Shown piece by piece: positions 1 to 40,621 of a stretch of DNA of 40,621 nucleotides; position 1 is the stretch's first letter, and the number at the start of each line of letters is the position of its first letter. The translations under genes were made by a program, and so were the position numbers. The notes below the pieces were generated by a model that was given only the letters and a program-made list of their open reading frames with translations, was not told the origin of the DNA and did no database searches. Origin of the DNA: Syntrophobacteraceae bacterium (lineage in GTDB: Bacteria > Desulfobacterota > Syntrophobacteria > Syntrophobacterales > Syntrophobacteraceae); assembly GCA_031292215.1 (NCBI GenBank), contig JARLHO010000108.1:1-40621 (forward strand), read 5' to 3'.

Positions 1-32
1 GTAAGCGTTCACCACGAAGCCCCATTTTTCCC

Positions 33-130
33 TTCGCGCTCTTTGTGTTCTTCGTGGTTGAATCCCGGTATTGCTCTCAGTTCAGACCTCCGGGTCAGTA
101 GCCAACCACGAAGAACACGAAGAGCACGAA
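33..130. repeat. Palindromic dispersed repeat, copy 1
   Basis: Two 27-base arms (33-59 and 104-130) are inverted copies with two mismatches; the right arm begins AACCACGAAGAACACGAAG. The arms enclose a 44-base loop. A shorter relative in the opposite orientation lies at 20831-20905 and shares the loop-side sequence GGCTACTG. I know the CACGAAGAACACGAAG motif as a common intergenic repeat in environmental bacterial genomes. The transcript could fold into a long hairpin. Confidence 0.8.
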
Positions 131-303
131 GGAAGAGCAAAGGTCGGGCTAAAAATCCCCGGCGGTTCTTCGTGGTGAACGATTGCTAATTTCCGCCCTC
201 CTCGGAAACATCCCCCGGAACACTTCCGTCCGGCCCAGACCGGGCGGCGTCCGGTTGCCCATCACCGAATGGCGGCAATCATCTGCGGTTTTACGTGAAC
301 CTT

Positions 304-432
304 GTCGAGGCTTCCCCCGAGGGCTTTTACCAGGAGCACCGTGGAAACCAGTTGCCGGCCCCGTATGACCGGCTTCCTGCTCGTTTGTGAGAAGGTTTTA
401 CCGGGCGGTGACCATATCGAGTTGTCCCGGGA
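304..432 (-). pseudogene. Remnant of a TolC/NodT-type outer-membrane efflux protein (C-terminal end)
   Basis: The minus strand reads QLDMVTAR, stop, NLLTNEQEA in one frame (about 427-380) and then VIRGRQLVSTVLLVKALGG in the next frame (about 370-310). Joined, this matches the last helix and terminal KALGGGW signature of RND-type outer-membrane factors. Two lesions are visible. A TAA stands where a Gln codon (CAA) is expected, and one extra G in the GG near 370 shifts the frame. The rest of the roughly 450-residue gene is absent and no RND pump subunits are nearby, so this is a relic. The family call rests on a short but characteristic stretch. Confidence 0.6.
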
Positions 433-696
433 GTCTGGGCAAGAAGCACGCCGAGGATGGATGGGATTTTCACTGCAATCTGCCTGTTGCGACATGGAAG
501 ATGAAGCGCAATTGTATGCAGACAGGTACCTGAGGAGCCGTTGGTGATGCCGATACCGATTTTCTTCTATCCGGACAAATAACGACAAGTCTCAGTGTGA
601 CTCGATTGGCTGTTGTAAGTGGCGATGTAAAAGGATAGAAGTGGATCGTAGCGTAGCCGGATACAAAATGAGGCCCCACCTAACAAGGAGTTTTGC

Positions 697-3459
697 GTGG
701 AATACACTCCTTATCAGCAAGAGGCAATCGACCACCTGGACGGGAACCTTCAGATCATTGCCTGTGCCGGTTCCGGCAAAACTCAGGTAATCTCCCAACG
801 GATCGTAAATATCCTTCGTGAAAAAGGTCCTTCGGGGATAGAGCCGGCCAACATTGTCGCCTTCACATTTACAGACAAGGCTGCAGGAGAGCTAAAAGAC
901 CGCATCCACAAACTCGCGCGGGAGCAACTGGCATCAGAGTGCGGGTTTGCCGAGATGTATGTGGGCACAATCCATGGTTTCTGCCTCGACATGCTCCAAA
1001 AATACCTCTTCAAGTTCTTGAAGTACAGCGTGATAAGCGACGTTCAACAGCGGCTCCTGATTGACCGGTACTCTAGAGAATCGGGCATGTCCGACCTTGC
1101 AACCACGACAGGCCGCAAACTTCAGCGCTGGAAGGACTCTAAGCTCTACCAGAAAGTGCTTTCGATGATACGCGAGGTTCAAATTGATGAGGTTGCGCTG
1201 GGGGCGCACCCGATCCTATCGGCTCTCGCAAAATACCATGCGCTTCTGGATAAAAAGAGATACCTGGATTATAGCCGCATCTTGTTAGAGGCGGTAACAG
1301 CTTTGCGTGATAACGAAGTACTCCGTGAAAAAATAGATGTTAGGGTCAAATATTTGGTTGTTGATGAATATCAGGACGTGAATCCTCTGCAGGAAATCCT
1401 CATAAGGCAACTTCATGACCTTGGCGCACAGTTGTGCGTAGTAGGTGATGACGATCAAACGATTTATCGGTGGAATGGCAGCGATAGTGACAACATACTG
1501 ACCTTTTCCAAAAGATATCCGGGTGTGCGCAAGGTCCATCTGACAGAAAATTTTCGCAGCAGCAGAGGAATAGTTGAAACCGGTAAGAGCGTTATTGAAA
1601 GGAATGCTACACGATTGCCAAAGGACATGATCAGCAGGGACAAACAGCGATTTGTCCCTGGGGATATACTGAGTTTACGGTTTGCCGGCCCCAGTCTTGA
1701 GGCAAATTGGATTGTCGAAAAGATTACGAATATGAGAGGAGTTCCGTTTGAGGAAGATGGCATAACTCGCGGGCTTTCATGGAAGGACTGCGCCATCCTT
1801 TTGCGTAGCGTTAGAGGGAGCGCATTGCCCATAATCGAGGCGCTTCGCGCCGAAAATGTCCCCTATATTGTCAAGGGGATGACCGGCCTTTTCGATACGC
1901 ATGAGGTGCAGGCGGCCGCCGCCATTTTCGACTATCTTGCAAACGATATAGATCGTGAAACCGTAATAGGTTTGTGGAATACCGCGAACCTGGGGCTTTC
2001 GCCGGAGAAGATCGTATCGGCCGTTGCCATGCTCGATCAGCGCAAGCTCTCCTGGATTGGAGAGTGGCGGAGGTCGCTTTACTCGATACAGAGAACTTTC
2101 CTCGATTTCCTGAAAGCCATTGGTCTCCGGGAAGAAGCCGTTCCGGACGGCTGCAGCGGCCATGGCAGCGGCCATCGGCCACGCGGGGAGATTGTCTATT
2201 ACAACCTGGGTAAGTTCAGCCAACTCATTTCCGACTACGAGTCGGTGAACTTCAATCTCGACCCCGCCAACCTGTATAAAGGATTTGCAGGATTTCTACG
2301 CTATCAGGCCGCGCAGTATTATCCGGAAGGCTGGGAGGGCGCCGGATTTGCCTTACCCGATGCGGTGCAGGTAATGACTGTCCATCAGGCGAAGGGCATG
2401 GAGTTTCCGCTGGTCTTCATCCCGAATCTATTGAGGAATCGTTTTCCATCGAAGAAGCAGGGCGGGCGGAAATGGTCCCATGTGATTCCACGTGTAGCGG
2501 TAATTGGCGCCGCTCGCTATGATGGTTGCGAGGAAGACGAGCGCAGGCTGTTCTACGTCGCTTTGACCAGGAGCAAGAAATACCTGTATTGCTCCTGGGC
2601 GCCGGAATCGTCAGGGGGGTTATATGTCCGGCAGTCCCAATTCGTTCGTGAAGTCACAGCCCCCTCCTGTGTCCTTACTCGCGAGCCCGCTGGTGTAGCA
2701 ATGGAGAGAATTCCTCCTCAGGCAGCCACAGAAGAAGCTGAAGTCATCCTTACCTTCAGTGAGCTCAAATATTTCTACGAATGCCCGTACCAGTTCAAAC
2801 TCCGTTTTATGTACGGCTTCAACCCCGGCTTCCATGAAAAGATCGGCTTTGGCAAGTCTTTGCACGACGCCTTAGCCGAGGCGCATCGCAAAGCGCTTGA
2901 CGGTCAATATTTGAAGCCGGCTGATGTCCCTCATCTGCTCGATACACATTTCCATCTTCCGTACGCTTGGCGGAGGCTAACGGACGATATGCGCCGACAG
3001 GCCGAAAGAGCTTTGCGGCGCTACCTTGGTGAGAATAGCGCGGTAATGGACAAGGTCGAATTTGCCGAGCAGGCGATAGAACTAAGGCTCGCCGAAGGAA
3101 TTGTCGTTCATGGTAGAATCGACCTTATCCGTCGCACTGACACTAGTGAGGTGAGCATTATCGATTTTAAATCAACCGAGCGGTCCCGGGAAGAAGAGAT
3201 TACCCGGGAACAGCTTCGCATTTATGCTTTGGGCTATCAGCATATTACGGGCAACAGGGCCGATTTGGTAGAGATATATAACCTCGACAGGGGGGCGCGG
3301 GCGACAGTTCGCGAGTTGGTAGACGATGCGATGCTCCAGCAGACCGAGAAAGCAATAGTGGCTGCCGGAAGGGAGATTAAAAGTGGTGATCTTCGACGGA
3401 AAAAGCTTTGTCCGGGGTGTGACTTCCAGGGGATTTGCCGTAGCGATATCAAGGCTTAG
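697..3459 (+). CDS. UvrD/Rep-family DNA helicase fused to a PD-(D/E)XK nuclease with an Fe-S cluster
   Basis: This is a superfamily 1A 3'-5' DNA helicase of 920 residues. The Walker A motif ACAGSGKT is at residues 22-29, Walker B is VDEYQDVN, and motif III is GDDDQTIYRWNG. The C-terminal third is a RecB/AddB-type nuclease domain with GRIDLI, then IIDFKST, then a QLRIYALGY motif. A Cys in YECPYQF plus the terminal cluster CPGCDFQGIC look like the four ligands of an AddB/Cas4-type 4Fe-4S cluster. The start is GTG, with AAGGAG seven bases upstream. It stands alone with no AddA/RecC-like partner, so it probably works in DNA repair or defence as a single-chain helicase-nuclease. The family call is firm and the biological role is open. 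Confidence 0.9.
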   Translation: MEYTPYQQEAIDHLDGNLQIIACAGSGKTQVISQRIVNILREKGPSGIEPANIVAFTFTDKAAGELKDRIHKLAREQLASECGFAEMYVGTIHGFCLDMLQKYLFKFLKYSVISDVQQRLLIDRYSRESGMSDLATTTGRKLQRWKDSKLYQKVLSMIREVQIDEVALGAHPILSALAKYHALLDKKRYLDYSRILLEAVTALRDNEVLREKIDVRVKYLVVDEYQDVNPLQEILIRQLHDLGAQLCVVGDDDQTIYRWNGSDSDNILTFSKRYPGVRKVHLTENFRSSRGIVETGKSVIERNATRLPKDMISRDKQRFVPGDILSLRFAGPSLEANWIVEKITNMRGVPFEEDGITRGLSWKDCAILLRSVRGSALPIIEALRAENVPYIVKGMTGLFDTHEVQAAAAIFDYLANDIDRETVIGLWNTANLGLSPEKIVSAVAMLDQRKLSWIGEWRRSLYSIQRTFLDFLKAIGLREEAVPDGCSGHGSGHRPRGEIVYYNLGKFSQLISDYESVNFNLDPANLYKGFAGFLRYQAAQYYPEGWEGAGFALPDAVQVMTVHQAKGMEFPLVFIPNLLRNRFPSKKQGGRKWSHVIPRVAVIGAARYDGCEEDERRLFYVALTRSKKYLYCSWAPESSGGLYVRQSQFVREVTAPSCVLTREPAGVAMERIPPQAATEEAEVILTFSELKYFYECPYQFKLRFMYGFNPGFHEKIGFGKSLHDALAEAHRKALDGQYLKPADVPHLLDTHFHLPYAWRRLTDDMRRQAERALRRYLGENSAVMDKVEFAEQAIELRLAEGIVVHGRIDLIRRTDTSEVSIIDFKSTERSREEEITREQLRIYALGYQHITGNRADLVEIYNLDRGARATVRELVDDAMLQQTEKAIVAAGREIKSGDLRRKKLCPGCDFQGICRSDIKA

Positions 3460-3541
3460 GGCTTGTCCGTAAATAAACATTCTCACAATCGGGCTGCCAG
3501 GACCTCATCTTGAATCTGCTAATGAATCTGAGAAAGTTTAC

Positions 3542-4372
3542 TCATCGCTCCAGCTTATTCTTTTGTTCATAGGACTGCGCGAGTTCCTTGCGGGGTCTTC
3601 CCGTGCAACCGTTCTTTATCATAAGAATCTCCGCCAATACCGAAAAAGCAACTTCTTCCGGGGACATGTCGCAGATATCAAGACCTACGGGCGTATGCAC
3701 TTGCATAAGCAAGTCTTTGCTTATGCCTTCATCTTCGAGCTGGCGGAACATCTCCTTCGATTTTTTTGCGCTGCCGAGCATTCCGACATAGGTGAAATTT
3801 TTTTGCAGCGCCCCTTTGAGAGCGGACTTGTCCTGCGTATGGGTCGGCGCGCAACACAGATAATAGGCGCCATCGGGAATCCGTTCCTTTATGATGGCTT
3901 CCTCAGGCGTCTGGCACCGTATAAAATGATCCGCCGTCTCGACCGCCTTTCCGATGAGCTCGGGCCCGCGATTGTCGATAAGTATCGTAGTAAATTTCAA
4001 GAACTTCGCCAGACGCAAAACGGCGCCACCGACGTGGCCGGCGCCACAGACGACAAGCCGTGGTTCGGGGGCTGCCACCTCCACGAATAAGCTGACTTTG
4101 AAACTGCATCCCAAGCCAGGCTCTTCATAGTCGGGGGTGTGCACATATCGTTTAAAAAAGCTCTCCTTGTCCCTGATCGCCCTTGCCGCATCCTCTATCG
4201 CCTGGCATTCCATCCGACCGCCGCCTATCGTCCCGAAAGTAGTCCCGTCTTCGAGCAACAGCATCTTTTTGCCCACTTTGAAAGGGGACGCGCCTTCAGT
4301 TTCGGCTACAGTCAAGACCGCATAGGAAATCCCGGCTCTCCTTGCCTTCAGTTGTTCCCGCAGGATTTCCAT
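3542..4372 (-). CDS. XdhC/CoxI family molybdoenzyme maturation factor
   Basis: The 276-residue protein has the two-part XdhC layout. The N-terminal XdhC/CoxI domain carries the FGTIGGGRMECQAIE motif. The C-terminal Rossmann domain begins at RLVVCGAGHVGGAVLR and continues to ILIDNR. Family members bind and sulfurate molybdenum cofactor before its insertion into xanthine dehydrogenase-type hydroxylases. The start is ATG with GGGAGA upstream. It follows the ccdA-like gene on the same strand after 73 bases and converges on the helicase. No molybdenum hydroxylase is in the window, so its client enzyme is unknown. Confidence 0.88.
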   Translation of the reverse strand: MEILREQLKARRAGISYAVLTVAETEGASPFKVGKKMLLLEDGTTFGTIGGGRMECQAIEDAARAIRDKESFFKRYVHTPDYEEPGLGCSFKVSLFVEVAAPEPRLVVCGAGHVGGAVLRLAKFLKFTTILIDNRGPELIGKAVETADHFIRCQTPEEAIIKERIPDGAYYLCCAPTHTQDKSALKGALQKNFTYVGMLGSAKKSKEMFRQLEDEGISKDLLMQVHTPVGLDICDMSPEEVAFSVLAEILMIKNGCTGRPRKELAQSYEQKNKLER

Positions 4373-4445
4373 GTACTCTCCCTTTCTCTTGAGATGTGCG
4401 GGTATCGGGCTCCAATTTGCGAATATACTCCCATGATATCCGCCC

Positions 4446-5156
4446 TCAAGACGTGCCCAGGAAGGGATGGATTACAAAGTAGATGCCCAGGATGCCTATT
4501 GCTATTGCGGCGCACTTCTTGAACCAGCGGCTTCCCTCATGATATGAACTGCTCTCCAGGAGTTTCCTGACCTTGGCGGTCGAACTTCCTGCTACGGCAA
4601 TGGGTATGCAATGACCGATACCGAAAAGCACGATGTAGATTATCCCGATCAAAACCTTTTGCTGAATCGTGATGATAGCTAGTATGGGGGCAATAAAACC
4701 GAAGGTGCAGGAACCGGATAGAATACCGTAGGCCAGCCCCAGGACAAATGCTCCGGTTAGACCTTTGATTTTGATCCTGCCCATCAGGCTCCCGGACATG
4801 GAGCATTTCGAAACCCCCCAGATATCCAGGGCGATCCAGAGGAGAAGCGCACCCACCAAAATGGTCCAGTAGGGGCTGACTTGCCCCAGCATCGAACCGA
4901 GCAGCGAGCAGATAATTCCCAGAGTGGCGATGGTTATAAAGAGTCCGATACTGAAAATGACCGCGCAAAGCGCCGCGTCTTTTGTCTCAAGCGCTCTTTC
5001 CTGCCCCGCCACGTAGCTTACGATGAGCGGGATGGATGCTATGTGGCACGGACTAAGGGCTACGCTCACCATTCCCCAAAGAAGGCAACCCACCGCGCCG
5101 ATAAATAAATCGCCCATCATCCAGGCGTTTATGGTCAAAAAAACATGATCGAGCAT
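4446..5156 (-). CDS. CcdA-type thiol:disulfide transmembrane protein
   Basis: The 236-residue polytopic membrane protein has about six hydrophobic segments. The two redox cysteines typical of CcdA/DsbD-beta appear in VALSPCHIASIPLIV (first segment) and GSCTFGFIAPIL (fourth segment). Such proteins carry electrons from cytoplasmic thioredoxin across the membrane to periplasmic thiol proteins. A strong GGAGG lies five bases before the ATG. A thioredoxin-like remnant lies just upstream on the same strand. CcdA plus thioredoxin genes are frequent passengers of arsenic-resistance operons, and an ACR3 fragment lies 0.9 kb away. Confidence 0.85.
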   Translation of the reverse strand: MLDHVFLTINAWMMGDLFIGAVGCLLWGMVSVALSPCHIASIPLIVSYVAGQERALETKDAALCAVIFSIGLFITIATLGIICSLLGSMLGQVSPYWTILVGALLLWIALDIWGVSKCSMSGSLMGRIKIKGLTGAFVLGLAYGILSGSCTFGFIAPILAIITIQQKVLIGIIYIVLFGIGHCIPIAVAGSSTAKVRKLLESSSYHEGSRWFKKCAAIAIGILGIYFVIHPFLGTS

Positions 5157-5202
5157 CTTACCTCCTTTGGCCGACGGAACAGAAAAACCGGCGACAAGAC
5201 CG

Positions 5203-5376
5203 CTATTTGACTCCCGGACTCTCCAGCTTCGAAATGACAGCTCCCTGCCCCATCACACCCTTGTCACGATATATCTTGTCGCCGTTGCTGTCAGCAAGAA
5301 GATCCGGGTAGCCATTCAATTGAGGCCGCGTAAGCGTCTCATCGGTCGTAGATAATGCCTTTATGGAAAATGACAT
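5203..5376 (-). pseudogene. Short thioredoxin-like C-terminal remnant upstream of ccdA
   Basis: This 57-codon minus-strand frame (ATG at 5376, TAG at 5203-5205) contains NGYPDLLADSNGDKIYRDKG followed by an amphipathic tail ending SKLESPGVK. This resembles the cis-Pro strand, beta-hairpin and last helix of thioredoxin-fold proteins (pattern G-Y-P-T-L-L-F-L-D-x-x-G-K-E-I-x-R). The CXXC half is absent, and an in-frame TAA stands immediately before the ATG. It ends 46 bases before the ccdA start, where a partner thioredoxin gene would be expected. It could instead be a chance frame. Confidence 0.4.
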
Positions 5377-5715
5377 TTACAGATCGCAATTCACAAATTT
5401 AATTGGACCGATTGGCGCTTCACGTAAGAGCTGCGACTAAACCGATCATATGAACTATCCAACAGTTATTTCCGCTCATTACTCCCCATTTGAGAAGCCG
5501 CCGCCGGTGGCGCTGTCCCGGAGGAGCGCGGTTGGCCTATTTGCCAACAAAAAGGCGCCCGGCAGCCCACATTTGCGTCGGAGAATATCAGATTCCAGCT
5601 ATCCATTCAAGGCATTAATTGAAGCGCGCGGGTAGCCCACGGAGTACGGCCAATCCCGCTGCAACCGGAAAGAAGCTCTGTTTTCGGGCTTTCCCGGTTG
5701 TTACATGGATTAATA
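5377..5715. other. Gene-free stretch between the thioredoxin-like remnant and the orphan promoter
   Basis: No frame here resembles a known protein on either strand, and no strong repeat was seen. It probably consists of decayed sequence in the same broken accessory zone. Confidence 0.5.
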
Positions 5716-5744
5716 TTGACGACTGTCGATCTATTGGGTATATT
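5716..5744 (+). promoter_or_regulatory. Sigma-70-type promoter candidate
   Basis: TTGACG (5716-5721) and TATATT (5739-5744) are separated by exactly 17 bases, each one mismatch from consensus. No intact gene follows. The first recognisable coding sequence downstream is the chrA fragment at 5828. It may be the surviving promoter of a lost gene. Confidence 0.55.
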
Positions 5745-5827
5745 GTCGCTTATGAATGTAGATGGGAGGAGCCCGGATGCTCCAATGCGTGAAAATCATG
5801 AAAGCTCTTTGCGCTCCAGTGAAATAG

Positions 5828-6054
5828 CTGCCACCGGCGCCTATGGGCGCTCTAATCGCCACCCTGTGCCTCTTCGCGCCTGCTTTTGTCCTCATGGGCG
5901 TGCTTTCCCATGAATATGCCAGGCTCAAGGGGGGGCGGCGCTTTCAGGATTTCCTCGCGAGAGTGACTCCGGCCGTGGTGGGGCTGGCGATAAGCGCTGC
6001 CGTGCTCCTTCTCCCCGGCGCCCTTGGCCACCCCGCGGGTTGGGCGCTTAAGGT
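5828..6054 (+). pseudogene. Fragment of a ChrA chromate transporter
   Basis: The plus frame reads LPPAPMGALIATLCLFAPAF and goes on through LMGVLSHEYARLKGG, FQDFLARVTPAVVGLAISA and VLLLPGAL. This matches the segment of ChrA half-domains where G-A-L-x-A-T-L-x-F-x-P-x-F is followed by a short cytosolic loop and A-x-x-x-A-V-V-G-L. Only about 70 of the usual 180-400 residues remain. A TAG precedes the fragment in frame at the 5' side. At the 3' side similarity stops near 6050, where a reversed ACR3 fragment begins. Confidence 0.6.
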
Positions 6055-6191
6055 CGCCGACTGCTCATAGGTTGCGCCCACCTTTATCGAAAGGAAAAAG
6101 GTGACAAAGACATCGCCACGAAATAGATGCAAAGCGGAATAGCCACCCGAATAACATCTACCGGTAATTGAATCTTTTTCCCTTCAAGTTC
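6046..6191 (-). pseudogene. Fragment of an ACR3-family arsenite efflux permease, frameshifted
   Basis: The minus strand reads KKIQLPVDVIRVAIPLCIYF-VAM down to 6111, then in the next frame FVTFFLSIKVGATYEQSATLS down to 6046. This reproduces the ACR3 stretch Q-L-P-L-D-V-x-R-I-A-I-P-L-x-I-Y-F followed by K-x-G-A-x-Y-E-x-x-A-T-L-S. The break fits loss of one T in the run at about 6107-6109. The expected continuation (F-T-A-A-S-N-N-F-E) is missing because the sequence changes to the chrA fragment at 6045-6054. The N-terminal two thirds are also gone. Confidence 0.75.
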
Positions 6192-6337
6192 CCCTGTGTC
6201 TTCTCCGACAGACACTGCATGCGACGAATTTTCCCTCCACCGGGGATGCAAAGGGGGCCGGCAGCCGGACAAAACGCGCTACGCGTTGCCGCACGGGCGC
6301 ACACATCATTTTATATGGGGAATAGGGTTTGGACATC

Positions 6338-8314
6338 ATGGCATCTCAGAAGGCAATTTCGTTTGGAGGTATTTTATTTTGTGCCATTACAGCGCTGCTT
6401 TGTTTGTCTTGTAGACCCGTATCGGCCCTGGAATCGATTTCAACGCCGATCCTTACATCGATGCCCAATTTCAGAGACCTTGCGGGAATCTCCGCTCTCT
6501 ACGGGGAACCGGCTATGCCGACACGACCAGCCACGATGGCGTGATGCGAACGGGGGGCTTTTATCGTACCGATGCCCTGAGCAGTCTCAGCACCGCCGAC
6601 ACGAAGACCCTCTCGTCACTCGATATCGGACGCGACATCGACCTGCGAGCCCCCTCGGAAATCGCCTCGGCACGCGACCGCGTGCCCCCCGGCATGATCT
6701 ATACCAATATCAATATATACGGCGCCCCCGATGCGCCGCCGCAACCGCCGCTCACCGCCCCGACCTCCGCGGCGGTCGACTACATGGAGGGGCTCTATCA
6801 CAATTTTGTCGCCAGTCCTGTCGAGCGATCGGCGTTTCGAACGGTTTTGCTCGCCCTGGCGACCGACCCCACGGCCGATCTCTACCACCGTTCGGCGGGC
6901 AAGGACCGCACTGGATGGACCTCGGCCATTCTGCAAAGCATAGCCGGCGTCTCGCAGGCGACCATCATGAAGGATTACGTGGCCACCAACCTCTACACGG
7001 CCGCCCTCATACAATCGACGAAGGCGCAGATCCTGGCGGCGGACCCGAACGCGAACGCGGCGGCCCTCGATCTCGTTTCGGGAGTCGAACCCGACTACCT
7101 CCAGACCTCGCTCGATCAAGTGAGCGCTTTGTACGGGTCGATGAACGCCTATTTGACACGGGGATTGGGGCTCACGCAGGCCGACTCTACGTTCTTCGCG
7201 CAAAGATGGTCTACTATCGGACGTTGCCCGGACAAAGCGGCTGTACGGGAAACCGCGCCAACGGCGCAGCGCTTCTCAACGCGCTGCAAAACTCGCCCCT
7301 CTCGGGCCACTACACCGCCTACAACTTCTACCTGCAGTCGGCCGTGGACGCCGGCACGCTGGGAGGAGTCCAAAACCAGGTCGGCGGCCAGGTCTACGCC
7401 GATGCCGCTTCTTTTCTGCTGCGCCGGTCGCAGTGGATCGACCAGGCGATCGCGCCCTATGCGAGTGGCCGCGATCTCGAAGAAGGGCAGACACGTGTCT
7501 GGATGTCGGGCCTCGGGGGCGGATTTTGGACCGGGGGGTCCGCGGACGCCGCCTCCAGCACCGAAAACGACGCCGGCACGCTCGAAGGCATCACCCGCCG
7601 GTTCAACGATCGACTCAGCGGCGATGTGGGTTTCGGCTATGAGTGGGGTTCGGTCGGAAGCGCCGGGGGCAGCGCCTCTCCGGATACGTTTCTGGCAACC
7701 CTGGGCGGGCGCTACGGGATTTCAAGTCTCGATGCCGGTCCCTTCGTCACGGCCCGCGCCGATGTGGGCTCGGTCCACTATGAAAGCACGCGCGTGCTCA
7801 ACGCCGGCCTGGGGGATGCAAACGGGAACACCGACGGCGCCTTTTACGGCGGCCTGGCAGGTGTGGGAGACCTCCTGCGCTTTGCTCCACTTACTTTCAC
7901 GCTGCAAACGGGGGTTCGCGTCTCCGGAGTGCACCTGGGCGGATTCAACGAGAACGGCAGCGAACTCGCCCTGGACGTCAACGGAATCGACAAAACCTAT
8001 TCCAGCCTCTTGTTCAACCTGGGTGTAAGCCTGGACCCTCGGCAGCTGGGCGCCTGGACCATAACGCCGGCCCTTTCTCTTGGCTACGAGCGGGGGTGCT
8101 CGCAAATCCCCGGGTCCAAAGCACCGGAACGCTTTACGGCTACTCGGTGAGCCAGTATTCGGCCTTTGACAGCCGCGACCTGGCCGAAGCCGGTTTCAAC
8201 CTCGAGGCCCGTCGCGGTGCCTTCCTGGTAAAAACCGGCTTCGGCGCTTTGATGGGAGGGGCTGCCGAAAGCGGCGGCATCGATGGACAGGCGGCCATTA
8301 GCTACAGATTCTAA
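6338..8314 (+). pseudogene. Tyrosine-phosphatase domain/autotransporter fusion, broken by three frameshifts
   Basis: The gene starts at ATG 6338 with a signal peptide ending VSA, then MPNFRDLAG, the opening motif of bacterial Y_phosphatase3-type tyrosine phosphatases. Continuity requires three changes of frame: at the G4 run 6503-6506 (to YGGTGYADTTSHDGVMRTG), at the A3 run 7202-7204 (to KMVYYRTLPGQSG) and at the G5 run 8092-8096 (to RVLANPRVQSTGTLYGYS). Each fits loss of one base. The phosphatase signature reads HRSAGKDRTG, with Arg (CGT, 6889-6891) in place of the catalytic Cys. From about 7480 onwards there is an autotransporter beta-barrel ending in SYRF with a terminal Phe. Intact, it would have encoded about 660 residues exposed or released at the cell surface. 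Sequencing error in the homopolymers is the main alternative for the shifts. Confidence 0.85.
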
Positions 8315-8464
8315 AAGGAGCAACGATGGATATCTGGCGCTGTCCAATCGGCAGTCGCCGTCTAAATATGAGGTAGACCCAACAGTCGTGTCACCAGGGG
8401 CCATTTCGACGACTTTAAATCCTTAACCGATACGGACCGGCGGCCGGTCAAACCAACGCACCGG

Positions 8465-8495
8465 CCCCCGGATAAACATCGGCCCGCCCCGGGGG
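8465..8495 (-). terminator. GC hairpin downstream of the ior operon
   Basis: CCCCCGG (8465-8471) pairs with CCGGGGG (8489-8495) around a 17-base loop, about 20 bases past the last gene of the operon. There is no T tract, so it would be an atypical intrinsic terminator or an RNA 3'-end stabiliser. Confidence 0.35.
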
Positions 8496-8513
8496 AAAAG
8501 CCGCACGTCCGCC

Positions 8514-10070
8514 TCAGCCCGTAAATTTTCGACGCAACTCCCTGTGCAGGATTTTTCCGGTTCCCGTGCGCGGCATTTCCTCCTGCCCGATAAAGATCAC
8601 CTCTTTGGGTCGCTTGTAGGCCGCAAGCTTATCTTTGCAATGCTGGGAGATAATGTCCGCGCTGATCTTTTCGGGAAACGCCCCCTCCTTGGCGATTACC
8701 ATTACGACCACCTTTTCTCCCCACTTCTCGTCGGGCGCCCCGATGCAGGCGCAGTCGAAGACGTATTCGTGGCTTCCGACAACTTCCTCCACCTCGCTCG
8801 GATAGACGTGCTCCCCGCCGGTGATGATCATGTTGTCTTTTCTGTCCACGATCTGATAGTAGCCGTCCGCGTCCTTTCTGCCCATGTCCCCGGCGGAAAA
8901 GTAGCTGCCCCGAAACGCCCGGGCCGTTTTCTCGGGCGCCTTGTAGTATCCGGTAAACAGCATCGGGCCGCTCGAAAAGATCTCGCCCACTTCCCCGCCC
9001 CCCACTTCGGCGCCCTCGGCGTCAAGCAGCCTTATCGAATCCGTCCCCAGAACTTCAAGGCCGATTGAGCCCAGCTTCCGTAACTGGTCCCCGGGCTTTA
9101 GGATCGTGACCATGCCGCCCTCGGTCGATCCGTACGCCTCATAGAGTTCCACGCCGGGGAAAAACTCCATGATGTCCGTCTTCATTTTCTGCCTGACCGG
9201 CGCCGAAGAACACAAAAGCTTGCGTATGGAGCCGACGTCTCGTTTTCTCCCCTCCTCGCCCACGGCAAGGATGAGGCTGTAATGTGTGGGAATGAGAGAA
9301 ATGAACGTAATCTTCTCTCTTTCTATAATCTCTAGCACCTCTTCGCCCCGGAAAGACATGGCCGGATGGATGTAGGCCGTGGCTCCCAGGTAAGTGAAGG
9401 TGAACGTGAAATACACCGAATTGATATGGCAAAGAGGCATCACATTCATGCAGACATCGTCTTTGGTGAAGCCAAACTCCAGGGCATTCACCAAATAATA
9501 GGCCACGTGGGATTCGTGCGATCGAAGAACTCCCTTGGGCTTTCCCGTGGTGCCCGATGTGTAGATCAAGACCCAGATGTCTTCGGGCGCCACTTCGCAC
9601 TCCGGTTCAGCCGGATTTCCGCCCTGCAGGAATGTCTCGTAGTCGGTAAACCCGGCCGTGGGGTCACCGACCACGAAGTAGTGCTTCTGCGGGACATTTG
9701 CGAGCCCCCCTCTAATCGAATCGATCGTTGCGCTAAACTGTGCGTGGACAAACAGCGCTTTAGAGTCCGAATCATTTACTATATATTCGACGTCAGGGCC
9801 GATCAGCCGGAAGTTTACGGGAACGATGACAAGGCCCGTCTTAGCCGTCGCAAGGTAGAGTTCGACGATTTCGATGCTGTTTTCGAGCAGTACGGCGATT
9901 TTTTCGCCCTTCTTCAGGCCAAGAGACAGCAGGCTGTGGGCGAGCCGGTTCACCCGCTCGTTTGTCTGCGCATAGGTGAAGCTTCTGCGCCCTTCCTTGA
10001 ACGCAACCTTTTCGGCGAATTTTTTGGCGTTGACCTTGAAATTTTGTCCCAGATTCATCCAGTGGGCCAT
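8514..10070 (-). CDS. AMP-forming acyl-CoA synthetase
   Basis: This 518-residue ANL-superfamily enzyme activates a carboxylic acid through an acyl-adenylate to the CoA thioester. The P-loop YTSGTTGKPKG is at residues 170-180, followed by YGSTEGGM and the late motifs YFSAGDMGRKDADGYY and RTGTGKILHRELR, so all core ANL motifs are present. I place the start at the ATG at 10070 because GGAGG lies six bases before it; the in-frame ATG 18 bases upstream would put that GGAGG inside the gene. It is the last gene of the iclR-iorAB-paaK operon, so its substrate may be an aryl- or branched-chain acid formed from amino acids. Sequence alone does not fix the substrate. Confidence 0.9.
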   Translation of the reverse strand: MAHWMNLGQNFKVNAKKFAEKVAFKEGRRSFTYAQTNERVNRLAHSLLSLGLKKGEKIAVLLENSIEIVELYLATAKTGLVIVPVNFRLIGPDVEYIVNDSDSKALFVHAQFSATIDSIRGGLANVPQKHYFVVGDPTAGFTDYETFLQGGNPAEPECEVAPEDIWVLIYTSGTTGKPKGVLRSHESHVAYYLVNALEFGFTKDDVCMNVMPLCHINSVYFTFTFTYLGATAYIHPAMSFRGEEVLEIIEREKITFISLIPTHYSLILAVGEEGRKRDVGSIRKLLCSSAPVRQKMKTDIMEFFPGVELYEAYGSTEGGMVTILKPGDQLRKLGSIGLEVLGTDSIRLLDAEGAEVGGGEVGEIFSSGPMLFTGYYKAPEKTARAFRGSYFSAGDMGRKDADGYYQIVDRKDNMIITGGEHVYPSEVEEVVGSHEYVFDCACIGAPDEKWGEKVVVMVIAKEGAFPEKISADIISQHCKDKLAAYKRPKEVIFIGQEEMPRTGTGKILHRELRRKFTG

Positions 10071-10181
10071 AATGATCCTCCGCGTCAAAAGAGCAGACTT
10101 TGTATCTACCTCTAGCTTAGAAAAGTATTGAGAAGATGAATGCGGTATTATCTTTCGAGCGGCTCAAAGCTTCCCGCTTCC

Positions 10182-11480
10182 TCATTTCGGCCTTTCATCG
10201 ATTACGCGCACCGCTTTTCCTTCGCTTCGAGTCATGGACTTGGGCGCGGTCAGTTCGATCTGTACGTGGATGCCGAGCATTCCTTGGATATGATTGGCTA
10301 TTTTCTTTTCGACTTCGCCAATTTTTTGCGGCCCCCCGTCATAAATCTCCTGCTTGGCTTCCACTTTGAGCTTCACCTGGTCCAGGTGTTTTTTCTTGCC
10401 CACAACCAGCGCATATTGGAGTTCCACCTCCCGGATGTCGGTTAGAAGCGACTCGATTTGGGAGGGGAAAACGTTTACGCCGTTTATGATCAGCATGTCA
10501 TCGGATCTGCCCGTGATTCTGTCCATCTTGATGAGCGTGCTTCCGCAGGAACATTTCTCCCGCCTGAGGCTCGTGATGTCTTTGGTGCGGTAGCGCAAAA
10601 GCGGCATGGCCCGCCGTTGAATGGCGGTAAGAACCAGTTCCCCTCTTTCCCCCGGCGCGACCGGTTCAAGGGTTACCGGATCGATTATCTCGGCCAGGAA
10701 GTGGTCTTCGTTTATATGCAGTCCATCCTTGGCTTCGCACTCATACGCCATGCCCGGACCTCCCAGTTCGGTAAGGCCGTAGATATCGACCGCCGAAATC
10801 CCCATTCTTTGCTCTATTTCGTTTCGCATCGCGTTGGTCCACGGCTCGGCGCCAAAGACCCCCACGCGCAGGGGAAGACCCGTTAGTGGGGTGCCCAGTT
10901 CCTCCGCTCGCTCGGCAATGGTCAGCGCATACGATGGCGTGCAGAATAGGGCCGTGGAACCGAAATCTTTCATGAGAAGTATCTGTCTTTCGGTCATCCC
11001 GGAACTGGTGGGGACCACCGTGCAGCCAATGCGCGAAGCCCCCTGGTGCAGTCCCAGGCCTCCCGTAAAAAGGCCTATCCCGTAGGCGTTCTGTACGATG
11101 TCGTCCTCCCGTATGCCCGCCGCCCACAGAACTCTGGCGACGCACTCCGTCCACTGATCGAGGTCTTCGACGGTATAGGGGCCGGTTATGGGCTTTCCGG
11201 TCGTTCCCGAGGAAGCGTGCACGCGGACCACTTCCTTCATCGGCACCGCGCACAGCCCGAACGGATAATTGTCCCGCAAATCGATTTTAACGGTCAGGGG
11301 AAGCTTTACGATATCTTCCAGGCTCTTGATATCGTCGGCCGCGACCCCCATTTCACCCAGCTTTTTGCGATAAAAAGGGACCCTCTCAGACAACCAGTCG
11401 ACCGTTTCCTTTAGCTTCGCCAGTTGAAATTTTTGCATCTCTGCAAAAGGCATACATTCGAATTTTTCATTCCACGGCAT
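10182..11480 (-). CDS. paaK: Phenylacetate-CoA ligase family
   Basis: The 432-residue protein has PaaK architecture. The N-terminal FECMPFAEMQKFQL region is followed by the P-loop SSGTTGKP (residues 90-97), YGLTELGGPG and GRSDDMLIINGVNVFPSQIE. It converts phenylacetate (or a related arylacetate) plus ATP and CoA to the aryl-acetyl-CoA. AAGGAG lies seven bases before the ATG. It begins 15 bases after iorB, and pairing with indolepyruvate oxidoreductase is a known arrangement in anaerobes that ferment or assimilate aromatic amino acids. Length and motifs match the family. Confidence 0.92.
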   Translation of the reverse strand: MPWNEKFECMPFAEMQKFQLAKLKETVDWLSERVPFYRKKLGEMGVAADDIKSLEDIVKLPLTVKIDLRDNYPFGLCAVPMKEVVRVHASSGTTGKPITGPYTVEDLDQWTECVARVLWAAGIREDDIVQNAYGIGLFTGGLGLHQGASRIGCTVVPTSSGMTERQILLMKDFGSTALFCTPSYALTIAERAEELGTPLTGLPLRVGVFGAEPWTNAMRNEIEQRMGISAVDIYGLTELGGPGMAYECEAKDGLHINEDHFLAEIIDPVTLEPVAPGERGELVLTAIQRRAMPLLRYRTKDITSLRREKCSCGSTLIKMDRITGRSDDMLIINGVNVFPSQIESLLTDIREVELQYALVVGKKKHLDQVKLKVEAKQEIYDGGPQKIGEVEKKIANHIQGMLGIHVQIELTAPKSMTRSEGKAVRVIDERPK

Positions 11481-11495
11481 ATCTCAACTCCTTCC

Positions 11496-12095
11496 CTATT
11501 GCGCAGCGCAATACCCCAGATCGAACGCACTGATGTTTGACTCGACAAAAGCCTGTTTGGTCTTCTTTCTAATCGCCTCTTTCACCGTTTGCGCCTCTAT
11601 CGGAACCTTTCCCGTCCGAATCAGGGCGCCCAGCAAAACCATGTTCACCGAAAGCTCGTTTCCTGCCTGCCGCGCAAGTTCTACGGCATCGAGGGCGACA
11701 AGGCCCGCGGTTTTCGCTCGGATTGTCGCCTGAAGTTTATTTAGATCGGGATAGACGCCCTTTCCGATGGCGACGGTAAAGGGGGGAAGCGGCGCCAGAT
11801 TGGTTACGACTACCGTCGCCTTGTTGCACTTCTTTAGCGCCCGCAAGGTTTCCGAAGGCTCAAATCCCACCAGGACGTCGGCCTCCCCATCGGAGATAAC
11901 CGAACTCTCGGCGTCCCCGAACACCATTGCCGACTCGACGACACCTCCCCGCTGGGCCATGCCGTGTATTTCGCTCATGCGCACGGGAATGTTTGACAGG
12001 AGCGCGGCTTCGCCCAGCACACTCGATGCCAGAAGGTTTCCCTGTCCCCCTACAGCCACTATGACCAGTCGTGTTGTGTTCAACGTCTTCTCCAT
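11496..12095 (-). CDS. iorB: Indolepyruvate ferredoxin oxidoreductase, beta subunit
   Basis: This 199-residue gamma-type domain protein of the 2-oxoacid:ferredoxin oxidoreductases begins TTRLVIVAVGGQGNLLASSV and continues with MSEIHGMAQRGGVVESAMVFG, the hallmark of IorB. With IorA it oxidatively decarboxylates indolepyruvate, phenylpyruvate or hydroxyphenylpyruvate to the aryl-acetyl-CoA and reduces ferredoxin in the cytoplasm. It starts seven bases after the iorA stop, consistent with translational coupling and a 1:1 complex. Confidence 0.93.
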   Translation of the reverse strand: MEKTLNTTRLVIVAVGGQGNLLASSVLGEAALLSNIPVRMSEIHGMAQRGGVVESAMVFGDAESSVISDGEADVLVGFEPSETLRALKKCNKATVVVTNLAPLPPFTVAIGKGVYPDLNKLQATIRAKTAGLVALDAVELARQAGNELSVNMVLLGALIRTGKVPIEAQTVKEAIRKKTKQAFVESNISAFDLGYCAAQ

Positions 12096-12102
12096 GCCCG
12101 GG

Positions 12103-13953
12103 TTAGTCTTTTACGGGTATTATCGCGTTTTCGGGACATATTTGCGCGCACACGGAACACCCCGTGCACTGCGCCGCGTTGATCCGGATCCTGCCCTCGC
12201 TAAGGTAAAACGCCGGACACCCCAACTGATTGATGCAGTCGCGGTGGTTCCGGCATTTGTCGCCTACCTGGTATCTTTTCTTGCTCTGGAGCTTGAGACT
12301 CTTGGCGTACAGGGTGCACATCTCCCTGGAGATAACAACCGAGACGCCCTCAAAGGAGAGCGCCTTTTTGACCGCTTCGATACTCTTTTTGACCTTGTAG
12401 GGCTCAATCACGGTCACGTCTTTTACCCCCAGGGCGCGCACCACCTCCTCGATGTCGATCCGGCCGTATCCCGTAAGGTTTAACAGCCCCATGTCCACCC
12501 CCGGGTTGGGCTGGTGGCCGGTCATCGCGGTCGTTCCGTTATCGAGAATAAAAAGAGTGAAATTATGATTGTTGAAAACCGCGTTTATAAGGCCGGGAAT
12601 GCCGCTGTGGAAAAAGGTGGAATCCCCTATAAAGGAAATCACCTTCTTCTTGGTGACCTTGGAAAAACCGCAGGAAGTGCTAATCGACGATCCCATGCAG
12701 ATGAGAAAGTCAGCCGTTGAAAGCGGCGGTAAAAGCCCCAGCGTATAACAGCCGATGTCTGTTGGGAAAATGGTCTCCATCCCTTCCGCGGCCTGCTTGG
12801 CGATATAGAAGGAGGCGCGGTGCGAACAGCCCGCGCAAAGGTTGGGCGGCCTGGACGGAATCTCGGGAATATCGGCTACATCCGTTGCTGCAACCGGCTC
12901 GTAGGCCACATTGAAATAGTTTGCGATAACTTTTCTCACCCCCGCCGGATCGAACTCGAAGAGTCTTGAAAACACCCCCTCGCCCTTTCCCGCGATGGGA
13001 AGCGTCAACCCCTCTTCCTGCGCGAAGGCCTTGAGCGCCTCCTCCATGTAGGGTTCGCCTTCTTCGGCCACCAGGACCTTTTCGCATCCCTTTAGAAATT
13101 CCTTTATCATGGCCCCGGGCATGGGGTTTGAAAACCCGATCCTCAAGATCTGTACCTTGTCTTCGATACCAAGATCCCTTGCGCCATCCCGGACATAGCT
13201 GTAGCTTACCCCGTTGCAGACGATTCCATACGGCCCCTTGCCCGAGACGAAATTGTACGGCGAAACCTCGGAAATACCCTTGGCCTCCTCCCAGTGTTTG
13301 AGAAGCTTTATATGAAGGTTTCTCGATACGGCCGGCACCGTCACGTAATTGAACGGGTCTTTTATGAAATCTCCCGATGCCTTCACCGGGGCAATATCTC
13401 CAAGCGTAACTATCCCCGTCGAGTGATTAATCCGGGTCGTGGTCCGAAACAGCACCGGTTCCTGGAGCTTTTCGGAAAGATCGAAGGCGTATTTTATCAT
13501 CTCCTTGGCTTCCTCGATCGTCGAAGGCTCAAGGACCGCGAGGCCGGAGAGTTTTGCGTAGTAGCGGTTGTCCTGCTCGTTCTGGCTCGAAAACATAAAG
13601 GGATCGTCTGCCGAAAGAACCACCATGCCGGCCTTTACCCCCACGTAGGCCAGGGTCATAAGGGCATCGGCTGCAACGTTTAATCCCACGTGTTTCATGA
13701 TGGCCATGCTGCGCACGCCGGAGTTGGCCGCGGCCGCCGCCACCTCCAGGGCCACCTTCTCGTTGGTGCTGTATTCGAAGTAGAGCTCGCTTTGCTGAGA
13801 TATCTCGAACAAGTTGGCCGAAATCTCAGACGATGGGGTCCCCGGATAAGTGGCGCCAAAGGCCAGTCCCGCCTCGATCGCCCCCCGCGCTATTGCCTCG
13901 TTGCCCAAAAGGAGCATCTTCCTGCCGCGCTCCGTAGAGAGTAATTTGTTCAT
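12103..13953 (-). CDS. iorA: Indolepyruvate ferredoxin oxidoreductase, alpha subunit
   Basis: From the ATG at 13953 (AAGGG upstream) the protein has 616 residues, the usual IorA size. An open frame continues upstream to 14232, but the extra 93 residues run through low-complexity intergenic DNA and the iclR 3' end, so I exclude them. The N-terminal pyrimidine-binding part includes FGATYPGTPSSEI. The TPP-binding part includes GDSTFFHSGIPGLINA and DNGTTAMTGHQPNPG. The C-terminus has a CxxC-rich region (CRNHRDCINQLGC) and a ferredoxin motif CTGCSVCAQICPE, which carry the electrons to ferredoxin. It is the second gene of the operon, after the iclR-type regulator. Confidence 0.95.
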   Translation of the reverse strand: MNKLLSTERGRKMLLLGNEAIARGAIEAGLAFGATYPGTPSSEISANLFEISQQSELYFEYSTNEKVALEVAAAAANSGVRSMAIMKHVGLNVAADALMTLAYVGVKAGMVVLSADDPFMFSSQNEQDNRYYAKLSGLAVLEPSTIEEAKEMIKYAFDLSEKLQEPVLFRTTTRINHSTGIVTLGDIAPVKASGDFIKDPFNYVTVPAVSRNLHIKLLKHWEEAKGISEVSPYNFVSGKGPYGIVCNGVSYSYVRDGARDLGIEDKVQILRIGFSNPMPGAMIKEFLKGCEKVLVAEEGEPYMEEALKAFAQEEGLTLPIAGKGEGVFSRLFEFDPAGVRKVIANYFNVAYEPVAATDVADIPEIPSRPPNLCAGCSHRASFYIAKQAAEGMETIFPTDIGCYTLGLLPPLSTADFLICMGSSISTSCGFSKVTKKKVISFIGDSTFFHSGIPGLINAVFNNHNFTLFILDNGTTAMTGHQPNPGVDMGLLNLTGYGRIDIEEVVRALGVKDVTVIEPYKVKKSIEAVKKALSFEGVSVVISREMCTLYAKSLKLQSKKRYQVGDKCRNHRDCINQLGCPAFYLSEGRIRINAAQCTGCSVCAQICPENAIIPVKD

Positions 13954-14035
13954 TTGTTTTCCCTTGCTCGTGTTTTCTGTCTTTGAAAAGAAGCCGGAAG
14001 CAATTTTTGAACTGCCAACCGATATTTTGTGCTTC

Positions 14036-14069
14036 CTGCTTCCCGCTCCCCGCTTCCCGCTCCCCGCTA
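14036..14069. repeat. Low-complexity CTTCCCGCTCCCCG repeat, copy 1
   Basis: Iterated pyrimidine-rich units built on CCCGCT alternate as TTCCCGCT and CCCCGCT at the iclR stop. A similar tract is at 27869-27908. It occupies the iclR-iorA spacer and slightly overlaps the iclR 3' end. Confidence 0.6.
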
Positions 14070-14828
14070 TTCCACATACCCCAGATCGGAGGAAATCCCC
14101 CGCGCGCTCTCCTTTACCATACCGACCAGGTTCTCCTTGTTTTGTCCCAGTATCCTCTCGGCCGAACCCGCCACCGAAAGGGATGCAATGGCCTGCCCCT
14201 TGTAGTCGAAAATCGGAGCGGCCACGGAACAAATGTCGGCTACGTATTCCGAATTGCTCTCACTGTAGCCCTGCCGCCGAATGAGCGCCAGTTCCTCTCT
14301 TAGCCCCTCGATCCGGGTGATCGTGTTCTTATTTAGCTCTACGATTCCGGTGGCCTCGATCACATGGTCGATAAAGGCCTGGTCTTTAAACGCCAAAACG
14401 GCCTTTCCCGGAGAACCGGCGTACAAGGGCAGGGTGCTGCCTTTGGTAGTGGTGATCCTTAAGACCCTCGGGGCCTCTTTTACATCCACGCAAACCACAT
14501 TCAAGCCGTCGAGAACGGTTAAAACCGCAGTCTCTAGCGACCGCTCGACCAAAGATTCCATGTAGGCGGAGGCGACTTCCATTACCGAGGTCTTCTCGGC
14601 GGCAAACAACCCCAGCTTGAGAATGCTCAGGCCCGGGTAATATTTATTTGTTCGTTCGTTTTTGGAAAGGAATTGATTCTTCTGCAATGTCTGCAGATAC
14701 TTGTAGGCGGTGCTAAGGGGCATGCCAAGCTTTGCGGCGATTTGGGGAGCCGAAAGCTCCGAGCGCCCCAAAGTGAAAAGCTGAAGCAGTTCCAGCGCTT
14801 TTTCCAGGGTGGCTATCGAATTGGCCAT
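14067..14828 (-). CDS. IclR-family transcriptional regulator
   Basis: The 253-residue protein has an N-terminal winged helix (IATLEKALELLQLF then LSAPQIAAKLGMPLSTAYKYLQTL) and a C-terminal IclR effector domain, with SESNSEYVADICSVAAPIFD near its end. I use the ATG at 14828, which has GGAG nine bases upstream; a TTG 15 bases earlier is less likely. It is the first gene of the operon it presumably controls. The inducer is likely an aromatic acid, a pyruvate derivative or a CoA ester. Upstream lie a promoter and a perfect palindrome, which suggests autoregulation. The effector and the sign of regulation cannot be read from sequence. Confidence 0.92.
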   Translation of the reverse strand: MANSIATLEKALELLQLFTLGRSELSAPQIAAKLGMPLSTAYKYLQTLQKNQFLSKNERTNKYYPGLSILKLGLFAAEKTSVMEVASAYMESLVERSLETAVLTVLDGLNVVCVDVKEAPRVLRITTTKGSTLPLYAGSPGKAVLAFKDQAFIDHVIEATGIVELNKNTITRIEGLREELALIRRQGYSESNSEYVADICSVAAPIFDYKGQAIASLSVAGSAERILGQNKENLVGMVKESARGISSDLGYVE

Positions 14829-14846
14829 CGATCCATTCTCCAAATA

Positions 14847-14862
14847 CGAGAATCAATTCTCG
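14847..14862. promoter_or_regulatory. Palindromic operator candidate for the IclR-type regulator
   Basis: CGAGAATCAATTCTCG is a perfect 7-base inverted repeat with a 2-base centre. It lies between the predicted transcription start and the iclR start codon, the size and position expected for autorepression by an IclR-type dimer. Confidence 0.6.
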
Positions 14863-14871
14863 CATGTGGAG

Positions 14872-14901
14872 AGTATAGGGCGCCCCGTTGCGTTGCGTCA
14901 A
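14872..14901 (-). promoter_or_regulatory. Promoter of the iclR-ior-paaK operon
   Basis: On the minus strand TTGACG (14901-14896) is followed after 18 bases by TATACT (14877-14872), close to a sigma-70 consensus. Transcription would begin near 14865, immediately before the CGAGAAT palindrome, leaving a leader of about 35 bases. Confidence 0.65.
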
Positions 14902-14954
14902 GAAAAATATCGGTCCCGCGCCCACCTACCCTTTGGCAAAAGACTCGTCTGAAG

Positions 14955-15048
14955 GGGCTCGGCTCATCGCCCCCCCTTCGCAATGACCGCCTGAAAGGGC
15001 TTGGCTCAATCGCCCCCCTTTTTTGCAAAGGGGGGTTGGGGGGATTTC
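14955..15048. repeat. GC-rich composite dispersed repeat, copy 1
   Basis: Two GGCTCA(A)TCGCCCCCC half-units are followed by CCCCCC (15013-15018), TTTTTTGCAAA, GGGGGG (15030-15035), TT, GGGGGG and ATTTC. The C6 and G6 runs can form a hairpin. A same-orientation copy with the same half-unit layout is at 25770-25868. Confidence 0.75.
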
Positions 15049-15075
15049 TGCTCTGTTCGCGCAGGATGGATAAAA

Positions 15076-15107
15076 CTCAGTCGATATTCTTAACGGATAT
15101 CGATGAG
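15076..15107. repeat. AT-rich inverted repeat
   Basis: CTCA-G-TCGATAT pairs with ATATCGA-TGAG around a 9-base loop, giving an 11-bp stem with one bulged base. It lies downstream of the LTxxQ-type gene on the minus strand. It could be an RNA 3' structure or a protein-binding palindrome. Confidence 0.4.
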
Positions 15108-15247
15108 TTGTTTCCCCTAACCTTCATGCACCAAATACAGCCCGAAACACTTTCAGCCAATCCGCCCAAGGCTAAGGCGCGAAATTTTTCCTCCCTCCCG
15201 TGGGGTCTGGCCTTAGAAGGCGCCTTTATCGCCGGCGCCGCGGGCCG

Positions 15248-15652
15248 TCAACCGGCGCGCTGTCGCTTTTGCATGATTTTTTCAATCATCTGCTGGCGCA
15301 TCTGTTCCTTGGAAGCCAGATATGCCTGATATTGGGTGGGAGTAAGCACCCTTGTCAACTCCGTGTCCTTTGCTTTCCTTATGGCCATTGACTGACGCAT
15401 CTTCGCCAGCTTGCCCCCGTCTCCCTTTATGACGGGTTCCATTTGTTGCGCATATTTGAGGTTGATGGTCATTACCTGCGCCGACTGGCTCTTCGTCAGG
15501 TTGAGTCGTTTTTTCATGAGAGCGGTTTGCAGCTTTGCCCGCTGCAGGGCAGTGGTATGTCTTAAGGCGTCCATATCGGCTGAAAAGGCAGTGGAGCAAA
15601 AAATCAGGGTCATTGCCAGCGATGCGGTGAAAAAAAGTTTGGTCGGTCTCAT
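15248..15652 (-). CDS. Small periplasmic LTxxQ/Spy-like helical protein
   Basis: The 134-residue protein has a signal peptide (MRPTKLFFTASLAMTLIF to STAFSA). The mature part is almost wholly helical and basic. It contains LNLTKSQSAQVMTINLKYAQ, then VLTPTQYQAYLASKEQMRQQ, two LT-x-x-Q motifs as in the Spy/CpxP group of periplasmic chaperone or envelope-stress proteins. GAGG lies nine bases before the ATG. It is monocistronic and close to another small secreted protein. The family placement is tentative because such proteins are short and divergent. Confidence 0.65.
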   Translation of the reverse strand: MRPTKLFFTASLAMTLIFCSTAFSADMDALRHTTALQRAKLQTALMKKRLNLTKSQSAQVMTINLKYAQQMEPVIKGDGGKLAKMRQSMAIRKAKDTELTRVLTPTQYQAYLASKEQMRQQMIEKIMQKRQRAG

Positions 15653-16043
15653 TTCGGGTTACCTCGCCCTTACATAGGATTTGGATTTACTTTTATAAAC
15701 TACTCAGAAACCTAATCATCCTCCACCCCGGGAGAAAAGCCCCTTACAATCCATTAACCGGGGCGCCCCGGCGAGTCCGCGACGAGACCTTGTAGGCTCG
15801 ATATCGCCCGGGAAAGGGCTTTGCAAAGTTTAAACGCGGTCTTGGATCCAATCGACGCTGCAAAAATAAACCTTCGCCCTTAAATTTGTATTGTGGAAGA
15901 TCTTTATGTTAAATCAAAAACTTAAGAATAACCCTGGATCGGGCGCCCCCTCCCGGCGTCAATATTTTTTCCTGCCGGATCTTCGGGAATTGTTGGCTCC
16001 CTTAAGGTGCCGGGTCGTCCGATTCGTTGGGGGGAGAAAAATA
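15653..16043. other. Divergent intergenic region
   Basis: This separates the two divergently transcribed small exported proteins. I see no gene, strong promoter match or repeat. An in-frame extension of the downstream gene back to 15891 is not protein-like. Confidence 0.5.
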
Positions 16044-16493
16044 ATGGAATCAACTGGTTTCAGGTTTATTTCCTTTGCCATTTTGCTCGCAGGATTTCTT
16101 GGCTTCCTGTTGCTTGGCCCGCAGGTTGAAGCCCGAGGCAGGTATGGCGGGGGAAACCTTGCTCGGGGAAGCGCTCGGGTCGGCGCCTCCGGTGTTCGCG
16201 CCGGCGGGGCAGCCGGTTATCGAGGAGGCGGCTACGCTGGGCGTACGTTCCACGGAGGGTCTGCGAGCGTAAACCGCAGCTACAGCGGCTCCGTTAGCCG
16301 ATATAATGGGTCGGTGAACAGAAACGTGAACACAAACGTCAACCGCAGTCTCAACGGCCACTGGAATGGCTACTACCGACCGGGGTGGGGCGCTGCGGGC
16401 GTTGCCGCCGGGGCTGCGGCGGGCTCTGCCGCTGCGCCTTCAACCGTTTTGTGCTACAGAAACGGCGTGCCAAGCTACTGCCCCGCCCCGTGA
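16044..16493 (+). CDS. Secreted glycine/serine/asparagine-rich small protein
   Basis: From the ATG at 16044 (GGGGAGA upstream) the product has 149 residues. It has a signal peptide (FRFISFAILLAGFLGFLLL, cleavage after VEA). A low-complexity Gly/Ala/Arg region follows (RYGGGNLARGSARVG, YRGGGYAGRTFHGGS), then an Asn/Ser/Val tract with NVNTNVNRSLNG and an Ala/Gly stretch. The C-terminus VLCYRNGVPSYCPAP holds the only cysteine pair of the predicted mature protein, so a terminal disulfide loop is possible. I do not recognise a named family; similar small exported proteins are often annotated hypothetical. Confidence 0.6.
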   Translation: MESTGFRFISFAILLAGFLGFLLLGPQVEARGRYGGGNLARGSARVGASGVRAGGAAGYRGGGYAGRTFHGGSASVNRSYSGSVSRYNGSVNRNVNTNVNRSLNGHWNGYYRPGWGAAGVAAGAAAGSAAAPSTVLCYRNGVPSYCPAP

Positions 16494-16839
16494 CGATCCG
16501 GGCGCGCATTTTGCGGGCAGAGGGGTGCGGAGCGATGCCGATGCGGGTAATACGCAAGTTGCGTTAAAGATGTGTCAGTGTGATTGGTTCCACTACCTCC
16601 CGAAATCCCGCTTCTTATATCCACACACTGCGGCATGGCCCCGCGCCTCGGTCCTCGCAAAGAGCGCCTCGCGCGCGATAACGGGCTTTCCCCGCCGGGC
16701 GCAAAAATTGCCTCCTGCCCAAATCCTGCCTGACGGCCAAGGTTTAAGTACACACTTTTGTCCGCAAAAATACGGCTTTTCCTGCCTGCCGCAAAAGAGA
16801 GCATCATGTAATGATTAGCCATCCCCGATAACCACGACT
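16494..16839. other. Intergenic stretch without a recognisable gene
   Basis: Long open frames exist on both strands because of high GC, but none has protein-like composition or a ribosome-binding site. No repeat shared with the rest of the window was seen. Confidence 0.5.
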
Positions 16840-16860
16840 GGTTGATAAGGAGAGTCAACC
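16840..16860 (+). promoter_or_regulatory. Hairpin presenting a Shine-Dalgarno sequence in its loop
   Basis: GGTTGA (16840-16845) and TCAACC (16855-16860) form a perfect 6-bp stem around TAAGGAGAG, which contains AAGGAG. An ATG follows directly. A weaker alternative pairing of AACC (16830-16833) with GGTT (16840-16843) would break it. Confidence 0.4.
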
Positions 16861-16959
16861 ATGACTTCTTGGGAATCTTCTTCCTGTTTGGAAGGGGCGC
16901 TGCGGCCCCGGCCGGAAATCGGGGCTGAGTCATTTATCGCAGGCTCCTCACGATTTTGA
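16861..16959 (+). CDS. Possible 32-residue leader peptide upstream of the histidine kinase
   Basis: This ATG frame with an AAGGAG eight bases upstream encodes MTSWESSSCLEGALRPRPEI and 12 more residues. It ends 27 bases before the kinase start. The ribosome-binding site is better than the kinase's own (GGTAGGAAAATATTC), which hints at coupled translation. The peptide has no recognisable motif, and it may be fortuitous. Confidence 0.3.
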   Translation: MTSWESSSCLEGALRPRPEIGAESFIAGSSRF

Positions 16960-16986
16960 TCATCTGGTCAAGGTAGGAAAATATTC

Positions 16987-18216
16987 ATGAACACTTTTGA
17001 GGAACAAAAAGAATTACAGAGAGCATTGCGGTTACAGGAATCCCGCTTGGAAACGCTCGTTTCTCTTAGCCGGATGGACGGGGACACAACCGAGCAGATA
17101 GCCGACTTTGTCCTCGAAGAGCAGATAAAAATCACCGGCAGCCAGATGGGCTGGCTGGGTTTTGTCAGCGAGGACCAATTGCATATCGCTTTCCACGAAC
17201 GGGACATGGGCGCCATGGAAAAAGACTGCGCTTACGGCAGGCAAATGCGTTTGTCCGTGGAGATGGGAGGAATCTGGGGCGATGCGGTAAAGGAGCGAAA
17301 AACGGTTGTGATAAACGACTCCTCGAAAATTGATCCGCGCAACTTTGGATTCCCCGGCGACTATGTTTCCTATCGCCGTTTGCTGGTGACCCCCGTATTT
17401 GAGCAAGACCGGATAAGAGCCGTGGCGATGGTTGCAAACAAACACGAACAATACGACGCTACCGACGTAAAATATCACACGCTATTGCTCGATGGCATGT
17501 GGAAGCTCATTTCCCGAGAGCAGCTACGCAAAACCCTGGCCCATACGGAGAGCCTTGCGGCGGTGGGCAGAGCCCTGTCCTATGTGGCCCACGACATGAG
17601 AACGCCGCTAACGGCCATTGGAGGCTTCGCGAGCCTTGTGCGAAAACGGATGGGCGAGACCAATCCCGACCGGAGCAAACTGGAAATCGTGATCAGGGAA
17701 ACCCGGCGCCTTGAGAACATGATTAAAAACATGCTCGATTTCTCACGCCCCATCGATATTGACAAATCCCCCGCAGACATCGACGAGATGGTAAGCGAGA
17801 GCCTGAGTCTTCTCGATTCGGAGGCAAAGGAACGCGAGCTGAGGCTGATGAGCACTATCGAGCCCGATCTTCCCCGGGCTTCCCTTGACCTCTTCCGCAT
17901 GAAACAAGCTCTTGTAAATCTTGCGGCCAATGCAATCCAGTCCTCACCCGAGGGGGGCACAGTGTCCATTGACGTCTACACCAGGCAGGACGATCTCATT
18001 TTCGATATCGTGGACAATGGCCCCGGAATCTTTCCCGAAAAAAGAAAATCTATTTTCAAACCCTTTTTTACGACCAAAAAGGGCGGAACCGGTCTGGGGC
18101 TTTCCATAGTGCAAAGGATCGTCGAAGCTCATAAGGGTTGGATCACAATATTGGACAATACCGATAGGGGGCTGACTTTCAGGGTTGAGATCCCTGACTG
18201 TCTCGACCGCGGCTAA
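16987..18216 (+). CDS. Cytosolic GAF-domain sensor histidine kinase
   Basis: The 409-residue protein has no membrane segment. Residues about 20-175 form a GAF-like sensor that includes GSQMGWLGFV and RRLLVTPVFEQDRIRAVAMV. The dimerisation box SYVAHDMRTPLTAIGG carries the phospho-accepting His at residue 202. The ATPase part has NLAANAIQSS (N box, 311-320), DNGPGIFP (G1) and KKGGTGLGLSIV (G2). It autophosphorylates His202 and would transfer to a receiver, most likely the gene that follows 190 bases later on the same strand. The signal is unknown; a soluble small molecule, redox state or gas would fit a GAF sensor. Confidence 0.92.
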   Translation: MNTFEEQKELQRALRLQESRLETLVSLSRMDGDTTEQIADFVLEEQIKITGSQMGWLGFVSEDQLHIAFHERDMGAMEKDCAYGRQMRLSVEMGGIWGDAVKERKTVVINDSSKIDPRNFGFPGDYVSYRRLLVTPVFEQDRIRAVAMVANKHEQYDATDVKYHTLLLDGMWKLISREQLRKTLAHTESLAAVGRALSYVAHDMRTPLTAIGGFASLVRKRMGETNPDRSKLEIVIRETRRLENMIKNMLDFSRPIDIDKSPADIDEMVSESLSLLDSEAKERELRLMSTIEPDLPRASLDLFRMKQALVNLAANAIQSSPEGGTVSIDVYTRQDDLIFDIVDNGPGIFPEKRKSIFKPFFTTKKGGTGLGLSIVQRIVEAHKGWITILDNTDRGLTFRVEIPDCLDRG

Positions 18217-18408
18217 AAAGCGGTATCGGACACGGTCATATATCCGGAGTGGCGCGGGGGCCGCGCAATGTATGCGAGTCCGGTCCCGATTGCCTGGATG
18301 CGGGATTGAGAACGCAGAGGATGGCTCGCTTCGGTTTTTTGAAATGGTAAAAAGGCGTGTTTCCGGTCCCGATGCGCCCGACAAACACCGTTTTTGAGGA
18401 GAAAAAAA

Positions 18409-18810
18409 ATGCGCCCGGTTCTGATTGTAGAAGCTAACCCGGTTGTTCGCATTACGCTCAAGGCCTTGCTCTCACTGCGATTTCCCTCAATCGAAGTAGA
18501 GGAGGCCTGCAATGGAGAGGGGGCGTTGTCGCTATTTCGGAAAACCCACCCTTTCCTGATTTTCATGGACATCGGTTTGCCCGACGGCAACGGGCTGGAA
18601 CTGACCCGGGCGATCAAAGAGGCCGACCCGGGCACGGAGGTTATCATACTAACGACCTACGACATCCCCGAGCATCGCAGGGAGGCCTTTTCCAGCGGAG
18701 CAAGCGACTTTTTCACAAAAGGTAACGTCAAGGTCAATCAAATTACCTCTTGGGTAGCCTTCGCCCTGGAAACGAAAAAAGGGCTGGAAAGGAGCGCGGC
18801 CTGCTCGTAA
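18409..18810 (+). CDS. Single-domain response regulator (receiver only)
   Basis: The 133-residue CheY-like protein has no output domain. The likely phospho-acceptor is Asp54 in FMDIGLPDGNG, the switch Thr is in ILTT (82-83) and the conserved Lys is Lys104 in FTKG. The acidic pocket that normally binds Mg is reduced to Glu8 in VEANP, where receivers usually have two acidic residues. The start is the ATG at 18409 with GAGGAG upstream; a TTG 15 bases earlier is unlikely. It follows the histidine kinase and ends in an inverted repeat shared with typA. Confidence 0.9.
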   Translation: MRPVLIVEANPVVRITLKALLSLRFPSIEVEEACNGEGALSLFRKTHPFLIFMDIGLPDGNGLELTRAIKEADPGTEVIILTTYDIPEHRREAFSSGASDFFTKGNVKVNQITSWVAFALETKKGLERSAACS

Positions 18811-18828
18811 AGCCTGCTCTTCCAGCCC
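18781..18828. terminator. Inverted repeat between convergent response-regulator and typA genes
   Basis: GGGCTGGAA (18781-18789) and TTCCAGCCC (18820-18828) are perfect 9-base complements. They overlap the last codons of the response regulator and end five bases before the typA stop. The 30-base loop contains GCCTGCTC twice. This is probably a bidirectional terminator or mRNA 3' structure, although it lacks a T tract. Confidence 0.5.
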
Positions 18829-18832
18829 TGGC

Positions 18833-20623
18833 CTAATGCTGCCGGGTCTTCATTTTGCGCAGCCGCAGCGAGGTAGGGGTAACTTCAACCAGTTCGTCAT
18901 CGGAGATGTATTCCATCGCCTGCTCCAGGCTGAACCGGCGGGGCGGTATGATCCTCAAGGCTTCATCGGAGCCGGAGGCCCTCATGTTGGTGAGCTTTTT
19001 TTCCTTGGTGATATTTACCCAGAGGTCTTCGGCTCGCGAATTTTCTCCCACGATCATGCCCGAATAGGCCGGTTCGCCGGGGTTTACAAAAATTGTTCCC
19101 CGAGGCTGCAGGTGGTAAATGGCAAAGGTTACCGCCTTGCCCTCCCGGTCGGAAACCAGAACGCCGTTTGGCCGGGCGGGGATATCTCCGGTGTGGGGGC
19201 GGTAGCCGAGAAGGAGCGTATTTAAGATCCCCGAGCCGCGCGTTTCGGTTAGAAACCGGCTGCGAAAGCCGATAAGGCCCCGGGAGGAAATTTCGAATTC
19301 CAGGCGCACGCGGCCAAAGCCGTTATTGATCATTTTGGTCATTCTGCCGCGCCGCGAGCTCATCATCTCCGTGACTATCCCCGTGCACTCCTCGGGAATG
19401 TCAATGGTTGCAAGCTCGACAGGCTCACAGGTGCGACCTTCGATTTGCTTGGTAATCACCTGGGGCCGCGAAATGGAAAGCTCAAACCCCTCCCGTCGCA
19501 TGGTCTCGACAAGAACGGCCAACTGCAGCTCCCCTCGGGCTGCCACCGAGTAGGAATCGCGGTTTTCGGCCTGTTCGACCCGAATGCTCACATTGTAGAG
19601 CAGCTCCTTGTCGAGCCGCTCCTTTATGTGGCGGGAGGTGAGGTACTTTCCCTCTTTTCCGGCAAGCGGCGAGGAGTTTACCGTAAACACCATCGATATG
19701 GTGGGTTCCTCGACGGTTATCGTCGGCAGCGGGCGGGGGTCCAGGGGGTCGCCGAGCGTATCGCCTATGAAAATGTCCTCGATTCCAGCGACCGCCGCTA
19801 TGTCGCCGGCCTGCGCGGTTTGCTTCTCCACGCGGTTTAGACCCTCGTAGGTGTAGAGCACGCTAAGGGAAGACTTTCGGGACGTGCCGTCGCTTTTTAG
19901 CAGCATGACTTCCTGGCCCCGATGCATCGTCCCGTTGACGATCTTGCCGATAGCCGTTCTTCCAACGTAATCGCTGTGGTTAAGGGTCGTTACCAGATAC
20001 TGAAGAGGAGACTCCGGATCGTAACTGGGCGCGGGAATCGAGGAAAGTATCGTATCGAAGAGCGGGATCAGGTCTTGACCATCGCCATCGGGATCGGTTC
20101 GCGCGATCCCTGCCTTGGCGTTGGTGTAGAGAACGGGGAAATTGAGCTGTTCCTCGCTTGCGTCAAGGTCGATGAAAAGGTCGTAGGTTTCGTCCAACAC
20201 CTCGTTTATTCGCCGGTCCGGTCGGTCGATTTTGTTTATCACAAGGATCGGGGGAAGGCCAAGCGCAAGGGCCTTTCCAAGTACGAACCGCGTCTGGGGA
20301 AGAGGGCCTTCGGTCGCATCGACCAGAAGCACAACACCTTCCACCATATTGAGCGTCCGCTCGACTTCGCCGCCAAAGTCCGCATGGCCGGGAGTGTCGA
20401 CGATGTTGATCTTCACCCCCTTGTAAACTATGGCCGTATTCTTCGCCATAATGGTGATGCCCTTCTCGCGCTCGAGGTCGAGACTGTCCATCACCCGTTC
20501 GGCTACCTGTTCGTTTGCTCTAAAAATGCCCCCCTGCCACAACATGGCGTCGACAAGGGTCGTTTTGCCGTGATCGACGTGAGCGATAATGGCGAGATTG
20601 CGAATGTCTTGGCGTTTTTGCAT
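18833..20623 (-). CDS. typA: Ribosome-associated GTPase TypA/BipA
   Basis: The 596-residue translational GTPase has the EF-G/LepA-like layout. G1 is AHVDHGKTT (residues 14-22), G3 is [14 protein letters not shown] and G4 is NKIDRPDRR, followed by beta-barrel, EF-G III/V-like domains and the TypA-specific C-terminal domain ([20 protein letters not shown], then [10 protein letters not shown]-type sequence). It binds the 70S ribosome and assists 50S assembly and stress adaptation. The length matches the family, and GAGAG lies a few bases before the ATG. It is a single gene convergent with the response regulator. Confidence 0.97.
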
Positions 20624-20830
20624 TGTGGTGCTCTCCTTTGCGAACCGTGCTTATAACAGGGGCTGCGCAGCGGATCAAGCCTCATGACCCGCATTGCCCG
20701 GCCATCGGGAGTTGGAAAGAGCCGCAAATCCACTGCAGAGTCGCAGAGAGCGCTAACATAAGCACAGCGCAGATTATTTGCTCCGGAAAAAAAGCAGGTG
20801 GCAGGAAAGGTTGGTCGGGTATTGTTTGGC

Positions 20831-20905
20831 TCTTCGTGGTTGGCTACTGGCCCGCAAGTCTAAACGGTCAGCAGGACCAAGGTTCAACCACGAAGAGCGC
20901 GAAGG
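20831..20905. repeat. Palindromic dispersed repeat, copy 2
   Basis: TCTTCGTGGTT (20831-20841) is perfectly inverted as AACCACGAAGA (20886-20896). The left arm continues GGCTACTGGCCCG, which matches the reverse complement of the segment next to the right arm of copy 1 (93-115) with one difference. It lies between typA and the isochorismatase-type gene. Confidence 0.7.
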
Positions 20906-20953
20906 AAAAAATGCTTCGAGGTGAGCGCTCGCCCGCCGGGGTTCGGTGGATTA

Positions 20954-20968
20954 CCCCCCCCCGGGGGG
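20954..20968 (-). terminator. C9G6 palindrome after the isochorismatase-fold gene
   Basis: Nine C followed by six G form a loop-poor GC palindrome directly after the last stop codon of the minus-strand SDR/crotonase/isochorismatase operon. It is a possible 3'-end structure. Confidence 0.3.
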
Positions 20969-20970
20969 TT

Positions 20971-21540
20971 TTACCTCGCGCCCAGCTCGGCTGCAAGTTC
21001 TGTGGAAGTGGCGACCCGGAGCAGCGGGTAGAGCGGGTTGCGACGGTAGTTGTCCGCCGTTCGGGTATGGATTTCTTCGGAAAAAGCGGCCGTGCAGTCT
21101 TCTAGCAAAACCGCCCGAAAATCGTAGGCAATGGCGTCCAAAACGGTCGATAGAACGCAAAAATTCGTTGCGATTCCGGCTACCGCGCAAAGCGAAACGC
21201 TACTTCGCCTTAGCCTCTCGGCCAGGTCCGTTTCAAAGAAGGCGGAAAACTTCGGTTTGGGCAGCCACAGATCCCCTGGCCGCATGTCGAGCTCTTCGGC
21301 CACCTTGGCCCCTTCGGTTCCCGCCAGGCAGTGAGGCTTCATTTTACCGGTGAAGATGAAATCCTCTTTCTTGAAAGCATCGGTTGAAAACACGACCGGC
21401 CAATTTTGACTTCTAAAAACCGCGATCAGGTTGTTTAGCGGATCGATTATCTTTCGGGCCAAAGGCGTGATGGGGTATTTGTTCGAATCGTCAAATGTTT
21501 CCCTGACCATGTCTATTATAAGCAGCGCCGGTTTTTCCAT
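20971..21540 (-). CDS. Isochorismatase-like cysteine hydrolase
   Basis: The 189-residue alpha/beta protein has the triad of this superfamily: Asp10 in LLIIDMV, Lys95 in the KPKFSAFF motif and Cys128 in GIATNFCVLST. Members hydrolyse amides, ureides or enol ethers (nicotinamidase, N-carbamoylsarcosine amidase, isochorismatase), and the substrate here cannot be told. The ATG at 21540 is preferred over the adjacent GTG. It is the third gene of a minus-strand run after an SDR and a crotonase, 34 bases after the crotonase stop. Confidence 0.88.
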   Translation of the reverse strand: MEKPALLIIDMVRETFDDSNKYPITPLARKIIDPLNNLIAVFRSQNWPVVFSTDAFKKEDFIFTGKMKPHCLAGTEGAKVAEELDMRPGDLWLPKPKFSAFFETDLAERLRRSSVSLCAVAGIATNFCVLSTVLDAIAYDFRAVLLEDCTAAFSEEIHTRTADNYRRNPLYPLLRVATSTELAAELGAR

Positions 21541-21574
21541 CACTCTTTCGCCCTCTTTTCTCTTTTGACTTCGT

Positions 21575-22345
21575 CTATTTGTTTTTCCAAACAGGCTTGC
21601 GTTTTTCCTCGAAACTCTTTATTCCCTCCAGGGTGTCTTCGGTCTTCATAAGGGAATTGAGAAAATAGTCGTTTGTTTTCTTCGCCGCTTCCCTGGGTTC
21701 GCACCCCTTCACCATCTTTATCGCCCGCTTATTCATGCGAATGATCAGCGGACTGTTGGCGCAGATCTCTTCGACCAGGCCGTTTACGGTCTCGGTGAAT
21801 TTTTCCTCCTCGATCACCTTGCTGACAAATCCCAGTTCGAGCCCCTCCCGGGCGCTGTACGTTCTGCCCGTTGTGCAGATCTCGATCGCCTTGGGCACGC
21901 CTACCAGTTCCGGGAGCCGGACCGCGGCATACGGAGGGAAAAAGCCCAGCTTTATTTCCGGCTGGCCGAATTTGGCATTAGAAGATGCGACCACCATGTC
22001 GCATCCGATAGCCAGTTCCATCCCGCCGCCAAGGCAGGCGCCGTGGACCGCCGCGATCACCGGCACGTCCAACTGGCCGAGCAGATCGAATATCCTGTCG
22101 AAAGTCCCGATCATTTCGGGGGCCAATTCAGGCTTGTGATCCCCGACTTCGACTCCGGCGCACCAGCTTTTCCCCTCGCCCAGAAACACCAGACACTTCG
22201 CTTCGCTATCCGAAAGAACCGATTCCAGAAAGGAATTTAGCTCCTTCATCATATCCAGGTTCAGCACATTGTGCTTCGGACGCGCAAGGCTTAGCCGCAC
22301 CGCCCCGTTGGCTCTTTCGACCTTGAAAAATTTTAGCTCGGACAT
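21575..22345 (-). CDS. Crotonase-family hydratase, resembling dienoyl-CoA hydratases of anaerobic benzoate degradation
   Basis: The 256-residue enoyl-CoA hydratase/isomerase keeps both catalytic glutamates: Glu110 in GACLGGGMELAIGCD and Glu130 in FGQPEI. The oxyanion-hole regions SWCAGVEVGDH and HGACLGGG are intact. The opening ARPKHNVLNLDMMKELN and the GVEVGDH segment recall cyclohexa-1,5-diene-1-carbonyl-CoA hydratase (Dch/BamR), but this is from memory and not proven. GGGGAGAG lies seven bases before the ATG. It lies 23 bases after the SDR stop, which supports a shared acyl-CoA or alicyclic-CoA pathway. General fatty-acid beta-oxidation is the alternative. Confidence 0.88.
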   Translation of the reverse strand: MSELKFFKVERANGAVRLSLARPKHNVLNLDMMKELNSFLESVLSDSEAKCLVFLGEGKSWCAGVEVGDHKPELAPEMIGTFDRIFDLLGQLDVPVIAAVHGACLGGGMELAIGCDMVVASSNAKFGQPEIKLGFFPPYAAVRLPELVGVPKAIEICTTGRTYSAREGLELGFVSKVIEEEKFTETVNGLVEEICANSPLIIRMNKRAIKMVKGCEPREAAKKTNDYFLNSLMKTEDTLEGIKSFEEKRKPVWKNK

Positions 22346-22368
22346 ATCGCCACTCTCCCCTCTGCGCT

Positions 22369-23118
22369 CTAGATGTATTGGCCGCCATCGACCCGTATGA
22401 CCTCTCCGGTTATATGACGCGCTCTCTCGGAGGCAAGAAACGAGACGAGGTAGGCGAGGTCTTCCGGCTGGCCGATCCTCTTCATCACAATCTCCCCCAT
22501 GGCCATGTCGACTATCTTGTCCCGGCTCTCCGAATCCCTTAGCATGGCGGTTTCGATCAAACCGGGGGCCACCGCGTTTACCGTTACGCCAAACGCTCCC
22601 AGCTCCCTTGCCACCGCCTTGGTGTAGCCGATGATGCCCGCCTTGGATGCCGAGTAGTTCGACTGGCCAAATTTTCCGCGCAGGCCGTTTATCGAGGTGA
22701 TATTTATAATTCTTCCGTACTTCTGCTCTTTTAGAAGCGGGGCGACGTGACGGGTGAAATTGAAATAGCCCTTAAGGTTTACTTCCAGGACCCTGTCCCA
22801 TTGCTCTTCGGTCATTTTCCAGGATACCGCGTCCCAATTCATCCCGGCGTTGTTTACCAGGATGTCTATGCGCCCGAAGGCATCCAGGGCCTGTTTCACG
22901 GTATTTGCGGCTTCCGCAAACACCGCTATGTCGCACTTTACAGCGATCGCCTTGCGACCCATCTCGGTCATCTTTCGAACGTATTCGTCCGCTTCTTCCT
23001 GGTGCTTGCGGTAGGTCACGCAGACATTTGCGCCTTCAGCGGCTAGTTCAAGAGCGGTTGCGGCGCCGATACCCTGCGATCCGCCTGTGACAATGGCATT
23101 TTTCCCTTCCAGTAACAT
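22369..23118 (-). CDS. SDR-family 3-oxoacyl reductase/3-hydroxyacyl-CoA dehydrogenase
   Basis: The 249-residue classical short-chain dehydrogenase has the cofactor motif TGGSQGIG (11-18), NNAG (89-92) and the catalytic Ser142, Tyr155 and Lys159 (YSASK). The C-terminus GEVIRVDGGQYI is typical of FabG/PhaB. It interconverts 3-oxoacyl and 3-hydroxyacyl thioesters with NAD(P)H. It is the first gene of the operon and is followed by the crotonase. An acyl-CoA role is likelier than fatty-acid synthesis because no fab genes are near. Confidence 0.9.
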   Translation of the reverse strand: MLLEGKNAIVTGGSQGIGAATALELAAEGANVCVTYRKHQEEADEYVRKMTEMGRKAIAVKCDIAVFAEAANTVKQALDAFGRIDILVNNAGMNWDAVSWKMTEEQWDRVLEVNLKGYFNFTRHVAPLLKEQKYGRIINITSINGLRGKFGQSNYSASKAGIIGYTKAVARELGAFGVTVNAVAPGLIETAMLRDSESRDKIVDMAMGEIVMKRIGQPEDLAYLVSFLASERARHITGEVIRVDGGQYI

Positions 23119-23180
23119 GGCTTTCCCTGCTCCAGGTTTTAAGAATTGATTTCGGTTTGCTCCCGGCTACAATATTTCAG

Positions 23181-23209
23181 TTGGTGCCGAACCACTTTGG
23201 AGCTATAAT
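23181..23209 (+). promoter_or_regulatory. Plus-strand promoter candidate facing the DUF2080 genes
   Basis: TTGGTG (23181-23186) and a perfect TATAAT (23204-23209) are 17 bases apart. The leader to the first DUF2080 start would be about 190 bases. It overlaps the minus-strand promoter at 23205-23232. Confidence 0.45.
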
Positions 23210-23232
23210 ACAGCTATAATGTGCTTAGTCAA
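23205..23232 (-). promoter_or_regulatory. Promoter candidate of the SDR/crotonase/isochorismatase operon
   Basis: On the minus strand TTGACT (23232-23227) is followed after 16 bases by TATTAT (23210-23205), each one mismatch from consensus. A direct repeat AGCTATAAT-ACAGCTATAAT spans the -10 region. The leader to the SDR start is about 80 bases. Confidence 0.5.
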
Positions 23233-23408
23233 GATTAACTTTCGCCCCTGCTGCTGGTCTTGGGAGCCGGGATTTCTGAAATATAGTCACAACATAAATT
23301 GCTTTGTAGCTGTCAGGCGGCTTGACCGGGGGCGTGGCTAATGGTAAATTGGCGCTCTGCTCACCTGTCTTCCGCGGTGCTCGCGACGGCTCAGGACACG
23401 TTGATACG

Positions 23409-23618
23409 ATGGGAAAAAAAGTCACCAGGGAAGTTTGCCCGCAAAATGATGCTCCCGTGGCTGCGCAAAAGGACCCGGTCGCCCTGAATATCGTAAAATT
23501 CGAAGTCTTCGGCGAGGAGATGGTTGAAAAGGAGGTAAAGCCCAGCGGTAACTCCGGGCGGGTTTACCTGCCTCCGGACTGGGTTGGCTCCAAAGTTAAG
23601 GTCATAAGGGTAAGGTGA
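23409..23618 (+). CDS. DUF2080 family transposon-associated small protein, copy A
   Basis: The 69-residue protein has a core VKFEVFGEEMVEKEVKPSGN followed by SGRVYLPPDWVG and VKVIRVR. I recognise this as the DUF2080 (putative transposon-encoded protein) signature. The S-G-N-S-G-R-x-Y-L-P stretch also resembles the AbrB/SpoVT swapped-hairpin DNA-binding fold, so DNA binding is plausible. The ATG at 23409 is chosen; an open TTG frame starts at 23322 but is not protein-like. A second copy follows 151 bases later on the same strand. No transposase is adjacent. Confidence 0.7.
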   Translation: MGKKVTREVCPQNDAPVAAQKDPVALNIVKFEVFGEEMVEKEVKPSGNSGRVYLPPDWVGSKVKVIRVR

Positions 23619-23696
23619 GGCAGCCAAGGCTTTGGCGGCCTTCTTTCCTCCCCCGGTTTGCGGTCGCGTCTCGATGGTTTGGGGATGGATTTCCAA

Positions 23697-23725
23697 TTGC
23701 TTGCCGGGGAAGGTTTAATTATACT
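23697..23725 (+). promoter_or_regulatory. Promoter candidate of the second DUF2080 gene
   Basis: TTGCTT (23697-23702) and TATACT (23720-23725) are 17 bases apart, about 45 bases before the second DUF2080 start. The -35 box is weak. Confidence 0.35.
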
Positions 23726-23769
23726 ACGATGTCTAACCGGGGCCGAGTTATGTGCCGATGGAAAGAGAT

Positions 23770-23967
23770 ATGAGTGAAGATCGCATCCCGGTCGAGGAGA
23801 CTCCGGAGTCGGAGACCTCTGCCGAGGCTATTCATAAATCGGTAAGGTTTGAAGTATTTGGCGAAGAGATGCTCGAAAAGCGGGTAAGGCTCAGCGGAAA
23901 CTCCGGAAGGATCTACTTGCCTCCGGATTGGGTCGGCCATCGAGTGAAAGTGATTCGGATAGATTGA
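23770..23967 (+). CDS. DUF2080 family transposon-associated small protein, copy B
   Basis: The core VRFEVFGEEMLEKRVRLSGN, SGRIYLPPDWVG and VKVIRID is identical to copy A at about 30 of 37 aligned core residues, while the N-termini differ (an acidic ETPESETSAE stretch here). The ATG at 23770 has GGAAAGAG upstream; the ATG at 23758 is an alternative. A GNAT gene follows after 28 bases, so the two are probably co-transcribed. The pair looks like an old tandem duplication. Confidence 0.7.
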   Translation: MSEDRIPVEETPESETSAEAIHKSVRFEVFGEEMLEKRVRLSGNSGRIYLPPDWVGHRVKVIRID

Positions 23968-23995
23968 AATCCCACTGAAAAGGGTATGCAAGGGT

Positions 23996-24445
23996 ATGGA
24001 TTCAGCCGACAAAATCGCAACTATCAGGGATATGAGGCCTGAGGACTCCGGTGGGATAGCCAGGATTTACACCGAGATCACGAAAAAGCCCGTGGAAGAC
24101 GATTTCGACAAGCTGATTCAGGCGCACGCCGTTGGAAAGGATTCCGCCTGTTTTGTGGCGGAGTTGGACGGCAAGGTCATCGGGTTTATGATCAGCTATA
24201 TTTTGACCCTGGGTTTCGGGATTGACAAAAGCGGTTGGATCGCAACCCTTGGCGTGGACCCGCGCCACATGGGCCAGGGGATAGGGGGCCGCTTGGCCGA
24301 GGAAACCTTCAAGGTCTACAAGGACCAGGGCATTGCCCGCGTCTATACCTCCGTCAGGTGGGATTCCACGGATTTACTTTCCTTTTTTGGAAAACTCAAT
24401 TTCGAAAGAAGCGACTTCATAAACCTGACCAAAACGCTGGAGTAG
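23996..24445 (+). CDS. GNAT-family N-acetyltransferase
   Basis: The 149-residue single GNAT domain has motif B/D strands KVIGFMISYILTLGF and WIATLGVDPRHMGQGIGGRL, where QGIGG is the acetyl-CoA pyrophosphate loop. The end (WDSTDLLSFFGKLNFERSDF) matches the RimI-like fold. It transfers an acetyl group from acetyl-CoA to an unknown amine. It lies directly behind DUF2080 copy B. Confidence 0.88.
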   Translation: MDSADKIATIRDMRPEDSGGIARIYTEITKKPVEDDFDKLIQAHAVGKDSACFVAELDGKVIGFMISYILTLGFGIDKSGWIATLGVDPRHMGQGIGGRLAEETFKVYKDQGIARVYTSVRWDSTDLLSFFGKLNFERSDFINLTKTLE

Positions 24446-24908
24446 AAAAGCCCCCCGGGCCGGCGAAACGCTCACCGCTTTTCCCACCCCCTTAGAGCCG
24501 CTGCGCTTTTCGACTGCCGTCACACTGCCCCCGCCTCCCGGTCGGACCGTCCCCCGGTGCTGCGTGGAAACTCCGCACGCCAAACTGTCCTCTATACCAA
24601 GGTCTTCCTACCGATCTGACATTTTCAGGTTACAGAATGTGTCAACAGAAATATTCGATTTTGGGTGCCGCCTCCATTTTCCCCTATTTTTAAACCCTTG
24701 TAATTTAAGGCACAAAGCCCTCGCCGCCACCGATGGAACAAGTCTTGCTCTATCATAAATTCCGTGGGCTGGATATTCCTGTTGCTCTTCGGGTTATCCG
24801 ATCGATCTCATTTCCAAGTCGTCCGGCCATGCCTTACCCGCTTGACCGGCCGGCTGCATCATCAGGCGCAAAAGATGCCACTCTGTGCGGCCGAAAGGGG
24901 ACTGACCA
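24446..24908. other. Intergenic stretch before the truncated antiporter gene
   Basis: No convincing gene is present. The proximal part has a weak GAAAAGC/GCTTTTC inverted repeat just after the GNAT stop. The distal part (about 24764 on) has a short hydrophobic frame, GWIFLLLFGLS, that could be the tail of a lost membrane protein. Confidence 0.4.
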
Positions 24909-25646
24909 ATGGAGTACACCGTTTCAAATCTCATGACTACACCGCTGCTGCTCTTCCTGCTTATCGTTTCACCTTTTCTGGCGGCTCTTTGCGTCTATCG
25001 GGCGCGCTCGCTTTTCTTGCAGTCGTTAGTAGTTACCGCAACCGGGGCGGTGCTGGCGGCCGGCGCATTGCTGCTGGTTCCTCGCGCGCCCTTCGGCCTC
25101 AGTCTTGCCCCCCTTTCCGGGAGCTGCCTGCATGGAGCGGCAAATGGCGCGGACTTTCTTCTACTGTGTGTGATCCTTTACTTCGGGTTTAAATATCGCC
25201 ATCCCGTAATCGAGGCCCTTTCGGTGATGCAAATAATCGTGTTGGTCGTTTTGGAAGTTTTCGGCAGCCATGGAAAACACCCCGCAGACCTCTTCTACGG
25301 GGATAACCTCGCCCTTATGCTGGTTATGATCGCATCGATCGCCATCGCTGTTTCGACCCTGCGCCTGTCTTTTATCCCCTGCTTGCAGGACCTCGAAGAC
25401 CATCCGGAATTGAAACAATCCGGCCGGGGCCGATTTTTCGCTCTTTTGCTGATTTGCCTTGGCGCCTTTAACGGTGTGCTTCTCTCAAACGATATGAGCT
25501 TTTTCTATTTCTTTTTCGAATCGATAACGCTTTGCTCCTTCCTGCTCATAGCGCAAAAAGGGACGCCGGCCGCCGAGAAAAAAGCCGTCAGGACCCTGTC
25601 GATGACAAGTCTTGCCGGTCTGGTATTGCTGCTGGCAATGACCTAG
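24909..25646 (+). pseudogene. Truncated NuoL/HyfB-like proton-translocating membrane subunit
   Basis: The 245 residues are strongly hydrophobic with several membrane helices. They end in a stretch like the start of the Proton_antipo_M domain: MSFFYFFFESITLCSFLLIA then KKAVRTLSMTSLAGLVLLLA. Family members (NADH dehydrogenase subunit L, Hyf/Hyc/Ech antiporter subunits) have roughly 450-660 residues, so the proton-channel half is missing. The stop TAG at 25644 is followed by a 13-bp hairpin and GC-rich repeat DNA. GGGGACTGACCA precedes the ATG. No other hydrogenase or Nuo gene is nearby. Confidence 0.7.
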
Positions 25647-25677
25647 GCGGTCGCCCCGGGGGGGATCGCACCACATG

Positions 25678-25718
25678 GGAGGTTGCGTTCGACACGCCCC
25701 GATTTGAACGCAACCTCC
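25678..25718 (+). terminator. 13-bp perfect hairpin after the truncated antiporter gene
   Basis: GGAGGTTGCGTTC (25678-25690) and GAACGCAACCTCC (25706-25718) are perfect complements around a 15-base loop. There is no T tract, so it may be a mobile-element end or RNA stabiliser rather than a terminator. Confidence 0.45.
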
Positions 25719-25769
25719 GCGCACGATAATGTTCTTGCAATTACCCACACATACGCCCACTCGCAAGGA

Positions 25770-25868
25770 GAGGCTAGGCTCAATCGCCCCCCCCCTTGCA
25801 ATGATCCCCGAGGAGGGGCATGGCTCAATCGCCCCCCTTTTTTTCAAAGGGGGGGTTGGGGGGATTTC
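25770..25868. repeat. GC-rich composite dispersed repeat, copy 2
   Basis: It has the same order of half-units as copy 1 at 14955: GGCTCAATCGCCCCCC twice, then CCCCCC (25832-25837), T-rich/CAAA, G7, TT, GGGGGG, ATTTC. It lies 51 bases beyond the lipA stop, where it could also act as a 3' hairpin for lipA. Confidence 0.75.
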
Positions 25869-25918
25869 GGGGTCTCTTCGTTTTTTCCCTGCCTTCATCC
25901 GTATACTTTTCTCCGCCA

Positions 25919-26806
25919 TCACGACCCCGGTCGATCCTTGAAAAGGTTTTCGGCATGGTAGGAGCTGCGGACAAAGGGGCCGCTCGCCACTTGCGAAAAA
26001 CCCGCCTCCAGGGCGACCTCTTTCCAGTCGTCAAACTCTTCGGGGGGGACATAGCGTGTAACCGGCAGGTGGAGGGCGGAAGGCTGGAGGTATTGGCCAA
26101 GGGTCAGCATGGTGCAGCCGGCATCTAAGATGTCTTTCATGGTGCGGCGGATCTCCTCCGCTGTTTCCCCCAGGCCCAGCATGAGACCCGATTTTACGGG
26201 GACCCGGGGCGCCGCTCTTTTTGCCGCCCCAAGAAGTCCGAGCGAGCGTTCGTAGGAAGCGCCCAACCGCACCGACCCATAGAGACGCTCGACGGTCTCG
26301 ATGTTGTGGTTAATGACATCCGGGCCTGCGGCGAGCACCGTTAGAAGTGGCTGCAGCTCTCCTTGGAAATCGGGGATTAACACCTCGACAAGCGTTGCGG
26401 GCATCTTTTCCCTTAGCGCCCTTATTGTGGCCGCAAAGCAGGAAGCCCCGCCATCGGATAGATCGTCTCGGGTTACCGAGGTTACTACCGCGTAGAGCAG
26501 CCCCAGGGACTTGGCGGCTTCGGCCACCTTGGTCGGTTCTTCCGGGTCGGGCGGCCCCGGGGGGCCGTGATCGACTGCGCAAAACCCGCAGTTGCGGGTG
26601 CAATGGGGCCCCATGATCAGGAAAGCCGCTGTCCGAGACGAAAAACACTCCCACTGGTTGGGACAGTGGGCTTCCTGGCACACCGTGTGGATTCCGACGT
26701 TTGCCAGCATGGATCTTACCTGCTCGTACACCGGGCCGCTCGGAAGCTTGAGTCTTAGCCATGCGGGCTTGGGGGCGGTGCTAGCCTTTTCTTCACGCTG
26801 TGCCAT
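25919..26806 (-). CDS. lipA: Lipoyl synthase
   Basis: This 295-residue radical SAM enzyme inserts two sulfurs into octanoyl groups on lipoyl domains. The auxiliary cluster ligands CQEAHCPNQWEC (Cys43, 48, 54) and the radical SAM motif CTRNCGFC (Cys69, 73, 76) are intact, and the terminal Ser-containing RSSYHAE motif is present. The start at 26806 overlaps the lipB stop by 14 bases, so translation is coupled; an upstream in-frame start at 26863 would lie deep in lipB. It provides lipoate for glycine cleavage or 2-oxoacid dehydrogenase complexes, which are not in this window. Confidence 0.96.
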   Translation of the reverse strand: MAQREEKASTAPKPAWLRLKLPSGPVYEQVRSMLANVGIHTVCQEAHCPNQWECFSSRTAAFLIMGPHCTRNCGFCAVDHGPPGPPDPEEPTKVAEAAKSLGLLYAVVTSVTRDDLSDGGASCFAATIRALREKMPATLVEVLIPDFQGELQPLLTVLAAGPDVINHNIETVERLYGSVRLGASYERSLGLLGAAKRAAPRVPVKSGLMLGLGETAEEIRRTMKDILDAGCTMLTLGQYLQPSALHLPVTRYVPPEEFDDWKEVALEAGFSQVASGPFVRSSYHAENLFKDRPGS

Positions 26807-27521
26807 GGCGAGTGTTGTCCCTTTCCGATAAATGACTGGAAAAAAGATGTCCCGAAAACGCAAAGTCGGCGGGTTTGAGCTTTACCTGGAAGACCGCTTC
26901 GAATTCCCCTTTAAGACGCTCGCGAACCTCGCCCATGGGGAGAGTGCGCGAAAGTTCGCGCTCAAGCGATGTCATGCCGATTCCCTGCAGCCCGCATGGG
27001 TTTATCCAGCCAAAGGGCGCAAGCGAGACATTTACATTGAAGGCAAAGCCGTGAAAGGTTATCCCGGAGCGGACCGCGACCCCGATGCTGCCCAGCTTGG
27101 AGTTGCCAACCCATGTCCCGCGGTTTACGGGATTTCTTGAAGCCTCCACACCGTAGCGGGCCGCGGTGCGGATCATGACCTCTTCGAGCTTTTCCACGTA
27201 ATCGACCACGCCAAATCCGGCGGCCCGAAGGTCTATGATCGGATACCCCACCAACTGGCCGGGACCGTGAAACGTTATGTCTCCGCCCCGTTCCACATCC
27301 AGAATCGCTATGGAGGATTCGGCGAGAAAGCTCTCGGATACCAGAAGATTTCCCCTCCCGCCCCTGCGCCCCACGGTAAACACCGGCGAATGCTCCAAAA
27401 GCAGCAGGATGTCTTGGGAAACATCCCCCGATTTTCTGGCCGCGACCAGTTCGATCTGCAACCGCCTTGCCTCCTGGTAGGTCAAAAGCGAAAACTCGGC
27501 GCAAAAAAAACTCTTCGGCAT
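26793..27521 (-). CDS. lipB: Octanoyl-ACP:protein N-octanoyltransferase
   Basis: The 242-residue cysteine/lysine acyltransferase moves octanoate from acyl carrier protein to lipoyl domains. Lys142 (SKLGSIG) and Cys176 (INPCGLQG) form the catalytic dyad; RGGDITFHGPGQLVGYPI is the family signature. The start is the ATG at 27521 with GGAGG eight bases upstream; the longer frame to 27566 adds residues the family lacks. It is the first gene of lipB-lipA. Confidence 0.96.
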   Translation of the reverse strand: MPKSFFCAEFSLLTYQEARRLQIELVAARKSGDVSQDILLLLEHSPVFTVGRRGGRGNLLVSESFLAESSIAILDVERGGDITFHGPGQLVGYPIIDLRAAGFGVVDYVEKLEEVMIRTAARYGVEASRNPVNRGTWVGNSKLGSIGVAVRSGITFHGFAFNVNVSLAPFGWINPCGLQGIGMTSLERELSRTLPMGEVRERLKGEFEAVFQVKLKPADFAFSGHLFSSHLSERDNTRHGTA

Positions 27522-27707
27522 GCTTTCGGCCTCCGCTTTCAAGGCGAATCGCTGTAATCCCGGCAAACTGTTTCTGAGCGGGCCCGCACGTGGCGCACAG
27601 CCTTGCCTGCAGACTGCGACTGCTTGCCCGGCCCCTTATTGGAAACTCCGCTTGATGCCCATAAACTTTAATGGTTATTCGGATAGGAGGCAAGCTCTAT
27701 ACCCCAA

Positions 27708-27766
27708 GGGTATTCTGTTCCGACTCAATCTCTCCGTTAAATCGACTACTTCGGATTGTCTCCGGT
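27708..27766. repeat. 59-bp dispersed repeat, copy 1
   Basis: It begins GGGTATTCTGTTC and contains AAATCGACTA and GGATTGTCT. It aligns without gaps to 32613-32671 with 10 differences in 59 positions. Both copies are intergenic and in the same orientation. Confidence 0.75.
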
Positions 27767-27868
27767 CAAAATCCCGATAGTCATCCCCTCTGCGGTCTCT
27801 GCGTACACCTGAATCCACCGCAGTCTTTCCTATAGCCTCGGAACACCCAAAGCAGATTTGGGCAGCGG

Positions 27869-27908
27869 TTCTTCTTGCTCCCCGCTCCTCGCTCCTCGCT
27901 TCCCGCTT
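27869..27908. repeat. Low-complexity CTTCCCGCTCC repeat, copy 2
   Basis: Iterated CTCCCCGCTCCTCGCTTCCC-type units resemble 14036-14069. It is intergenic, upstream of the ADP-ribosylglycohydrolase-fold gene. Confidence 0.55.
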
Positions 27909-28027
27909 TATGTTCCCCCCCCATGTTTCCACCGCTTTAAATGACTATCTTGGTGTTCGCCGGGAAGCGGCAAGTGAGGCTGCTAAGGACTAGGGGGCCG
28001 TAAATTGTGAGGGAAGGGCGACTAGCG

Positions 28028-29092
28028 ATGGATAGGGACGGAATAAGAGATCGCGCGGCGGGGGCGGTGGTTGGCGCTTTTATCGGGGACGCCCTCGGAT
28101 TGGGCCCGCACTGGTACTACGATCTTGACCGGATGCGCGCCGATTACGGGCCGTGGATAGATGGCTACACCGATCCCGGGCCCGGCCGCTATCATGCGGG
28201 ACTAAAGGCGGGAGATCTTTCGCAAACCGGGCTGATTACCCTTGAGCTTTTGCGCTCGGTCGCAGAGCGCGATGGATACGACGAACGGGACTTTGCGAAC
28301 CGCCTGGACGAGCAATTTTTGCAAAAAATGGACGGCGCCGCTTACTCCGGGCCCGGGGGATATACGAACCAATCGATCCGGGACCTCTATCGAGCAAGGG
28401 TTAAGGAGGGTAAACCCTGGGGGCGGACTGGCGATTACGCCGATACCACGGAAGGGGCCGAAAGGGCCGTGGTGATTGCCGCAAGATACGCTTTGTCGCC
28501 ATCCGAAGGGGCGCGGATGATAGCCCGAAACATCGGGCTGACACAGATAGACCCTTACGTGAAATCGCTTAGTACGGCCTACTGCGTGATCGTAAGCGCT
28601 CTTATCCGCGGCGAGCCCTTTGACGATGCATTGGCCGGAAAACTCTACTCGATGGTCGAAAAAGCGGAACTTCCCTTTTCTCATGTCGAACTTGCGGAGA
28701 AAAAGGGAACGCATGACCAGGAACCCAAGGCGGCATTCGGGCTGCTCCCTTCGCCGGACGGACTCCTTTTTCCCTCCCACATCCGGGCCGCGGCCAAGGA
28801 CCCCGAAGTTACGATCGAACCCGCGTGGAAAGTGTCCCTGGTCTACGGCATGCCGTGTTCGATCGTTTGCGTGCTGCCGGCCGCCTATTATCTGGGGGCA
28901 AGATTTCACGAGGATTTCGAGCAGGCCGTCCTGCACGCCGTAAACGGGGGCGGGCAGAATATGTCCCGGGCGATGCTAACCGGTGCGCTGGTGGGGGCGC
29001 AGGCAGGGCTATCGAACATTCCCGCGCGCTTTATCGAAGGGCTCTCCAACGGCCGGGAAATTGTTTCTCTTGCTAGACGCCTTGTCCCGTAA
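28028..29092 (+). CDS. ADP-ribosylglycohydrolase-fold protein with degenerate metal sites
   Basis: The 354-residue all-helical protein opens AAGAVVGAFIGDALG, the standard ADP-ribosylglycohydrolase/crystallin J1 start, and ends with GALVGAQAGLSNIPARFIEG. Active members bind two Mg ions through T-D-D-T early on and D-x-D late in the chain. Here the early site reads GDLSQTGLITLELL and the late site NGGGQNMSRAML, so most metal ligands are missing. It may be a binding protein or have another chemistry. The ATG at 28028 has GGAAGGG upstream; an in-frame GTG at 28007 is less likely. It is a lone gene convergent with the quinone reductase. Confidence 0.8.
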   Translation: MDRDGIRDRAAGAVVGAFIGDALGLGPHWYYDLDRMRADYGPWIDGYTDPGPGRYHAGLKAGDLSQTGLITLELLRSVAERDGYDERDFANRLDEQFLQKMDGAAYSGPGGYTNQSIRDLYRARVKEGKPWGRTGDYADTTEGAERAVVIAARYALSPSEGARMIARNIGLTQIDPYVKSLSTAYCVIVSALIRGEPFDDALAGKLYSMVEKAELPFSHVELAEKKGTHDQEPKAAFGLLPSPDGLLFPSHIRAAAKDPEVTIEPAWKVSLVYGMPCSIVCVLPAAYYLGARFHEDFEQAVLHAVNGGGQNMSRAMLTGALVGAQAGLSNIPARFIEGLSNGREIVSLARRLVP

Positions 29093-29146
29093 AGCCAATT
29101 CTCGGAAGGCCCTGCCGCTCCTTTTTCGTTCGGGACGCCTGCGCGC

Positions 29147-30124
29147 CTACGGGATCAAAATCACAGACCCTGTGGTGAGCCGGGCTTCCATGTCGCGATG
29201 GGCGGCGCCCGCCTCCGCCAGGGGGTAAGTTTTGCCTGTTTGCACCTTTACGATCCCCTTTTCCACCACTTCGAACAAATCCTTGGCATGGGCAAGGAGG
29301 TCCTCTCTTTTTGCGGTATAGGTCAAAAGGGAAGGCCGCGTTAAGAAAAGAGACCCCTTGACCGCGAGCACCCCCGTGTCGAACGGCGGGATCGGCCCGC
29401 TCGACTGTCCGAAGCTCACCATCGACCCCATTGGCCTCAGGCAATCCAGGGACTGCATGAAGGTCTGTTTGCCCACGGAATCGTAGACCGCGTCAACGCC
29501 CCTTCCTCCGGTTATCTCCTGTACCCGGGCGGCAAAGTCCTCTTCCCGGTAGAGGATCGTATGGTCGCAACCGTTACTGCGGGCGATTTGGGCTTTTTCC
29601 TTCGACCCAACCGTTCCGATAACCGTTGCCCCCAGGTGCTTTGCCCACTGGCACACAAGCGTTCCGACCCCTCCGGCAGCCGCGTGTATAAGGATCGTAT
29701 CGCCCGCTTTTACGTGATAGCACCCATGGAGCAGGTACCGGGCGGTCATGCCCCGTAACATCATAGCGGCCGCCTGGCGGGTGGAGATGCCTTCCGGCAG
29801 GACCACCAGGCGATCGGCCGGGATCACCCGCACCTCCGCATAGGCCCCCGGAGGCAGCCCCGCATATGCCACGCGGTCCCCGACGCGAACACCCTCTACC
29901 CCTTCGCCTACCGCCTCAACTTTTCCGGCCCCCTCCATACCGAGCACCGCCGGCAGGCCGGGCAGAGGATAGAGGCCGATCCGGTGATAGATATCTATGA
30001 AATTCACCCCTATGGCTTCGTGGCGTACAAGCGCTTCGCCGGGACCGGCCATTCCCGGGTCGTATTCTTCCAACCGCAGGACTTCGGGGCCTCCAATCTC
30101 ATGTATCCTGATCGCTTTGGGCAT
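29147..30124 (-). CDS. Zinc-free quinone oxidoreductase (MDR family)
   Basis: The 325-residue NAD(P)H:quinone reductase is of the zeta-crystallin/QorA type. It has NFIDIYHRIGLYPLPGLPAV, the signature VKAGDTILIHAAAGGVGTL and a Rossmann core TVIGTVGSKEKAQIA. The zinc-ligand cysteines of alcohol dehydrogenases are absent. The ATG at 30124 has AGGAGA six bases upstream; the longer frame to 30268 crosses an intergenic repeat and is rejected. It reduces quinones or enones; a role in aromatic metabolism is possible but not shown by context. Confidence 0.92.
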   Translation of the reverse strand: MPKAIRIHEIGGPEVLRLEEYDPGMAGPGEALVRHEAIGVNFIDIYHRIGLYPLPGLPAVLGMEGAGKVEAVGEGVEGVRVGDRVAYAGLPPGAYAEVRVIPADRLVVLPEGISTRQAAAMMLRGMTARYLLHGCYHVKAGDTILIHAAAGGVGTLVCQWAKHLGATVIGTVGSKEKAQIARSNGCDHTILYREEDFAARVQEITGGRGVDAVYDSVGKQTFMQSLDCLRPMGSMVSFGQSSGPIPPFDTGVLAVKGSLFLTRPSLLTYTAKREDLLAHAKDLFEVVEKGIVKVQTGKTYPLAEAGAAHRDMEARLTTGSVILIP

Positions 30125-30210
30125 GATGTCTCCTGTTAAGAGGATTCCGTGGTGAGCCGCAAATGGGACCCGGGCGGCCCCGGGTTTACACTGGACCAGA
30201 GCAAATGTAG

Positions 30211-30237
30211 GTTGGGTTGAGCGAAGCGAAACCCAAC
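30211..30237. repeat. Widespread GTTGGGTT hairpin repeat
   Basis: GTTGGGTT (30211-30218) is inverted as AACCCAAC (30230-30237) around GAGCGAAGCGA. I recognise this as an intergenic palindrome common in many bacterial phyla. It lies between the quinone reductase and the antitoxin gene. Confidence 0.7.
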
Positions 30238-30283
30238 AAATTAATCTCTTATACGAAATTGCGTTCAAGCAGGAATTCGAAGT

Positions 30284-30514
30284 TCACGATATGTCGTCTA
30301 GCGCGCGCCGGGACACATCCTCGGCCGGCGTTGCCTGAACTCGCCCTTCTCGAAACTCATTGAGCCTCCGCTTTGCCTCTTCGAGCCACAGCCTTTCAAC
30401 CTCGGACTCCGATGGTTCATCCAGGCTGAGCAGGAGCTTTGCGACCACCTGCGCCCGTTCCTCGATGCTCAAATGAAGGGCGGCGGTGAGTACTTCGTCC
30501 AATTTTGCTACCAT
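30284..30514 (-). CDS. Addiction-module antitoxin (PF09720-type), no toxin partner
   Basis: The 76-residue helical protein MVAKLDEVLTAALHLSIEER continues AQVVAKLLLSLDE and WLEEAKRRLNEFREG and matches the short 'addiction module component' family that normally precedes a RelE/ParE-type toxin. GGGGGA lies four bases before the ATG at 30514. The expected toxin frame downstream is missing: the next sequence is a repeat and then the quinone reductase. It is either a solitary antitoxin or the relic of a lost module. Confidence 0.75.
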   Translation of the reverse strand: MVAKLDEVLTAALHLSIEERAQVVAKLLLSLDEPSESEVERLWLEEAKRRLNEFREGRVQATPAEDVSRRALDDIS

Positions 30515-30812
30515 ACTTCCCCCTGACCATGTCCAACCGGAGAATAAAGCGGCCGGACCCGGAGACATCCAGTTTTTGATCTACATTGAAAGTACCTTTT
30601 AAGGCCTCACCCGAACAAGCGTTTACGCTCCGTTTCTTTTTTGATGGTGACCATTTCTCCACTCTCTGGCCGGACAGGTTGATTGCGACGTTTGGCAATG
30701 TTGCCTCGCCCGCCTTCTCTACACTTGCATTCCGCCATCCAACACTTTCGTTAAGGCTTTTGACGCCCGAACGAGTTAGAGCCCTATTCGGGTTTGCCGG
30801 CTCCGGTTCCCT

Positions 30813-32354
30813 TTACCGTTCTCTTAGCTCGAATCTTTTAAGCTTTCCCGTGGCCGTTTTGGGCAGTTCGTCCACAAACACGATCCACCGAGGGAACTTA
30901 TAGTGGGCCAGGTGCTTTTTGACGTATTCCTTTAGCTCTTTTTCCATTTCCTCGCCCGGCGAGTACCCGGGTTTTAACACTATGAAAGCCCTGGGTTTTA
31001 CCAGGTTGTCCTTGTCGGTAGCCCCTACCACGGCGCATTCGAAGATCGCGGGATGCGCTATGAGGCAGTTTTCCACTTCCACCGGCGACACCCATATGCC
31101 TCCAACCTTTAGCATGTCGTTGGCGCGCCCCACGTAATAATAGAAGCCCTCTTCATCCTTGTAGTACTTATCGTCGGTGTTTATCCAGTCGCCAAGAAAT
31201 GTCGCTTTTGTCTTCTCGTGCTTGTTCCAGTAGAACGCGCAGATGCTGTCGCCCTTTATCAGCAGAGTGCCGATCTCTCCGACCGCGACTTCGTTAAAGT
31301 TCTCGTCGACGATTTTGGCTTCATAGCCGGGAACGACTTTCCCCGAGCTGCCGGGCTTTATGGAGTCTATCGAGTTGGAGATAAAAATATGAGAGATTTC
31401 CGTCGATCCGATTCCATCGGCGATCTGAACGTGGTGACGCTCGACCCAGCGCCGGAGTATGTCGGCTGGAAGGGCTTCGCCGGCCGATACGCAAAGCCTT
31501 ACGCCGTCGAGGCCGCCCTCTGCCTGGAGCATCGAGGCATAAAGGGTCGGGACCCCGAAAAAGATGGTGGGCCTGTGTCGCGCAATGGTTTCGTAGACAG
31601 AGGCGGCAGTGGGCCGCGCCGGCATGTATACCGCCGTTGCCCCGATGCTGAACGGGAAATAGAGCCCGTTGCCCAGCCCGTAGGCAAAAAACAGCTTGGC
31701 TGCCGAGAAGCATTTGTCGTCTTCGCGGACCCCCAAGACCTGCTTGCCGTAAGTCTCCACGCAATACACCATGTCGTGCTGCAGATGGACGGCCCCCTTG
31801 GGAGCCCCTGTGGACCCCGAGCTGTAGAGCCAGAAGCAGGAATCGTCCGGACCCGTCGGCGCCGCTTCCAGTTGGCTCGATCTTCCTTCGACGAATCGGT
31901 CGAAGGACTGGGCCCATTCCGGGGCCTGGCCGTTTACAACGACAATGTGTTCGAGGAATCGCAAATCTTTTCTGATGGGGTCGAAGACATCGATTAGGGC
32001 GGCATCCAGCATCAACACCCTGGCCCTGCTGTCGTTTAGAAAATACAAATAGTCCTTGGGCCGCATCAAGGTGTTTAGACAGATCGGCACGGCCCCTGTC
32101 TTTATGGCTCCGAAAAACGCCTGGGGATAGACCTCGGTGTCCAAAAGCATAAGGGCCACCCTGTCCTCCATCCGGACGCCAAGGCCCTTTAGCCCGTTGC
32201 CGATCCTGTTTACTCCGGCCTGCACCTGCCCATAGGTCAAGGACCGGTCCTCACACAGGATCGCTACTTTATCGCCGCGGCCTTCCCGAACGTTTCGATC
32301 TACAAAGTAATCGGCAGCGTTAAATTGTTCGGGAAGTCCCAGTTCGATTCCCAT
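30813..32354 (-). CDS. Benzoate-CoA ligase family enzyme
   Basis: The 513-residue AMP-forming ligase has YSSGSTGAPKG (177-187), LFFAYGLGNGLYFP (221-234), GIGSTEISHIF and KTATGKLKRFELRE. The combination FFAYGLGNGLYFP plus GSTE is typical of the benzoate/4-hydroxybenzoate/2-aminobenzoate CoA ligase group (BadA/BclA/BamY), which commits aromatic acids to anaerobic degradation. AAAGGAG precedes the ATG. It is a lone minus-strand gene. Substrate specificity within the group cannot be told. Confidence 0.88.
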   Translation of the reverse strand: MGIELGLPEQFNAADYFVDRNVREGRGDKVAILCEDRSLTYGQVQAGVNRIGNGLKGLGVRMEDRVALMLLDTEVYPQAFFGAIKTGAVPICLNTLMRPKDYLYFLNDSRARVLMLDAALIDVFDPIRKDLRFLEHIVVVNGQAPEWAQSFDRFVEGRSSQLEAAPTGPDDSCFWLYSSGSTGAPKGAVHLQHDMVYCVETYGKQVLGVREDDKCFSAAKLFFAYGLGNGLYFPFSIGATAVYMPARPTAASVYETIARHRPTIFFGVPTLYASMLQAEGGLDGVRLCVSAGEALPADILRRWVERHHVQIADGIGSTEISHIFISNSIDSIKPGSSGKVVPGYEAKIVDENFNEVAVGEIGTLLIKGDSICAFYWNKHEKTKATFLGDWINTDDKYYKDEEGFYYYVGRANDMLKVGGIWVSPVEVENCLIAHPAIFECAVVGATDKDNLVKPRAFIVLKPGYSPGEEMEKELKEYVKKHLAHYKFPRWIVFVDELPKTATGKLKRFELRER

Positions 32355-32612
32355 CGGTTTTCTCCTTTACAGTCATAGGGGGCGTTCGCGCGGTTTGTTT
32401 GGCATCTAATGCCTTGCCCTGCTCCGCAGGGTCTACGGTGGGAAAAGCCTTGATGATATTAGCCCGGAAATTCAAAAGATTTAGGAACGCAATGTGTCTT
32501 TTCGAGATGGCGCGTTGGAAAGCGCCAAATCCGCTCCCGGTCCATGCGCAAAACCAGCCATACTCTAAACCTTATATCCGAGCCTTGTCGAAATGCAAGA
32601 GCAAACGGTCAG

Positions 32613-32671
32613 GGGTATTCTGTTCTAACTCCATCCCTTCCTCAAATCGACTATTTAGGATTGTCTGCGGT
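32613..32671. repeat. 59-bp dispersed repeat, copy 2
   Basis: It begins GGGTATTCTGTTC and aligns with 27708-27766 at 49 of 59 positions. It lies about 160 bases before the promoter of the nine-gene operon. Confidence 0.75.
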
Positions 32672-32772
32672 TGGGTTGCTTCCCGCTTCTTTTCGAAGCA
32701 GTTTTGCATGTTCCCTCAAAACACCCGGAAACCATGAAAAGTATGACCCCCTTCGCATCTTCGCGTGAGAAA

Positions 32773-32802
32773 ACTCTTCGAGACTCTTCGAGACTCTTCG
32801 AG
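32773..32802. repeat. Three tandem copies of ACTCTTCGAG
   Basis: The 10-base unit ACTCTTCGAG occurs three times without interruption, then ACTTCC. It lies about 30 bases upstream of the -35 box at 32835, a position where tandem sites could bind a regulator. Confidence 0.6.
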
Positions 32803-32834
32803 ACTTCCGCGCCGAATTTCCGCCCCTCTGACAG

Positions 32835-32863
32835 TTGACAGGGGGAGCGCCCAATCCTATGAA
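32835..32863 (+). promoter_or_regulatory. Promoter of the nine-gene plus-strand operon
   Basis: A perfect TTGACA (32835-32840) is followed after 17 bases by TATGAA (32858-32863). Transcription would start near 32870, about 55 bases before the first gene. It is the best -35 match I noted in the window. Confidence 0.65.
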
Positions 32864-32926
32864 TGAATTTTGTGTATGCCATGATGACATGAGCCAGGCT
32901 CTACCGATGCGGCGAGGTTGACCAAA

Positions 32927-33454
32927 GTGACTCTCCATGGCCACGAAGTCTACGAGCAAACCGAACATTCGCGCGCCAAGGGAGGCAAAAGGATCGGCCT
33001 GACCATAGCCGTTCTCGCCGTACTTTCCGCCTGTGTGACAATCCTTATGTCCGAAAACAACACCAAAAAGGTCGTAATCGAGGTCAAAACCGCCGATTGG
33101 TGGGCCTATGCCCATTCTAATGCCGGCAACGCAAGGCTCTACGAGGTAGCCGCCAAAATCGCCCAACTGATCCCCGAAACAGGTGTGCGTGTGGCTGCCG
33201 AACTTCGCCGGGAACGCGATGATCGGCAAAAAATATCCCACGATGCGCGCCTCATGGCCCAAGAGCTCGAAAGGCAATCGGCGGCCCTATCCCGTCAGCA
33301 AAATTACTATTCGACGGCAGACCTGCTCGTTCAGTTATCCGTTGTTCTGTGTTCCATCGCCCTGCTAACCGACCTCAACTGGTTTTGGAAGTCATCGTTT
33401 GCCAGCACGGCCGTGGGGCTATTGCTGGCGATAGTGGGGGCGTTGCTTTACTGA
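32927..33454 (+). CDS. DUF4337-type membrane protein
   Basis: The 175-residue protein has one N-terminal membrane helix (RIGLTIAVLAVLSACVTIL) and two at the C-terminus (LLVQLSVVLCSIALL and STAVGLLLAIVGALLY). Between them is a soluble part with WWAYAHSNAGNARLYEVAAK and a charged helix. The W-W-A-Y motif plus this topology fit DUF4337, a family of unknown function. The GTG at 32927 (GAGG nine bases upstream) is preferred to the TTG at 32918. It is the first gene after the promoter, 63 bases before the GT-C gene. Confidence 0.7.
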   Translation: MTLHGHEVYEQTEHSRAKGGKRIGLTIAVLAVLSACVTILMSENNTKKVVIEVKTADWWAYAHSNAGNARLYEVAAKIAQLIPETGVRVAAELRRERDDRQKISHDARLMAQELERQSAALSRQQNYYSTADLLVQLSVVLCSIALLTDLNWFWKSSFASTAVGLLLAIVGALLY

Positions 33455-33517
33455 AAAAACTCGATCGCACCCGATAACAATCGTCTCCGGGAATGGAAAG
33501 CGAGCAAAGACTAAAGC

Positions 33518-34897
33518 ATGAACAATGCGAGAAGAACAATTCTTCTGGGCTGTCTTGGGCTGGCGAGCATTCCCGTCTATGCGATTAACTTCAGGGTAGC
33601 GCCCATCCTTGTAAAAGCGAACCTGATCTCATCCTCGGGCGCTCCGTTTGTATCTTTTCTCTACCAGGTGACGGTGCTCGCAATAATCTATCTAATCGCT
33701 CTTAGGTGCGTTCTTCGGTGGGAAGCGGCCGACCGGCAAAACGGGGCCGTCTTTGTCATACTCTTTTTTGCGATCGTTTTCAGGCTGCTCCTTGTACCCG
33801 GGCGCCCTGTCCTTTCGACCGACATTTACCGCTATGTCTGGGACGGCCGAGTGCAGGCGCACGGCATCAACCCTTACCGGTACCCGCCTGCCGACAAAGC
33901 GCTAAGGAGCCTGCAGGATAAAGACATTTATTCCCGTATGAATCGGCAGGCATCTCCGACCATCTACCCCGCCGGTGCGCAATTACTCTTTCGCGCGCTA
34001 AACGGACTCAAAAGGGACTCCATTTCGGGGATAAAGGGAGCGGACGCTTTATTCGATACGGGTTCCGTGCTGGTGTTGATGGCCATACTTTCCAGCCTGG
34101 GCATGGCACGCGAAAGGGCTTTGATCTACGCATGGCATCCACTGGTGGTATTTGAGTGCGCAAGCAGCGGACACCTGGACGGCTTCATGCTGTTTTTCGT
34201 TTTGCTCTCTTTTCTTTTGATGATCAGGAAACGGACAATTGCATCCCTGGGCAGCCTTGCTCTTGCAGCTTCTTTGAAATTATACCCGGCGATAATCCTT
34301 CCCGCCGTGTTAAAGGAAAAAAAACTTCGAGGGCTCCTGGTATTTTCGATCGTTTTCCTATCGCTCTACCTGCCGTACATCGGGGTGGGGAAAAAGATCG
34401 TGGGGTTTTTGCCCCAATACTTTGAAAATCCCGACCAGAGTTTCAACCTTGGACTAAAGGCCTATCTCGAGAAGTTGTTGCCAAACACTAATCCTTTGGT
34501 ATGGACCGGGCTTTTTGCCGCCATTTTGTTGTGCGCGGCCGGATGGATTTGGATCAGCCATAAGGATACCTGCGCCGCCCTGAGATTTTCCTACTATTTG
34601 ACGGCTCTTCCGATCGTTTTTACCGCGTCTTCGCTGCAGCCCTGGTACATGTTATGGATCATTCCGTTTCTTGCCATTTTCCCTTCTCCGGCCTGGTTCT
34701 ATCTGTCCTTTGCGGTCTGTCTGTCTTACCTCGCGTATGCGCCAGGGCAGATGCTGCCGGGGTGGGAGTGGGTAAGATTTGTGGAATATGTCCCTTTTTT
34801 TGTCCTGCTCGCAGCACAAGTTTTGGCGCAGCGCAAATCCAAGGCAGGATGGTTTCCGTGGGAGACCAGGGAAAAACGGCAAACTTCCGAGTTTTAA
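33518..34897 (+). CDS. GT-C-type integral membrane glycosyltransferase (GT87/mannosyltransferase-like)
   Basis: The 459-residue protein has about ten or more membrane helices. The first periplasmic loop carries STDIYRYVWDGRVQAHGINP, the acidic motif that binds the polyprenyl-phosphate-sugar donor in GT-C enzymes. Later AASLKLYPAIILPAVL and LQPWYMLWIIPFLA are typical of GT87 and related polyprenol-phosphate mannosyltransferases. It would add a sugar to a lipid or protein acceptor at the outer face of the inner membrane. The DPM1-like GT2 directly downstream (14 bases) could make its donor. Confidence 0.85.
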   Translation: MNNARRTILLGCLGLASIPVYAINFRVAPILVKANLISSSGAPFVSFLYQVTVLAIIYLIALRCVLRWEAADRQNGAVFVILFFAIVFRLLLVPGRPVLSTDIYRYVWDGRVQAHGINPYRYPPADKALRSLQDKDIYSRMNRQASPTIYPAGAQLLFRALNGLKRDSISGIKGADALFDTGSVLVLMAILSSLGMARERALIYAWHPLVVFECASSGHLDGFMLFFVLLSFLLMIRKRTIASLGSLALAASLKLYPAIILPAVLKEKKLRGLLVFSIVFLSLYLPYIGVGKKIVGFLPQYFENPDQSFNLGLKAYLEKLLPNTNPLVWTGLFAAILLCAAGWIWISHKDTCAALRFSYYLTALPIVFTASSLQPWYMLWIIPFLAIFPSPAWFYLSFAVCLSYLAYAPGQMLPGWEWVRFVEYVPFFVLLAAQVLAQRKSKAGWFPWETREKRQTSEF

Positions 34898-34911
34898 ACT
34901 GAGGGGTTGAC

Positions 34912-35592
34912 ATGAGGGTTTCCGTCGTTATACCGGCCTGCAACGAGCAGGATGCGATAGCCGCTGTGGTAAAAGGCCTCCCGCCGGGCCTTGTGCAAGA
35001 GGTGATCGTGGTAGACAACGGCTCGACTGACGCTACGGCGCAAAGGGCGGAAAAAGCAGGGGCGCGGGTAGTAAAAGAATCCCGCAGAGGCTATGGCGCC
35101 GCATGTCACAAAGGCCTTATGGCCGTGCAGAAAGCCGATGTGGTCGTATTTCTAGACGGGGATAACAGCGACGACCCGGCCGAATTGCCCTTTTTGCTGG
35201 CGCCTATTGAGTCCGGACGAGCCGATCTTGTGATCGGCTCCAGGCTGTCCGGGGCGATGGAACCAGAGGCGATGCCTTCCCATGCCCGGCTGGGAAATCG
35301 GCTCGTTGCACGGTTCCTGTGCAGTGCTTATAAGGTGAAAATTAGTGACATCGGATCTTTTCGGGCAGTTCGCAAAAGTGTTCTCCTCTCCCTTGGCATG
35401 GAACAGATGACTTTTGGCTGGCCGGTCGAAATGCTGGTAAAAGCTGCCAGGCGTGGGGCCGGAATAGTTGAAGTTCCTGTCAGTTATAGAAAGCGCATCG
35501 GGATTTCCAAAGTTTCAGGAACCGTAAGGGGAACGATCCTTACAGCCTACTACATGCTGTGGATTCCCCTGCGTTATGCCTTCCGGGATTAA
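34912..35592 (+). CDS. DPM1/DPG-like family 2 glycosyltransferase
   Basis: The 226-residue GT-A protein has SVVIPACNEQDAIAAVVKGL, VVDNGSTDAT and the metal-binding DGDNSDDPAEL, then GSFRAVRK and a C-terminal RKRIGISKVSGTVRG. This is the pattern of polyprenyl-phosphate glycosyltransferases and related enzymes. No clear C-terminal membrane anchor is present beyond a hydrophobic end (ILTAYYMLWIPLRYAF). It likely charges a lipid phosphate for the upstream GT-C enzyme. The next gene begins three bases after its stop. Confidence 0.9.
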   Translation: MRVSVVIPACNEQDAIAAVVKGLPPGLVQEVIVVDNGSTDATAQRAEKAGARVVKESRRGYGAACHKGLMAVQKADVVVFLDGDNSDDPAELPFLLAPIESGRADLVIGSRLSGAMEPEAMPSHARLGNRLVARFLCSAYKVKISDIGSFRAVRKSVLLSLGMEQMTFGWPVEMLVKAARRGAGIVEVPVSYRKRIGISKVSGTVRGTILTAYYMLWIPLRYAFRD

Positions 35593-35595
35593 AAG

Positions 35596-36390
35596 ATGGC
35601 TGGAACCGCCCTTATTTTTGACCGTAATGTCGACAAATGGATTCTTTACACCAAGAGCGTCAAGGGCCGTTTGCTCCATGAACTCGCCCGGGATCATCTG
35701 AAGCGGCAGCTAAGCCTTGCCGGGGCGCCGATGAGAGTGCTCGACGCAGGTTGCGGGCCGGCAGATATGGCCTACCCGCTTTTTCCCATCGCCCGGGAAC
35801 TGGTCCTTCTCGATTTTTCGCCAAAAATGATCGAAGGGGCGAAAAAGCGTCTCGCAGTCCGGTATACGCCCGTCGAAATGGAGCGAATCACATTCGTCAA
35901 TGCGGCCGTTGAGCAATTGGACTGCTGTTTGCCCCAAGGTTCATTTGACCTGATCGTCTGCCACAATACACTGGAATACACAAAAGATCCGGGGGCGGCC
36001 CTGGGGGCGTTGGCGAAAAGACTTGCCGCCGGAGGCCTCCTTTCTCTGGTCGTCGCCAACCGTTTCAGCGAGGCTTTTCGATTGGCCTTTGCCAAATGTG
36101 ATCTGGACGGGGCGCGTCTCGCCCTCCACACCGGCACGGCAACCGCCGAGCTGTTCGACCATGCCCCGAAGCGCACATTTTCCTTCGACCAACTCGATCA
36201 AATGGTCGGAAAACTCGGACTGTCCGTTTTGGCGCGTCACGGGATACGCATATTTACGGACTATCTACCGGTGGAGCTGATCGAAGATGAGAGAAATTTT
36301 CCGTTGCTTTTAGCTCTGGAAAAGGAGGCGGCCTCAAGGATTCCGTACATTGCCGTCGCCCGCTATCTTCAACTGGTCTGTAGAAAGTGA
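35596..36390 (+). CDS. CmoM/SmtA-like SAM-dependent methyltransferase
   Basis: The 264-residue class I methyltransferase has motif I VLDAGCGPADM (48-58), VLLDFSPKMIEGAK and FDLIVCHNTLEYTKDPGAAL. The end RHGIRIFTDYL, then LALEKEAASRIPYIAVARYL, closely follows the end of CmoM (formerly SmtA), which methylates carboxymethoxy groups on tRNA wobble uridine. Within this operon it might methylate a carboxylate on the pathway product instead. It lies between the GT2 and the first radical SAM gene. Orthology to CmoM is an inference from pattern only. Confidence 0.82.
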   Translation: MAGTALIFDRNVDKWILYTKSVKGRLLHELARDHLKRQLSLAGAPMRVLDAGCGPADMAYPLFPIARELVLLDFSPKMIEGAKKRLAVRYTPVEMERITFVNAAVEQLDCCLPQGSFDLIVCHNTLEYTKDPGAALGALAKRLAAGGLLSLVVANRFSEAFRLAFAKCDLDGARLALHTGTATAELFDHAPKRTFSFDQLDQMVGKLGLSVLARHGIRIFTDYLPVELIEDERNFPLLLALEKEAASRIPYIAVARYLQLVCRK

Positions 36391-36463
36391 AATGGCCTCG
36401 AGGGCTCCGGCCGGGAGGCAGGGGGTTTTAGCGAACTCGTCTTGTGACCAAGGAGCAGCAGAG

Positions 36464-37465
36464 ATGAATCTTTCTGTCGGATTGGGGCTTACAAACGACT
36501 GCGACCTGAAATGCGCGCACTGCTACAGGCCTCGGGGCAAAATTTATAACCTGACCCTGCGCGATGTTAAGCGTATCTGTGAGAGTCTGGAAGTAGGCTC
36601 GGTCGGATTGGGAACGGGCGAAAACGGATTGAACCCGGAATACTTCTCGATAATCGACTACTTAAGAGAGCGCCGTATCCCGGTGACGCTTGCCTCAAAC
36701 GGCCTGACCGTCCAAACCACCCCCGACCAAATCCTGAAAACTTTTCGCGAAGTGGAATTTTCCGTCGATTTTCCGACCGAAAACGAACAGGACGCGTTTC
36801 GGGGCGAAGGAAACTGGCGCCGAATTTTAAGCGGCATCCAAAGATGCCGGAAACTCGGCATGGAGGTTTCCGTCCTGGCAGTGCTCATGAATCTCAACTA
36901 CGACAAATTGGGTGAGTTGGCAAAGTTTGTCGGCGCGCTCGGCTGCAATCTTCGGGTCAATGTGTTCCAGCCGGCTCACAGCAGAGCCTATATGCCTTCT
37001 TACGATCAATACTGGGAAGCCTTTCGCATCCTTTTCGATCGCTCTGCCCTGATTAGTTGTACCGAACCGCTCGTAAATACTTTTTCGGGGCTAAATACTC
37101 TGCACGGCTCACCGTGCGGATGCAAAAGCATTCGGATCACTCCGCTAAAGGAGGTGCTGCCATGCGTGTATTGGCCCGGAGAGAAGGTGTCTCTATCCGA
37201 ACTCATCGTTTTGAAGGAGGCAATCTTTGACTTGCCTCAGTTCCGGGAATCGAGGCGAACTCCCAAGGGGTGCGGGACATGTGGATACGTTGCCAATTGC
37301 CGCGGCGGCTGCCGCAGCCGGGCATTTTTAGTTGGCGACCCTGACGGCGCGGACACGTTTTGCCCTCTCACCCGAGGGCGAATGGAGAGGCTAAGTTTTA
37401 CGCCGGCGGGTGAAAAAGAGCTCCTTCGATCTCAGAGCATATGCACTACGATCGTCAGGGGATAG
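36464..37465 (+). CDS. Radical SAM/SPASM protein A
   Basis: From the ATG at 36464 (AAGGAG eight bases upstream) the protein has 333 residues. The radical SAM cluster ligands are Cys13, Cys17 and Cys20 (CDLKCAHC). The usual GGEP motif is replaced by GTGENGLNPE (50-59). The C-terminal SPASM-like region has CGCKSIRITPLKEVLPCVYW, then CGTCGYVANCRGGC and a late FCPL, enough cysteines for two auxiliary clusters. SPASM proteins often modify peptides or assemble cofactors. The gene is followed eight bases later by a second radical SAM gene. A longer frame from 36350 overlaps the methyltransferase and is rejected. Confidence 0.88.
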   Translation: MNLSVGLGLTNDCDLKCAHCYRPRGKIYNLTLRDVKRICESLEVGSVGLGTGENGLNPEYFSIIDYLRERRIPVTLASNGLTVQTTPDQILKTFREVEFSVDFPTENEQDAFRGEGNWRRILSGIQRCRKLGMEVSVLAVLMNLNYDKLGELAKFVGALGCNLRVNVFQPAHSRAYMPSYDQYWEAFRILFDRSALISCTEPLVNTFSGLNTLHGSPCGCKSIRITPLKEVLPCVYWPGEKVSLSELIVLKEAIFDLPQFRESRRTPKGCGTCGYVANCRGGCRSRAFLVGDPDGADTFCPLTRGRMERLSFTPAGEKELLRSQSICTTIVRG

Positions 37466-37472
37466 CCTGGAA

Positions 37473-38459
37473 ATGACACTTCCAAAACGGTTGTATGTCG
37501 AGGTGACCAATCGCTGCAATCTCAGGTGCCGCACCTGTGTGCAGTACCGAGGCATGCCGGAAGCCCCCGGAGACCTTTCGCGCGATGAAGTGATGTGGAT
37601 CGCCGACCAGGCGCCCGGTGTGAAAAGCATTGTGCTCCACGGCATCGGGGAACCTCTTCTAAATGAAGAACTCCCGCAGATCATTCGCGGGCTAAAGGAT
37701 AGAGGCCTTTATGTCCTTTTTAATTCCAACGCTCTCCTTCTCACCCCTGCCTTGTCGCAAGAACTCGTTTCGTGCGGACTAGACGAATTCCGCGCCTCCC
37801 TTGATGCCGCAAAAGAATCGACTTACGCCGCCATTCGGGGCTCGGATAAATTTTCCCGCGTGATCGAAAACCTTGCGACACTCATACGAATGCGCAAGGA
37901 AAGCTCTCGGCCAAATCCGCATGTATCCGCCTGGATGGTGGGGACAAAGGACACTGTGGATGACCTGCCGGGTTTAATTCTGCTCGCTTCGAGGATCGGA
38001 ATCGATGAGGTCTACCTGCAACGATTGGTCTATCCTCTGGATGGCCCGGGCTATGGAGCGGCAGAAAGCGATAAGGTCATTTCCAATTCCAGGAAAGAGG
38101 TCCGGGAGATTATCGCGTGGAGCGCATCTTTAAGCAGACGTGTCAATGTCAGGCTGACGGCCTCCGGTGAGGCCGTTTTGCCTGGGAGCCTCTGTGGCAA
38201 CTCCTTGGAACAAGCCCCATGGCGTCGGTGCCGAAGGCCGTGGGAAGTGGCCTATATAACGGCCTGGGGAAACCTTCTGCCTTGCTGCATCTCTCCTTTT
38301 TCCATTCGCGAATACGATTCCCTGATTCTTGGTAACGTATTCGAACAAGGGCTGGAAAACATTTGGACAGGGGAAAAATACCTGGAATTTCGCAGAAGGC
38401 ATCGATCGTTGAACCCGCCGGAGTGCTGCCTGGGGTGCGGTGTGGAATGGAGCCTTTGA
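37473..38459 (+). CDS. Radical SAM/SPASM protein B
   Basis: The 328-residue protein starts at the ATG 37473, eight bases after protein A. The radical SAM cluster is CNLRCRTC (Cys15, 19, 22), and HGIGEPLLNEEL provides a GGEP-like motif. The C-terminal SPASM segment reads CRRPWEVAYITAWGNLLPCC and ends CCLGCGVEW. It is distinct from protein A, not a recent duplicate, so the two probably act in sequence or as partners on one substrate. No small precursor-peptide gene was recognised next to it. Confidence 0.88.
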   Translation: MTLPKRLYVEVTNRCNLRCRTCVQYRGMPEAPGDLSRDEVMWIADQAPGVKSIVLHGIGEPLLNEELPQIIRGLKDRGLYVLFNSNALLLTPALSQELVSCGLDEFRASLDAAKESTYAAIRGSDKFSRVIENLATLIRMRKESSRPNPHVSAWMVGTKDTVDDLPGLILLASRIGIDEVYLQRLVYPLDGPGYGAAESDKVISNSRKEVREIIAWSASLSRRVNVRLTASGEAVLPGSLCGNSLEQAPWRRCRRPWEVAYITAWGNLLPCCISPFSIREYDSLILGNVFEQGLENIWTGEKYLEFRRRHRSLNPPECCLGCGVEWSL

Positions 38460-38469
38460 GGGGGCGGGT

Positions 38470-39159
38470 GTGAGAACAATTGTCGTCATAGTGGCAAAAG
38501 AGCCGGTTGCCTCACGGGTAAAGACGCGACTATGTCCCGATCTGAGCCCTGTCCAGGCCGCTGAGATTTATTCCCTCTTCATACAGGATATGGTCGAAGA
38601 AATGTCGGATCTTTTTCCGGCCACACTCGCTCTCGCCTATAGTCCGGAAGGGTCGATGAGCGCCTTCGAGACCATCCTGCCCCGGACCATCCCCATGTTT
38701 GCTCAGCATGGGGCGGGGCTGGGGGAGAGGCTTTCCCATATTTTCACCAGGCTCCACAGCGAAGGCTACGAACAAATCCTTATCATAAACAGCGACAGCC
38801 CCGATATGCCCTGCTCGCTTGTCCGTAAGTCCACAAGGCTTCTCGCATCGCCGGGGATCGACCTGGTGCTCGGTCCCTGTGCAGATGGGGGCTACTACCT
38901 CATAGGCCTTAAAAAACCGGCGCCTGAGCTTTTCCGGGGTATTCCCTGGAGCACCGACCGCGTGCTGGCGTTGACCCTTGAGCGCGCAAGTGAGCTGGGG
39001 CTATCGTGCGGTCTTCTCGATGTCTGGTATGACATCGATACCTGCGAGGATCTCCTGATGTTTCTTGAACGCGGCAAAAGCAGAAACGACGGGTGCGGCC
39101 CGGGCTGGAGGACCCGGAAATATCTAAGGAATTTACCGGGTATTCATGGAGTGACATGA
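38470..39159 (+). CDS. CofC-like 'rSAM-associated' transferase (DUF2064/TIGR04282 type)
   Basis: The 229-residue GT-A/nucleotidyltransferase-fold protein has VIVAKEPVASRVKTRLCPDL, INSDSPDMP and GPCADGGYYLIGL. I know this family as the transferase repeatedly found beside radical SAM proteins, related to the guanylyltransferase CofC. The GTG at 38470 (GGGGGCGGG upstream) avoids the overlap that an earlier start would have with protein B. Its presence next to two radical SAM genes agrees with the family's habit. The donor and acceptor are unknown. Confidence 0.85.
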   Translation: MRTIVVIVAKEPVASRVKTRLCPDLSPVQAAEIYSLFIQDMVEEMSDLFPATLALAYSPEGSMSAFETILPRTIPMFAQHGAGLGERLSHIFTRLHSEGYEQILIINSDSPDMPCSLVRKSTRLLASPGIDLVLGPCADGGYYLIGLKKPAPELFRGIPWSTDRVLALTLERASELGLSCGLLDVWYDIDTCEDLLMFLERGKSRNDGCGPGWRTRKYLRNLPGIHGVT

Positions 39160-39185
39160 CCTAAAACAGGGGAGGCGTACCGCTG

Positions 39186-39815
39186 ATGAATCCTTTTTCC
39201 GATACCTTTACGTATCTTTTGCAGCCAAAATGGCCCATTTATCTTCTCTGGCTTCTTCTGCTGGGAGCAGCGGTTGCCGTGGTCTACAATCTGATGGTTG
39301 ACAACGGGCAGCGAAACGTAAAGGATATCTGGATGTGTATCGCGCGTATACTGCTCGGAAACATGTGGTGGCAGCAGACACTCTGGAAGCTGCCCCCCTA
39401 TTACACCGATCTTCCATCGGTACCGAACAGTGGCTTGAAACACTGGATGATAGAATTGGTTCATAGCGCAGCTTTCGCCATTCAAAGCGCCTTGGTGAAG
39501 AACATCGTCCTGCCTCACTTTACTATCTTCGCTCCGATGGTTTACGGCATGGAAGTCTTTATAGGCGCCACATTGATTTTGGGGCTCTTTTTGCGGCTGG
39601 GCGCGACCCTCGGGGCGCTAATGGCCATAAACCTCTGGCTGGGCCTCTACCGAGCACCGACGGAATGGCCCTGGACTTACTTTTTCCTGGTGTTGCTGCA
39701 AATAACGTTTGCGGTTCTACAGGCGGGCCGCAGTCTCGGGTGCGACGCGATTATCGCCCGGAGGCTCGGCGAGTCTAAAGGCGTGATGGGGCGAGTGCTG
39801 GGCTTAATCACCTGA
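39186..39815 (+). CDS. DoxX/TQO-DoxD-like membrane protein
   Basis: The 209-residue protein has four or five membrane helices (IYLLWLLLLGAAVAVVYNL; MVYGMEVFIGATLILGLFLR; LGALMAINLWLGLY; YFFLVLLQITFAVLQAG). The layout, with W-x-x-TL-WKLPPYY between the first helices and R-L-G-A-T-L-G-A-L-M-A-I-N in the third, fits the DoxX/DoxD family of small membrane redox-associated proteins. GGGGAGG precedes the ATG. It sits 26 bases after the transferase and 16 before the DJ-1 gene. Confidence 0.75.
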   Translation: MNPFSDTFTYLLQPKWPIYLLWLLLLGAAVAVVYNLMVDNGQRNVKDIWMCIARILLGNMWWQQTLWKLPPYYTDLPSVPNSGLKHWMIELVHSAAFAIQSALVKNIVLPHFTIFAPMVYGMEVFIGATLILGLFLRLGATLGALMAINLWLGLYRAPTEWPWTYFFLVLLQITFAVLQAGRSLGCDAIIARRLGESKGVMGRVLGLIT

Positions 39816-39831
39816 GGGAGGCAATTGGGCA

Positions 39832-40461
39832 ATGTCGGATGAAACGGTCAATATCCTGCTTTTTCTGGCGCAGGGCTTTGAAGATCTCGAAGCCGCAACT
39901 GTGCTCGCCGTATTTGGCTGGACCCATTACCGGGAAGAAACGGACAAAGCTTTAGTAACTACTTGCGCCTTTCACGACATTGTGAAAGGCCGGTTCGGTA
40001 TGGAAGTAAGGCCGGACATCCTCTTTTCTCAAATCGACCCGAAACGGTATCGCGCCCTGGTCATACCCGGAGGTTTTCACAGCCACGGCTACGATGAGGC
40101 CTACGACCCCCGGATTCATCGGCTTGTCCGTGAGATACACGCGCATGGAGGCTATATAGCCACGATGTGTGTCGGTATACTGCCGGTAGCCGATTCGGGG
40201 GTTCTAAACGGGAAAAAAGCCACAACCTACCCGTACAGCCGCAATCGCGATAACGCGGGAAGATTGATTGCGGGCGGCGCCACAGCGGATGATGGACCGG
40301 TTGTAATAGACGATCGTATCATCTCGTGCGGCGGCCCGGGAACAGCTATGGAGGTGGCCTTTTTGTTGATGGACCGGCTGATAGGGCCGCAAACCGTACG
40401 CGATGTCCGCCATTATATGCTCTTCAGGGACGGGGAGCCGGCAATGTTTTTGAGCGACTAG
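39832..40461 (+). CDS. DJ-1/PfpI family protein
   Basis: The 209-residue protein has the conserved glutamate E17 (QGFEDLEA) and the nucleophile elbow TMCVGILPVA with Cys113. A later CGGPGTAMEVAFLLMDRL is a family signature. Members are glyoxalases/deglycases, proteases or redox-sensing chaperones. It is the last gene of the operon, and the stop is followed at once by palindromic repeats. It may protect the pathway from reactive carbonyls, but this is a guess. Confidence 0.88.
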   Translation: MSDETVNILLFLAQGFEDLEAATVLAVFGWTHYREETDKALVTTCAFHDIVKGRFGMEVRPDILFSQIDPKRYRALVIPGGFHSHGYDEAYDPRIHRLVREIHAHGGYIATMCVGILPVADSGVLNGKKATTYPYSRNRDNAGRLIAGGATADDGPVVIDDRIISCGGPGTAMEVAFLLMDRLIGPQTVRDVRHYMLFRDGEPAMFLSD

Positions 40462-40468
40462 AGATGGA

Positions 40469-40483
40469 GATCCCGAAGGGATC
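40469..40483 (+). terminator. GATCCC/GGGATC hairpin after the operon
   Basis: GATCCC-GAA-GGGATC is a perfect 6-bp stem with a 3-base loop, eight bases after the last stop codon. No T tract follows, but the position fits a 3'-end structure. Confidence 0.4.
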
Positions 40484-40486
40484 AAA

Positions 40487-40536
40487 GCCATTAGCCGGGG
40501 GTTGAGGCCGTGAGGCCGACACCCCCGGAAAATGGC
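40487..40536. repeat. REP-like palindrome at the window end
   Basis: GCCATT-AG-CCGGGGGT (40487-40502) pairs with ACCCCCGG-AA-AATGGC (40521-40536), a 6+8-bp stem with one 2-base internal mismatch. The loop contains GAGGCCGTGAGGCC. It leads straight into the tandem 25-mers. Confidence 0.7.
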
Positions 40537-40540
40537 CCCC

Positions 40541-40621
40541 GGGAAATGGCCGTAAGGCCCCCCCCGGGAAATGGCCGTAAGGCCCCCCCCGGGAAATGGC
40601 CGTAAGGCCCCCCCCGGGAAA
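40541..40621. repeat. 25-bp tandem repeat, three full copies and a partial one
   Basis: The unit GGGAAATGGCCGTAAGGCC plus six C recurs exactly at 40541, 40566 and 40591 and continues to the last base. Each unit has a GGCC-GTAA-GGCC palindrome. There are no unique spacers. The array runs out of the window, so its length is unknown. Confidence 0.9.

Follow-up and report, generated by a model that had tools for sequence, protein, structure and literature searches.

Do nine adjacent genes that bring together two radical SAM proteins, two glycosyltransferases, a methyltransferase and a further transferase-fold enzyme form one biosynthetic system, and what would such a system make? The genes lie on the plus strand of a window of 40,621 nucleotides, which is one entire contig of a metagenome-assembled genome and stops 160 bases past the last of them. 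All nine open reading frames are present with intergenic gaps of 3–73 bases, counted from likely starts at ATG 36464 for the first radical SAM gene (rSAM-A), ATG 37473 for the second (rSAM-B) and about 38470 for the DUF2064 gene, although these three frames are open further 5′ (from 36350, 37410 and 38440, respectively). The close spacing reported in a preliminary description is therefore borne out, and the family names it assigned to the nine genes hold on Pfam and NCBIfam profile scores. Its single strong promoter is not supported: the candidate, TTGACA-N17-TATGAA at 32835, has a poor −10 element, and a promoter search gave 6 promoter-like sites against 4.4 expected, none of them at 32835. 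An Rfam scan of the window returned no match and a tRNA scan found none. Contamination of the bin was ruled out because the benzoate-CoA-ligase-family gene on the contig and its neighbours match same-genus genomes at about 76–86% DNA identity.

We evaluated the gene neighbourhood in 37 independent loci with an rSAM-A relative. The GT2 glycosyltransferase is found near this relative in 24 of them, rSAM-B in 20 (directly downstream in 17), DUF2064 in 19 and the GT-C glycosyltransferase in 18. All five occur together in 13 other loci from several phyla, 8 of which also include a methyltransferase, and the linkage is kept across Desulfobacterota, Binatota, Alphaproteobacteria and others. Among 98 related genomes, rSAM-A and rSAM-B are found in exactly the same 8, and the distance matrices of the five proteins correlate (rho 0.81–0.94, permutation p 0.001), for which species phylogeny may partly account. 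No cultured isolate is found among the carriers of the full cassette in these loci. The conserved unit is hence GT-C, GT2, optionally the methyltransferase, rSAM-A, rSAM-B and DUF2064. A minimal version in Lokiarchaea consists of a methyltransferase, rSAM-A and DUF2064, sometimes with GT2, and has neither rSAM-B nor GT-C.

The earlier proposal of a combined, undescribed system thus holds up in its central part, given that the genes are co-localized across phyla and neither radical SAM protein matches a characterized family; as a nine-gene system it has to be reduced to a recurring core of five to six genes. The DUF4337 protein (32918–33454; PF14235, E 2.5e-21) and the DJ-1/PfpI protein (39832–40461; PF01965) have no counterparts in the other cassette loci and lie outside the system. 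The DoxX/DoxD-like membrane protein (39186–39815), itself a marginal match to the DoxX/DoxD profiles, is an occasional member, with DoxX genes beside the cassette also in loci L057, L072/L055 and L076. Ten same-genus genomes do not have the cassette, which begins at a breakpoint, and it was therefore probably acquired. In many loci the cassette is joined by a cellulose-synthase-like membrane GT2 and by a secreted protein of DUF547 or transglutaminase-like type; these additions fit an envelope glycan. The cellulose-synthase-like GT2 was rejected as a core member because this genome has no orthologue of it, only 24–30% matches; DUF547 is not counted among the core members either. A c-type cytochrome protein is present near several cassettes.

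The glycosyltransferases suggest a lipid-linked sugar. The GT-C membrane protein (33518–34897) belongs to GT87 (PF09594, 34.1 bits against a cut-off of 25) and carries a conserved SxDxYRYxWDGR motif. The GT2 (34912–35592; PF00535, E 3e-23) has AglJ, dolichyl-phosphate hexose transferase and dolichol-phosphate mannose (DPM) synthase as its nearest relatives; the closest NCBIfam model is AglJ (TIGR04182, 144.7 bits, yet under the cut-off of 325), and the dolichol-phosphate mannose synthase 5mlz is matched at E 1.7e-14. Judged from these family relationships, an AglJ/DPM1-type GT2 and the polyprenol-phosphate-mannose-using kind of GT87 would agree with the earlier suggestion that GT2 makes a lipid-phosphate sugar that GT-C uses. 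DUF2064 (38470–39159) has an NTP-transferase fold, passes TIGR04282 (181.9 bits against 134) and matches the nucleotide-diphospho-sugar transferase 3cgx (E 1e-29). The class I SAM methyltransferase (35596–36390) is CmoM-like by profile score but falls outside CmoM itself (NF008264, 92.5 bits, below the 366 cut-off). Its own cluster recurs in L056, L057 and L075; other loci swap in a different methyltransferase, MTc7 in nine loci and c18 in Lokiarchaea.

rSAM-A (36464–37465; PF04055, E 1.1e-19) has no family membership in NCBIfam. In an alignment of 34 sequences it has the CX3CX2C motif (C13, C17 and C20) and the 7-Cys SPASM motif (C218, C234, C270, C273, C279, C283 and C300), of which C270 is replaced in the Lokiarchaeal members. 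Beyond this motif, the last 26 codons (37385–37462) encode a variable linker and a conserved tail, SICTTIVRG, in which Cys 327, counted from the Met at 36464, is invariant in 34 of 34 sequences; it is followed by a near-invariant Thr even at 27% identity. In the AlphaFold2 model (pLDDT 94) the tail is ordered, with a predicted strand at 329–332 (pLDDT about 92), which makes a loose fused peptide unlikely. In fold comparisons rSAM-A comes closest to SuiB and anSME, both of them peptide enzymes (Z 23–24).

rSAM-B (37473–38459) is a radical SAM protein with a SPASM/twitch-type C-terminus (PF04055, 60 bits against a cut-off of 29.5; PF13186, 54 bits against 21.5). Across 20 aligned sequences it has an invariant WSL end and eight invariant cysteines (C15, C19, C22, C253, C271, C272, C319 and C322). 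It resembles radical enzymes of sugars and aminocyclitols, with BtrN closest by sequence (E 4e-17) and DesII closest by fold (Z 25.0, rmsd 3.4, 287 aligned residues) in a model of moderate quality (pLDDT 78.5). The DesII score is tied with that of the peptide enzyme SkfB (Z 24.1), and with peptide enzymes also nearest to rSAM-A, the substrate is therefore not fixed by fold.

Five to six genes travel together in many uncultured bacteria and match no described pathway that we found, and the open-access literature gave no description of a radical SAM/glycosyltransferase/DUF2064 cassette; the product is therefore probably a sugar-containing molecule at the cell membrane. Our leading explanation, held tentatively and at somewhat less than even confidence, is that the cassette is an undescribed, conserved pathway that builds a sugar-containing molecule on a lipid carrier, with radical modification of the sugar. 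The substrate, step order and product that we infer would be as follows. GT2 would load a hexose onto polyprenyl phosphate. rSAM-A and rSAM-B would act in succession through 5′-deoxyadenosyl radicals and auxiliary Fe-S clusters to oxidize, deaminate or rearrange a sugar or small polar precursor, which the methyltransferase would cap. DUF2064 may activate or transfer a sugar or nucleotide sugar, and GT-C would spend the lipid-linked sugar at the membrane's outer face. A bolder version, possible but on balance doubtful, is an undescribed pathway spread horizontally over bacterial phyla and present in minimal form in Lokiarchaea. Its two SPASM radical SAM proteins would reshape the sugar of a membrane glycoconjugate that depends on a lipid carrier; rSAM-A would represent a new superfamily, and its invariant tail Cys would be an extra cluster ligand or a catalytic thiol. 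Points against the lipid-carrier reading are the Lokiarchaeal version without rSAM-B and GT-C, the peptide-enzyme folds (SkfB for rSAM-B; SuiB and anSME for rSAM-A), the moderate quality of the rSAM-B model, the lack of cultured isolates among full-cassette carriers and the share that species phylogeny may have in the co-divergence.

Of the alternatives, the one that survives best, although we consider it unlikely, draws an analogy to arsenosugar biosynthesis. By parallel with ArsM/ArsS and TIGR04282/TIGR04283, the methyltransferase, rSAM-A, DUF2064 and GT2 would build a methylated element or thiol compound conjugated to a 5′-deoxyadenosyl or ribosyl group, with the rSAM-A tail Cys holding the substrate. 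This would account for the minimal Lokiarchaeal gene set, whose methyltransferase has sub-threshold ArsM matches, and for the TIGR04282 score of DUF2064; in the genomes of relatives, ArsS loci carry DUF2064 and GT2. However, rSAM-A is not a member of TIGR04167 (ArsS). The only TIGR04167 gene of this genome is on contig C141, as is the selenodomain radical SAM gene previously described as absent; there the ArsS selenoprotein locus has its own DUF2064 with only 25% identity to that in the window. In addition, GT2, which has AglJ as the closer relative, fails TIGR04283 (44.7 bits, cut-off 182), the CmoM-like methyltransferase in the window scores 20–22 bits against ArsM cut-offs of 240–510, and GT-C and rSAM-B are left unaccounted for.

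A ribosomally synthesized peptide product (RiPP) or mycofactocin-like redox cofactor, in which the SPASM enzymes modify a peptide that is then glycosylated and methylated, is improbable. In mycofactocin itself, MftF attaches a chain of glucan (PMC7491314). The best NCBIfam match of rSAM-A is the mycofactocin maturase MftC (TIGR03962), and this reading would also suit its peptide-modifying fold neighbours and the c-type cytochrome protein near several cassettes. Despite this, the MftC match is only 79.3 bits (71–126 in relatives) against a cut-off of 265, the MftF score is under its cut-off as well (TIGR03965, 44.2 bits against 280), and nothing resembling MftA, MftB, MftD or MftE was seen. With 333 residues and a barrel that begins at residue 3 in the model, rSAM-A is too short for an N-terminal peptide-binding domain. 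We compared small open reading frames of 18–110 amino acids within 8 kb across 38 loci and found no precursor peptide beside the radical SAM genes; only a dodecin-like frame recurs, upstream of MTc7 in five loci, along with an antisense shadow. The peptide product suggested earlier is hence not borne out, and we downgraded this alternative accordingly.

Two further explanations are very unlikely. rSAM-A could modify its own or a partner's C-terminal CTT(I/V) tail, so that the tail would serve as an intrinsic substrate or temporary carrier and be glycosylated later; a variable linker before an invariant Cys and near-invariant Thr would suit this, but the tail is ordered and confidently placed in the model, as expected of a cluster ligand or active-site lid, and is kept in the wider rSAM-A family without GT-C, rSAM-B or GT2. 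There is similarly little probability that the radical SAM pair matures a metalloenzyme or secreted protein and that the glycosyltransferases are unrelated. The best NCBIfam match of rSAM-B is indeed a tungsten cofactor oxidoreductase maturase (TIGR04317), but its 144.6 bits fall short of the cut-off of 380, the cassettes have no recurring oxidoreductase, and the glycosyltransferases are linked as tightly as the radical SAM genes. Chance adjacency of ordinary genes explains DUF4337, DJ-1 and partly DoxX but is refuted for the core by its recurrence in 13 other loci.

To our knowledge, hardly any radical SAM enzymes act on lipid-linked sugars. The cassette provides a defined five-gene unit for expression, found in Desulfobacterota, Binatota and Alphaproteobacteria and in a stripped-down form in Asgard archaea, and rSAM-A, as a new radical SAM subgroup, poses a single-residue question: the role of the invariant tail Cys. 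The cassette also suggests that at least one further radical SAM pathway makes use of transferases named for arsenosugar biosynthesis.

Among known systems, the lipid-carrier cassette that we favour resembles AglJ or dolichol-phosphate mannose synthase paired with GT87 or MptA/B-type GT-C enzymes, in which a sugar is loaded on polyprenyl phosphate and used by a membrane GT-C, but we know of none of these with a radical SAM pair, DUF2064 or a linked methyltransferase. BtrN and DesII are radical SAM enzymes that act on an aminocyclitol and a TDP-sugar, respectively. rSAM-B matches both, although at about 20% identity and in a membrane-glycan rather than an antibiotic-cluster context. Mycofactocin loci share the combination of SPASM radical SAM proteins and glycosyltransferases; here, in contrast, the precursor peptide is missing, scores are far under the cut-offs, and GT-C and a polyprenyl-type GT2 take the place of MftF. 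Arsenosugar loci share the toolkit of radical SAM, DUF2064, GT2 and methyltransferase, whereas the cassette has two radical SAM proteins of another family, an AglJ/DPM1-type GT2 and an additional GT-C, and lies apart from the ArsS locus of the same genome.

The two radical SAM genes of the window, rSAM-A (36464-37465) and rSAM-B (37473-38459), belong to a plus-strand cassette that is real, conserved and apparently undescribed, its core being completed by a GT-C glycosyltransferase (33518-34897), a GT2 glycosyltransferase (34912-35592) and a DUF2064 protein (38470-39159); no description of it was found among the open-access papers searched. Strong matches to rSAM-A (399-860 bits) occur in 8 of 98 related genomes, namely the window's own genome, six that represent a different family within its class and one from another part of the phylum, and strong matches to rSAM-B (193-795 bits) mark the identical set of eight. 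The two genes lie together in seven of these. In the eighth, G055, the cassette is apparently broken (loci L051 and L052), a distance of about 2 Mb separating rSAM-A and GT2 from a fragment of rSAM-B; transposase-like and integrase-like ORFs lie close to rSAM-A.

A scan over 84,980 species genomes yielded 37 loci with an rSAM-A relative, for which gene counts, one truncated DUF2064 included, were taken from profile searches; many of the contigs are cut short. rSAM-B is close to rSAM-A in 20 of the 37 loci, in 17 of which it follows immediately in the same orientation, and GT2, GT-C and DUF2064 are near rSAM-A in 24, 18 and 19, respectively. The preliminary description had proposed that the neighbourhood of the two radical SAM genes be compared across genomes, and this comparison reveals conserved co-occurrence, with all five core genes together in 13 loci; rSAM-A, rSAM-B, GT2 and DUF2064 accompany a methyltransferase of either type in eight. 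The usual order in Desulfobacterales is MTc7 (a methyltransferase family different from that of the window), cellulose-synthase-like GT2, GT-C, DUF547, GT2, rSAM-A, rSAM-B and DUF2064, and the same genes are arranged divergently in a Hyphomicrobiaceae locus (L081) and in L084. All complete cassettes found are from uncultured organisms. The cassette is co-inherited as a unit, given that any two of the five core families have correlated distance matrices (rho 0.81-0.94, with a permutation p of 0.001 for every pair), a correlation to which the history shared by the species adds.

The window spans the entire contig C42 (40,621 bases), which is part of a 4.9-Mb metagenome-assembled genome. All nine plus-strand genes of the preliminary description are present, and Pfam and NCBIfam bear out the families (DUF4337, GT87 GT-C, GT2, class I methyltransferase at 35596-36390, two radical SAM proteins, DUF2064/TIGR04282 and DJ-1), the DoxX/DoxD assignment being marginal. 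With the most likely start codons (36464 for rSAM-A, 37473 for rSAM-B and about 38470 for DUF2064, plus strand), neighbouring genes are separated by 3 to 73 bases. The proposed single strong promoter was based on TTGACA-N17-TATGAA at 32835; in a promoter scan, promoter-like sites were no commoner than in shuffled DNA and none was called there. What stands of the nine-gene operon is five core genes together with a methyltransferase that varies, and neither the nine-gene extent nor the strong promoter is retained. DUF4337 and DJ-1 have a counterpart in none of the other loci compared, and DoxX genes neighbour the cassette not only in the window but also in L057, L072/L055 and L076. Among the other loci, five carry a dodecin-like ORF (~70 aa) immediately upstream of MTc7/cassette (L065, L068, L069, L071, L092). 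A 414-aa exported protein, in which a carboxypeptidase-regulatory-like domain is combined with a c-type cytochrome domain at the C-terminus, recurs close to the cassette in L060, L065 and L068-L071, its gene often being encoded on the other strand. The window also encodes a protein ending in an autotransporter beta-domain (PF03797; 6168-8150) and a lone ADP-ribosylglycohydrolase family gene (PF03747; 28007-29092) between a lipoyl-synthase-like region and a benzoate-CoA-ligase gene.

Each of the five core genes has its closest cassette relatives in L056 and L057, and close relatives of rSAM-A and rSAM-B are absent from the ten same-genus genomes. In four of these ten the benzoate-CoA-ligase-family neighbour is present at 85-91% protein identity, and DNA similarity to them ends at 32355-32467, immediately before the cassette side; on the right, the contig ends before the border is reached. 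The same-genus absence, this break and the patchy distribution point to horizontal acquisition, loss in all relatives being less likely.

For rSAM-A no NCBIfam model reaches its cut-off, the top one being the mycofactocin maturase MftC (79 of 265 bits); for the MftF model of the mycofactocin pathway, too, the score stays below the cut-off. Across a 34-sequence alignment it conserves the radical SAM cysteines, a GTGEN motif where GGEP usually stands, and the SPASM cysteines, although Lokiarchaea lack one of the latter. Behind a variable linker, a C-terminal CTT(I/V) tail holds a further cysteine (C327, counted from the Met at 36464) that is invariant (34/34). The AlphaFold2 model is excellent, including the tail (pLDDT 94.2, pTM 0.91), and describes a SPASM enzyme without N-terminal extension, the closest solved folds being SuiB (Z 24.0), anSME (23.7), 5why (22.0), which is a sactipeptide enzyme, and BlsE (21.6). 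In anSME, the fourth cysteine of Aux I comes from outside the 7-Cys motif; the rSAM-A tail cysteine may be a cluster ligand or an active-site thiol. An LVHxxYLCTxIG tail is kept at 26-28% identity in distant relatives on plasmids of Streptomyces clavuligerus (L138), Enterococcus sp. (L139) and Phaeobacter inhibens (L140), two of them conjugative. The relative follows a second radical SAM gene of B12-type look in L138 and L139 and precedes an inorganic diphosphatase gene in Enterococcus and Phaeobacter; these loci look like an uncharacterised small-molecule cluster.

rSAM-B falls in no curated family (TIGR04317, 144.6 of 380 bits) and ends in WSL in 20/20 relatives. Among solved structures, sequence-profile comparison ranks BtrN first (E 4e-17, with the strongest stretch in the C-terminal cluster domain), and its moderate predicted model (pLDDT 78.5) best matches DesII (Z 25.0 and rmsd 3.4 over 287 aligned residues), which ties with SkfB (24.1). 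BtrN acts on an aminocyclitol and DesII on a TDP-sugar, so by analogy a sugar substrate for rSAM-B is plausible. The nearest relatives of GT2 are AglJ (144.7 bits) and the dolichol-phosphate mannose synthase 5mlz (E 1.7e-14), against 44.7 bits for TIGR04283; GT-C belongs to GT87 and carries a conserved SxDxYRYxWDGR motif; and DUF2064 scores above the cut-off of TIGR04282, a family that takes its name from arsenosugar biosynthesis, and matches a solved nucleotide-diphospho-sugar transferase (3cgx). A membrane GT2 of cellulose-synthase-like type and DUF547 are added in other cassette loci, and L083 has a transglutaminase-like protein just upstream of rSAM-A. Together these proteins fit envelope glycoconjugate assembly on a lipid carrier. 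Our reading, a tentative one, is that the radical SAM enzymes would modify a sugar or small polar precursor within such a pathway. A search of the surrounding 8 kb turned up no conserved ORF for a precursor, the sole recurrent small ORF being dodecin-like.

The main rival to this glycoconjugate reading remains an arsenosugar-type logic, since the minimal Lokiarchaeal set of methyltransferase, rSAM-A and DUF2064, sometimes with GT2, strikingly parallels the arsenosugar toolkit. The three genes stand in a row in L078, L079 and L082, so that Asgard archaea have the system in a minimal form. The genome's only TIGR04167 (ArsS) gene, a TGA-containing selenoprotein, is on another contig, C141 (L123), among genes that by eye look carboxymuconolactone-decarboxylase-like, disulfide oxidoreductase-like and TVP38-like; its own nearby DUF2064, a second one in the genome, shares 25% identity with that of the window.
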